Positions 1-64,000 of a stretch of 64,000 bases of DNA are shown here, piece by piece. The DNA lies in contig NW_004457737.1 in assembly GCF_000203815.1 (NCBI RefSeq), forward strand, positions 1,984,001-2,048,000, read 5' to 3'. Positions within the stretch are counted from its first letter, which is position 1. Each line of letters starts with the position of its first letter. A model generated the notes under the pieces. It was given only the letters and a program-made list of their open reading frames with translations. It was not told the DNA's origin and ran no database searches. Position numbers and translations under genes: made by a program. This stretch comes from Cavenderia fasciculata (lineage: Eukaryota > Evosea > Eumycetozoa > Acytosteliales > Cavenderiaceae).

Positions 1-74
1 AAAGAAAGATATTTTTGATTAAAAACTTTGTTTGGAAATAGTATCTATTTTTAAATATTCAAAGTTATATTTAC

Positions 75-465
75 CTCTTCCTACTACAGTCAAGTCACGA
101 ATACTGATACCCATTTTCTTTGGCTTTGCACCATTGGATGCCAATTGTCTTTTGGAATCTTCAAAATAACGACGAAGTTTAAAGTCCTCCTCTGTTTCGG
201 CTGGACGACCTTCTAAATCACCATCATTTTCTAATCTATACCTTTCACTCTCCATTTCCAAATGAGCAGCCATTTTCTTAAAATCCCCTATACCTTTATC
301 TACATCTACTTGGCCATCTTCATCTGCTCCATCTTCACTATTATTATTATTATTATTATTATTTTGATTATTATTATTATTGCCTAATTGAATTTCTTCA
401 ATGATATCAAATTGATCATGATTATCGGTATTATTATTATTTTGTTCTTGTTCAAATTCGACCAT
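75..465 (-). CDS. PDR-type ABC transporter, subfamily G, first exon only
   Basis: This is the first coding exon of a gene that continues beyond the left edge. It reads from the ATG at 465 down to a splice donor (GTAAAT on the minus strand) starting at 74, giving 130 codons plus one base. The protein starts with an acidic Asn/Gln-rich stretch, then a charged region and ends with KKMGISIRDLTVVGR. From memory, this segment resembles the start of dictyostelid full-length ABCG (pleiotropic drug resistance type) transporters, just before the first nucleotide-binding domain. Such proteins export small molecules across membranes using ATP. No Walker motif or membrane segment is in view, so the family call rests on the N-terminal resemblance alone. 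The subfamily member cannot be named. Confidence 0.7.
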
Positions 466-1881
466 TTTTTTGTTATTGATATTGATTGATTTAATATATA
501 TATTTAAAAATTAATTATTGTATATATATTATGTGAATGAAAAATTATTATTTATATGTATATATGTTATATGTGTTTGAATATTATTATTATTATTATG
601 ATTATGATTAAAAAATTAAATTATTATTATATTATTAATTAATTAAACTTATATATATAAATCAATTAACTTAAATTATGTCTATTTACAAATAAATGAA
701 ATATATAAGTTAATGATGAATTAGATGTGTGATTCGTTTGGGTTTAAATAGTTCCCGGTACCTTGGATTAGAAGACGATTCATTTGGTTCATTGGCTTCA
801 CTAGAATTTGTCGTAATTCTGACAATCAATGATATTCATGAAGCATTCATCATTAAATTGGATCAACTACATAATGGTAGGGGGGGGTGGAGGTAAGATG
901 ATGGTGGGGGGGTTAAGAGAACACAGCGATTTACGTTTCAGACTAGAGTAGTGCCAATTTAAAAATAAGCACAGAGGGAGCTGTCTGAAGAGAGAGGGGT
1001 GCAATGTCCCGGTCGACCCACTCGAGTAGTAGGTGATTAGCGCGATCCATCCGATTTAGGCAATAGAGGTTGAGAACTTTGCAGGAATTCATCTTGGCAA
1101 GAGAACAGAAGAAGCAAAAGAGCTAAAAAAAAACTTTAGTCTTCTTAGAACGACCTTCGTATCGTACTATGCAACTTTTGATTTTTCATTCAGTTTTCTG
1201 AATATGAGAGAGAGTGAGACAGTAACGAATTTAAGTTCCCTTCCTCCCCCTTTCCTTCTTTACAAATTATATAATTGTTATACACACCCCATAATGAGAG
1301 AGAGAGAGAGAGAGTTGAACGATCTCTTCTTCCCCTCTCTAATTTCATTTACCCACATGTTAGGTGTACATACACACACATTGAATGTGTGTATTTGATT
1401 CTAGAAACCGAAAGAGAGAGAGAGATGTTAATCAATATTGATTTAGTTTGTTAGTTCTCATCCCATCTGTTGTTAAGTATCTACCTACTTCTTTGTAGTG
1501 TATATGGGGGTTAGTTAGGGTAGAGCGTCAATTAATTACGATCAGATGATCTGAACGAAGTGAACCATACATAGGGATATGTCCTTTCATTTGATGTTAC
1601 ATTCTTGTTGTTGTTTGTTTGCATTCATCATCATTAGCATATTCTATCTTCTCTATACCATCTGATCTTTCTATCTTTATTCGAATAGAATATTATAGCT
1701 TTAAAGAGATACAAAAAGAAGGAAGAGAGAGGTTCATTGGACACGAACTTATGATGACAACTACCTCACAAAAAATTGGGAGAAAAAAAGAGGTGAAGCG
1801 ACACCTGACCTCGCTGGTTAAAGATCAGATAAGATTCATTTGACAGAAAACAGATACAGAATAGTAATAACAAGATAAAAG
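466..1881. other. Intergenic region, divergent promoters plus a G-rich stretch
   Basis: This lies between the ABCG start (-) and COX17 (+). The first 250 bp are AT-rich simple sequence typical of a dictyostelid promoter. From about 740 to 1110 the composition is clearly richer in G and C, with G runs of 8 (880-887) and 7 (906-912), and no open frame that looks coding. GA/CT repeats occur near 1205-1225, 1291-1313 and 1412-1425. The short open frames here read through simple repeats and lack recognisable domains. Confidence 0.6.
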
Positions 1882-2091
1882 ATGAGCATTGAAGTCAACG
1901 CAGTTCAACCAACTACTACCTCTACCCCAGTTGTAGAGGCTGCTGCTGCACCAAAGAAGAAGATTTGTTGTGCTTGTCCAGAGACTAAAAAGATCAGAGA
2001 CGAGTGCATTCTACAGAATGGTGAAGACAAGTGTTTCCAATTCATCGAGGCTCACAAGGTTTGTCTCAGAGCTGAAGGTTTCGATATCTAA
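1882..2091 (+). CDS. cox17: Cytochrome c oxidase copper chaperone COX17
   Basis: A 69-residue single-exon protein. COX17 carries Cu(I) in the mitochondrial intermembrane space and hands it to SCO1 and COX11 for assembly of cytochrome c oxidase. The sequence shows the family's Cys-Cys-x-Cys copper site (C29, C30, C32) and the twin Cx9C pattern: C32 to C42 and C51 to C61, with the conserved CPETKK and FIEAHK.C segments. The twin Cx9C fold is oxidised by the MIA40 import route, so no cleavable presequence is expected, and none is seen. The first 25 residues are a Thr/Ala/Pro-rich variable tail. Length matches the family. The ATG is preceded by an A-rich leader, as is usual in these genomes. Confidence 0.95.
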
Positions 2092-2096
2092 ACATA

Positions 2097-2100
2097 CAAC

Positions 2101-2157
<57 letters not shown>
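2097..2157 (+). repeat. (CAA)n trinucleotide repeat in COX17 3' UTR
   Basis: A run of about 20 CAA units begins a few bases after the COX17 stop codon. It would encode poly-Gln, poly-Asn or poly-Thr if translated but sits outside the coding frame. CAA/AAC repeats are common in dictyostelid genomes, both in genes and in untranslated regions. Confidence 0.85.
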
Positions 2158-4810
2158 CGATATCCTCCAAAGAAGAAGACGAAACGAGACAACAACAACA
2201 TTATTTATTTGTAAAAAGCAACGATCACAGTAATAATACACAAAACATGTACATAATCTTAATAAATGGTTTGATTTTTAAATAACCGTATATCCCTTCT
2301 TCCTCGATCATCCTCTTCCTCTTCCTCCTCTGACAAAACACACGATACAATAAATCTTTCATCATAATTATCTTTATCTTTCTTTATAATCCAATCAAGA
2401 TTGATGTACATTCCATTGATGTACAAAGAATTCTTACGTTGGTTCATTGGCAAAACCAATTATAGGTAGATTAATTAAAGGGGGGGTGTTAATCGCCACA
2501 ATGATGGTCATACTGGGTTGAGAACAGTGAGAGTGAGAGAGAGAGAACTCGGTGAAAATTGGTGTATCGAAAAGAACAAGAAGCAGATTCTCAAGTCGTC
2601 TTGTCTCTTTGACGATATTCCAAAATATTATTATTTTGTTTTTCGACATTGGCTGCAAAGATCTACTGATGAGAGTCGGGGCGGCTTTGGTGGGGTACCC
2701 CAACCACACACACGAGCATCTTTGTCATCATCCACCAAAAGAGAATCCATTCTTCAAGAAGAAACGACAACCAACCAACCAAACCAACAATCTCAAACCA
2801 TTATTTAAAAAACTTATCTTTGAATTATTTGCCCATCATCAACAATCAATCAATCAAATTAATAGTCTTACTTACACATCTAGAACCCCACAAACCCACA
2901 AACCCACAAAAAAGACAATATCTTTTCTCTCAACAATACACAGAACAACAGAACAGAACACAACCCAACTTGGCATTAGCACTTGACGCAGACGACAAAC
3001 CCTTATTTATTAATCTCTCTCTCAATACTACTACTACACAAGTTAGTTTTAAAGTTATAGTTATATTGGTAGGTTTAAAGAACTTCAGATTATAATCTGT
3101 TTGTTGGCATGAATGATCATCACCTTTGGTAGTGATCGACGGTTGTCTACAAATATATCTTCACCCCTTTTTCACCTTTGTGTCACCTGATGGTATACCC
3201 CACTGTTGTCAACAATGTGAGTGTGTGTATGTGTGTATGTGTGTATATGTGTGTGTGTATATGTGTGTGACCAATACCAACAACTAGAAGCATAGAAGAA
3301 GAAGAAGACAGTGGAAGCAGCTTGGAGAATGATGATGATGATGAATATTTGAATGGCTCATGTCATTACATCAAAGGAACAGAAGAATCATCCCTCCCCA
3401 CTCACTCACTCACTCACCCACTCACACACACACTACCTTCCAACAACGATGACATCCGTTGGTTTATTTATAAATCGAAAACTGAACTTATGTTATTGAT
3501 CAACATAATAACAATACATTTATAAATACATAATTCATCCTCACTACACTATTGATTTATCTTATCGTTCAAAGAAGAAAAAGAACTATATATCACAAAT
3601 AGTAAATAATTATATATCTTTAACAGTAAATATATATATAATAATTAGTTTAGTAGTTGGTCACCCACAATTGTGTCAGTCAAGTCATTCACATTCATTG
3701 TTCATATATAATACTTAAAAGTAACAATTAATAATATTGTTGTTATTTTATTTGTTGGTGGGAGTTTATATGTTTGTGACGAATTGCCATCTAGATAGAT
3801 AGGGTTGAGTCTACGCAGTATTTTAAACTCAATATATTAGGTAGACACCACCAAAAACAACAACAACAACAACAAAAAGGGGAATCTGTAGATCCCATCC
3901 TGCTCATTCATTCTCATTCCAAAACCAATTTCATAATTATTATTTTATTTTTGATGAAAAGAAGCAATACTCAACAATACAAAGGAAAGAGAAGAAAAGA
4001 AAAGAAGCGAACCATCTTCTCTGCTCCATCCATCCATCCATCAACTTGACTACTACATTATAAAATATATTATTTATTTATACTTTTTAATGCAACATTT
4101 AATAACAATAATAATCAGTCACAATACATTATTATTATTATTATTATTATTGTCTTCTCTCTCGATAAGGTAGATATTATTATGACTGAATGAAAAACCA
4201 GATATTTCTTTTTATGGATGTAGTGGTGGTGTTTGTGTAGTCATTCAATTGAAAAACCAAAAGAAAAAGAAAAAAAAACCTTTTAATCTCAAATATATAT
4301 AATAGAGAGAGAGAGAGAGAGAAGAGATAAGAAAGATAAAGAAGGAATAGAAACTAAAACTAGAATATATTGTTGGTTTATTCAATGTAAATTTACAATA
4401 TTTATATTTATTTCATCCATCCATCCATTCCATTCACATCCATTCGTCCAAGTTGTGTCCAACCGTTTCATTTCATTCGTTTCCCACCCCAATCTTTTAT
4501 TCCTTCCAATTTACCCCCCTTTTTTTATTCCCTATCCTCATCCTCATCCTCCGCAATCTTCAAATATATTTTTTGAATCATTTGATACTAATCCATAATA
4601 TCCTCTCTTTTTTTGTCATTTTACAACCCATTTGACATATATATATAGGTAGCCAAGCAATATTAATATTAATAGTATTATTTATATTGATCTTCACACA
4701 ACCAACCAAACAAACAAGAAAGAATCATTCATTCATTCATTCATTCATTCAAAATTTTAAAGTAGTTTTGCATATATACATATATATATAATCAGAGTCT
4801 AATCATCATC
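2158..4810. other. Intergenic region with simple repeats
   Basis: A long stretch between COX17 and glutamate-cysteine ligase. It holds (GTGTAT)n near 3220-3270, CTCA repeats near 3405-3430, TTA runs near 4130-4150, GA repeats near 4305-4322 and TTCA repeats near 4727-4750. A 12-bp palindrome TGGGGTACCCCA sits at 2691-2702. Several short open frames exist on both strands, but they are mostly low complexity, overlap one another and show no domain. The last few hundred bases presumably carry the promoter and leader of the ligase gene. I see no RNA gene. Confidence 0.55.
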
Positions 4811-6824
4811 ATGGGTTTCATAGCAGAAGGAAATACATTAAATTGGGATGACGCACAAAAACATGTAGCTTATATCAAGGAACATGGCATCATTCAATTC
4901 TTACACATTTATAATAATAACAAGGATCGTATGAACGATCAATTCAAATGGGGTGATGAAGTCGAATACATTCTTGTCAGAAAGGACAAGGAAACTGGTG
5001 AAACTAAATTATCTCTAAGATCTCATGAAATATTAGATATCCTTTTAATACAAGAAAAGAAGGATCCAAAGTATGTTAAAAAGAAAGAAAGAAAAAGAAA
5101 GAAAGAATGAATACTTATTTCCTTTTACTTTTACTTTTTGTTTATTATTAGTAATTGTGAATTTTTATGGAGACCTGAATATGGTAGATTTATGGTTGAA
5201 GGAACACCAGGTAAACCATATGTTGGATTGGGAAGACAATTATTATCGATCGAGGATAGTTTGGTGAAACGAAGACAAGAGGTTGTCAAATACTTGAAAC
5301 AAGACGAACATATATTGACATTTGCAGCATACCCACGTATGGGAACCAAGAATTTCACCAATCCACCAGGAGAGACGAGAGGAAAGGTTGCAGAGTCACA
5401 ATTCCTTCCAGATACAGTGATCAACCCACACTTTCGTTTCAGTACGTTGACGGCCAACATTCGTCAGCGTCGTGGTAAGAACGTGTCAATCAATATTCCA
5501 ATGTTCCGTGATACCAATACACCAGCCTATCTCGACCACCAAACCTATGTATCACCATCCAAGAGTGCAACCGACCCATACAACCAACCATACAATATCT
5601 ATATGGACGCAATGGGGTTTGGTATGGGCAACTGTTGTCTTCAGACTACCTTTCAATTGTCAAACATTGAAGAGGCTCGTTCAGTCTATGACCAGCTTGC
5701 CGTTCTCTCGCCACTCTTCCTTTCACTTACAGCTTCCAGCTCTATATTCAAAGGCTATCTTTCAGATATCGATGTAAGATGGACTGTTATTTCACAATCG
5801 GTCGATGATAGAACCGATGAAGAGTTGGGTGTCAAGCCATTGAATCAATCGAAAATGGTCATTAACAAATCGAGATACGACTCGATCGATAGTTATATTT
5901 CAAGAGGATCATCGCTACGATCGGAATACAATGATTTGAATTTAGTCTACGACAAGGATATTTATAAACAATTGATTGATGGAGGCATCGACGAATTGTT
6001 GGCCAAACACTACGCACATTTGTTTATTCGTGATCCTTTGGTCATCTACTCGGACAAGATCACCATCGACGACGCCAAAAACGCCGATCACTTTGAAAAC
6101 ATACAATCTACCAATTGGCAAACCGTCCGTTTCAAGCCACCTCCACCACACAGTGATATTGGATGGCGTGTTGAATTCCGTCCAATGGAAGTCCAACTCA
6201 CCGACTTTGAAAACGCAGCATTCATTGTATTTGTTTCCATCATTCTCAAAGCCATCTCGGATCTAAAATTAAATTTCTATATTCCAATCTCAAAGGTCGA
6301 TGAAAATATGAAAACTGCTCATACTCGAAATAGTATCAATGTTGGTAAATTCTATTTTAGAAAATCTTTAAATGGTAAATTAACAAAATCAAACAAATAA
6401 TATTATTTTTGATATTAATATTTTTATTTCTTTTATTTATTTATTTCTTTTATTTTTAGGATCATCACCAAATACAGGAAATGTTGAAAATGAATATGAA
6501 TTAATGACTATTAATGAAATATTTAATGGAAAGGGTAATGATGATTTTGTTGGATTAATTCGTATTATCAAGGATTATATTACTTCTTGCAAGTTTGACG
6601 ATGAGACCAATACCTTGCTCAGCAAGTATCTATCATTCATCTCTAAACGTGCATCGGGTGAGCTTCTCACAATGTCAAGTTGGACTAGAAAGTTTGTAGA
6701 CTCGCATCCAGACTATCTCCACGACTCTGTTGTTTCTCAAAAGATTCAAGATGATTTGATTCAAGCCAGTGTAGATATTGTCGAAGGTAGAAGAAAGGAA
6801 CCACAATTATTAGGTGATTTTTAA
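4811..6824 (+). CDS. gcsA: Glutamate-cysteine ligase catalytic subunit
   Basis: Three exons (4811-5070, 5152-6374, 6460-6824) give 615 residues, near the eukaryotic family length. The enzyme joins glutamate and cysteine with ATP, the first and rate-limiting step of glutathione synthesis, in the cytosol. Family landmarks are visible: FKWGDEVEY near residue 52, the WRPEYGRFMVEGTPG segment after the first junction, MDAMGFGMGNCCLQTTFQ, and GWRVEFRPMEVQLTDFENAA in the C-terminal third. This is the eukaryotic GCS family (GCLC type), not the bacterial GshA type. Both introns are short, AT-rich GT..AG introns and the frame is kept through both. The C-terminal exon is helical and typical. No regulatory subunit gene lies nearby. 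The gene symbol follows Dictyostelium usage. Confidence 0.96.
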
Positions 6825-7824
6825 ACAAACAAACAATAGAATCAACAAAATACTCATCATTTAAGAAATAATAATAATAACAAATAATAATAATCATCAT
6901 CATCGCATTTCTAAAGAAATAATAATAATAATAATAATCATGATATTAAAAATAATTAATATTAATAATGACATGGATATTTTTTTTATGGTTTAAAAAA
7001 AACTATCCAAGTACAATTAATAATATTAATAATAATAATAATAACCCTCACATATACACACACCCTCATATAAACCATCCACCACCATCACATTATTTAA
7101 ATAAATTAAAATGTATTATAATTAGTAATTATATAATTTTAACAACCACACATTAAATAATCATCTCATCTCTTCAGTCAATCGCTCCCCCCATCTTTCA
7201 AGATATGTATCTTTTCCTGAAACAAGGACAGTCTATAGTCGAATTGACTAAAATATATTAATATCAACCATTCCATTCTTTCTTTTTGAAATTGAATGGG
7301 AAATGGGAGGGGGTGGATGATTGTCTGTTTTTTAAAACTGTAAAAGATGTCTAAAGACAAGATAAGATAAGATGGAGATTGAGATAATGGAGATCGGCGT
7401 TTGAGAGATTGTGTAGCTTACATACATACGGTCCGGTTCTTAAATTTAGTTGTAGCAATTAAATATTTTATAGTATAATAATATTATTACACAGCACAGA
7501 CTGGTCAAATTGACCAAACCTAACATTTACCCAAGGATTAGTAGTCAGAGTGTCGCTATGTTGTGCTATACCAATGCCATAGTGGTGGTGAGGGTTTAGA
7601 TTGAGATTTCCAGATCCCATTGCCACACTCCTCCTCCTCCTCCTCTTCCTCAACAAAAAGTCTAGTCTCTCATATTTTATGTTGCGTATGACAATTATGA
7701 AATGTCAACCAAAGACTATAAATAGTTGAGAATAATGTCAATTATAAAATCATCAAATCAAAACAACAACAATTTAAACTAAATACCAATTAAATTAAAT
7801 CCCCAACCAATTCCAATTCTAAAA
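6825..7824. other. Intergenic region, AT-rich
   Basis: Between the ligase stop and the small secreted protein. It begins with AAT/TAA repeats (6867-6950, 7018-7043) that probably belong to the ligase 3' end. I see no coding signal or RNA gene. The promoter of the next gene lies at its right end. Confidence 0.6.
7717..7724 (+). promoter_or_regulatory. TATA-like element upstream of the secreted Cys-rich gene
   Basis: TATAAATA lies about 100 bp before the ATG at 7825 and is followed by an A/C-rich leader with no other ATG in a good context. The spacing fits a core promoter, but AT-rich DNA produces such matches by chance, so this is only a candidate. Confidence 0.4.
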
Positions 7825-8118
7825 ATGAACAAGTTCACCATCTTATTAGTCGCCATCGTCGCCATGCTCTTTGTTTCAATGGCCTCTGCCACCTACGAAA
7901 TGCACTGTGGTAACTGCATCTCCAATGCTCACAACAACTATGTCAGATGTATTACCGACGGTAACTCTCACCAAAACGTAAGAAACTCTAAAAAAAAAGA
8001 ATTTATTAAATGAATCAAATCAAATCTAACACCAACCATTCTCTTTTAATATATATAGTGTCTTACCAACCTCCACAACAACCTCATGCCATGCAGATCC
8101 CACGGTTGCATTTGCTAA
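7825..8118 (+). CDS. Small secreted Cys-rich protein
   Basis: Two exons (7825-7977 and 8059-8118) give 70 residues. Residues 1-22 form a clear signal peptide: a Lys near the start, a hydrophobic core, and an ASA motif before the likely cleavage site. The mature peptide of about 48 residues holds seven cysteines, in an early CGNC pair, two single cysteines, and a C-terminal C-x4-C-x-C cluster ending the protein. Without splicing the frame would end in a Lys-rich tail, so the GT..AG intron is needed for the Cys-rich end. I do not recognise the family. Small secreted Cys-rich peptides are common in dictyostelids. An odd cysteine count would leave one free for dimerisation or for a metal. The function is unknown. 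Confidence 0.75.
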
Positions 8119-8588
8119 ATAAATGATTTAGAGTCATCCAGCATACTCTCTAACTCTATTCCATTGCAAAAACAAAATGTTAAATAAAATCAACATTCAT
8201 TTACAATGTTAATGGTTCATGATATAATCCTTCTCCCCCTCCCTCTCTCTCTCTCTTTGTTCTAGAATCTACTTTTAATTTAATTAATATGTGTGTTCCA
8301 TTTAGAAATTGATTCGGCAACTCCCATTTCCAAAGGGTGCAAATTTAATCAGCAAACTATAAGTTTGAAAAAGCCACTGAATCCTCTTGAAAGATTTTTT
8401 GACAAAGACACACACTTACTATAAACTTTCATTTCTAGTTTTGTTATTTTAGTATCTCTTCTTTTCATTTATTATTTATTATTTATTTATTTATTATTTA
8501 TTATTTATTTATTTGTACACAATCTATATATTATAATATAGTAGTAGAACTAGAAGAGGTGGAGATATAGATAAGATTTATATTAATC
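8119..8588. other. Intergenic region
   Basis: This separates the secreted peptide gene from the large LIM gene. It contains a CT repeat (about 8241-8256) and TTTA repeats (about 8468-8512), with no coding or RNA signal. The promoter of the LIM gene is presumably in the right half. Confidence 0.6.
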
Positions 8589-11500
8589 ATGTCAAATACT
8601 ATACCATCGGTCAATGATGGAGAGTCGAAGACCAAACTATTGAAATCGTTAAAGAATGAGATTATAGAACTCAAGTTGCAACAGCAGAACCACAAGACAC
8701 ACCAAGACACGTTGGAGCAGGGTTTGAAGCAGCTCGACGCTGTGCTCAAGCAGCAGGCTGGTCAGCTCAACGATGAAAAGGCGACACGTGCAAAGATCAC
8801 TGGCTGGATCAAGGATAATCTGGGACCAGACTTGTCGGTTGTCATGGAGATGGTGGAGAGTCGGTACGTTGCGTCACTCGAGGACAAGCTCAAGACGCTG
8901 TACCAGATGCTTGATCGCAAGATCCGAGACAATGAAGAGGGTGCCGAGCGCAGATACGGCAGCCAGCTGACACTGCTCACATCGCAGGTACGCGACAACT
9001 ACTCGTCTCTCAACGAGGCTGTGCGTAGTACATCGAGCACGCTGAATGAAGCGATACGCACCAACTCGAACCAAGTCAAGGACGTATCGTCTGATATGGA
9101 CGAGCGTATTCTGTCGGTGGACCAACGCATCAAGGCCACTGAAGCAGCACTCGACAAGAAGTTCTCGGCCAGTAACCTGTCATTTGACCAACGTCTACGT
9201 GCTAGTGAAGGTGTGTTTGACCAAAAACTATCGAGTACCTATGCATCGCTCGAGAGTCAGATATCAATCGGCGAATCCAACTCGGACAAGAAGTTGACCA
9301 GCTTGGGCAACTCGTTTGATACGCGTCTCATCACTGCATCCAATACACTCGATGCCCGTATTACCGCTGGGTCAACTGTGCTCGGTGCACGTCTCGACAG
9401 CGTTGTTGGCACGTTACTCCAACGTCTCGAGGGGTACAGTAAAGAGTTGCGCAGTGAATTCAACGCAGTCACCGAGAAAGAGGCTGCACGTGTAGTACGT
9501 CTCTTTGACAAGATGGCTGTAGAGATTGCACAGGTGCGATCGGCCTTTGCCGACGAGTGTCGTCGTATCGAGGAGGCTGTCGAACGTGCCTCTCAAAAGG
9601 ACCGCGAGTTTGTCACTGACCACGTGTCGACTGCTATCGCCGACCAATGGCGTAGCTCCCAACTCCCCATCGTCAACAATCTCGCCAGCACATACTCGCG
9701 CAACGAAGGAAAGCGTGTCAGCGAGGATTTGACCGTCTTTGTACGTTCCGAAATCAACCAACTTCAATTCGAGTTTGAGCAACGTCTCAAGACCGATCTT
9801 CAAAAGCTACGTTACGAGCTCACCTCACTCATCAACCAAAAGGCAGAGACACTACACGACGAACAAAAGGATTTCCTCAAACACGAACGTATTCTCCGTG
9901 AAGAAGATAGAAAATATTTGGAAGCTCTCAAACAATCCATCTTTTCATCACTCAAAGAAGCAAAGATTGAAAGAGAACAATTATCAAATCAAGTTAACCT
10001 TTTATTAAAGGAAAAGAATGATTCTGCTGGTATGTATGAAACATAAAGAAAACAACAACAACAAAACATACTTCTTGACTCTTTTATTAACCATTCCATT
10101 TGCTTATTTTAGAACTAGTATTCGAAAAACAAATGGAAAGTGGAAATACTTTACTTAAACATAATGAAGAGTTATTGTCAAAGATGGAAGAAGCTAGAAA
10201 GACACGTTTGAGAGAGATGGAGGAGAGTGAGGAAAAGATTAGAGCTCAAAAGGAACAATTGGTCCGTGAAAAGGAGGGATTGGAGCAACTCAACACCCAA
10301 CAAAAGGACAATGAGGAAAAGTTGATGTTGGAACAATTGAAACTCGAGAATCTCCAGAGAAAGAAAGAGATGGAGGAACGTAATCGTCAACGTGAAGAAG
10401 AACGTCAAAAAGAGATTGACGAACTACTTGAAAAGCAAAAGCTTGCTGAAAAGGAGTTGGAACAACACAGACGCGAGAAACAACAACACAAGGAGCAACT
10501 CGAACGTGAAGATCGTGACCGTGTCGCTAGAGACAAGGAGAGAGAAGAGGAGAAGCGTCAAGACGCCGAACGTCGTCGCAAGCAACAAGAAGAGGACTGG
10601 AAGCGCAAGGAAGAAATCTACGAAGAAGAGAGAAGAGCTGAAAAGGACCGTCAACGCGAGTTGCAAGAGCAACGTGAAGCCGAGATTGCCAAGCTCCTCG
10701 TCGAGGAAAATGAAAAGAGAAAGCAGGTAGAAGACCAGATCCGTGCTGAAAAGGAAAAGACATTGGCACTCGAAAAGGTACTCGAACAAGAGCGTGTCAA
10801 ACAAGAAGCCGAAAAGAAAGAGATCCAACAACAAAAGGAAAGAGAATTGGCCTTGCACAGACAGCAAATGGAAGAGGCAGAGACCAAGAGAAAGTTGCAA
10901 GAAGCCAGCGACAAGAAGCAACAAGACGAACAAGACAAAAAGAGACGTGACGAAGAAGACGCTGAAAAGAAGAGATTGGCAGCTGCTCAAGAAGAAATCG
11001 ACCAAAAGAGAAAACAAGAAAAGGCTGACAAAAAGAAAAAGGAGCAACAACTAGAACAAGAACAAGAACAAAAGAGAAAGCAACAAGAGGAAGAACTTGA
11101 AGAACAAAAGAGAAAACAACAACAACAAGACCTTGAAACAAAGAAAAAGGAAGAGAAAAAGGCTGAAAAGAAAAGACAATTGGAAGAACAAGAGGAAAAG
11201 GAAAAGGAAAAGGAAAGAAAGAGACAAGATGAGGCTGATAGAAAACAACAACAAGAAGAAGCTGATAGAAAGAAAAAGGAAGCTGATGCCAAACAACAAG
11301 AAAAGGAAAAGAAAAAGAGACAACAACAAGAACAAGAAGAAAAGGAGAGAAAGAGACAAGAAGAGGCTGATAGAAAGCAACAACAAGAGGAAGCTGATAG
11401 AAAGAAAAAACAAGAGGAAGAAGAGAAAAAGAAGAAACAACAACAACAACCACCAAAACAAACTCGTGGTGCCCTTCCACAAACCCCTCCTGTAAAGGAA

Positions 11501-14422
11501 ACTCCTGCTCCTATTGTCAAAGAACAACCTCAACCTGATGATGATTCTAGTGATTCCTCTTCTTCAGATAGTGAAACCGAACCAACACCAGTTGTTGTTG
11601 CTCAACCAGAGAAACCAAAACTCAAACCAGTTGTCAAGAAATCAGCTGCCAAACCTGTCGACAGTGGCTCTGAAGATGATTCTGCCGATGATTCAAGACC
11701 AACCAACAATGTCTTTAAAAAGATGGCCAAGAACAATGAAGTTCCAGAATCATTGGGTGGTGAATTGTGCAAGGTTTGCAACAAAAAGGTGTACAATACT
11801 GAACGTATCTCTGCTGAAGGTATTGTCTTCCACAAGGCTTGTTTCCGTTGTTCTATTTGCAATTGTACTTTGAAGCTTGGAAATTATGCTTCCATGCAAT
11901 CCAAATATTTCGTAAGTTTTATTAATTCTAATTATTTATTTATTAATTTAGTTTATTAACAATGATCACTGTCTATTTCTCATTTTTAGTGTAAACCATG
12001 TTTCAAAAAGAATTTCCTTTCAAAGGGTAATTATAGTGAAGGTTTTGGTGAATTGAAACCACAACATCAACATGATCTCAAGAAGGGTATTACTCACCCA
12101 GGTCTTAATCCAAGTGGTAGTGAAGATGAATCCAGTGTTCCTGTTCAACAAAAGGTTGTTGAGGTTAAAAAGGAAAAGAAGACTCCAACAACAGTTGTTA
12201 TTCCCGCCGCACCAGTCCAACAAAAAGATGAATCCGATGATGAAGAAATTATTGAAGCTCAACAATTAAAGAAGCCATCACCAGCAGCATCAGCAAAGAA
12301 ACAACAACAAGCTATTGAAAAGAAGGAGGAAAAGAAAGAAGAAAAGAAACCAGCACCAGCCAAAAAGGCCTCTTCATCATCGTCAGATGTTCAAGAGAAT
12401 CCAGATGTTGAATGTGATGTATCTGCTCCAGAATTAAGAGATGCTTGGAATGACATTCGTGATGATGCTACAGCAACCAACTGGATGCTTCTTGGTTATG
12501 GATCATTGAAAAAGACATTATCACTCTATGGATGTGGATCTGGTGGTCTCAACGAGTTACTCAAGAGTCTAAAGGATGAAGTTCAATATGGTTATCTTCG
12601 TGTTCTCTATGGTGACTCTGATCGTGCTAAATTTGTATTTTTTACGTATGTAGTGATAAATAGAAGAAAGATAATAGATAGACTTTAATACAAATACTAA
12701 TTTATTTTGATTTATTTATATTTTAGATTTGTACCAGAAACATTATCAGGAATTGCAAAGGCAAAGGCAAATATGCATAAACCACATGTTGACAAGTTCT
12801 TCAAGTATCATCATACTCAATTGCAAGTCATGTCGCGTGATGAAATTTCCATGCCAATTATTGAGGCCAAGCTCAAGGCCGCTGCCGGTGCCAACTATGG
12901 CAAGGGTACATCGCCAGACGATACCGCCAGAACCGAGAACTTTAAGGGTATCAAGGACAGCGCCAAGTTCTTTTACGACAAGACCGAGAAGACTGGTGGA
13001 AAGGCCGGAGGAGGTGGTGTTGACATTGTGTACAACAAGGGTCCACTCGGAAACGTCACTCCTGTCAGTTTGATGGGTCGTGCCGGTATCACTGAAAAGT
13101 ATATCAAGACTGATGTCAAAAAGAAAGAGGAGTTGGCCAGCAAGACCGACGGATACCGTCCCGTTGGCCGTGCTCGTGCCAGTTCAACCGCTTCAAATGA
13201 TTCATTTGTTTCAAATGACTCGTCAGACTCTGAACACAGCACAACCAGCTCCAATACTCCACCAGTTGCCGTAGCAGCCAAGGAACCAACACCTGTTGCT
13301 CAACCAGAGAAACCAAAACTCAAACCAGTTGTCAAGAAAGCTGCTGCCAAGAGTGAAAGCGAGTCGGAAGATGATGTTGCCGATGATTCAAGACCAACCA
13401 ACAATGTCTTTAAAAAGATGGCCAAGAACAATGAAGTTCCAGAATCATTGGGTGGTGAATTGTGCAAGGTTTGCAACAAAAAGGTGTACAATACTGAACG
13501 TATCTCTGCTGAAGGTATTGTCTTCCACAAGGCTTGTTTCCGTTGTTCTATTTGCAATTGTATGTTGAAGCTTGGAAACTATGCTTCCATGCAATCCAAG
13601 TATTTCTGTAAACCATGTTTCAAAAAGGTTTTCCTTTCAAAGGGCAACTATAGTGAAGGTTTTGGAGAGTTGAAACCACAACATCAACATGACCTCAAGA
13701 AGGGTATTTCTCACTCGAATCCAAGTGGTAGTGAAGATGAATCCAGTTCCAACAACAGTGTCCGTGAAGCTGAAATCAAGAGAGAAAAGGAAAAGGAAAG
13801 ACAACAACAAATCCTTCGCGAGGAAAAGGAAAAGAGGGAAAAGTTAAAGTCAAACAAAAAGACTGTTGATTCTGATCATGAAGAAGAACAACAACAACAA
13901 CAAGATGACAGTGACGATGAAAAGGAAAAGGAAAAGGAGAAAAAGATCCAACAACAACAACAACAGGAAAAGGAGAAAAAGGATCGTGAAGAAAAGGAAA
14001 AACAGGAAAAGAAGGTTGCTGCTCGTGAAGAAAAGGAGAGACAAGAGAAAAAGGCTCATGATGAAAAGCAGGAAAAGAAGGAAAAGGAACGTGAAGAAAA
14101 GATCCAACAAGAAAAGGAAAAGGAGAAACAAGAAAAAAGACAACGAGAAATTGAAAATATGGAACGTCAGAAACAAGAAGAAAAGAAGAAGCAACAAGAA
14201 AAGGAAGAAGACTCTGCTGCTGCAGTAGTCCCATCTCCAACCAAGTCATCAAGCTCTTCCAATGGTGGTGCTTCATTCTTGAGTGACTACAACAAAAAGA
14301 AGGAAACTCTTCTCAAGGGATCAGCATCCTCTTCTCCATCTGGATCCAAAGACAACAAAAAGAAAGAGTATACTTCAAGTTTATTCGCAAATGATGAAGA
14401 TGAAGATGAATTATTCAAGTAA
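8589..14422 (+). CDS. Giant coiled-coil protein with LIM, ADF-H and LIM domains
   Basis: Four exons (8589-10029, 10113-11911, 11990-12645, 12727-14422) give 1863 residues in one frame. Residues 1-480 are a helical coiled coil with repeated short motifs. Residues 481 to about 960 are a highly charged Glu/Lys/Gln/Arg coiled coil. LIM domain 1 begins near 1032 (CKVCNKKVY, then HKACFRC.IC and CKPCFKK). An ADF/cofilin-like domain of coactosin type lies near 1220-1340. LIM domain 2 begins near 1543 and is nearly identical to the first. A charged coiled coil ends the protein. Both LIM domains continue into an SKGNY.EGFGELKPQ segment, as in animal EPLIN/LIMA1. LIM and ADF-H domains act on the actin cytoskeleton, so an actin-binding scaffold is likely (inference). 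I know of no named protein with this order. Confidence 0.9.
11600..13750 (+). repeat. Internal duplication: two LIM cassettes in one gene
   Basis: Copy A spans about 11600-12136 (interrupted by the intron 11912-11989) and copy B about 13297-13750. By eye, 11683-11867 and 13378-13562 are identical over 185 bases. The flanks differ at scattered sites and by short gaps. Copy B has no intron at the matching position. The duplication covers a conserved pre-LIM linker, the LIM domain and the following His/Lys segment. Confidence 0.9.
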
Positions 14423-14547
14423 TTATTCAAGTAATTAATTCCATTCAATCTCAATCTCTATATCTATTTATATATATATTTTAATAATAATAATAATTCC
14501 CATTTATATTTTGTAATAAATTCATAATAATAAAAAAACTATTTTCT

Positions 14548-15382
14548 CTAAAATGATGAAAGAGTATTTGAAAGTAGTAGGGCAACAGTAGCAATATCGA
14601 GGATTAAAGTTGGTGTGAAATGTTTATCTTTCCATGATTCTGCATCGATGATTCCAATGACTTGGTTGGCATTGGTTGCACTAAATATAGGAATACATAG
14701 TTCACTTTTAACCTTATCCGAACAATTGTAATAGGGACCATCATATTCTTGGAGTGATGTAATGATTCTTCCAGTTCCTGTCATACCAACAGTTGAATTG
14801 TTTGAAATGAGTGCAAAATCATCTGTCAATGGGAATATTGGTCTTGAAATTTCACCTTGATATGCTAATTTAATAAGACTAAATATAGAAGATAGAGTTA
14901 TGTTTAGAGAGAGAAAGAGATATTTCCAGGTTATGTAATTTAATTATCCATACGCTTTATCATTATCAACAGAATAAGTCTTGTAAATTCCAAACCAATC
15001 AGATCCAGTATCATTTGAAATTTGTTGTACAATCTATAAATCGGAAAATGATTAATAAATAATGATAACTATTCCCAATGATAGGTATATGAAAGATACT
15101 TACTTTATATAACTTTGAAATAATGATTGAAAGTTGATCAGATCTCTTTCCAATGACAGTCTCTAGATTGAATGTTTCTTGTTCATGTTTGAGACTACAT
15201 GTACCACCATCGCCCAACTTTGGTACTGTAATGTTGTATAGTGAATCTTGATTGTCAATCACATCTGTCTTGTGATCGATGATTTCATTGTACCATTTGT
15301 TTATTCTAGATTGATCATGTTGTTGAATATCCTCTTTTGTAATGTACTTGTCAAGCTTTGTTTTATTTATATATTCTTCCAT
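14548..15382 (-). CDS. GAF domain protein
   Basis: Three exons on the minus strand (15104-15382, 14954-15033, 14548-14878) give 229 residues. The C-terminal half has the pattern of a GAF domain: a strand-rich KSELCIPIFSA segment followed by NQVIGIIDAESWKDKHFTP and a closing helix. That matches the fold's core (hydrophobic strand, IG..D.. turn). GAF domains bind small ligands such as cyclic nucleotides, or act as free methionine-R-sulfoxide reductases. The two cysteines in the NCSDKVKSELC stretch are compatible with a redox role, but I cannot show it. No kinase, phosphodiesterase or other output domain is attached, so the protein stands alone. It converges on the LIM gene with a 125-bp gap. 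Both introns are short and AT-rich. Confidence 0.78.
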
Positions 15383-15747
15383 TTAATCTATCTATCTGTA
15401 TCTATATATGTTCAATATAATGAATTTGACGAACATAAAGAGGACACGACAGTTCCCAATTTAAATAGAATTAATTAATTCCGGGAGGAGCTTCTTCTAA
15501 AAGATATTTTGTTTTCTCGTTTGGAAGAAGCAGAAGATTCTTTATCTCTTTCATACCCGTCATCGGACAAACCACGACATTATGACTAATAAATAAATAA
15601 ATACAATGAGAGCTAGAGAGAGATTGATTGATTATCTGTACAGATACGAAATAATAATAATGATTTAATTTGAAAAGTTTGATTAAACTTGAGCTGCATT
15701 TGCATCATCATTTTGTTTTACTCATTTTTAAAGTACATGTAATAAAT
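15383..15747. other. Divergent promoter region between GAF and mitochondrial-protein genes
   Basis: About 365 bp separate two divergent starts. It is AT-rich with AATA repeats, and no element stands out. An in-frame ATG at 15670 would extend the rightward gene by 26 hydrophobic, His-rich residues. I prefer the ATG at 15748. Confidence 0.5.
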
Positions 15748-16284
15748 ATGTTTAGAATTAATAGTACAATATTACAAAAGACAACAACAACATTATGTTG
15801 TCGATATGCTTCATCAGCATCATCATCAACGATGATAATGATCAATAGAAACTATACTACAAACAAAAAGAACAACACCGATGATGAAGATCCGTTATCA
15901 GCATTTTCAAACAACAAACCAACCGAACCAACATCATACGACAAGATCTTTAGTGGATTTAAACAAACAACGAGTGTATATGAACGAGAGATTGAAGAGC
16001 AGAGAAGTAGATATGAAAAGGCAAAGGAGGATGAAAAGAAAGCAAATCCATATTGGAAGAAAATACTGTCAAAGAAGAGCGAGCTTGCATGGGCTATCCT
16101 TGGTGTCGGCACATTCATTCTCATGTTTAAATCATTTGCACAGTCCAAACAGAATCAATCACTCTCTCAACAAGTTCAAGTGCACAAAACATCAACCATC
16201 AATGAAATCGATCAACTTAAACTTCAACTATCCAATCTACAATCGGTCAGCGATCAACAACTAAAAGAATTAATTGTCAATATC

Positions 16285-16316
<32 letters not shown>

Positions 16317-16467
16317 ATCTACAACACCCAATATAAATCAAACATCAACTATAGTACAACAAAGTGGTGGTGAAGTAGAAGACCTTCATCTTCTCTTGCA
16401 ATCCATTAAACATATTTTAAATAGTAATAATAGTAATAATAATAACAGTGATGATAGTCCAAAATAA
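15748..16467 (+). CDS. Predicted mitochondrial single-pass membrane protein
   Basis: A single-exon protein of 239 residues from the preferred ATG. The N-terminus is rich in Arg, Ser and Thr with almost no acidic residues for about 40 positions, as in a mitochondrial presequence. A helical, charged segment (YEREIEEQRSRYEKAKEDEK) follows, then one membrane segment starting at SELAWAILGVGTFILMF. After that comes a heptad-like helical stretch and an Asn-rich tail. The upstream ATG at 15670 would add a hydrophobic leader; the internal start gives a better targeting sequence. The Asn runs are typical homopolymers of these genomes. I do not recognise the family. An inner-membrane protein with a coiled-coil domain is the most I can infer. 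Confidence 0.65.
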
Positions 16468-18566
16468 TAATAAATAATATACACCGACCAATAACAATAA
16501 CAATAACAACAACGATCCACTTTTCTCTGCTGTTGCTGCTATTCCACTCACTTGTCTATAAATAGACTATCTCTATAATCATTGGATTGTTTTGGTATGG
16601 TCAGTCGCAATATATATAAATATCCTTCCACAAATATATATATAATTAATTGGGGGGTTGGTTGTGACAACAATGAATAACAACACAGTTCTTTTTCTAT
16701 CCCTCACCTCACCATTCAAGTTGTTGTTGTTGTTGTTGTTGTTGTTGTTGATGATGAGTGAAGATGATGATGAGTAGATACCTTATCTAAACAATTAAAC
16801 ATTTACTTCCATTAAAAGTATCTATTCGTACATCGTATTTTACCACTACATATCTCTACCCCCCCCACCACCACTACCACCACTGTCTTCTCACCCTCTC
16901 TACTTGTATTATTCTTGTTTGATGAAATGGGATGATAGATAAAGGTAGGTATTGGTGAACCCATGGGAATATAATATAATATCATATTGATGATTCTGGA
17001 ATTGGTGGGGTGAAAGCGTTTGTGTTGTTACTTATTCAGTCTTGTTGTTGATTTCGTTCCTTCCACGATCCGTTCCTCCTAATTTATCCAACAACAATCC
17101 TTCCCTCTTTTTCCTCATTTCTTTTGATAGCGAAGATGTATATTCCCTTCTCCTCCTCACTCCTTTCCAAAAATAAATAATTGTTGAACAACAAACACAA
17201 ATCATCTCCAACAACAACAACAGCAACAAAATCCATCATCATTTATAGTTTTAGTTAGTTTGATAGTTTCTAGAATAAAACCTCATCATTCAATATAAAT
17301 TGTTGATTTAATCAACGATCGCATCTGACTGTCCTGTCCAGTCCACAACAACCTATCCACCCATTTTTTGGTGCACAATTTAAATTCAAGGTTTCACCAA
17401 CTTAGGTATTTTCACAACCTTTTAAAATATCCCAACCTTTTTTTTCAATCCCTTTTTTGCACCAACCATATTAGCTTAAAGTTGACATAGGCAACAAACA
17501 ACCATACAGACAAACAGCAAAAGTAATATATATCATATAAACAACAAAAAGTATGATCATACAGTAATAAGAATAGGTTATAAAGAATAGAAGAAAAGAG
17601 AGAATATTATTATACTTTACACTACACTACACCATCGCTTTCTTTCTTTTCACATTTTTCTATCGCGATTATTATTATCATCATGCTAAATTAGAAACAA
17701 GGTGTATACAAAGTTATATATATAATATATATTATACCCAAAGCCAATGCTATTATGCATAAAGTAGTAGTAGGTTAGGTTATTCTCCTCCTCTTGAGGA
17801 TTTCTTAACAAACACATTTCTTAACACCATCCACCATCTATCTTCTATCTATCTCATCATCATCATCATCATAAGATCGAAATGATACATTCTTTTTTCA
17901 TATCAACTAGACAGTGTTCTTTATGATTGATTGATACATGATGATAATGGTGAAAAAGATTGGTGACATTTATCATATACCACCTCCTCCTTCTCCTCTT
18001 CTTTATTCCTTTTAATCGCTACCCCCCTCCTCCTCCTCCTCCTCACCACAAACAAACAATCACCACCCTTGCAAACAAACTCATATTATTCTATCCCTGA
18101 TCCATCCCATTTGCTTACTTGCTCATGATCTCGGTCATGACTTTATATTGATTCCACTTTGACCGATGTGCATCAGTAAAATAACAACAAACAATAATAA
18201 CAATAATAATAATAATAACAAAAACATCGTTATTTGTTTTAATATTATTCCAATGGTTCATTGATTGATTGATTTGGACTTGTGACACACATATCATTAA
18301 TTTATATATATATATATATATTTATATTAACAACAAAAACCCATCTTATCAAACCAATTTAGTAATACAATAGCATTATCATTTTCAACACTCAACATCA
18401 TCATAATAATAATAATAATAATAATAAGATAATATTTATTATTTTGTTTGTGGCACAGAGGTAATAACAAAAATATAGTAGCAAGACATTGGTTTTAATT
18501 AATTGAGACAAAAAGAGGACAACAAGACATAAATAGATACATAGCTACTTCTTTTGGTGAAGCAGC
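16468..18566. other. Intergenic region, 2.1 kb, simple sequence
   Basis: This contains a (TTG)n run near 16719-16750, a C run at 16860-16868 with CCA repeats, CTC repeats near 18024-18043, and AAT/TAA runs near 18195-18220 and 18400-18425. The open frames in it are short and low complexity. I see no tRNA-like or snRNA-like structure. It probably contains the promoter of the DENN-LIM gene and the 3' end of the mitochondrial-protein gene. Confidence 0.55.
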
Positions 18567-21500
18567 ATGTCCGATGCTAATCGAGGTGCTAGAAAAAGAA
18601 TGTCCAAACAGCACAATGGTTTGTTTTCAAAGTTTATGGTCACTCAATTAGATCTTACGACCTATAAACCACTACTCTCATTTAAATGGCTGCCAAAGGG
18701 AACACAAGACAGCAGGGATGAAGCAGATGAAAACAAGGTTTTACAATTCTGTTTTCCAGAATCAATAACTGTTTTGCAATCGATTATATCTAATATGTAT
18801 GTCTGGATGGATAGAGGGATTGTCTTTTTACGACAATAATATCATATATATATAGATATATATATATATAGATATAGATATTAATATTAATTTCCTTTTT
18901 TTTTTAATAGAACAACAGAACAAATCGATTACTTTTCATTTATCCTAACAAATTCATATGGTGGAAAAAGTTTTGCTTATTGTAAGAGAATTTTAAAAGA
19001 GGATCCAGTTTGTTATATTTTTATTAGTACAAAGTAAATATATATAAATATATATATAATCCAAATCAATCGATCAATCAATATCAGTCAAGATCTTTTT
19101 CTAACATTTTTATTGTTTAGACCATATTTTAGTTTATTTGATCAAATATTTACAGTGATTGAATCAAAATATGAAAGAAAAGTAAAATATAGTATCAATG
19201 CATTGTTAACGTCATTGTTGATGTTTCCACTTGATCCTACACTTTCACAGATCGAGATAAAGGCATCGGCAAACAATTCACAAACGGAAAACTATGAATT
19301 CCTATACACCAGTCCCACGACAGAGTTTGAACACATCTCTTATGAACCCATATATAATATGAAACCTGCTCACGTTATCAAACTCTATGAATCTATATTG
19401 ACCGAGTGTAGAGTCATTCTTTGTTCTTCTTCTATATCAAAAATTTCCAATTCAATTTTGGCAATATCATCTCTTGTTAATCCTTTTTCTTGGCAAGTAT
19501 GTATATAAATACAAAAAGTAGTAGAAGTAATTTAATTAAACTTTCAACTTATAATCTTTTCTTTCCTTTCCTTTCCTTTCCTTTCCTTTCCTTTCCTTTC
19601 CTTTCCTTTCCTTTCCTTTCCTTTCCTTTCCTTTCCTTTCCTTTCCTTTCCTTTCCTTTCCTTTCCTTTCCTTTCCTTTCCTTTCCTTTCCTTTCCTTTC
19701 CTTTCCTTTCCTTTCCTTTCCTTTTTGTAGCATATATTTATTTCTATATTACCAGAAGGTTTGATGCCATATGTATCAGCACCTATCCCATTTTTAGTTG
19801 GTATTTTAGAATCATCTTTGAAATCATTCTATCAACAACCGACCGAACAAGTTATTTTATATAATCTCGATAAATGCGAATTTATGATCGATCCAAACTT
19901 TAAATCTCTATTACCAGTTCATATTAATACCTATCTTGAAAATTCTTTAAAAAAGATTAAATCTGAACATCCTTCTTGTATGTCCAAAAAAGAAAAGAAA
20001 AAAGAAAAAGGAATCATCAATCATTATTAACAACAAATATTTATTTATTTATTTATTTATTTGTAAATTTAGATGATAGTGGATTTGACAAGGTAATTAG
20101 AAAACCATTTTTATCAGTTATTTATCACTTGTTTCAAAATTATCCAAAGTTTATGTTAAAGAATGGAGTATCTTATTCATTTGCCAAAGATCAATTTATT
20201 GATTCTCATTCTGGATCAAACAAAAAAGTATGAATTTAAGAAAGAAGAAGAAGAAGAATAAGTTTATTTATCAACTCTCTTTTCTATTTTTTTATTTTTA
20301 TTTTTTAGTTGATAGAAACATTAGTTTGTTCACAAATGATTGAAATGTTTTTTAATGAAAAGGAAGTTGAATTGGCAGATGCAGAGGATCCACAGCAATG
20401 TTCATTTTTATTGGGAAGTAGAGATATGGTTGATAAGATTCAAGTGACTAGTTACAAGAGACAGAGTGTATTGGATTGTCCTATTTGTATGCAATCGACA
20501 AACCACCATGCATCGATTGAATTTGCCAATTATTTGATGCATCAAGAATGCTTTAAATGCAAGACATGTGGAAGAGGATTGATGGACTTTGAGAGGGAAA
20601 AGGTGATTCTCAAGAGAAAGGATGGTGAGCGAATCCAGTTGTATTGTGCCGAATGTAGAAGTGGCACCTTCCTCAACAAGCTCAAAAACACTTCGAGCCA
20701 CTCCAAGCAAAAGATCTATAGTTTCTTTAAGAATTTGGATAGTGAGGATGTCAATTCATTCTTTTATTCGTCGCCGGCTATTCGATACTCGCGACAACAA
20801 CACCAACTCCAACAGATGCAACAACAGCTACAACAACAGACCAAAGGTGTCAACATATCGAATCCAATGCCTTTGTATGGTAGTAATGCGGCAGGTGGAT
20901 ACCCCATCATCCCCGTCAAGACAGAGATACAAAACTACAAGTTTAAGAAACCGCCTCCCAAAGATCTGGGAGGCAAGGCACTCTCGATGGGCAGACTCCA
21001 CCCTCTGCACAATGAAAAGTCGTCCACACTACCCAGCTCGTTGCACAAAACTGGCGGCTCGGCGATATTCACTCCCAAGGCACAATCGCCACCTCCCAAA
21101 ATATCGTCCTCTTCGTTTAACAAATCACTACCCGATCGACAAAAGCCACCTCTTCCTCCAACACCGAGCGAGATGAAAGAGAGAGCAGTCGAACAATTTA
21201 AACAGAAAAATATACACATTCATGGAGGATATCAACATGTTGACGGTGATCCTCCATCATCGTCGTCGTCATCTACAAATACACCAAGTATATCACCGAG
21301 CAGTTCATTTGATGAGGCGCGTCTTCACAACCATCTTGCAGCAGATACCACCAACTCGTCGGCGTCGTCGGCCAATAGTACGCCGTCCAACACACCACCA
21401 GCAACATTGTCACTCACCTATCAAATTACAAATGAGACGAGAGCGATGCAGTTCTCCAAAGCTCTTCCAGAGGTTCCCTTTTTGCCAATCAAGAAGCCTG

Positions 21501-22510
21501 GCCCACTTCCTCCACTCCCTCCCATTCCTGCTCCTGGTACACCCGCCTCTTCCAGACCACTACCCATCCCTCGACCAAAGGACACAACAGTCGTAGTTGG
21601 TGTATCACCATCATTGTCGCCACCTCAATCCACTGCCACATCACCTCGATCAAGAATTGTACCAAGCAGGGGTCCATCTCCACCAACAACTAGTAATCAA
21701 CTAGTTGGTCACAATCCTCAACCACCTTTTGTACCAACCAAAAAACCTTTACCAATCCCAAAATCACCTTCTGTAAATGATCTCTTAACACTAAACAATA
21801 ATAATAATAATAATATCACAAGTACCACTACAACTACAACTACTACCAATACTACTACATCAATAAGTAAACCACCTTCACCAATACCAAAATTAAATAC
21901 ACCATCACCCCCATCACTTACTAGAGAATCACATAAACAACCAAATATTAATATTAATAATAATAATACCTCATCTACTACTACTACTAACAACAATAAC
22001 AACAAAGATAATATAGTATATTCAAATAATGTAATTATACCAACTAATAATTATTATACAAATAGCAGAGCCAAACCAGCCTCGCCTCGTACTAATAATT
22101 ACAAACCTACAACACCCAGAGGAGGAGGCGGAGGTGGTGGCGGAAAATCACTTTTATCACCTCCAAGTTCATCGGTGACTGCCAACAAATCGCCATTGTC
22201 ATTGTCGCCTGACAGTTCTCTCTCGCCAAGAAGACTCAACAAACATTGTTTCAAATGCAAGGTTCCATTGGTGCCAACAGACGACATCACAGTATCAGAA
22301 AGAAAATATTATCACTATACCTGTTTCGAAAAGGACAAGGCCGCAAAACAACAACAATGTACCAAGTGTGACAAGCAACCTTTACATGGAGAGTATGTTA
22401 GTAAAAGAATCCAAATGTTTGAAAATATTAAAGGTGGAAGTAGTATTATTGGTGGTGGCGGCGGCAGTAGCAGCAGCACTAATCGTAGTGTCGGCACCAG
22501 CAAAAGATAA
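18567..22510 (+). CDS. DENN domain protein with C-terminal LIM zinc finger
   Basis: Six exons (18567-18796, 18911-19033, 19121-19496, 19731-19977, 20073-20227, 20309-22510) give 1110 residues. The first ~400 residues read as a tripartite DENN module: an upstream part with FCFPESIT and SYGGKSFAYC-like strands, a central part with YESILTECRVILCSSSISKI, and a later part with LPEGLMPYVSAPIPFLVGI and a short acidic helix. DENN modules act as exchange factors for Rab GTPases in membrane traffic. A full LIM finger follows near residues 434-500 (CPIC, H..C, CKTC, CAEC). A long Pro/Ser/Thr/Asn-rich linker with poly-Pro motifs suggests SH3 or WW binding. The C-terminus (about 1023-1075) has a second, incomplete LIM-like finger. 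Assignment is by family pattern. Confidence 0.85.
19561..19720 (+). repeat. (CTTTC)32 microsatellite inside intron 3 of the DENN-LIM gene
   Basis: Thirty-two uninterrupted CTTTC units fill most of the intron 19497-19730 and end six bases before the TTTTTGTAG acceptor. The strand shown is all pyrimidine, so the array sits exactly where a polypyrimidine tract belongs. The flanking exons join in frame. Confidence 0.97.
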
Positions 22511-23006
22511 GAAAACCAACCGATCAAACGATTCCTTTTCTGCATCCCCTACCACCAATCAATCTACCCTTCCTTCCCTCTTTCTATTCAATCAACTTTT
22601 GGATTCCATATCTTTTGTACATAGTTTCAATAACTTAAAACAAGTTATATTAATACATAAACACCTTTATTTATTTACATATCCCCACCCCACCCATCAC
22701 CATCCAACTCCCACAATCGCAACTCTTAATGTGTCGTGTTTTTTAAACTATAATAGATACCATGGATGCTCTTTTAGTTCAGATGATGATACTATCATTA
22801 ATATCCCAGCTACCATTGTATAATTACTCAAAACAAATAACCAACCAAACAACCAAGTTGGAGCCTAGCCCCTCGAGCAAATTGGAGCCGCCCCTAACCA
22901 ACATTACATTATATATTACTACTAATTTATGTTTGTTTTAAAAATCAAACATCAATAAACACTTCCATTCACTATTTATTAAATACCTATAATCTATTAG
23001 TTTTTA
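22511..23006. other. Convergent 3' region
   Basis: Between the DENN-LIM stop and the stop of the leftward helical protein. It is AT- and C-rich with no coding signal. A short imperfect direct repeat (TTGGAGCC, then GCCCCT) occurs twice within 22856-22897 and is richer in G and C than its surroundings. Confidence 0.55.
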
Positions 23007-25444
23007 TTAGTTTTCTTCTATTTTTAGAATTGTAAACAAATTAATGTTGTACTTTGTGCATTCCATGGTAAGCCTTGATTTAAAAGCTCTTTGGTGATTT
23101 GTCTTTAATTTGAGAATCTCTGTCAAGTAGCCAGGGTTTGGTAATATCTTTGTCAATGTAATGATTTTGTCAACTAAAAGGTCTTCAGATGCTAATGATT
23201 GAATTGAATAAGTAAATTTAAATGTTTGAAATCGATTTTGTTTCTCTTTTTTCCCACTTACATATTAAACTATCAGTTACAATATCATATATATTTAAAA
23301 TTCTTTCCTTATTCTCTAGTGTTAGAACGTCTTTAATAGTTCCTTTTTTATATCTCTTTGTTAGAGAATTTTTAATCGTACGCCATAGGACTGGATCATA
23401 TGGGACATAGCATAACCTAGAACTAAACGATTCTACAAATAGATTTAAACCAACTGGTCCCTTTATAAAATATTCGCAAATCAAACTAAATCCATAGTTT
23501 GACAATGGATCTAATTTCATTAATTGTATTGCACATTCAATAAGATCTGTTTTCCTTGATTTTAAAAAATGTTCTCTTAAAAATGTTCCATATAATCTAA
23601 AGAGAGAGAAATGGTTAGCTGAATGTTACTACATTTATATTTATACCCAATTTACATACAAATAAGAGTTTGCATTGGTTGGATTATTTTTTAAAAAAAA
23701 TCTTAATATTTTATCTACAGTTGTTAATCTATTTCTATACATTGCAAGCTAAAATAAATAATAATAAATTCATTAATTAAATGACCTGTACTCATGATCA
23801 CATTCAATTTCTATTAATCGATTTCATACCTTTACTAATGGTAAAACTAAAAAATCCATTGATGGATTATTTTGTAATCCTTTTGTTAAACGGAGATAGG
23901 CCTTTGAATAATATTCGATTGGTGATTGTCCAGTCGGATAAACTACTTTGGGATGATGTGTTTTGACTTGTTTTGGAGTTGTTGATTTAACTTTTTCTGA
24001 TTTCTTAATATTATTATTATTATCTCTCTTTCTCTTTTTTTTGTCTTTTTCATTGTCTTGCAATTTAACTTTAATATTGGTTGATTTGTCATTTTCCTTT
24101 GGTTGTTTTGATTTTATCATTTCACTGTAGCAAGTTGGTTTGACGTATGGAATAATTGGGGCTGGTTTTTTTGGTGCAGCAGATACGCCTGTAGCTTTTT
24201 GTGATGGATAGTTCTTGTTTGTACTTGTCACTGATGGTGATGTAGTTGTGGGGGTGGCAGCTGCCGACACTGTTGATGATGATGAAGAACCATAATTTTT
24301 GTTTACTCCAGTCAATGATGGTGTTGTTGGTGGTGATGATAAAGGTGGAGTTTTAATTGGAGGGATGGCAGCGGCATTATAATTATAGTTGCTATTGGTT
24401 GACATTGGTCGAAATGGTGGTGTTGCAGGTGGTGATGTCTTGGTTACCAATGGTATTGGTGCCCCTCCTTCCGGAACTACAACCAATGCACTTGAAATGG
24501 TTGGAGATACCTGTAAAGGTGTTCCAAATGGTACCAATGTCAGCTTCATGCTTTTGTGTGGTTGATAATCCTCCTCTTCATCTTCTTCTTCTTCACCATC
24601 GAATATTTCGTCATCTTCTTCTTTATCATCATCTTTGCTAATATTCAACTCTTCATCGTCAGAAGAGTCTTGTAAATGATCATTGTCATCATCATCATCA
24701 TCATCATCATCATCTTGGTTGAGTGTAGGTAGAAATATAACTCCTTTTTCTTCTTTAACAGAATCTTGATCAAATGAAAGATGATCAAAAAAGCCAGTGA
24801 TTAAATCGTATTTACGAGCGTTGGCGTTCTTGTGTATGTCTCTTTGTTGTGAATTATAGATACGTCTATAATCATAAATATCTCCATTGTTCCATCTCTT
24901 TACCATTGACTCCCATCTCATAAAACAAAGTAAACCAGAGTAAATAAACAATAAAGGAAATTTTTCTTCATCCAATTTAACTAAACATCTTTAAATTAAA
25001 GGTAAGGTGAGTATTCATCACAACTTCTTCTTCTTGTTCTTGCAGACATACGATTCTATAGTATCTAAATAATTGATTAGATTTAGATTATACATATCAC
25101 AAGAGAATAATGAGAATAATAATTGGTATGGCTAATAATAATGAATTACGAATTAGTAACAAACTTTCAAGTCTCAAATATATTGATGATTGTTCTTTTT
25201 CTCTACATACACCATCTTTTATAGTACTATATTTCTGTAACATTGTAGCTAGTTGATAAAAGTCCTTTCTTATATTATCTTGATATGATTTTGAATCCTT
25301 CTCAACGAGTAGTCGGAGTATAGATGGTATGACAGCTAGAGATATAGGTGACTGTTTGAGCAATGGTTCTATCAACTCTCTTGCCTCATCATCTCTATGT
25401 TGTTCTATCAATGAATGGAATAATGTTTCTATGTTCCATTCCAT
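23007..25444 (-). CDS. Unrecognised helical protein, possible TAF1A-like factor
   Basis: Six minus-strand exons (25150-25444, 25052-25064, 23830-24988, 23660-23748, 23262-23596, 23007-23191) give 691 residues with one frame through every junction. The second exon is only 13 nt. The N-terminus and the C-terminal third are all-helical with TPR-like spacing (for example RHREH-like turns around LREHFLKSRKTDLIECAI and LDPLSNYGFSLICEYF). The middle is disordered: a 10-residue Asp run, Glu/Asp patches, then a Ser/Thr/Pro region and a Lys/Arg-rich block that could be a nuclear signal. The paired helical ends around a disordered insert remind me of RNA polymerase I factor TAF1A/Rrn11. That is a weak impression from general shape only. 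The gene is divergent from the ankyrin-like gene. Confidence 0.7.
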
Positions 25445-25800
25445 TTATCTCTTTTCCTTTTATAGTACTATTTATCTCTCTCAAGTGAGATGAATGATTA
25501 ATCATTTCATTGACTCGTGTATTCGAAAACTGACAAAAGAGGTCATTTTCAATTTAAATTTATTTATTTATTTTATCCTCCAACAACACCAAAGATGAAT
25601 GAGTATTTGTCTCTTTGTGTATTAGTATAATACTATAAATAAATAAATAAATAAATAAATATTTATTTATAAAAGAAGTATTTTTCGTATATTTTTATTC
25701 AAAGTTTCTCCTTCTAGGGAGACTCTTTAAAATATCTTTTTAAATTGAAATGATCAAGTTAACAACCAATTGATAGTACAATTTATTTATTTGTATTGAG
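25445..25800. other. Divergent promoter region
   Basis: About 356 bp between two divergent starts. It contains an AAAT/ATAA repeat near 25632-25662. No other distinct element is visible. Confidence 0.5.
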
Positions 25801-28247
25801 ATGATGGAACAACCAAATACCACCACCTTTTTATCGGTATTTAGGGTAGGATATATAAGACGTACAATATTAGATCATATCCCAAATCTTGCAAGACAAT
25901 ATGCTCGAATTAGATCAAGAGATAGAATTAGTCAAGGTAAACAAGAACAATCAGTATATATGAGTCCTGATCGTTGTACTAAAACATACTATAATGCAAA
26001 TAATATAAAGTATGTAAATCATAAGAGTTGATTGAACGATTGATTGATTAACTAATCTATTATGTTATTTTTAGATGGTTACTTGTAAATGGATATGAAT
26101 CATTATTAAAAGATAAATATGAGGCTGGACATTTATTTGAAGCTGATCCATTGTTTTCATGGATGGAGTGTTGTACTGAACAGGCTAGAGTACCAGCTCC
26201 TTTGATCGATAAACTCATTGGTGCCATATCATGGCAAGAAAGAGAAAAGTGTATTAGAAAAGCAATTATCGGTGGTAATTTGGTATTACTAGAGAAACTT
26301 TTAAAGTTGTTTTCAGAGGATACAACTCTTACTTCGATGGCATTGATCTATGACATTGCATCGAAATGCCAAAACAACCCTACATTTAAAGAGTTTATCA
26401 ATCGCACTTGTGCTCAACACTTGGCTAGATATATTCACCATGGAAGACAACTCGCAGACATTACTACACAGGAACATGGTACGAGAATATGTAAAATGAT
26501 CGTTGGTGTGACACCAATTGGAACCAATAGTCTGTTGAGAATCCCTGATAGTTGGATACTCCAAATCAACAAGGATCTCATCATGTCATTTGATGTAAAA
26601 ACGTTAAAGTATATCACCGACGAGGTTCATCTCATTTCATTCAACGTTGTGGCACTTTATGATTTTGTGGAATCGGTTCTTTGCAATCCCTGGACTATTC
26701 AAGACCAACACATCAATACAATTAGAGATATTTGGAGATTGGTTATGCTCAGACACCAAGATATATTCAACTCGAGAGATTCAATTGAACAAAGAGTCAT
26801 TGATAAATTACAAATCGATAGTCGGTGGAGTGCAACAACACCAAAGACCAACCAACCATTCACCTTTAAACAATTGGTTGACCTCTTTTACTTTATCGAT
26901 ATGATTACAATGTGCAAGATAGAGTACAGAACTTTGGACGACAACATTGCAACTACAATAGCCTTTATCAGCTCATTGACACCACCCCACTCCTCCAAGG
27001 ATACCAGTACAACCAACCAAGCTGCATTCTTTGTTGGTGTTGTTGACTATGTCGAGACATTTGTGCCAAAATCATTGATAAACTATGTATCGGTCTTTGG
27101 ACGGTCATGTCTAGTGTGCAGTGTTCCAGCAGTCGTTTACTTTGAACAAAAGATGAAGACATCCAGTTTATTGAAGGCACCAATCGTTTACAATGACGCT
27201 CGAGTATTAGAGTATGTGGCCACCAAATACACATTCCAAAACGAAACATTGGAAAAGATTCTCATCGAGTCATGTACAACTGACCATGTTGATATGGTCG
27301 GTAGCATCATCCACCTCTTTTCAGAGACTGTTATCAGGTTACTCGATAAACTATTGGTTGAGTCTGCTCGATCAGATAGCTTAAACACATTCCTCCTACT
27401 CTTTGAGACATACCCGGCGCAGTGTGTGGTTATATTGTGTAACCAACCAATTCTCGTTAGAATTTGGAAACCCTCTTACTTTGTACTCAGACATTTCAAC
27501 AAGATTATCCATCACTTTGAATCGACCAAGTGTCAGTGGAGACCAGGTGTACTTAATGTCTTTATCGAACTAGCCATTATCTTTTGCAACTTGCCACTTA
27601 TCAAGAGACTGTTATTACTACCCAAGACAAAGGTGCCAACCGACCAGTTCAACGTTGGATACGCTGTACCATACAAACCAATATTAGATTTCTTTTTCGA
27701 TGCTACTATGCACCCCGATGGCACCTATGTCTGTGGTACCCATTTTACCTTGTCGTTTGGTAACTTTTGTTGGGCAGAGGCAACCTATGCAAACGATCCA
27801 GCCAAACTAGACTTACTCTTCCAACTCAATCTACTCAGAGCTCCAGGTCCATACGAACAAGCCTTTTCTGTGCAGAATGAACTCCAAAAAACCATTCTCC
27901 CACAGGCATTCAAACACGGCTCGGTCAATCTGATCCAGTATTGTATCGATACTTACAACATACGAGTTCGTGATGTCTTTTTAAAACAAGACCTCATTTA
28001 CAAAGCCATCACCAGCAACAGTCTCCCCATCATAAAACATTTAATTAAATTCATCCAATCACGTGCACAAGCAGGTGACCCAGAACCAAGAATGTACAGC
28101 ATGATCATTGGAACTGAAAAGAAAAAAAAAGCGGTTATTGAACAACCACCTACACTACTTGAATATATGTATGATACTGCCAATACATTAAATCAAAAGG
28201 AAATATTAAAGTTTTTATCTTTAATAAGAAATAATAATAAAAAATAG
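25801..28247 (+). CDS. Ankyrin-like dictyostelid protein
   Basis: Two exons (25801-26009, 26075-28247) give 793 residues. The N-terminus (FLSVFRVGYIRRTILDHIPNL) is the kind of short helical opening seen in a large, expanded dictyostelid family in which each member starts with a hydrophobic motif of this sort and continues with degenerate ankyrin-type repeats. Repeats of the form 'a block of helix, then LLEKLLKLF or LIKHLIKFI' can be seen near residues 110-125 and in the last 80 residues, but none matches the ankyrin consensus well. There is no membrane segment or catalytic motif. The first ATG is followed at once by a second; either could serve. The function of the family is unknown to me. 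Confidence 0.75.
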
Positions 28248-28336
28248 ATCAAAAGGTCTATTTGTATTTGTATTTGTATTTATATTTATAAATTTTTGTT
28301 TGTATTCATTCCACATTTATTTATTTATTTAATTAT

Positions 28337-29487
28337 TTATTTTTCTTGTGGCATGAATCTTGCAAAAGTTAAGTAACCGGTATGTCCTCTTTCTTCGCTT
28401 TCTGGTTTAGCCAATTGTCTCATTTTTCTTTCACCTTCCATTGGCCCCAATGTAAATGGTTGGCTTGATCCCTTTTCCCAACGTTTCTTTTTGTATGGTT
28501 GTTTGGTTGCTACTGTAGTAGTGGAACCATTGTCGCTATTCGTAGATGTATTTTCAGTATTATTATTATTATTGTTGTCGCCATTATTAGTGTTATTATT
28601 ATCGGTTTGAATTGCATTTGGATTTGGTTCATATGGATTATATAAATTTAATATTTCTTCTTCTTGTAATCTAACATCATAATTTCTAATTAATACTTCA
28701 ACTGTTTTAATATCTAAATAAATAAATAAATAAATTGATTAATATTGACTTCTGATTGAATCTTACTATCTTTTCTTTTTTCTTTCTTTCTTCTTTTACC
28801 TTCAAAATCAGATTCATCTAATTTTAAACAAGTTGCTTGAACTTGTTCTATACATGGAGAGAATGAACACAACATACCACCTTCACGCATGACTTGAGCA
28901 GCGTGATCGATGGCATCCCACGGACTGGGGAGATCGAGAAAGACAGCGTCAATATGTCCAATCATATTTTGTTGATCGTCGAGCTTGAAACCATTCTGAA
29001 TGACGTTACGATGAGTGACGGTGACATAGTCTGTGAATCCATTGGCTCCAAAGTCTCTTTGAGCCTGCTTGACACGTTCCTCGTGAAACTCGAATGTGTA
29101 GAGGTGACCCTTTGGTGCAAGGGTACGAATAAACGAAGTTGAAAGAGATCCACTACCAGTACCAGACTCTACAACCTTGCTACCATTCTTGACCTCCAAA
29201 TTGAATAGAATCGTGCTAATGTCGGTATTGAAGAGGATCTGTGTACGCAGTTGAAGATTGCAACTCCACAACTCTGGTGTCAAGTGAAGAAGATGAACGA
29301 ATCCCTTTCCGTCTTCAGAGTTGACCTTGCTACCATACTCTGATCCGATCAATCTATTATGTTTGAACGATCCAAACTTGCTGTTGAATACTTGTCCCTC
29401 TTTAATGTCAATAAGAGACATCTTGTCCTTTGAAAAGTAGACAATCACTCTATCTCCACTTTCTATAATCTTCTTTGACTTTAACAT
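28337..29487 (-). CDS. trmt61A: tRNA (adenine-58-N1)-methyltransferase catalytic subunit TRM61
   Basis: Two minus-strand exons (28767-29487, 28337-28713) give 365 residues. The enzyme methylates A58 in the T-loop of tRNAs using S-adenosylmethionine, as a complex with the non-catalytic TRM6 subunit. Visible landmarks are the N-terminal small barrel (residues 1-60), the HLLHLTPELW motif, the SAM-binding VVESGTGSGSLSTSF loop, the acidic strand end FEFHEERVKQA, and the DAVFLDLPSPWDA motif, equivalent to the catalytic aspartate segment. The second exon carries an Asn/Thr/Ser-rich insert before a conserved-looking HTGYLTFARF end. Such inserts are common here and are unlikely to affect the fold. The 3' end faces the ankyrin-like gene across 89 bp. 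Confidence 0.93.
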
Positions 29488-29719
29488 CTTCTTCTTCTTC
29501 TTTCTCCCCTATATAATATATATATTCTACTCGATTAATATCAATGATCACTTCGTTTTATTAAAAGACATTTGATCGGCACACGAAAACAGACAAGACA
29601 TTCTTTAAAAAAAAAAAAATATAATATTACGAATATAATAATAATATTTTATTCATTTGTTTGTAGAATCACAGTAGTGATTATCTATCGATAGAGATAC
29701 TACTACTACTAGGGGTAAG

Positions 29720-31720
29720 TTATTGCTCTTTGAAAGTAGATCTAATAGAATGTTGAAGAGCAGCTGGGAGTTGGGCACTTCTTGGAACATCGGTTGGGGA
29801 AGCGACAAGATGCGATTTGACGGTTGCATTGGTTACAATGTCTTCAATGTTCTCGAGAGAAGTTTGCTTGGGAGCCTCGGTATATGGGGCAGGTACAAAA
29901 TCCTTGTCGTTGGGGTCAAGTGGAAGAGTCATGGTGTGTTGGTGGCCACGGAATTGGATGACAAGTTTCTTGACGGTCGACTCGTGGTTGAGATCATCCA
30001 TGGTGATGTGCGAGGGCAAATGGTCTAAACTGAAACGAGCAGAGACCTCGAGATTTCCAATACAGTTGGAACAGGCACGGACGTTGAAACGACTCAAAAC
30101 TGACTTGTGGCCGACATAGTATTCAATGCCCTTGACAATGACCCAGGCAATGAGAATAAAGGATCCCTGGAACAACTCACGATTGATGCCCGAGAAGGTA
30201 ACGGTTCTCTTGTTGGGAGTGGGAGGCTCGAGAGTGACATTGTCGAGTGATCCAGGACCATAAGAGTACTTCAAGTCGGCGATATTGGTGACCATTCTGC
30301 CACTGGTTTCTGCCCAAGGCAAGAGAGGGGTATCCAGGGTCAGCTTTTGGAAGAGTCCAAAGCCATGGGTAGGTCCATTCCCACCGTCAGTACTGAGGGT
30401 TCCAGGGTAGTTGTCGATAATAGGGAGATCCTTGGTGGCTCCGTGAAGCTTTTGCCAGATCCAAAACACACGATCAATGTTACAGTGGTGGAAGAAAAAG
30501 ATGGGGTCGAGACCAGCGGTGTTGTTCTCTCCCATGTCACCTGCTGCTCCATCTACGAGACCAGAGAATTCGGTTTTGTCGGAAGAGGAGCCCTTGGCGA
30601 GTGGTTCAGGGATTAGGACTGGGTTTGGTCCACCCTCACCAATACTTGCCGAGAACACACCTACAGCCAGATGGACATGGTTGTGTGGTTCCTCCAATGC
30701 CACAACTTCGTGACCCTTTTCAGAGCTGCTGTAGGCATTGGCAGATGTGATGTTGGAAAAGACTGTGTAGTTGGGTGCCTTGAGGCAATCCTTGAATTGG
30801 TCTCCGACGGAAATTCTCAAATTGGGAGCTCCATTCAACCAGGCTTTGTAGTTTTGGTTTAGCATATCTACGCCATCTTGGGCACTGATTTGGCTATTGT
30901 GCTTGTCAGTCTGTTCTTTGTCCTTGGGAGTACCCACCAAGCCACTGTAGGGGTAACGCACGGTTTGGTAGCCCGATGGCTTGGCAAAGAGGTTGGTGTC
31001 CCACGATACATTGTCGGTAAGCCCTTGAGGCAGTGTGAAGGAGGCCAGTGGGTTTGGCACGGTCCCACCATACTTTTCCTTGTACTTTGGGTCAGTAAAG
31101 GTGTAGGTGGTGTCGGTAAAGGCGGTTGGAAGGCCACGATACGTCTCTTTCCCCGTGGCAAGATCAAACTCGGTCTGAGTCTCGTCCCAGAATGGCAACA
31201 TTACGCCAGGCACTGCCGATTGGAGAGCTTCCTCTAGCGCGAGGATGTACTTTCGGTGCCAGAGGGGGAAGAGAACGTTGCCGTGCTGGCAATAGCCTCC
31301 CCAGTAGGTATACTGATTGATAGGGTCCAACTTATCAACTTGGTCACGGTATTCAAAGGGCTCGCCGTGCAATCCTCCGAGGTAAAAGAATGATTTTTTG
31401 TCTTGATATTGTCCGCTTTGGATCTCGATCCAGGCTGCAATCAAGTCGTCCATTGGCTGGGTCACTCCTTGCTTGTGTAACTTTTGGATGTATTGGATAC
31501 TGTAACGAGTGTCTGCCAAGAATGGGAGGGTCGATTTACTAGCAGTACTGGCGGTTTGGGCTGGCTTTGGGTCGACTTGCAATTGTGGACGTTCATCATC
31601 GGCGAGTCTAACCAAATCAGGTGATTGGGCTGATGCTGCGTTGACTGATGTGACAATAGGAGATGACTTGTCTCCCAACTGGTGTTGTACATAATTGTGT
31701 TGTTCTGTTGCTGTTGACAT
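29720..31720 (-). CDS. Tyrosinase-family copper oxidase
   Basis: A single-exon gene of 666 residues. The central tyrosinase domain has both copper sites. CuA has H118, H146 and H155 in GLHGEPF, GYCQHGN and LWHRKY; C144 sits two before H146, as in the fungal Cys-His thioether. CuB has H346 and H350 in the HNHVH motif, then a third His in DPIFFFHHCNIDRVF (411/412). These enzymes oxidise phenols to quinones, as in melanin formation. No signal peptide is visible: the first 60 residues are polar. A C-terminal beta-rich region of about 200 residues follows. The gene has no intron and is more GC-rich than its neighbours. It could be an old acquired gene or simply an intronless native gene. Confidence 0.93.
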   Translation of the reverse strand: MSTATEQHNYVQHQLGDKSSPIVTSVNAASAQSPDLVRLADDERPQLQVDPKPAQTASTASKSTLPFLADTRYSIQYIQKLHKQGVTQPMDDLIAAWIEIQSGQYQDKKSFFYLGGLHGEPFEYRDQVDKLDPINQYTYWGGYCQHGNVLFPLWHRKYILALEEALQSAVPGVMLPFWDETQTEFDLATGKETYRGLPTAFTDTTYTFTDPKYKEKYGGTVPNPLASFTLPQGLTDNVSWDTNLFAKPSGYQTVRYPYSGLVGTPKDKEQTDKHNSQISAQDGVDMLNQNYKAWLNGAPNLRISVGDQFKDCLKAPNYTVFSNITSANAYSSSEKGHEVVALEEPHNHVHLAVGVFSASIGEGGPNPVLIPEPLAKGSSSDKTEFSGLVDGAAGDMGENNTAGLDPIFFFHHCNIDRVFWIWQKLHGATKDLPIIDNYPGTLSTDGGNGPTHGFGLFQKLTLDTPLLPWAETSGRMVTNIADLKYSYGPGSLDNVTLEPPTPNKRTVTFSGINRELFQGSFILIAWVIVKGIEYYVGHKSVLSRFNVRACSNCIGNLEVSARFSLDHLPSHITMDDLNHESTVKKLVIQFRGHQHTMTLPLDPNDKDFVPAPYTEAPKQTSLENIEDIVTNATVKSHLVASPTDVPRSAQLPAALQHSIRSTFKEQ

Positions 31721-32727
31721 TATATATAAATATATGTGTGGATAACAAATAATAATAATTATAATGAGAATGGTGTTTTGGAAATGAGAATAAATAAATA
31801 AATGGTTGGTGTGGAGATAGGTGATTTACAGGAGGACTTTCAAGAGCGCAACAAAAGTTATAAAAGAATAATCATGACAAGGTTCCTCGAAAGATATCTT
31901 TCGGAGGATGAATGATGTGTTATAACATTCCACCCAATCACTAGCCAGCCTCAAGAATCTTCTGCCTATGTGGCAATAGGGGTTTCCTTCTTAGGTCTTG
32001 TCCTTGCAAAAGACAGCTAGTTAAATTTTGTTTCGGCCTCTAAATCTTGATGGAAGGAACCCCGACCCATCAGTGTTGTCGACTCTGATTGAAGACACTG
32101 CTGGTCGATATCCCTCCTTAAAAATGGGCGATTTTTCATTGTAGAGGCGGGGCAATCAACTCGAGGGCTCCACATTCCAATCGACTGGAGTCAAAGATAA
32201 GCCCTTTGAAAGGACATCTAATGAACAAATCCCCTGATATCATCAACCAATAATATTACCACGATGGTCATCATTTTTTGTTTGATCATGTGAGGTGATG
32301 GCGCATCACATCATGTGTCACATGATACACAATAATTAAATAAAATATATATATTATGTTATATTAATTATAATACTTTCTGGGAACTTGAATTGAGAAG
32401 AAGATGATGATGATGATGGATGATTTAAATAATGTTGATATGTTGATTATAGCTCACCCATTACCTATCCTGTCATATAATGGAGAATCTAAAGGGACAA
32501 AAACTAGTACCTACGTGTAAATTGAATAACAGATTATAAAATATTATTTTATATTTCTAAATTTTATACTGTGTCTGTTATTTCATTGATAGTATTTGAT
32601 TAATAAATAAATACAAAGCGCGCAAAGAAAAGAAAGGAGTTTGACAAAATACAAAAATGAGTAATTTAGAATAGAATAGTAAATAATTAATTTAAATAGT
32701 ACAAATAGAAAAGAAACAGAGTGAAAG
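31721..32727. other. Divergent intergenic region with a GC-richer patch
   Basis: Between the tyrosinase and L2HGDH starts. The flanks are AT-rich, but about 31820-32240 is mixed in composition and does not look like ordinary promoter DNA here. I found no reading frame of note and no long terminal repeat. A 16-bp perfect palindrome lies at 31888-31903. Confidence 0.5.
31888..31903. repeat. 16-bp perfect palindrome
   Basis: CGAAAGATATCTTTCG reads the same on both strands. The outer bases (CCT on the left, GAGG on the right) continue the symmetry with a one-base offset. It lies about 165 bp upstream of the tyrosinase start, so it might be a dimeric-factor site or a relic of a mobile element end. 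Neither is shown. Confidence 0.7.
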
Positions 32728-34237
32728 ATGAATCACTCACACCAACTCATTCATTCGATTATACAAAAGACAAAAACCCCCTATCACCTCCTTTTTGCAA
32801 GAAGATCATACTCTAGTACTAGTACCACGAGTAGTAGTAATCATAAATATGATATAGTAATAGTTGGAGGTGGTATAGTTGGTACTGCAACAGCTAGAGA
32901 GTTGTTAAATAGGTCTTATCAACAACAAGTAGATAACAATAATAACAACAACAACAACAAGAGACTGTCAGTTTGCATTATTGAAAAAGAGAATGATATA
33001 GCTCCACATCAATCATCACATAACAGCGGTGTCATTCATTGTGGTATTTACTACAAGACTGGTTCGATTAGAGCTAGGCTATGTGTTAAAGGTGCTGACA
33101 TGATGTATGACTATTGTGAAAAGAATAATATTCCACATGAACGTTGTGGTAAGTTGATTGTGGCCACTAGACAAGACGAGGTACCCAGACTAGAGGCGTT
33201 GATGGCCAATGGAATTGAAAATGGTGTCAAAGGACTGGCAATGTACGACGGAGAGGCAATGAAACAATTCGAACCGCACATCACCGGTGTTCGTGCCATT
33301 CATTCTCCCAACACTGGTATTGTAGATTTCAAAGTCGTTACAAACTCCTTTGCCAATGATGTAAAGAAGAATGGTGGAAATATATTATTTGGTTTTGAAG
33401 CAACTCAATTTGATTTTAATCATCAACAATCTAATCAACAACAACAACAAGAGACTGACAGAAGAAGCATTAAAATCAAATCAAAAGATGGTAGAACTAT
33501 TGAATCAAAATATTTAATTACTTGTGCTGGAATGTATAGTGATAAAGTATCAAAATTATCATTTGGTAGTAATGAACCATCTATTGGTATGCAATCATAA
33601 TAATAATATTAACAATATATTTAAATAATAATATTTATTAATTTTGATTTAATTTTTTATAGTACCATTTAGAGGACACTTTTTAAAATTTAAACCAGAA
33701 TATAGTCATTTAATTAAAGGGATGGTATATCCAGTACCAAACCCAGAATTTCCATTCTTGGGAGTACATTTTACTAAAAAGATAAATGGTGATGTTTGGT
33801 TGGGACCAAATGCGGTATTGGCATTTTCAAGAGAAGGTTATAGTTACAAAGACTTTAGATTAAAGGATTTTATAGAGTTTCTAGGTAATAGAGGATTACA
33901 AAAGATGGCACTCAAACACTTTAGCTATGGAGTAGGTGAGCTACTAAGAGACATTTTCCCATCGAGATTCCTCGAACATTGTAAACCATTCATGCCATCC
34001 ATTCATATTGACCAAGTGGTCAGTGGCGCTAGTGGTGTCAGAGCCATGGCCATTGACAATGAAACTGGTAAACTAATCGATGACTTTATATTCGATGCTC
34101 CAGCACAAGGAAAACATGGTGTACTCCATGTCCGTAACTCTCCCTCCCCATCCGCAACATCATCTCTTGCCATTGCAATTGAAATTGTTGATAAAGCCGA
34201 AAAGGTTTTTGGTTTAAACAACATCAACAACAAGTAA
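32728..34237 (+). CDS. l2hgdh: L-2-hydroxyglutarate dehydrogenase, mitochondrial
   Basis: Two exons (32728-33586, 33663-34237) give 477 residues, close to the animal enzyme. It oxidises L-2-hydroxyglutarate to 2-oxoglutarate using FAD and clears a by-product of malate dehydrogenase. The N-terminus is rich in Ser, Thr, Arg and His, and probably targets mitochondria. The FAD-binding signature VIVGGGIVGTATARELL starts near residue 44. NSGVIHCGIYYKTGS and the VPFRGHFLKFKP segment just after the intron are family hallmarks, as are PNPEFPFLGVHFT and SGASGVRA near the end. A poly-Asn run (about 69-77) and a poly-Gln run are inserted in loops. The junction restores the known I-V-P-F-R-G segment, which supports the exon model. 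Confidence 0.94.
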
Positions 34238-35312
34238 TATTAATAATAACAAGAAGAAATACTTTACTTCTTCTTCTTCTTCTTCCTTCACAATATTATA
34301 TTATTAAATAAAATAAATAAATCATTACTTAAATAGAGATAAAGTATCCTATCTGTTGGTAGGATCAAAAAGTGTATCGTGATGTGGACACTCCACACTC
34401 GTTCATCATTTTCTGACAATGGGCTCAAATCTCAGAACAGTCGATTTAGAGAGATCACGTGGCTAAAAACAAAAATCGAGAACAATTCAAAGTAAGGGGG
34501 CTGATGAGGTCTTGGCACCCCTGTCATTGTAAAAAAAAAACTCCCACAAACCTACTTGGATGGAATTTACAAAACTAGTTCATTCATTGTTTTCAACCTA
34601 ACCGAACAACATTGTGTGTCCTTGCAACAACACATCAACATCATTATTAATACAAAGAAAAGAAAGTTATTTATAAATATATATTTATTTTACATACAGT
34701 TTAAGTTCTAGACTACAGTAGTCCCCATTCACCATTCAACACCCCTTCCACACTTTACACAAACAACAACAACAAAAAGTCGGTCATTCATTCTCATAAC
34801 CCTCGACGATCCTTACTTTTTAAAATAGTAGTGGTAATACAGTACAGACCAATCAGTCAAGCAACTCACACACACACACAACACTACAGTATAGCATTGC
34901 ATAGCATCTAGCCGGTTACAAGAATAAAAAACTCGATCAAGTTCATCAATTATTGTAACATTGAGAGTTTAAAAGTCAACACACACAGACTTTCCCATAG
35001 CTAGCCACCCAACAAACAAACAAACAAACAAACATCCCGTCCGTCCTACAGCAAACAGACAAACCAATAATAATCAATTACTTTAATTTGTCAACTTCAC
35101 CATCATCATCTCTATTTATCCACATACGCTACATACATACATTAAATAATTATAAATAGAATATATATATAAATAATATAAATAAGTTCAACTGACAAAG
35201 GAATAGCAAATAATAGAGAGAGTATAAATATAGTTATTTATTTATTTCCATTTGAACAACTCTACTATTTATAGTAGACAATCATAATATAAACCTTCTC
35301 AAACGCTAGGAA
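34238..35312. other. Intergenic region
   Basis: Between L2HGDH and the RasGEF gene. It has TTC repeats just after the L2HGDH stop, AAC and CA repeats, and AT-rich sequence close to the next start. The stretch 34330-34600 is of mixed composition, and I could not fold it into a tRNA or other known RNA by eye. Confidence 0.55.
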
Positions 35313-38300
35313 ATGGCAGAGAAGGTAGAAAAGAAAGAAAAGGAAGGTAGCAGCTTGTCCAGTTTCTTTAAAAAGGGACTAAAACGAGAAGGCTCTTCCT
35401 CTTCACTCAATGGAGGCAAGAGTAATTCTCTAAAGAGTCAATCATCGTCATCATCGCTTCCACCTGGTCCAACCTCTATATCATATCTCCAATCCCCACA
35501 TGGAGGTATGTTACCAACGGCAGCTTCATCTCCATCGTTGACTATACCAGGTAGCGGTGGTGGTCTTGGCGGTAGTGCCTCTTCAACCACATTGTCATCT
35601 GCCAACACCACACCCACTATCAACAGATCATCAAGTAATCTATCTGTCAAGTTTCAAGATACCATTACAATCAATGAACCAAATACAAATGATCCTGCTC
35701 TATCTACTTTTAATAGGTATGTTGTAAAAGTAAAAGTAAAACAACAAAATACTTTAAACAAACAAAACTCATTACCACACCCCAATTCTACACAATTGTG
35801 TTGGTGGTGAGTGGGTTGTGTTTGTTTTGCATTGAATGACTCGTCTCAACATAAATGATACTAACCAATGATTTGATTTGATTTGATTTGTAGACCTAGA
35901 ACAAGTACATTAAAACAAGAAAAAAAGGAAAGATTTAGTTTTATAACTAGGTCATTGAGAAAATCTAAACTTAATCTATTGGAAGATCCAAATAATGCTG
36001 CTGCTGATAATAATGCATCGTCTACTTCGAATAATAATAATAATAATAATGGTACGGATGACCATCATAGTACTGGTGGTGCACCTGATCATGGTATGTC
36101 GTTACGAGACTCATCTTCGTCTATTACTTCGATTAGTTCGGCCACTTCGTTCAACTCTTCGGAAAAGAAGTCTCGACGAAATAGTATTTTTGTAAGACTG
36201 TTGAATCGTAAATCCAGAGATATGTCTCATATAACAGAAGAGGATTTTGTTAATGACCACCATATTAGTAGTGATGGTGCATCTTCTGGAATTCAACAAC
36301 ATGGTCATGGTGGTCACCACCTGATGCATACGTCAAGTACAAGCGATCTTGGACGTACTTTGCATCATCACCATGGTCACCATCATCATCACCTCAAAGA
36401 GCGGTCAGCGTCAGCTATCAACATCTCGACGGCCATGACACCTCCACCTAATATTCTAGTGTCGACATACGACCCTACCGTCAAGGAGCAAGAGACCAAC
36501 GAGCTGCGTAGTCAGCTGAGTGAGGCCAACAACCAACTCTCAACACTACGTGTCAAAGAGACTGAATGGCGCAAGGAAAAGGAAGAGTTGATTCGAAAGA
36601 TACAGTTGTTGTCAACAACCAGCCAAACAGCCTCTAGTTCGCCATCCACCTCGTTTAGTGGGTTCCACAGTCTCCAACACCACCACCACCACAACTTTTT
36701 CCACGACCTTCATTCACATTTGGATTCAGCGTCGACTAGCTCACCATCCATGTCAAAGTCGCCGTCTATCCAATCACTCTCACTCGAGGTGTCTAGCTCT
36801 GTGGCGCCCCTCTCGCTCTCATCCTCGTCCGTGTCATTCTCGACCGTTGGCACGAGTGCCACCACTCCCAACCCATCGCCGCCACTCCCACGTCGCCAAA
36901 ATAACCGAAATAGATACACTGTCGCTATTCCCAAGTGGGACGAGTCAATGAATTTCAACGGGAGTCCTTTTGAGCGTTTGGTCGAAGTTCTCAAAAACAG
37001 TTGTGAGATTTTCCCATCCGATTCAAATCTTATGAATGTGATTGCCGGTAGTCCAGGTTCCTCTTCTTTCTCATTGCTTGCTTCTTCACTTCAACACAGC
37101 CAAACCGCTCACTCTCAAGAATCATCATCACAACAAATCGCTAGTGCAGCAGAGTCTGTCAAGTCGCCAAGAAAGCCATCAATGGGTGCACACCAACCCA
37201 GTGCTGGTGGTGCTGGTCATTCAGATCAATCGACAGCTACTGATGGCATTAAAGCATCAACATCCAACGACTCTATCAATGAGGAAAAGATGCTCAAGCA
37301 ACACATTCTATCGATCAGTCTAAAGAAAATGGTTGCCAAGCTTATAGGTGAGAATACAGAATCCTCTGCAGTCTTTAAAACATTTTTCTCAACCTATGAA
37401 TGTATATATACCTCTGAAGATATTTTAATTGCTTTAATTGAACAGTATGTGTCCAAAAAATGGAGACCAAAAAAATAATGTTATTAATATTTCTTTTTTT
37501 TTTTTAAAAAGATATCAAATTGAAAGTCCACAATCAAAGATTAGAATTTGTACAATATTAAAAAGTTGGTTACAAAGTAATCCTATATCATCACTTTCCA
37601 ACATTGACTTTGTCAATCGATTCAAAGAGTTTTTGGTCGATATTCGAAACACAGACAAGGAGTCACAAGACTACAACTTTTCAAAGATTATTGAGGTGTG
37701 CAACCAAATTGCCTATATACTCGAGACCAAGATATTGGAAAGAGGTGGCATGCCAATGTACAGTAGGGGATTTGCCGAGGCAGAGAAATCATACGTATCC
37801 AAGAAATCCAAGCAAAAGATCAAAGCGTACCTATCAACCTCACTTAAACACACTAGAACCTTTCCAGATATTGAAGAGGATATCGACGATACGTCATCGA
37901 TTTGTGATGTCAGTGACACTACGAGTCAATCCAATTTGGAGAGCTCGTCACCACCACCATCACCAACAATGGGGCTCTCCAAGGCCGATCGTGTCAACCA
38001 ATTGTTGCCAACTGGGCACCTCAGCTCTAGTGCCATCGACCACCATCACTCACCATCACATGATTTCCCAGTGCGAGTTGAAACCAGACCTCGGTCATCT
38101 ACATGGTCCACATCTGATATCTTCCTCTCCATCATGGATGCTCCCGCCAAAGAGATTGCCAAATCCATTACAGTTGTAGACTATAGTATATTTATTTGTG
38201 TTGAGCCATCGGAATTGATGAATGGAGTGTGGGGTAAACCACAACACAAGGACAAGGCAATGAACATTTCAAAACTAATTGCTAGATTCAATGAAATCTC

Positions 38301-40527
38301 AATGAATGTCATTCAAACCATTCTCAATGAAACTAAATTAAAGGATCGTTGTAAAGTTATGGCTAAATTTATTAAAATTGCAAAGGTAAAACGGAAAATT
38401 AGAAAATTAAAAAAAAAAGATTGAAAGAAAACTAACTTGATTTATTATTATTATTTTAGTATTTACATGAACTTCGTAATTATAATTCAATGATGGCAAT
38501 TTATGCAGGTATATCGCATTCAGCAGTTGTTAGATTAAAATGGACAAGAAAGATTTTACCAAAGACTAGTCAAAAGACATTACAAGATTTGGAAAGGTTG
38601 ATGGAAAATGAAGAAAACTTTAAAAATTATCGTACTGAATTAAAAACTATTACTACTCCTTGTATACCATTTTTGTATGTAAAAAAAAAAAAGAAAGGAA
38701 TTTAAAAAGATATAGAAATAATTAATTAATTGATGATTATTTGTTATATTATTTATAGTGGATTGATTTTATCAGATTTAACATTCATTCAAGAAGGAAA
38801 TCCAGATTATATTGGTACAGATGATAGTAATTGGACATTAAATCTTACAAAGTTAAAGATGGTCTATAATTGTATAAAACAAATCCAACTATACCAAAAG
38901 AATCATTATCTCATGAATGCCGATCCAAGATTGACACTTTTATTAACTCCAAATCTTAATATTTTTGGTGAACCAATTAATAATTCATTTTTAAATATTC
39001 CTAAAACTAATAGTAATAATCAATCAAATAATACTACAACTACAACTACTACATCTACAGCTACCACGACTACAACTACTACACCAATTAATAATAGTTT
39101 AGTAAACCTTAATAATAGTAATAGTGATATCAAACCATTAATTCCAAAACCAGATAATTTGGATGAAAAGGATGGTGTAGAGGAAGAAGAAGAGGAATCA
39201 GATGATGATGAAGAAGATTTATCAGATGAGGATCATCATCAAGAAACAAACCAACAAAATGAATCAGATGATAATCATAAGAATAGATTAGATGAAACAA
39301 AGAAATTGCAAGAACAAAATAATAGATTATTTAGAAGTTTCACATTGGATGGCGATCAATTGAAAAAACAATATTCTTATAATACTTGGAGTCCAAAGAA
39401 ATCTATTACTCCACCACCCTCTATAAACTCTCTCAAGAGTCCACTTGGCCGTCTTAAAAAGGTTGAAAGAAGTCAAAGCGAGGCTAACCTGCCAACTGTC
39501 AAAACACTCTTGGAGATACAAACACACCAACTCTTGGACTCGATCATTCGGGGTGACCTTACTGATACGCCAAAGATGACATCACCAAGACACAACTTTT
39601 CAACTCCTATTCACAGTTCTACCATCTTCACCACGGTCTCCTACTACCAATACTAGTCCAGACAATAATAATAATAATACCACTCCAAGAGGAGTTTATA
39701 CTACTCCCACAATTACAGCTACGACTGCATTATCACTTTCACTCTCAACCACAACTCCACCACCATCTCCACCACCATCATCATCATCACAACCACAACC
39801 ACAACAACAACTCTCACGTCCATCACTCTTTTTTGATAGAATTAATTCTAGATCTAGATCACCTTCACCATCTGTTACAGGGTCATCTTCTGCACAAGGT
39901 TCTCCATCATCCTCATCGATTAATACATCTACTGCCAACCTTTTATCAACTTCAGTTGATGGAAGTGCTGCACTCGGGGGGGCAGGAGGAGATTCAACCA
40001 ACCCCACTACCACCTCTACTACAACCACGACAGCCGAAGCATCATTAGGAAAGAAACCAATTGGAAGAAGAAAGAGTGTTAGTACCAATAATATCTTTTC
40101 CATTCTCTCACCCAAAGATACTCAAGGTCACCACTACTATGTCTCAAAGAAATCACATAGCAGAAGTTCATCGGTGGCAGGCACACCAGGAAGTGCCGGT
40201 AATAGTAATCCATCCTCACTTCCAGCAACCCCACCAAATGCACTAGTCAGTGGTAATTCATCTCCATCTCCAACTCCCCCTGTCACAGTTACCAACACCC
40301 ATACCAATAATAATATCACACCACCACACAACGCAACCAATCAAATGACTGGAGGACACAACAACAACAACAACCCACACCATAGTTTCTCAATTGTAGC
40401 AGCCAAACGAAAGAGTATTTCCTTGGAACGCCCACCCCATCTATTTAAACCAATGACCGACGAAGGTTTATTTTCTCTATCTCTTAAACTCGAACCAAGA
40501 GGTGTTAAATATCAAGATTTAATTTAA
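35313..40527 (+). CDS. RasGEF with a predicted frameshift in the C-terminal tail
   Basis: Five exons (35313-35716, 35894-37444, 37512-38385, 38460-38674, 38759 onward). The first ~590 residues are Ser/Thr/His-rich and disordered, with a His-rich block (36361-36394) and a short coiled coil. A RasGEF N-terminal domain follows near 595-690 (LKKMVAKLIGEN, TFFSTYECIYTSEDI). The catalytic CDC25-like domain is at about 854-1080, with KFIKIAKYLHELRNYNSMMAI and TPCIPFFGLILSDLTFI. The product activates Ras-family GTPases by GDP release. The frame through this point stops at 39654-39656, 1313 codons in. A second frame open from 39580 to 40527 continues Ser/Pro/Thr-rich coding sequence of the same style for about 300 codons. 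A one-base shift between 39580 and 39653 joins them into about 1600 residues. Confidence 0.82.
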
Positions 40528-40712
40528 ACTAAACTAAACTTTAATAAATGATTGTATTGATATCTTTGTAGAAATAATAATAATATAAAATAAATTAATT
40601 GATTTCTCGTTTTTAACGTTATTTTTTGAATTGGGGAGGTGAACAAAAAACGACCGAATCATCTTTGAATTTTAAAAGTAGTATATTTGTAAATAGAGAA
40701 GATATATATATA

Positions 40713-42261
40713 ATGGACGGACAATTCAGTGTTGGTAGAGGTGGAGGTAGAGGTAGAGGAGGAGGAAGAGGTGGAGGTAGAGGAAGAGGAGGAGGAGGTG
40801 GTGGAGGCCGTGGTGGAGGTGGCGGTGGCGGCGGTAGAGGTCGTGGTGGTAGCAGAGGTGGAGGTAGAGGTGGTCCAAGAGGAGGAGGAGGTAGAGGTGG
40901 AGGAAGCGGAGGTCTATCAAGAAGAGACAACGATGGTTTCGATATGACTCCAAAGAAGAGAAAGAATATCGAACCAGCCTCTGTCGGTCATATCAACCCA
41001 AAGACTAAGAACAGTAGATCTGCCGATGACTTGGACTCTTACGAATACACTGATATGCTTCCAAAGAGATCAAAGAGATTTAATTTAGATCATTATAAAC
41101 CAGTTGTATGTTTGAACAATATAGTCGAGTATTATCAGTGGACTACAGTGTATTGACAATTTAAATATATATTTAGGAGGACAAAGAAGTTGAATTGGCA
41201 GAAGAAGAAGAATCCACCTCTAGAGTTAGAGGATCAAAAGCATCACCAAATATTAAAATAGCACCAGTAGCAGCAGCAGCTGTTGAAGAAGATAGTGACG
41301 ATGAAATTAAGATTATTGGAGAGGATAATGATAAAGACAAAAAAGCAGATGGTCAAAAGAAAAAGAAACCAAAGAGATCAGAAACAGAAGCATCAAACAA
41401 TGATCAAATGATTACTATTGAATGTATGGAACCAGAGGATCAAGGATTATATTTATTACGTAAACAAAAAGACTCCCTTAAAATGACTGATTTGGAAATT
41501 ACAAAATATCATCGTATGTGTTTATTTAAATCAAATTATAATATAATTAATTATATTAATATTTATTCTCTCTCTTTCATAGCATCATGTTTTATTAAAC
41601 CAAATGATAATGTATCAGATTTACCATCATTTTTAAATCAACTTCATTCCAAACTTGAAGGTTTCCCAAACAAACGTGCTGGTGCCCTTAAAGTTGGTTC
41701 CCCATTAGTTGTTATTGTTTCATCATCTGCATATAGAGCAATTGGACTTGAAAAGTAATTATCCCCTATCACATTGAAAGGTTAATTCATAAATATTAAT
41801 ATTTATTTTTGTTTAATTACAGAGAATTAAGAAAACATTTTAAATTCCCAAAGATTGGAACATTTTTCTCAAAACATAAAAAGGTAGAGGAACATGTAGA
41901 AATGTTAAAAGCACATCCATACAGAATTGTAATTGGTACACCAAACAGATTATTAAAATTGGCTGAAAGTGGAGCATTACAATTATCAGGATCGACACTT
42001 GAACCAATCGATTATGGTACCGTCACTGAAAAGGATGAAACTGCTACTGCTGCTGCTTCAACCACTTCCACATCTTCTACCTCTAGAAATCAACCAAAAA
42101 CAGATGAGGAAACTAGATACGTTGTCATCGATAAATCATATACCAATCAGAAAAAAGAAGATGTTTTTGGAAAGACTTGTGTCAAAGAGTTGTTTGAATT
42201 CATCGATAAAATTTGTAAACCTTTGGTACAAGATAAGAAAATGAAAATATGTATCGTTTAA
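40713..42261 (+). CDS. cmss1: CMS1-family ribosome biogenesis protein with RGG-rich N-terminus
   Basis: Four exons (40713-41105, 41177-41513, 41583-41754, 41823-42261) give 446 residues. The C-terminal half matches the CMS1 family (yeast Cms1, human CMSS1), a DEAD-box-like protein of the 90S pre-ribosome. Visible segments are SPLVVIVSSSAYRAIGLEKEL, HPYRIVIGTPNRLLKL and YVVIDKSYTNQKKEDVF. The last replaces the DEAD motif with one lacking the catalytic acids, as is usual in CMS1. There is no Walker A motif. Residues 6 to about 68 are almost pure Gly and Arg in GRGG/RGG repeats, an RNA-binding and phase-separation motif seen in nucleolar proteins such as fibrillarin. An acidic Lys-rich linker follows. 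The ATG at 40713 is the first in frame after a stop-free AT-rich leader. Confidence 0.88.
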
Positions 42262-44485
42262 AACTTCCCCTCTTAAATAAATTAATCCACAAACCAAAAA
42301 AAAAATAAGGAAATTATTATAGTACGTTGTTATTATTGAATGACGGTATGACAATACTGGCAAACAAAATATTTAAATAAGGAAATTCATTTTTGTTTGT
42401 AAAAACAATAATTATAATAACACTACTGGTTGCTCTATTGTTGGATCTTTCGACCACTCAACATAATGGTATGGAGACATTGTTTTTCTACTGGTGGGGG
42501 TCGATAAGAATGTGGTTGGTTGTGTATGTATGACTTAGCAACAGTATTATATTATATTATGCATGCATGTTAGAATGAACAAATTGTTGTACAATTCGTT
42601 TAACTACTCTACTGTACTACATTTTTAATTATCTCATCATCTGATGATGATGATGGATCGATGATAATGATCATTTGGGTGTAATGGGAACTTTCAAAAT
42701 CATTCTATATTTACTCTGTGTGTTGTACGAAATGTATGTTTGAGGGTTGAGGTGAGGATGATGCTGAATCGTTGCTGGAATCTTAATCGATAGAGATAGC
42801 ATCACTGATGGTGATGACTCAACAGACAGAGAGGAGAGGAGAGAAGAACATGAAGAAGAATGATTAGATTTCTGGGAGAGAGTCGTGGCGACCCGGTTCA
42901 CAGGAAAGATCTTAATTTAAATTAATATGTTTGGCAATGCAAAGGAGAGATGTAGGAAGCGTCATGACGATTGTGGCCCGGGCTATACAGTGTTGTCAGT
43001 GTAGAATTTGGTAAAATCGATTCGTCATTCGCTCGAACGTAGCGATACACCTGCCTTTTTGGAAAACGAACAAAAAAATTTTTTTTTATTTATTTCAATT
43101 TGTTGGAAAGGTCAGATTGTGAATTCAGACCCTAACACCAACTATCCCTACCTACCTACCCAATTAATAATTAATTTCCTACTCTCCGCTACTGTTACGA
43201 AGAAACCTTCTTGTGTGTGTTTTGGGTTTCGATCTCTCTCTGTCTCTTTCCCTTCCCATCTACCTCCAACCAACATTAAACCCCCTGTCCGCTATTATTT
43301 ACTATAATAATAATTTGGTTTTATTTTCTATTTTTTTGAAACCTTTTCTCCCGTTGTTCAATCTTATTTATAATTCTTTTTTTATCTTTTTGTGTTCACT
43401 CTATATATTTTATTTATATCATCATTATCTCTCTTTTATTTATTTATTTATTTGATTTTATTTATTACAACCACCCTTCTCAGCCAACAGAGACCTTGTC
43501 ATTTTTTATTCAAAAAGGATAATAAAAATCGATATCTATTAGTACATTTCTCAAGAAAAGGAGAGCGATAGAAAGATCTTTGTTTTATACATTTTTATTT
43601 CTTCAACGTTCTAGTGTGTGTTAGTACTACTATTATTTATTATTATCTTTATTTCTCAACTTTTTGTGAACCCTATTTTTATATTCAAGACTCGCTCGCC
43701 CCTACCCCACCAACAAGTAGAAACCCCTTCTCTAAAAATAATCGATATTCATCACCAAACATAGGAATTCAGTCCGGTACTTGGATTTCAGTTCAAAGAT
43801 ATCATTTTTTTTTTAAATTTAATTAATTTTAATTAATTATTATTTTCTCAAAACCTGGTTTCTATTTCCGCAAACTTTGTCTATATATTTCTTTTTCACC
43901 TCATACAACATACTTTTAAAGGAGATGATAACCCTTATATAAATCTTAAACAAACAATTATATTATAATATACCCACAAATTTTAATTTTTTACAACAAT
44001 AATAATAGTAATAGAATAATAGGAATAATAATAAGAATAGATTAATCAATTTTTTTTTAAATATTTGCAGATTTGAAAAGCAACAAAGAAAACTAGATAC
44101 TATCTATCTATTTAAAATTTTTATCATTAAAATAGCCTTATTGTAAATCCCAAATTTATTTTTTATTGTATCTTTTATCTGACGCACAACTTGCATTGTC
44201 AATTTAACAAGCAGTAAATAAGATCTCTTTTTGATTTTACACCTTTTTTTTTCTTGCTCCAATCCAATTTAATCCTACCCAGAGATATGAGTAGGTCAAG
44301 AAATCAAAATTTATATTTAGGCTTTTAAACTATATTTTACACAACATATCATTATCATATCACACCCCCAATAGTTAAATATATTTCATTATATATTCAC
44401 TATACCATATATATATATATATAACATCATCATTTAAATATAACATCATCCAAAATAATAATATTATAACCAAAAAAAAAACAAA
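42262..44485. other. Intergenic region, 2.2 kb
   Basis: Between CMS1 and the Fray-like kinase. A stretch near 42880-43030 is of mixed composition with GC-containing motifs, but I could not fold it into a tRNA. The right two-thirds are extremely AT- and pyrimidine-rich, with many T and TA runs, and probably form a long leader for the kinase. The short open frames are low complexity. Confidence 0.55.
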
Positions 44486-46230
44486 ATGTCCGAAGAACTT
44501 TCTCAAAGTCTTGGAGAGAAACCAACGACATCATCCAACAATCAACCATCATCGTTGAATGATAGCGCCCAAAGTGCACCTGATCTTTGTAGTAGCTGTG
44601 GATTCACATCACAAAAGAGAAATTCAATCATCAAGGAATTGGAAATGCTGGAACTCCACCACATTGGAAAAGAATATCCAAATACACCAGATGCCTATCA
44701 TTTGTTGGAAGCTGTTGGTGAAGGTACCGAAGGTTTGGTTTGGAAAGCCAAATGTCTTCCATATGAAACTTTTGTTGCAGTTAAAATCGTTGATCTTGAA
44801 AAAGCAACTCAAGAATGTGTTGAAGATGTCATTGTAAGAAACCAAAAAAAATATAAACAAAACAAACAAATCAATCAATTGTACTAATTTTATTATTTAT
44901 TTTATAGAGAGAAGCAAAAGTAATGAATGGAAATAATCATCCAAATTTGGTTCAATATCATACATCATTTTTACATGAATCTTCATTATGGATAGTCATG
45001 GAATATTTGGGAGCAGGATCACTTGCCGATATTATCAAGGACAAGTTCCCAAATGGTCTACCTGAAGTACTTGCCGTTTCAGTTTTGAAGAGTTCTCTTA
45101 GAGGACTTCAATATCTTCATAGTCATCACAGAATTCACAGAGACTTTAAATCTGACAACATCCTTATTGGAAACAAGGGTGAAATTGAATTGGCTGATTT
45201 TGGTGTCACAGCTGTTCTTGAAAAGAATCAATGGAATCATCGTAAAACTATTGTTGGAACTCCTTGTTGGATGGCTCCTGTATGTAAAGAAGATATATTA
45301 TTTAAAAACAGACTACTAATTATTAATTATTATTATTTGATTTAGGAAATTATAACAGAAAAAGGATATAATGAATTTGTTGATATTTGGTCATTTGGAA
45401 TTACTGCCATCGAATTGATTAGAGGTAAACCACCCAATTGCGAGTTACCACCCAATAAGGTTTTCATGAACCTTTTGTTTTATCCATCTCCTTCTCTTCA
45501 TGAGGAGGTCGAAAAGGGAATCGTATCCCAAAACTACAAGGACATGGTCGACATGTGCCTTCAAAAGGACCCCACCAAACGTCCCTCTGCAACCAAGTTG
45601 TTGGACAAAAAGGTATTCAAGATTGCCAAGAAACCCGATTATATAGTACACCATCTCATCAATGGCCTTGCGCCATGTGAAGAGAGATTTAGAAAGTCAC
45701 ATGGATACATCTCACCACCATGTTCACCTGCCAACACTAGTCCTCCATCATCACGTTCCAGCTCGCCTGACCCAGCCCTCGTCTCCACACCAAAGAATCG
45801 ACGATTGTCTCTTGAGAAACCTCAGCTCAAGAAATCATCGTCCGACTTTGGACTCAAAGAGTCTGATGTTAAAATGCCAAGAGCATCATCACACCCATCT
45901 CAACTATCCGACCTCGAAAACAAAGACAAGGTCAAGTTGCACAATGTCGTTCCAACGGCCCACACATCATCCAATACTCCTCCAACCCCATCAGGTGGTA
46001 TTCACAAGGAGCACAGACGTTCGTCCATCTTCTCACACTTTAGAAGACACTCTCTTGGAAAGATATTTTCAACCTCTCCCAAGAATCACAAGGATAACAC
46101 TTCACCTCCACTACCAAGTAGCCCTCCAGAGGGAGAGACTAGTCCAGGAGGATCCTCACACCACCATTTCCATTTCCCATCTTTTATGAGACACCATGGA
46201 AACAATAGTCCAATCGACGCTCACCACTAA
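44486..46230 (+). CDS. STE20-family protein kinase, Fray/OSR1-like
   Basis: Three exons (44486-44833, 44908-45279, 45346-46230) give 534 residues. The kinase domain occupies about 70-375 with all the usual elements: glycine loop VGEGTEGLVWKA, lysine K100 in VAVK, HRDFKSDN with D195, DFG at about 213, and GTPCWMAPE formed exactly across the second intron. It resembles the Fray/SPAK/OSR1 group of the STE20 family, which phosphorylate ion cotransporters in animals. The 160-residue C-terminus is Ser/Pro/His-rich, with repeated RRSSIF-, RRLSLE- and KKSSSDF-like basophilic motifs. I do not see the conserved C-terminal docking domain of SPAK/OSR1. Both introns fall between codons. Confidence 0.88.
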
Positions 46231-46489
46231 ACAACCAAACAAACAAATAATAATAATAATAATACCGATTAAATTATACTATAATAATAATAATTATCCA
46301 AGAAACAACTACCTACATACCCAGATATAGATCTATGATAATGATGAATCGTCATCATCATCAAACCAAATTTCAATTGTACTAATGAAACTTTTACAGT
46401 AAATAAATTACAATTGGTTACTTTTACAGTAGTTTACCAATTGTTTTCCTTTTAAAATATAAATATTTATTATTCTTTTATTAGTTAAT

Positions 46490-49400
46490 TTACAATTGTT
46501 GTGATGTATTTTTGTTATTACCTCCCAACTTTTTCATGATAATACTCTTTGCTCCTTTGAATCGAAGTCGCAGACGATTGTTATCTCTAACATAGACAAT
46601 GGCAGCTATTGAGAATGCAATCAATACAGCTCCACCAACTACAACTCCAACAATAATCTTCCAAGTGTTGGATGATGATGACGTTGAACAATCAGGTTGT
46701 TCATTGTTTACTACCAATGCACTGAAATCAGGATCGAGTAAACAAGATGAGCATTGTCCACCAACGTGAACACCAATCAATGCCAATGATGAATGTGGTA
46801 ATGTTGGAATGGGTGTAGTGCTAATTAATTCATTCTTGGAGTATGACTTTCGACCGTCAGAGTAAGAGTATGAAAGGAATCTACCATAGAATTGTGTGTT
46901 GTTTTTGATGACTCGTAGATAACTATCTCCACCACCAAACATCTCTTCAAATGTTGGAACTGATCCATCATCACAAGAGAGAATGGATTGCTCATTGTTT
47001 ACAACTGTCGAGAATACGATTCTTAGATGTGATAAAATCGATTCATATTTCCATCCAGTTATATTCACTCCAACCTTTATACTATTGGCACCTACTGTCA
47101 ACATAGAGTCACCAAATGCAACTTGTCTATCTTGATTAGAGTATTCAATCAAAGTAGAAACGTTTGTCAGCTGTAAATTTGGATGTGTGGTTGTATTGAT
47201 TACAAGTTGGTAATCGAGTGATGTAAGACCTCCACTACTATTATCTGTCACATTCCATTGGTCAACCACCAATTCTTTAACAATCTCACCATCAATACCA
47301 AGTTCTTGAATTGAAACCATATCGAAAAAGAATTGATATCCATCCAATTCAAATGTTGCCACTGGTCTTGTATTATTTTGTATAAAAGTTACATTTGGAT
47401 TATCTAGAGAGAAGGAGAAAAAAATAATTAATTAATTTAATGTTGAGAGATTTAATACACTCTATTTGTACATACTATTATATCTACAATTATCAACATA
47501 ATTTGTTTCACAAACACAAACACCCAAATCATTACATTGACCATGACCGTAACAATTAGAGGTATCATCAATACACTTTTGTTTTAAATTAATGGTCGAT
47601 GGGAATGGGATGTTAACCAAATCATTCCATGAGACTGTGTATCCTTGAACCGTAACTTGTAAAGAGGCAGGTCCTGGTAGTAGAGTTGATGCAAATGAAC
47701 ATTCAATAATATTTGTAGATCTAGATAGAATTGTGCATCCCAAAGTATTATTCAAGGTGACCGATAATGTGTTTGTTGTCGGACCAAAGTTACCATACAA
47801 TGTTAATAATTGTGGAGTTGAAGTTATTTGAACAGAATTTACCAATGGATAATCATGTTTTACTAAAATAAGTAGGATTAAATATATATATTAATAAATT
47901 AAAATTAAAATAATATTAAAATTAAAGAACAATATTGATTTACATACTCAGGATACTAGATAGTTTAAATGAAGTAAAATCATTTTCAACTGTAATATCA
48001 TAGGCACCATTGAGAATATTTTTTAGTGTTGTACAATTGATTCTTCCAGAAGTTTGTGGTAACGAAATGGCACAAGTGATATTATTCAATCCACTACCTA
48101 TAATAACTCGATGTTGAATAAATGGATTATAGACCAAAGTGATACTAAATTTGGTTGGAGATGTCATTGCATATTCATTAAAAGAGATGGTTGCATCTAC
48201 AATTTTAGTTTGTCCTGTGTAATTGAAAAAAATCAATGTTACCACTTCTGGTGGACCAATCGTTGGATATGCAACACTATATAGTTCATATGAAAAAGAT
48301 TGTTGGGTTAGTAAATATTTAAGTCTCACAATACAAAGAGTTTAGTAATATTTACGCTATTTTTGAATTGGGAACAACGATGGAAAAATTTGATGCCCGA
48401 CCCATGAATCCAAACCCTTTTCCTGTTATTGTAGCCATTCCATTGATCGATGGATTAATGTCTCTATCAAATTTTACAGCTTAAAAGAAGATAAATTAGT
48501 TAATAAATAAATAGAATAAATAAATGGCTATACTTACAGCAATCTAGATTTGTTGGTTTAGATAACGACTGTGGAATTGAAAAGAAACCTTCTTGTCCAA
48601 CAAAGCACCAAAAGCAATCTAGATAATTTTTAAATAATAAATGGTTAGGATTGATAAAATGTCTAGTCTACTATTGCGTGGTAAAGATAGAGGAGAATAA
48701 GTACCTGGCATATGACTGATTGCTGTATTCTTTAGATATAATTGTTTGTCACACCAAGAGTCTGGAATGGATCCTTGGAGGGATGGATTATCCTCAAAAT
48801 TTACATTTCCTCCAACTACATTATTCCACAGAGACAAAGGAATGGTTCCACCGAGAAGATTTCCTGTTAGATCCAACATAAAGAAATCTTTTGGAATAGC
48901 AAGCGTAGTTGGAATTTGAGTTAGTAAAGAATTTTTAATTGCCCTTGTTTGTGAGAAATAAAAGAAATAGATTAGTAATGATTTAATAAAAGGGAATCGT
49001 ATTGGTGGTGATGGTAGGTGGGTATGCATACAAATGCTCCAAGTTGGTCGGGAACGAGCTGAATGGAAATTGAGAAAGACTTGTGTTAAAAAATATGACA
49101 TCTTGTAAACTGGTATATAGAGCAAGGTTGATTGGATTAATGGTAGAATCTTTACCATGTAATTGAAATTGTGTTACATAGTTTGGGTTCTCAAACTTTA
49201 AATTGTACCCAGCATCACTAGTTCTCAAGATACTAAAATAAAAAATAATAATTAGAAAATATATTTTTGATTTAAAATCAAAACTATTTGTTTGTTCAAA
49301 ATACTACTTACACCTCTTTGATATCTTGAGAGTTTATAACCACATGGCACACTGCAGTTCCGGTTGATTGTAAAGTTATCGATTGTAATTTAGGAAATGA

Positions 49401-50399
49401 TTGTTTTGTAAATGTCCACGTTTGTATTTGTTTTGGGCTGATTTCAAGTGCCATATTATCAATGATTGGTAGATTCAATGAGCTGTCAATACCCAAGGTT
49501 TCAATTGAATATCCAGATATGTGGACAATTCTAATCGCAGTATTGTTGAAAAAGTTGGCTACTTGGTCAAGTGGACACTGTCGTATAAATATAGAATTTA
49601 ACTAATTATATGGTCAAGTGTTAGTATTCTCTTATTATCTTTTTCTCTCTTTTTCTCTCTCTCTTTGAAATGTTGGATATACCTTTGGAAGAGTAATTCC
49701 AAAATCCAATGGAATATAAGAAACAGTAGTATCATAGGCAATACTAAGTAGATGATGATGATAATTATTGTTAGGAGGATTTGTCAAACAAGTAAAGTTA
49801 ACAAACTTACGTTATTACAGCTAGGTTGGGCATATTTTTAATCAGTGTTAGGATATTTAACATTGAGATGGGAGGAGCAATTGGCAGAGGAGGATTATTG
49901 ATTTCAAAATTGATTAATTCAGGGAAATCAAGATAGGCAAGTGATGGATCCGGAGATCCAGTTGGTATATTACCAATTGAAATTTTACTTTATAACAACA
50001 ACAACAAAAATATCAAAGTTAGTTGCGATGTATGTCACATGTGAATCAATTATAATGGGTTATCCAATATGAGAGTACTTACATGGTTGTCACATGATAT
50101 ATTCCATTAACAATTTGACAGTTAAAGAATGAGCTTGGGACAGTATCGTTGTTACATAATGATTGATCTTCTGATAGATGAATATTGTATTGTCTGATTA
50201 GGAATATAGCTGATTTTACTATAGTATTTTTATAGATTAGATGGTTAGATTAGAATAAATCAAAAGTTCTATTATTAGACATACACTCTGATACTGATAA
50301 AGCAGATGCTGATTGAGCATTCAAGTATACATCTTGTAAAAGAGTTACAACGAATATGAAAGATAACAAATGTATCAGTAATAATTGTAGTTTCTTCAT
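46490..50399 (-). CDS. IPT/TIG and EGF-like cell-surface membrane protein
   Basis: Twelve minus-strand exons (50285-50399, 50083-50218, 49811-49987, 49683-49743, 49312-49577, 49032-49232, 48705-48943, 48538-48618, 48356-48479, 47948-48276, 47476-47862, 46490-47403) give 1009 residues in one unbroken frame. A signal peptide starts MKKLQLLLIHLLSFIFVV. Leucine-rich-repeat-like segments follow (LDLTGNLLGGTIPLSLWNN, NPSLQGSIPDSWCD), then IPT/TIG-type beta domains with many N-glycosylation sites, and an EGF-like repeat near 670-702 (CYGHGQCNDLGVCVC). A dictyostelid extracellular domain, one membrane helix (953-977) and a 32-residue basic cytoplasmic tail follow. The plan matches dictyostelid adhesion and signalling receptors such as ComC and the tiger (Tgr) family. 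Ligand unknown. Another ATG far upstream at 50642 would add a transmembrane leader; I reject it. Confidence 0.85.
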
Positions 50400-50683
50400 T
50401 ATCTCTCTCTCGCTTCCTTTAAGTTGAAAGATGGAAAGGAGACAGACACTTATTTCATTGTTCAAGTAGCCGTTTAAACAAATTGAAATGATCAGAAATA
50501 TCTTGATACCACCTAGATAGATATTTAAAAGGAACAAAATAAATTTAATTCTAAGATGGTTGTACAGTGTAAGCGATCGCTGATGGAATAGAGTTCTGTT
50601 CCATGTATCTACCAAAGCAAGGTAGGTTGACATTATCATCATTGTATGCCTCTTAATCTTGAAGGATTCCTTCTTATCCTACT

Positions 50684-50744
<61 letters not shown>

Positions 50745-51042
50745 TTTTTTTTTTTTTTGAACTATTCTTGTATACATTTAGAGTACTATCAATAAGATGC
50801 CAATATCTATCATTTAATTAAATGTAAATGTATTTATGAATAGAAAGTAATAAAATACAAATATAAATAAATAAAAAAAGAAAAGATCAATGTTGTTGAA
50901 AATTCGACAAACGATGAAAGAGGAAGACAAACAACTTCAAAAAAGTTTTATTCATTATTTTATTTATAAATTTATATATATATTACATATGTACAAGTAA
51001 GAGAGGAAGAAGAAGAAGAAGAAGAAGAAGAATAGGAAGGAA
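50400..51042. other. Divergent promoter region with (CT)n and T tract
   Basis: Between the IPT/EGF protein and the splicing helicase. It is AT-rich and interrupted by the microsatellite and T tract described below. A GAA repeat lies just upstream of the helicase ATG (about 51006-51031). Confidence 0.6.
50687..50758. repeat. (CT)24 followed by T23
   Basis: An unbroken CT dinucleotide array runs from 50687 to 50735 and passes directly into 23 Ts (50736-50758). The whole 72-base tract is pyrimidine on the plus strand. It is about 285 bp upstream of the helicase ATG and about 290 bp from the leftward start. Confidence 0.95.
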
Positions 51043-54000
51043 ATGGATAAATTAGAAAGAATAGAATTAGAGTCACAGATATGTATGGAGTTGGAGAATT
51101 TCATTGGGTCGTCAGACAAGGTGTTGGCAGAGTTTATTATCAGTTTGGCTGAAGCCAACCCTAATCTATCAGACTTTAACAATGCATTGGCAGAGAATGG
51201 AGCTGAGTTTCCTGAATCATTGGTTGCTCATCTCTTGAACCTCGTCAACAAGATGAACCCAAAGAATAGAAAGACAAACACTTCAACATCATCGACCTCT
51301 AAGCAATCATCGGAATGGGACAAGACCGATGCTGCTGACCCTCAAAAGTTGGCTGCAAAGTTCCCTGCCCTCTCAATCCCAAATACTAAACAATTTCTTG
51401 AAGGAAAGGTATTAGATATGGTACAAGAAGAAAAGAAAAATAGAGACATTAATAGAGATAATAATAGTAGTAGTAGTAGTAGTAGTAGAGATAATGATAG
51501 AGATAGAGGTAGGGATAGTAATAGAGATAATAATGATAGAGATAGAGAAAGAGGTAGAAGTAGAGAAAGAGAAAGAGATAATGGTGGAAGAAGAGATAAT
51601 GGTGGAAGAAAAGAATTGGATAAAGACGCAGAGTTAAACAAGATATATAGTGGTAGAATTACAACGATCAATGATTATGGCTGTTTTGTTTCGTTGGAGG
51701 GGATAGTGGGAAAGAAGGAAGGTTTGGTACATGTGTCACAAATCACTAAAGCAAGAATAAACAATCCGTCAGAGATTGTAAAGAGAAATCAAAATGTAAA
51801 GGTCAAGGTGTTGTCGGTGGTTGGGTCACGTGTCAGCTTGTCGATTAAGGATGTCGACCAAGAGACTGGACGCGATTTAAATCCACAGGCAAACCAGCAA
51901 TCGCAACAACCAATCAAGAGTATATCGGGAAGAGATGACCGCGATCGTTTCAACCCATCGAAACCACAACAACAACAACGATCCGGGAATGATGACCAAG
52001 ACAATCATAACAATCAAAAGTCGCGAAAGAGAATGACGTCACCCGAGCGATGGGAATACAAGCAGCTGATTGCTGCAGGCGTTATCAAGGCAACTGATCT
52101 CCCCAATTATGACGAAGAGGCTGGTGCGTTGATGCCAGACGACGAAGAAAACGAAGAGGTCGAGGTTGAACTAAACGAAGAGGAGCCAGTGTTTCTCAAG
52201 GGCACAAGAGGGTCGATGCAACAAATGTCACCCATTAAAATCATCAAGAACCCCAATGGATCGTTGCAACGTGCTGCCATGACGCAGGCGACGTTGGCCA
52301 AAGAGAGAAAGGAGGAAAAGGATATTATCAGAAACGAAATGATGGATAATATCCCCAAGGACCTCAATTTGCCGTGGGAGGATCCTATGGCCGGTCAACA
52401 CGAACGTCACATTGCACAAGAGTTGCGTGGTCTAGCTGCACCCGTTGCAGAAATGCCCGAGTGGAAAAAGACAACCCAGCAAAACGTGACATACGGACAG
52501 ATTACGAGCCGTTCGATCAAGGAGCAGAGAGAGTCGTTACCATTCTTTCCGCTGCGCGACGCTTTTCTTCAGGCTGTCGAGAGTAATCAGTTGTTGGTAG
52601 TTATTGGAGAGACGGGTTCTGGAAAGACGACACAGATGACACAGTATCTTGCTGAAGCAGGGTATGCATCGGCCAATGGAAGAATTGGGTGTACACAACC
52701 ACGTCGTGTGGCTGCCATGTCGGTAGCTAAGCGTGTCGCTGAAGAGTATGGATGTCGTTTGGGTGAGGAAGTAGGTTACGCCATTCGTTTTGAAGATTGC
52801 ACATCGCCATCAACCGTCATCAAGTACATGACCGATGGTATCTTGCTCAGAGAGTGTTTACTCGATCCTGATCTCTCCTCCTACTCTGTACTCATCCTTG
52901 ATGAGGCTCATGAACGTACCATTCACACTGATGTCTTGTTTGGTCTGCTCAAGCAGGCTCTCAAGCGTCGTAAAGACCTCAAGGTACTCATTACTTCGGC
53001 CACGCTCGAAGCCGACAAGTTTTGCAAGTATTTTATGAACAGTCAGTTGTTTATCATCCCCGGTCGTACCCATCCCGTCGATATTCGGTACACCAAGGAG
53101 CCAGAAGCCGACTATCTCGATGCTGCACTCGTCACAGTCATGCAAATCCATCTCAGTGAGCCACCCGGCGACATCCTCCTTTTCCTTACGGGTCAAGAAG
53201 AAATTGATGCTGCCTGTCAAACTCTCTACGAACGTATGAAAGCACTTGGATCAAATGTTCCCGATCTTTTAATCCTTCCAGTTTACTCTGCACTTCCAAG
53301 TGAAATGCAAACTAAAATCTTTGAACCTGCTCCAGTATGTATAAACAAAAAAAAAAAAACAAAGAAAGAATATCTAATACTAACTTTTTATTTTAATTAT
53401 TTAGCCAGGATCAAGAAAAGTTGTTATTGCAACCAATATAGCTGAAACTTCATTGACAATTGATGGTATTTATTATGTGGTTGATCCAGGATTTTCAAAA
53501 CAAAAATGTTTTAATCCAAAGAATGGAATGGACAGTTTGGTGGTTGCACCCATTTCACAGGCTGCTGCTAGACAGAGATCAGGTAGAGCTGGTCGTACTG
53601 GACCTGGTAAATGTTATCGTTTGTACACAGCCAATGCATTTGAGAATGAAATGCTTCCGTCATCCATTCCAGAAATCCAACGTACCAATCTTGGAAATAC
53701 AGTGTTGACACTCAAAGCAATGGGAATCAACGATCTTATTGGCTTTGATTTCATGGACCCACCACCCGTACAGACATTAGTGTCGGCCATGGAACAGCTC
53801 TATGCACTTGGTGCACTAGATGAAGAAGGTTTGTTGACCAGACAGGGCAGAAAGATGGCCGAGTTTCCACTCGAACCACAACTCGCTAAAATGTTGATTG
53901 CATCGGTCGAGTTGGGATGCTCAGACGAGATTCTCACAATCGTCGCCATGTTGTCAGTACAAAATGTCTTTTATCGACCCAAAGAAAAACAAGCATTGGC

Positions 54001-54571
54001 CGATCAGAAACGTGCTAAATTTTACAGTGCCGAAGGTGACCATCTCACACTGCTAGCCATCTACGAAGGTTGGAAAGCCAGCAAGTTTAGCAACCCATGG
54101 TGCTTTGATAACTTTGTACAAGTACGTTCACTCAAGCGTGCTCAAGATGTGCGTAAACAACTCATTACCATTATGGATCGTTATAAATTGGATATCGTAA
54201 CATGTGGTAGAAACCACAACAAGATTCGTCGTGCTATTTGCTCTGGGTTCTTTGTCAATGCCGCCAAAAAGGATCCAAATGAAGGATACAAGACCATGGT
54301 CGAGGGACAGCCGGTATTCATCCATCCGTCATCTTGTCTCTTTCAAAAGAATCCCGATTGGGTCATCTACCACGAATTGGTCATGACCACCAAAGAATAC
54401 ATGAGAGATGTCATCACTGTCGACCCCAAATGGTTGGTAGAACTAGCACCCAAATTTTTCAAGTTGGCCGATCCAAATAAAATATCAAAACGTAAAAAGA
54501 AAGAAAAGATCGAACCACTTTGGGACAAGTATCGTGATCCAAATGAATGGAGACCAAGTAAAAGAAGATAA
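51043..54571 (+). CDS. dhx8: DEAH-box splicing helicase DHX8/Prp22
   Basis: Two exons (51043-53334, 53405-54571) give 1152 residues, the size of DHX8. This RNA helicase releases spliced mRNA from the spliceosome. In order: a helical N-terminus, an Arg/Asp/Ser-rich RS-like block (residues 130-195), an S1 RNA-binding domain (about 199-275, [17 protein letters not shown]), then RecA1 with Walker A GETGSGKT near 521, [12 protein letters not shown] near 619 and SAT near 651. RecA2 has [29 protein letters not shown] across the intron, and [12 protein letters not shown]. The winged-helix, ratchet and OB-fold domains complete it, ending with [15 protein letters not shown]. The S1 domain and this tail separate Prp22 from Prp2, Prp16 and Prp43. 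Codon usage and intron are ordinary. Confidence 0.96.
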
Positions 54572-55099
54572 AAATAAATTTATTAAATATAAATATATAT
54601 ATTGGCAACAACTACCAATACCAAGGGAAACATCATTTTCCTTATTTCTATCAAAATGGAGAGGAGGGGTGAATGTTATGTAAAGCACATGTAATGATGA
54701 AAATATTATTATTCTACTCTTTTAAAAATATTTAAAACTACCACGGTGTTGTTTGAACAGTGAGTATGATATCCTCCCCACATATTTAATTGCCGGTTGT
54801 TGGTAATTTAATCATCCCCCAAAAATTTGATTTTAAGTTAGGGGGTTTTAAACATCTATTTCGACTCTTTCTCTTTGCTTGCTACAGTATGCTTACTGCG
54901 CACATACTATTCTTCTTTCGCTCATTGGTTGATCAACCATCATCTTTAAACTTGTTAATACTCTTCAAATAATAATCACATTATAATAATACTAAGAGAG
55001 TGATATATTTATTTATATATTTATAGTTTTGTTTACAACGAACGGAATCTAGATTAGATTAGAGTACTCTGTTCAATGAATTTATAATCTAGATTCATT
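54572..55099. other. Intergenic region
   Basis: Between the helicase and the lipase. AT-rich, with no RNA or coding signal that I can see. Confidence 0.6.
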
Positions 55100-56419
55100 A
55101 TGAAATCATTAATTAATCTATTACTTTTAATATTATATATAACCACTACCACTACTACTATCGTTGCATCGTCGAAACCATTTGTTGAAAAGACAAATGG
55201 AGACGATTTAAAGACATTCGAACAGATAGTAATGGGATACGGGTATCCTTGTGAATCACATTATGTGACTACTCAAGACGGATACATATTGCAGTTGTTT
55301 AGAATACCGTATGGACAATCGGGAGACACTCACACCACAAGACAACCTGTGCTATTGCAGCATGGTTTGTTGGATTCTTCATTCACATGGATTGTCAATC
55401 TACCGGGACAGTCACTCGCCTATATTCTTGCCGACCAAGGTTACGATGTCTGGATGGGTAACAACCGAGGCAACACATACTCTACCAACCATACAACACT
55501 GTCACCAGAGTCTGCTCAATTCTGGGACTTTTCATTTGATGAAATGGGTAGATACGACTTGCCTGCCACAATGGAATACGTCGTCCAATCTACTGGATAC
55601 AAGACATTACCATATATCGGTCATTCAGAAGGTACTATTCAAGCTTGGATTAGTTATCTTTCAAATTCAAGTGTTGTTGATTGGGCTCCATTATTTATTG
55701 GTATGAAATAGTATAGTAGTCTCTTTCATACATTATTAATACTAACTAATATATATCTCTTTTATTTTTTAATATATATATATATATATATTTAAATATA
55801 TGTAGGATTGGGACCAGTAGGAAATGTATCAAATATTCAAAATAATGGATTAAAGTACATGGCAATACATAACATTGATACTGATTTGGCAAAGATGGGT
55901 ATGCTTAGATTCCTTCCAAGTCCAACACTACTTCGTAGTTTGTTTGTTGACTTTTGCTTGGGATGTGATGAATGTTGTGCAGGAGTGATTGAAGCACTAT
56001 GTGGACCACACAGAGGTGCATTCAATGACAGTAGGATGAGTGTTGTAGCTGGACACGAGCCAGGTGGAACAAGTCTTAAAAACATGCAACATTGGGCACA
56101 AGGAGTACGTGAAAAACAATTCCAAGCCTTTGACTATGGCTCTTCATCTGCCAATATCCTTCACTACAACGATCCTGCACCACCAGTCTACGATGTAAGA
56201 AACTTCCCATCATCGGTAAAGGTTGCACTCTTTTCTGGTGGTATGGATGAGTTGGCTGATCCAATCGACGTCTCTGATCTAGTCAAACAACTGCCTAGCT
56301 CGAGTCTGCTGGTTTGGAAGATTATACCAAACTATGCTCATCTAGATTATGTCTGGGCAATCGATGCAAACACAGTTATCTATCAAGATGTAGTACAATT
56401 AATTCAAAAATATTTTTAA
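55100..56419 (+). CDS. Acid (gastric/lysosomal-type) lipase
   Basis: Two exons (55100-55700, 55806-56419) give 404 residues, the length of the acid lipase family. These alpha/beta hydrolases split triacylglycerols and sterol esters in lysosomes or outside the cell. A signal peptide is present (LINLLLLILYI then a Thr run). The lipase start region GYPCESHYVTTQDGYILQLFRIPYG is typical. The HGLLDSSFTW oxyanion segment, the nucleophile elbow GHSEG (S176), and then GGMDELADP and NYAHLDYVWA supply the Asp and His of the triad. The residue after Ser is Glu where most relatives have Gln, which is a mild variation. Several N-x-S/T sites suggest glycosylation. The intron falls between the two halves of the fold. 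Confidence 0.94.
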
Positions 56420-56738
56420 TAGAAATAGATAGATAGAAAGATAGATTAGATTGACTTTTAGATTTATTTATATCATTAGCAATTATGTACATTTTCCCCA
56501 CCCTTTTTAAAAAATAAAATAAATATTTATATATTTATATATAAATAAATTATATATAAGTATATTATCTATCTATCTATCTATAAGTTTGACAAAGTTA
56601 AAAAGGTGTGATTTAAATAAATACATGAGTATTTATAAATACATTTCTTGACTTTGTTTGTTTAAAAAATACAATCGATATTACAAACAGGTTTCCATTC
56701 ATTTTGCCAAAGATTATTATTATTAATTATTATTATTA
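56420..56738. other. Convergent 3' region
   Basis: Between the lipase stop and the stop of the DUF4604 gene. AT-rich with TCTA/TAGA repeats near 56421-56445 and 56569-56585. No other signal. Confidence 0.6.
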
Positions 56739-57290
56739 TTATTCTTCATCATCATTAAATGATAGTCTTTTTGGAGCAGATTTCTTTTGTAATTGTTCTT
56801 TTGGTTTTGTGTTTGTTTTCTTTATCGTTGACATTGTATCTTTGAGTGTTGATGATGAGGCAGTGGCAGAAGGTTTCTTGAGAGGTTTTTGAAAGACTAA
56901 CTTTCTTTGAACACCTTGTTCTTTTGCCTTTTCTTCTTCCAATTGATCTTGTTCTATTCTTTTAAGTCGTTGTGCTTCATATTCTTGTTGTTTCTGTTGT
57001 TCTTGGATATCCTTTTTTTCTTTGACATCCTTCTCCAACGTTTCCATATCTTTCATGGCCATTGCAATAGCCTCCTTTTCTTGAGCGTCTTCTACATTGT
57101 CATTGTTGTCGTCGTCGTCTGTTCCAATATACTGTTTGAACTTGTCACCCAACTCTACTTCACGTGCATCAGAGTTTGTTGATTTCAACTTCGCGAGGAA
57201 TTTAGGTACAACTCTTGTAAACTCTAGTTGGTGTCTTCCCAATCCTTTACCATTATTTGATTTAACTTGTCTTATGTTGTCATCGCTCAT
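56739..57290 (-). CDS. DUF4604 family protein (KIAA1143-like)
   Basis: A single-exon protein of 183 residues on the minus strand. The start at 57290 (MSDDNIRQVKS) is preferred because an upstream in-frame ATG would only add a run of Arg-Glu repeats from a CT microsatellite. The family pattern is visible at both ends: an N-terminal NNGKGLGRHQLEFTRVVPKF segment with FLAKLK, and a C-terminal RKLVFQKPLKKP, then Lys/Ser-rich sequence ending KRLSFNDDEE. This order matches the small eukaryotic family that includes human KIAA1143. The middle is a charged coiled coil of about 70 residues. The function of the family is not established as far as I know. The gene is divergent from the potassium channel with about 330 bp between. 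Confidence 0.8.
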   Translation of the reverse strand: MSDDNIRQVKSNNGKGLGRHQLEFTRVVPKFLAKLKSTNSDAREVELGDKFKQYIGTDDDDNNDNVEDAQEKEAIAMAMKDMETLEKDVKEKKDIQEQQKQQEYEAQRLKRIEQDQLEEEKAKEQGVQRKLVFQKPLKKPSATASSSTLKDTMSTIKKTNTKPKEQLQKKSAPKRLSFNDDEE

Positions 57291-57306
57291 CCCTTTTATC
57301 TCTATA

Positions 57307-57346
<40 letters not shown>

Positions 57347-57619
57347 GACGCTTAACTAAAAGAATGATTTTATCATGATATGAAATTAACACACTCAGTG
57401 CTGAGACAAACTCATAGAATTTTCATTAATTTATTTATTTGTATACAATGAATTAAATCCCCCAAAGAGATAATTATGATATGATATGATATGATATGAT
57501 ATGATATATGCAGTAGAGTAGACCTTAAACTTCATTCTACTTTTAGAAGTTTAGAGTAGAGTAGAGTAATAAGGATCCCTACTAAAGATTTGTGTGGATC
57601 TGATTAAAAGAAAAGATAG
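57291..57619. other. Divergent intergenic region, unresolved 5' end of channel gene
   Basis: It contains a (TC)n run (57309-57341) next to the DUF4604 start and six copies of ATGAT (57476-57505). The first exon of the potassium channel should lie here or be hidden in it, because the coding frame to the right has no in-frame ATG before a stop at 57617. An ATG near 57380 begins a short frame followed by a GTATAC donor-like site, but I could not join it convincingly. Confidence 0.5.
57303..57342. repeat. (TC)n microsatellite
   Basis: TC dinucleotides run for about 33 bases just upstream of the DUF4604 start. They are read as Arg-Glu in one frame, which explains a misleading upstream extension of that gene. 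Confidence 0.9.
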
Positions 57620-60600
57620 AAAATATACAAATTTACACCTTACGATAATAATAATAATAATAATAATAATGATCGTCACGATGGTGAAGATGGACAAGAA
57701 CATAATGCGAACGAAGAGGAAGAGGAGGAAGAAACATTTGGATCAACTCAGCAAGACAATGATAGTGATAATGACAGCACGACAAGTGCAGATAGCGACT
57801 ACAACTTTTCAACAAACAAGGATAAAAAGTACACCAAAGAGATCAAGGAATACCATAGGTGGAAGAAATGGAGGAATCAAAGGATAGAAAAACTAAAAGA
57901 AAAAAAGAATTTAAAACAAAAAGAGAAATTAGAAAGACAACAAATATTGACCAATAACAATAATAATAATATTAATAATAATAATATTAATCGTGATATA
58001 AAGAATGATATTTTGTTAACCAATAATAATAATAATAATGATGGATCAACATCAACTATTCATACATCTAAAAATACTCCATTGGTAGCACTTTCAACCA
58101 AACAACAACCAGAGATTATTGAACCACCACTACCATCAGACCAACATATGGAAGAGGAAGAGGAGGACCATCAAGGACATGATCATCATGGCCACTTTAA
58201 AAAAAGTCCTATAAAACTACGTGCTCGTGATAAACTGAGACGTATCAGAACACCAAATGTACCTCCACCAAAAGGTGTCAACATTGTAGACGATCCATTT
58301 ATCGAACTTGATAGTGTTGACTCTAGGTACATGGAAGATGAAGATCAAGCAGAAAAGAGAAGAATTCTTGGTACTAGAAAATATGAAACAGCATACATCA
58401 AAATCGATTATTATTTGGAACACATCAATATATTCTTTTCGGTTGTATGCTATGGAATCTATATTGCAATATCCTATGTATCAAATGATAGCCATGCATA
58501 CAGTATTTTAAAAACTCTCTTTTTGGTTCTATTTGCTTATTTCCTTGCTGATTTCATTAGAGGTTTAATATTTGCTGGAGCAAAGTATGTATATATTATA
58601 TTACCCCCCCCCCCCCCCTTAATCTAATTATATTTATGTATTAATTGTTTGTTTTATTTTTTATAGATTAAGATATTTAGCAACATTTACAACATTTATT
58701 GATATTATTACTATTTTACCAATGGCAATAACGATTGCACCGACATCAGCCATCGATATTAGACCATTGGGATTTATTAGAATTGTTAAATTGATTACAG
58801 TTCCAAATTTACTAAGACTACATGGATATGATAGTTTGGTACAAAAGGTAGCACAACTTACCATATCGATTGCTGTTTTGATCCTTCTTACAGCTGGTAT
58901 TATGATGGAGATCGAAGAATGGCCTTTTCATAATTCACTTTATTTTTCAGTTGTCACTCTGGCCACCGTAGGATACGGTGACTTTGTACCAACCTATGTT
59001 GTATCTAGAATGTTAATCGTAGCAATGATCATTGCTGCTCTTTTATTCCTCCCAATTCAAACATCTGAATTATTAAAAGCAATTGGTTCATTTAAATGTA
59101 ATTAATAATAATAATATGAAAAAATTAAGAAGGAAATCATCATTCTAATAGTTTATTTATTTTGTACATTATTAGCATGGCATGGTAAAAATAGAACAAA
59201 TCAACCATTTTCAATGATTGTTGGAAATATAAATGAAAGATCTTTAAATACTTTTTTAAAAGAATATTTTTTTAATGTAAATATTAAATATAAATAGATT
59301 TATAAATGTGTTGGTTATTAACTATTTTTATTTTATAGACGAGAATATCATCAAAATTATCAATGGTAATATTTAGTATTCATGAACCACCACCAGTATT
59401 TCATAGATTATCAGAAGTGTATAGTCAAAATAGATTTTTATCATATATTCAAGGTTCATCTTCAAATGAACACGATATTGAAAGAGCCAATCTTAAAAAG
59501 GCACGTTCAGTATTTATCTTTTCAAAGCAATCCTATCAAGAATCTAAAAAGGATGATGTAGATAATATTCTAAGAATAATGGCAATTCGATCATTCTCTG
59601 ATGTACCAATCTACGCTCAAGTAATGAATCCAAATTATAAAAAACAAATGTATGATGCTGGTGCCACTCAAGTAATTTCAATCCAAGAACTTAAAATGAT
59701 GATGCTCGCTCAATCATGTCTATCACCTGGATTTAGTACATTGATGATGAATCTTTTACGTTCAGACGTGACAAAGTATAGTGAAATTGATGAATATGGA
59801 TCAGGAAATGGTTATGAAATCTTTAATGTTCCTCTTTCATCTGCATTCTTTGAAATGACCTTTAAAAATGTTACAAAATTAGTTTTTGAAAAATTAGGTA
59901 AATCAGTGAGCATAATAATATAGTAATTATATCTATCCTAAAGTTTATTAACTTTTATATTTTTTTTTATTTAGGAATGACAATTTTTGGAATTATATCG
60001 ATAATGGAAAATGAGAAAAACCAATTTAGATTAAATCCATATCACTATACTATCAAACCTGGTGATATAGCTATCATGTTGAGTAAAAATCGTATTGCAG
60101 CTAAAAGAGTGACCAATGTTACGAGTGAATTTCTTTTTAGCGACAAGGCAATGGATTCCAAAGGGAAATTGGTTCATTCTGATTCCTCAAAACCAAAGAT
60201 CAAGTGGACATTTGATAAAAGAACAAAAAGATACAAAGTTCATATCGATTTTGATGAACAAAATACACCAACAACCAAGAGTCCAGACTCACCCAAAAAA
60301 GAACATAAACCATCGATCAAAGAGAAATTGGATAATTATTTTGGATCATTGGATTCTCCTCATATGTTTTTCGAACCAACCATTCCTCATGAAAACAATA
60401 TCAGACATTTCTTGGCAAAACGCCGTCATTCCTTTTCTACTTTGCCCCTCTCCAAGTCTTGTGTCTTTAGACCAAAGCCTCTCGACACTCCTCGTATCAC
60501 TCGTGACATGGTTCATCATAAACAATCAAAACCTTTTTATAGATCAGATCTTTGGCAACCAAGATCTTTTGAAGGTATGTAAAAAAGATTTATTTAAAAC

Positions 60601-61559
60601 TAACGTTTTATTAATATTTAATTTAGATGCATTTGTTGATAGTGTAGTTGATGATGAATTTGTAAAGAATCATATTATTATAGCAGGTGATGCTCATACA
60701 ATGTATTGGTTTATTAAACCTCTCCGAGAAGACTATTTACATCGTATCGACCCAATAGTCATTTTGACTAAACATTTTCCTATCAAAGAATGGTCCCTAT
60801 TATCAAAGTTTCCAGAGGTTTATATTATCGAGGGAAGTGGAACAAAAAGAGAAGATTTAGTTCGAGCAGGTATACTCAAGTGTTCAAAACTTGTAGTAAC
60901 TTCTTCTGAAAGAAATCAAGACTCTGAATCTATTTTACGCGATAGGAATACTCTTCAAACAGTGATTGCTGCCAAACCATTTCTTCTATCTCAAAATAAT
61001 TTCTTTCCCATTTTTGAATTGGAAATTCCTCAAAATTCACATTTTATCCCTGGTAATGAATTCTGGCGCCAATCCACTCCCATTCACCTATGTCCCTTAT
61101 TTGCCAGTGGTAGTTTGGTATTTAAAAGCGTCTTTGATAGTCTTTTATCACAATGCTTCTATAATCCTCATATTCTTTCTTTAATTGAAACTGTATGTAA
61201 ACAATAATAATATTTAAATACTATTTTATTAACTGAATTTAATCTTTTGTTTAGCTTGTTGGATTAAGTTCACCAAATACAAAAATAAGGACTAGACTTT
61301 TTCAAGTAGAGATTCCTCCCAAGTTTGTAGGATGTAGATATGGGTTCTTGTATGAATCTTTGGTTGATTTTAATATTATTTGGTAAGTTGAAAAAAAAGA
61401 AATGGAATTTGTAGATAAATTATTTACACTTTTTATTTGAAAAGTTTGGGATTATTTAGGACCAATCCTCAAAATTTACAAACCTATCCTGTTCCAAACC
61501 CAGAATCAAGTCTGCAACTTCGAGACGATGACCATCTATTTATTTTGGTTCGAGTATAA
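57620..61559 (+). CDS. BK/Slo-type potassium channel with two RCK domains, 5' end missing
   Basis: Eight visible exons (57620?-58584, 58667-59097, 59176-59276, 59339-59897, 59975-60574, 60627-61192, 61255-61382, 61445-61559) give at least 1154 residues. The start is not resolved. The N-terminal 270 residues are cytoplasmic, acidic, then Lys- and Asn-rich. Six membrane segments follow, with S4 containing only a few basic residues (FIRIVKLI, NLLRLH). The pore has selectivity filter TVGYGD. The C-terminal half carries two RCK regulatory domains: the first starts near MIVGNINERSLNTFL, the second near HIIIAGDAHTMYWFIKPL. The end reads IICLGLFRTNPQN, as in BK channels. Such channels open with voltage and a cytosolic ligand, often calcium. 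I do not see the acidic calcium bowl. Confidence 0.88.
58604..58618 (+). repeat. Poly-C tract (C15) in a channel intron
   Basis: Fifteen uninterrupted Cs follow the GTATGT donor by about 20 bases inside the 82-bp intron 58585-58666. C homopolymers are rare in this AT-rich window and are prone to length error. Confidence 0.9.
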
Positions 61560-61628
61560 AAAAATAAATAAATGTTTTCTTTGTTTTGATTATATATATT
61601 TTACAAACATTGTTCAAATACGAATTGT

Positions 61629-64000
61629 TTATTGTGAATCTAAAGAATTGGTTGTTTTACGAGGTGTAATTTTTGCCGATGGCACCCATTTATGTGTTGT
61701 TGGAATCTTTGAAGGATCTGATCCTGATGGGGATGGTGAAGTTGACAATAAAGGACTACTTGCAAGAATATTAATATCATTATTATTATTATTATAGTTA
61801 TTATTGTTTGTTGTTGGAATCGCTATACTCTGAGATGATATCATTGGTCCAACCCATGCACTCTTTTGATTATTATTATTATTATGTATATGATTATTTT
61901 CGGTAGTTGTCGTATTATTTATACAGTTTACGTTGGTGTCAAAGGAATTATTATTATTATTATTATCGGAATTTATCTTTGAAATATTATTATTATTATG
62001 ATTATTAAATGCTTGGGAAATTGTTGAAATAATTATCGTATGATTATTATTATTACTATTATTATTTTTTATGTTGTTGATGATAGGTTGTAAATCGTTA
62101 TCATTATCTTTATCTGTTTTGTTTTCTTTTAAGAAACTATCCAATTCGACATCACTGTCACTGTCATTTTCTTTTTCCTTGTTGTTTACACCATTTATAT
62201 TTTCGTTGATCTTGTTGTTATTATTATTAATATTTTGATTTTGATTTGACTTTCTATTTTGATCATCATTTTCATCAACTATTAATTCCAAATCACCACA
62301 TTGACTTCCATGAATACTATTTTCAATTCTGTTGACACTGTTGGTATTGTGTTGTTCTTCGACAACTGAATTAATGTCAGAATGAGTATCTGAAAAGTTC
62401 AATGGCAAGTCTTCGAGATGACATGGAGTTGTATTGATCTTTTTCTGATGAGCCTTTGAATGTAATTCGACCAGTTCCTCTTCGTCGCTATATTCATCCT
62501 CACTATCTTCGCAAATAACTTCTGCCACATAATGTTGTCGATGTTGTCCACCGTCAAGTACATTATGAACACTAGAGATATCAATTGTACTTCTACTCTT
62601 CTTTCGATAGAAATGGTTGTTGGGTGTAACATCCATTCCATTGATCAATGCCAATGAAGAGGTAGAGTCTGTCAAACTACCCAGCGAGAGGTCAAGACTA
62701 ATATCGCTAGAAATCGATGAGTTGATACTAGTTGTAATCTTTTTGTCCCTACTGTCGACAATGACAATAGTGTCTCCACTTTGACCCATACTTGGAGGCT
62801 CGGGTGTGCTCTCGCCGCTGTGGAGTGGTTGTGGTAGTATCGACGATTGACGTTGTTGCATTGGATGTTTGACAATACGATGGCCACTTGGCAAAACATT
62901 CATCTTGGCAAGTGAAGAGTGAATATCCTCGGCTGAAAACGATAGTTTACGGGGTGATCGGCCTGAACTACCATCGGCGAGGTTCAAAGACATGAGATTG
63001 GGGGTGTTGGGTAAACTGCCGACCACAAATTGATCTTTTGCTCCTCTGCCAAACAGTTGTGGACTAGTTCCTGAATTGGGAGAGGTGACTTTTTGGTTCG
63101 ACGTGTATATGGGGATACGCTTGATATTATTGTTGCTACTGTTCATCGACATGATCTTGGATGACTTGGGGGGTACTGGAGGAGCGGGCAGTTGTTTTTT
63201 CGTTGGTAGATCACCTGCACTGAAATTGAGTGACGAAGACATCATGGGAACAGGACTTCCTGTATCCATCGATCTTGTATTGTGTCCAATAGTAATCTTG
63301 AAGAGGCTTGGCGAAGACGCCGAAAAAGAAGAAGGTGAAGCAGAGCTAGTGGGTGAAAAGAGGTCGGGAGATTCTGGTCGTTCCGTCTTGAATCGTCTCC
63401 AACCATTACGGAGAGGGATTGATTTGCCAGTGCTTGCACCTCCCATCATGGCACTACCAATCGATTGGCATTGGTTATCAATAAATTCCTTAACCTCTAC
63501 CAAAAAGAGTGCACTAATGGGACGATGATCACTCTCGTAGAGTTCGTGACGACGATAGTTGATTGGTTTGATCGTCTCGCCACGGTAAAGAATACGATCA
63601 GTGTAGGAAGGTGTTCTATTCTTTTCACTTGTATCGTAAACACTCGTTCCAACATCGTATTTGTAGGTGGGTGGGAATGTCAATGGTTGTTCTTGAAATC
63701 CAATAAATACTCTACCAGCTCTTCTTTCATTTAACAGCTGATCGGCTGCATGTAATGTTTGCCATTGCTTATTAAAAATTAATTGTTTTGCTTCATTTTG
63801 TCCCAAATCAATTCTATAATTTAAATCTCCACACCATATTAAACATCTATAAAAAAATAAAAAATAATATTAATAAAATATAATCTATTTTGTTTTATCT
63901 TTTTTGCATACTCATGATCCAAAGGTGATAGATGATTATCAAAAGACATCATTTGAATCTTTTTAAAATCTTTTTCTCTTCTTTCCATTCTTTCATGTGA
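61629..64000 (-). CDS. Inositol polyphosphate 5-phosphatase, truncated at right edge
   Basis: The gene runs leftward from beyond position 64000. Visible exons are 63912 to the window end and 61629-63846, joined in frame by a GTATGC donor. Only the second half of the catalytic domain is in view: CLIWCGDLNYRID, then FPPTYKYDVGTSVYDTSEKNRTPSYTDRILY, and SDHRPISALF, which are the motifs of the Mg-dependent type II 5-phosphatases that remove the 5-phosphate from PI(4,5)P2, PI(3,4,5)P3 and related inositol phosphates. After these comes a tail of more than 550 residues that is Ser/Pro-rich and then Asn/Ile/Thr-rich, with no further domain (no RhoGAP, unlike OCRL-type). It stops 70 bp from the end of the channel gene. 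Confidence 0.92.

Follow-up and report, generated by a model that had tools for sequence, protein, structure and literature searches.

The window analyzed here is a 64,000-nucleotide stretch of the Cavenderia fasciculata genome (contig NW_004457737.1, positions 1,984,001 to 2,048,000). It harbors a gene of four exons, whose product contains two LIM domains and one ADF-H domain (Table 1). This product is arranged as a long charged region, a LIM domain, the ADF-H domain, a second LIM domain, and a charged tail, with the LIM and ADF-H domains identified by Pfam. The spliced left unit and the right unit match the LIM profile (PF00412) with 43.5 and 42.5 bits, respectively, both above the curated cut-off of 22.9, and the right match sits in one open frame inside exon 4. 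The ADF-H/cofilin profile (PF00241) is matched over positions 2–124 of its 125 with 67.6 bits (cut-off 22.4). The long N-terminal charged region reads as coiled-coil-like, judging by its residues, and the LIM and ADF-H domains suggest a cytoskeletal, actin-binding role. Directly upstream of this gene, at window positions 7825–8118, lies what appears by eye to be a small two-exon gene for a short peptide that begins like a signal peptide.

Table 1. Features of the LIM/ADF-H gene, in window positions
Feature	Position	Strand	Description
Gene	8589..14422	+	4 exons, 3 introns, 1863 aa; spliced translation without internal stops
Exons	8589-10029, 10113-11911, 11990-12645, 12727-14422	+	stop codon included
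Intron 1	10030..10112	+	83 bp, 26.5% GC
Intron 2	11912..11989	+	78 bp, 16.7% GC, phase 0; missing in right copy
Intron 3	12646..12726	+	81 bp, 17.3% GC; within ADF-H domain, between the LIM units
Left duplicated unit (linker + LIM 1)	11579..12136	+	well-aligned part, spliced local alignment; split by intron 2
Right duplicated unit (linker + LIM 2)	13283..13747	+	local alignment; intronless, in exon 4
Identical tract, left copy	11683..11867	+	exact extension; silent-site contrast; putative gene-conversion tract
Identical tract, right copy	13378..13562	+	exact extension
Second identical block	11596..11641	+	46 bp; partner 13294-13339
Intronless junction TTC|TGT	13606..13607	+	aligns to intron 2 position; exact

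An identical tract inside a diverged duplication

Each LIM domain and the linker preceding it form a duplicated unit. The earlier note had reported that the two units share a stretch identical base for base and that similarity continues on both sides of it. Both statements hold: exact extension of the two copies gives exactly 185 bp with a mismatch at each end, and the spliced alignment of the units reaches well beyond the tract, with indels outside it. The tract spans the end of the linker and the first zinc finger of the LIM domain. When the 185 bp were searched against the 31.0-Mb genome, with the best candidates scored, they were found in two places, both in this gene. The right cassette had 9 and 36 pattern-matching stretches in the viral_contigs and genome_contigs collections, respectively, none of which was confirmed as a relative. 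The lack of a viral or prokaryotic relative is expected because the gene is eukaryotic.

We counted silent differences on the spliced codon alignment of 159 codons and found 11, all outside the tract. Specifically, the 5′ flank has four at 21.0 silent sites, the 3′ flank seven at 37.2, and the tract none at 38.2. The two flanks are alike, and dS outside the tract is about 0.22 (Jukes-Cantor). The contrast between tract and outside (0 of about 38 versus 11 of about 58 silent sites) has a Fisher P of 0.003, and that between tract and 3′ flank alone a P of 0.005; at the outside rate, the chance of seeing no silent difference in the tract is about 3e-4. Included in the tract count are both edge codons, which hold the mismatches that bound the tract; the codon at 11867 contributes to the tract and to the 3′ flank alike, and each of the four mismatches in the edge codons alters the amino acid. 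Hence, of the two origins of the identity proposed earlier, a very recent duplication is not supported by the flanks (4/21 and 7/37, dS about 0.2), and gene conversion is supported by the contrast. The identity includes silent sites, ends abruptly, and lies inside a more diverged duplicate. The simplest reading is that the tract reflects local gene conversion laid over an older duplication with a dS of about 0.2. GC3 is 0.41 in the tract, 0.43 in the right 3′ flank, and 0.29 in the left 3′ flank, which leans toward conversion from right to left, on too little data for a claim of direction.

Other accounts of the tract were also weighed. Purifying selection or chance in a recent duplicate could, with no conversion, have left 185 identical bases, and this would be compatible with any explanation of the intron. 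The tract does cover the conserved first zinc finger and the site counts are small, but we regard this account as very improbable given the absence of silent changes inside the tract. Moreover, when the 19 mismatches were shuffled 200,000 times along the 360-bp ungapped spliced alignment, a run of at least 185 identical bases arose once; the test takes sites as independent and ignores selection. The nearest LIM paralog in the genome (L047) provides a further comparison: codons for the same amino acid differ in 8 of 18 cases among the 33 tract codons and in 17 of 40 among the 50 codons beyond. Since silent positions of this stretch do vary in L047, long-term constraint on the tract DNA is unlikely. 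An antisense gene as the cause of the identity was also sought, and the longest antisense open stretches over 11600–12000 in the three frames were 93, 45, and 61 codons. That one cassette was misjoined or collapsed in the assembly is hardly credible. The identical stretches could be mistaken for one another in reads of less than 185 bp, but both sides of the tract differ between the copies by substitutions, indels, and the intron, a mosaic not expected of a collapse, and both copies belong to one open gene model with the ADF-H domain between them. Finally, right-to-left conversion may have stopped 44 bp short of intron 2, stalled by the 78-bp heterology, so that introns would act as barriers to homogenization; we consider this improbable. 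If it were true, intron loss could spread among paralogous modules by DNA conversion rather than by a cDNA each time.

Intron 2 and its counterpart in the right copy

The 78-bp intron and the uninterrupted counterpart described in the earlier note were both recovered. In the left copy, intron 2 follows a TTC codon and has GT-AG borders (GTAAGT...TTTTTAG); the right copy reads straight through TTC-TGT at the matching position and holds no remnant of the intron. If retained, intron 2 would add three in-frame stops, and to judge from the sequence it is probably spliced. One point needs correcting: the intron does not lie within the identical tract. It starts 44 bp past the end of the tract; 4 of these 44 bases differ between the copies, as do 8 of the 108 bases after the intron. 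The argument that the intron must have changed within a short time therefore falls, as the site sits in the diverged, unconverted flank. The intron difference need only postdate the duplication and not the tract, and it can be as old as the duplication; a change within the brief age of the identical tract is not supported. The intron may have blocked conversion, as had been suggested, but the tract does not show this: it ends 44 bp before the intron, and its upstream end meets divergent linker with no intron nearby.

The origin of the intron sequence was sought in several ways. The borders share 0 nt of microhomology and have no direct repeat. A genome search with the 78 bp, in which simple and very common words were skipped, matched only the intron itself, and when both strands of the rest of the gene were compared with intron 2, the longest shared word was a 10-bp AT-rich repeat. 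Neither an identifiable source nor a target-site duplication, either of which would mark an intron gain, was thus found in these searches.

We also inspected the other LIM domains of the genome for the ancestral state. The two nearest paralogs, L047 (66% identical) and the first LIM domain of L037 (53%), have no intron at the position of intron 2; plain counting on these two favors a gain on the left. The second LIM domain of L037 is split, by eye, at another place. Of 48 LIM matches in the genome, 35 (among them the right copy) cover the corresponding part of the profile without a break, starting no later than profile position 40 and ending no earlier than 53, and this too weighs against loss. 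Flanking DNA was read for 38 of the 48; the remaining ten comprise seven LIM domains in tandem on C5, the two copies described here, and a weak match at window position 20477. The last one (20477–20656) scores 22 bits, or 23 with its frame neighbors, and lies in a 733-aa open frame. Among the 38 matches read, L034 (G000:C7:866061-866201 and downstream) carries, by eye, a phase-2 intron that lies 2 nt beyond the equivalent position and splits a zinc-binding Cys codon; it may have arisen independently close to this site. With L047 as a reference, 7 of the 10 differing LIM codons could be polarized, four matching the left copy and three the right; neither copy seems to stand out as ancestral, L047 being too diverged. 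In a separate observation, L041 (G000:C13:345149-345235 and 346209-346307, minus strand) contains two LIM starts separated by about 1 kb, whose residues are identical over 28 aa and then diverge; the same 30 bases precede both starts, and they are perhaps a recent tandem duplicate.

A proposed history of the two units

The history that we favor, with a probability of about 0.55 as a whole, has three events. An older duplication within the gene would have copied a module of linker plus LIM domain, as the silent divergence of about 0.2 suggests. Conversion between the copies would later have homogenized 185 bp and ended short of the intron site. Separately, at any time after the duplication, the 3′ copy would have lost its intron precisely, most likely when a partial cDNA made from the 3′ end of the spliced mRNA recombined with the gene. 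For loss after duplication by itself, our estimate is also about 0.55, a judgement and not a computed value. What the sequence shows directly is the exact tract, its contrast with the flanks, and an intron present in one copy and precisely missing at the matching place in the other; that conversion produced the identity, that the intron was lost and not gained, and that a cDNA was involved are inferences.

Several features fit this route. The intron is missing precisely, with no indel in the exon and no microhomology at the borders, and it is missing from the 3′ copy, which lies in the last exon. The genome has 28 reverse-transcriptase (RVT_1) matches, 25 of them above the family cut-off. The 3′ position and the reverse transcriptases are consistent with the cDNA route but do not prove it. 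Five RT domains in 1424-aa frames have equal scores (G000:C7:1533499, C15:254773, C15:263854, C16:210682, and C20:284641), which suggests near-identical, perhaps recently active retroelement copies. As for base composition, nine of the 11 silent differences pair an A/T in the left copy with a G/C in the right, two have A/T in both, and none is the reverse, a 9-to-0 skew toward the right copy with a P of 0.004 if the differences are independent. GC3 is 0.62 and 0.57 in codons 1320–1440, which lie some 45 codons before the right unit, and 0.30 in the block between, so the contrast between the copies, in which counts are small, may be partly regional.

Loss has to be weighed against two other origins of the intron difference. 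After the duplication, the left copy may have acquired intron 2 at a site where both copies had until then been intronless. The intronless state of L047 and of the first LIM domain of L037 speaks for this, as do the split of the second L037 domain elsewhere and the presence of a nearby intron in L034, yet a gain seems to us unlikely, if still credible. The exon ends TTC|TGT are unlike a typical insertion site as generally understood. Gain is also far rarer than loss in the dictyostelids surveyed by Ma et al. (2015, PMC4683709). The failure to find a source or a border repeat counts against gain as well, but it weighs little because introns gained in dictyostelids, as reported in the same paper, can lack both. 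Alternatively, the right unit may have been born intronless in one step, a spliced RNA segment having been reverse transcribed and inserted into the same gene. Intron 2 is the sole intron of the duplicated unit and is exactly what the copy lacks, and the enzymes for such an event exist in the genome. It is, however, unusual for a partial cDNA to be inserted in frame into the gene that it came from, and by eye the unit ends, which lie in fast-changing linkers, have neither poly-A nor a target-site duplication; we hold this origin to be doubtful. Duplication, conversion, and a separate cDNA-mediated loss in the 3′ copy remain the reading that we favor.

Relation to known systems

Two known processes, conversion between duplicated segments and the precise loss (or gain) of an intron, are neatly illustrated at this locus, which by itself shows no new mechanism. 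Intron discordance between alignable copies in one gene offers a clean case for studies of precise loss or gain, as expression, chromatin, and neighborhood are common to both copies. It is also a warning that the identity of a converted tract is unfit for dating events in the unconverted flank. Judged by titles and the starts of abstracts, the matches listed in literature on intron loss, gene conversion, and paralogs, Dictyostelium included, contain no described case of this gene, and neither do those on LIM/ADF-H architecture in Dictyostelium. PMC3096672 deals with amylase genes.

The left LIM unit resembles LIM proteins of the CRP1 and EPLIN type, which are its best solved relatives (CRP1 1b8t, 6.7e-23; EPLIN 2d8y, 3.2e-21). 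In contrast to these, the present gene has two such LIM domains around an ADF-H domain, after a long charged region that reads as coiled-coil-like. The perfectly identical, silent-site-inclusive block within a more diverged duplication is like concerted evolution by gene conversion between duplicates; compared with that process it has nothing distinctive, the tract being short and confined to one gene.

For the intron, the closest comparison is with the survey of two Dictyostelium species by Ma et al. (2015, PMC4683709). It counts 441 and 202 precise losses (643 in total), two imprecise losses, and 40 and 58 putative gains (98 in total), some gained introns having no known source or border repeat. 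Precise cDNA-mediated loss is the main route reported for Dictyostelium. Lost introns in these species lie farther from the 5′ end, and their adjoining exons are GC-richer. That survey compares orthologs, whereas here the two copies lie within one gene and the direction of change is unproven. Border repeats, absent at intron 2, are in Dictyostelium no commoner at lost than at conserved introns (PMC4683709). The present case resembles the surveyed losses in its exact removal with no exon indel, its 3′-ward position, and the GC-richer exon beside the missing intron, and the 78 bp of intron 2 compare with lost-intron medians of 76 and 100 bp in the two species (PMC4683709).
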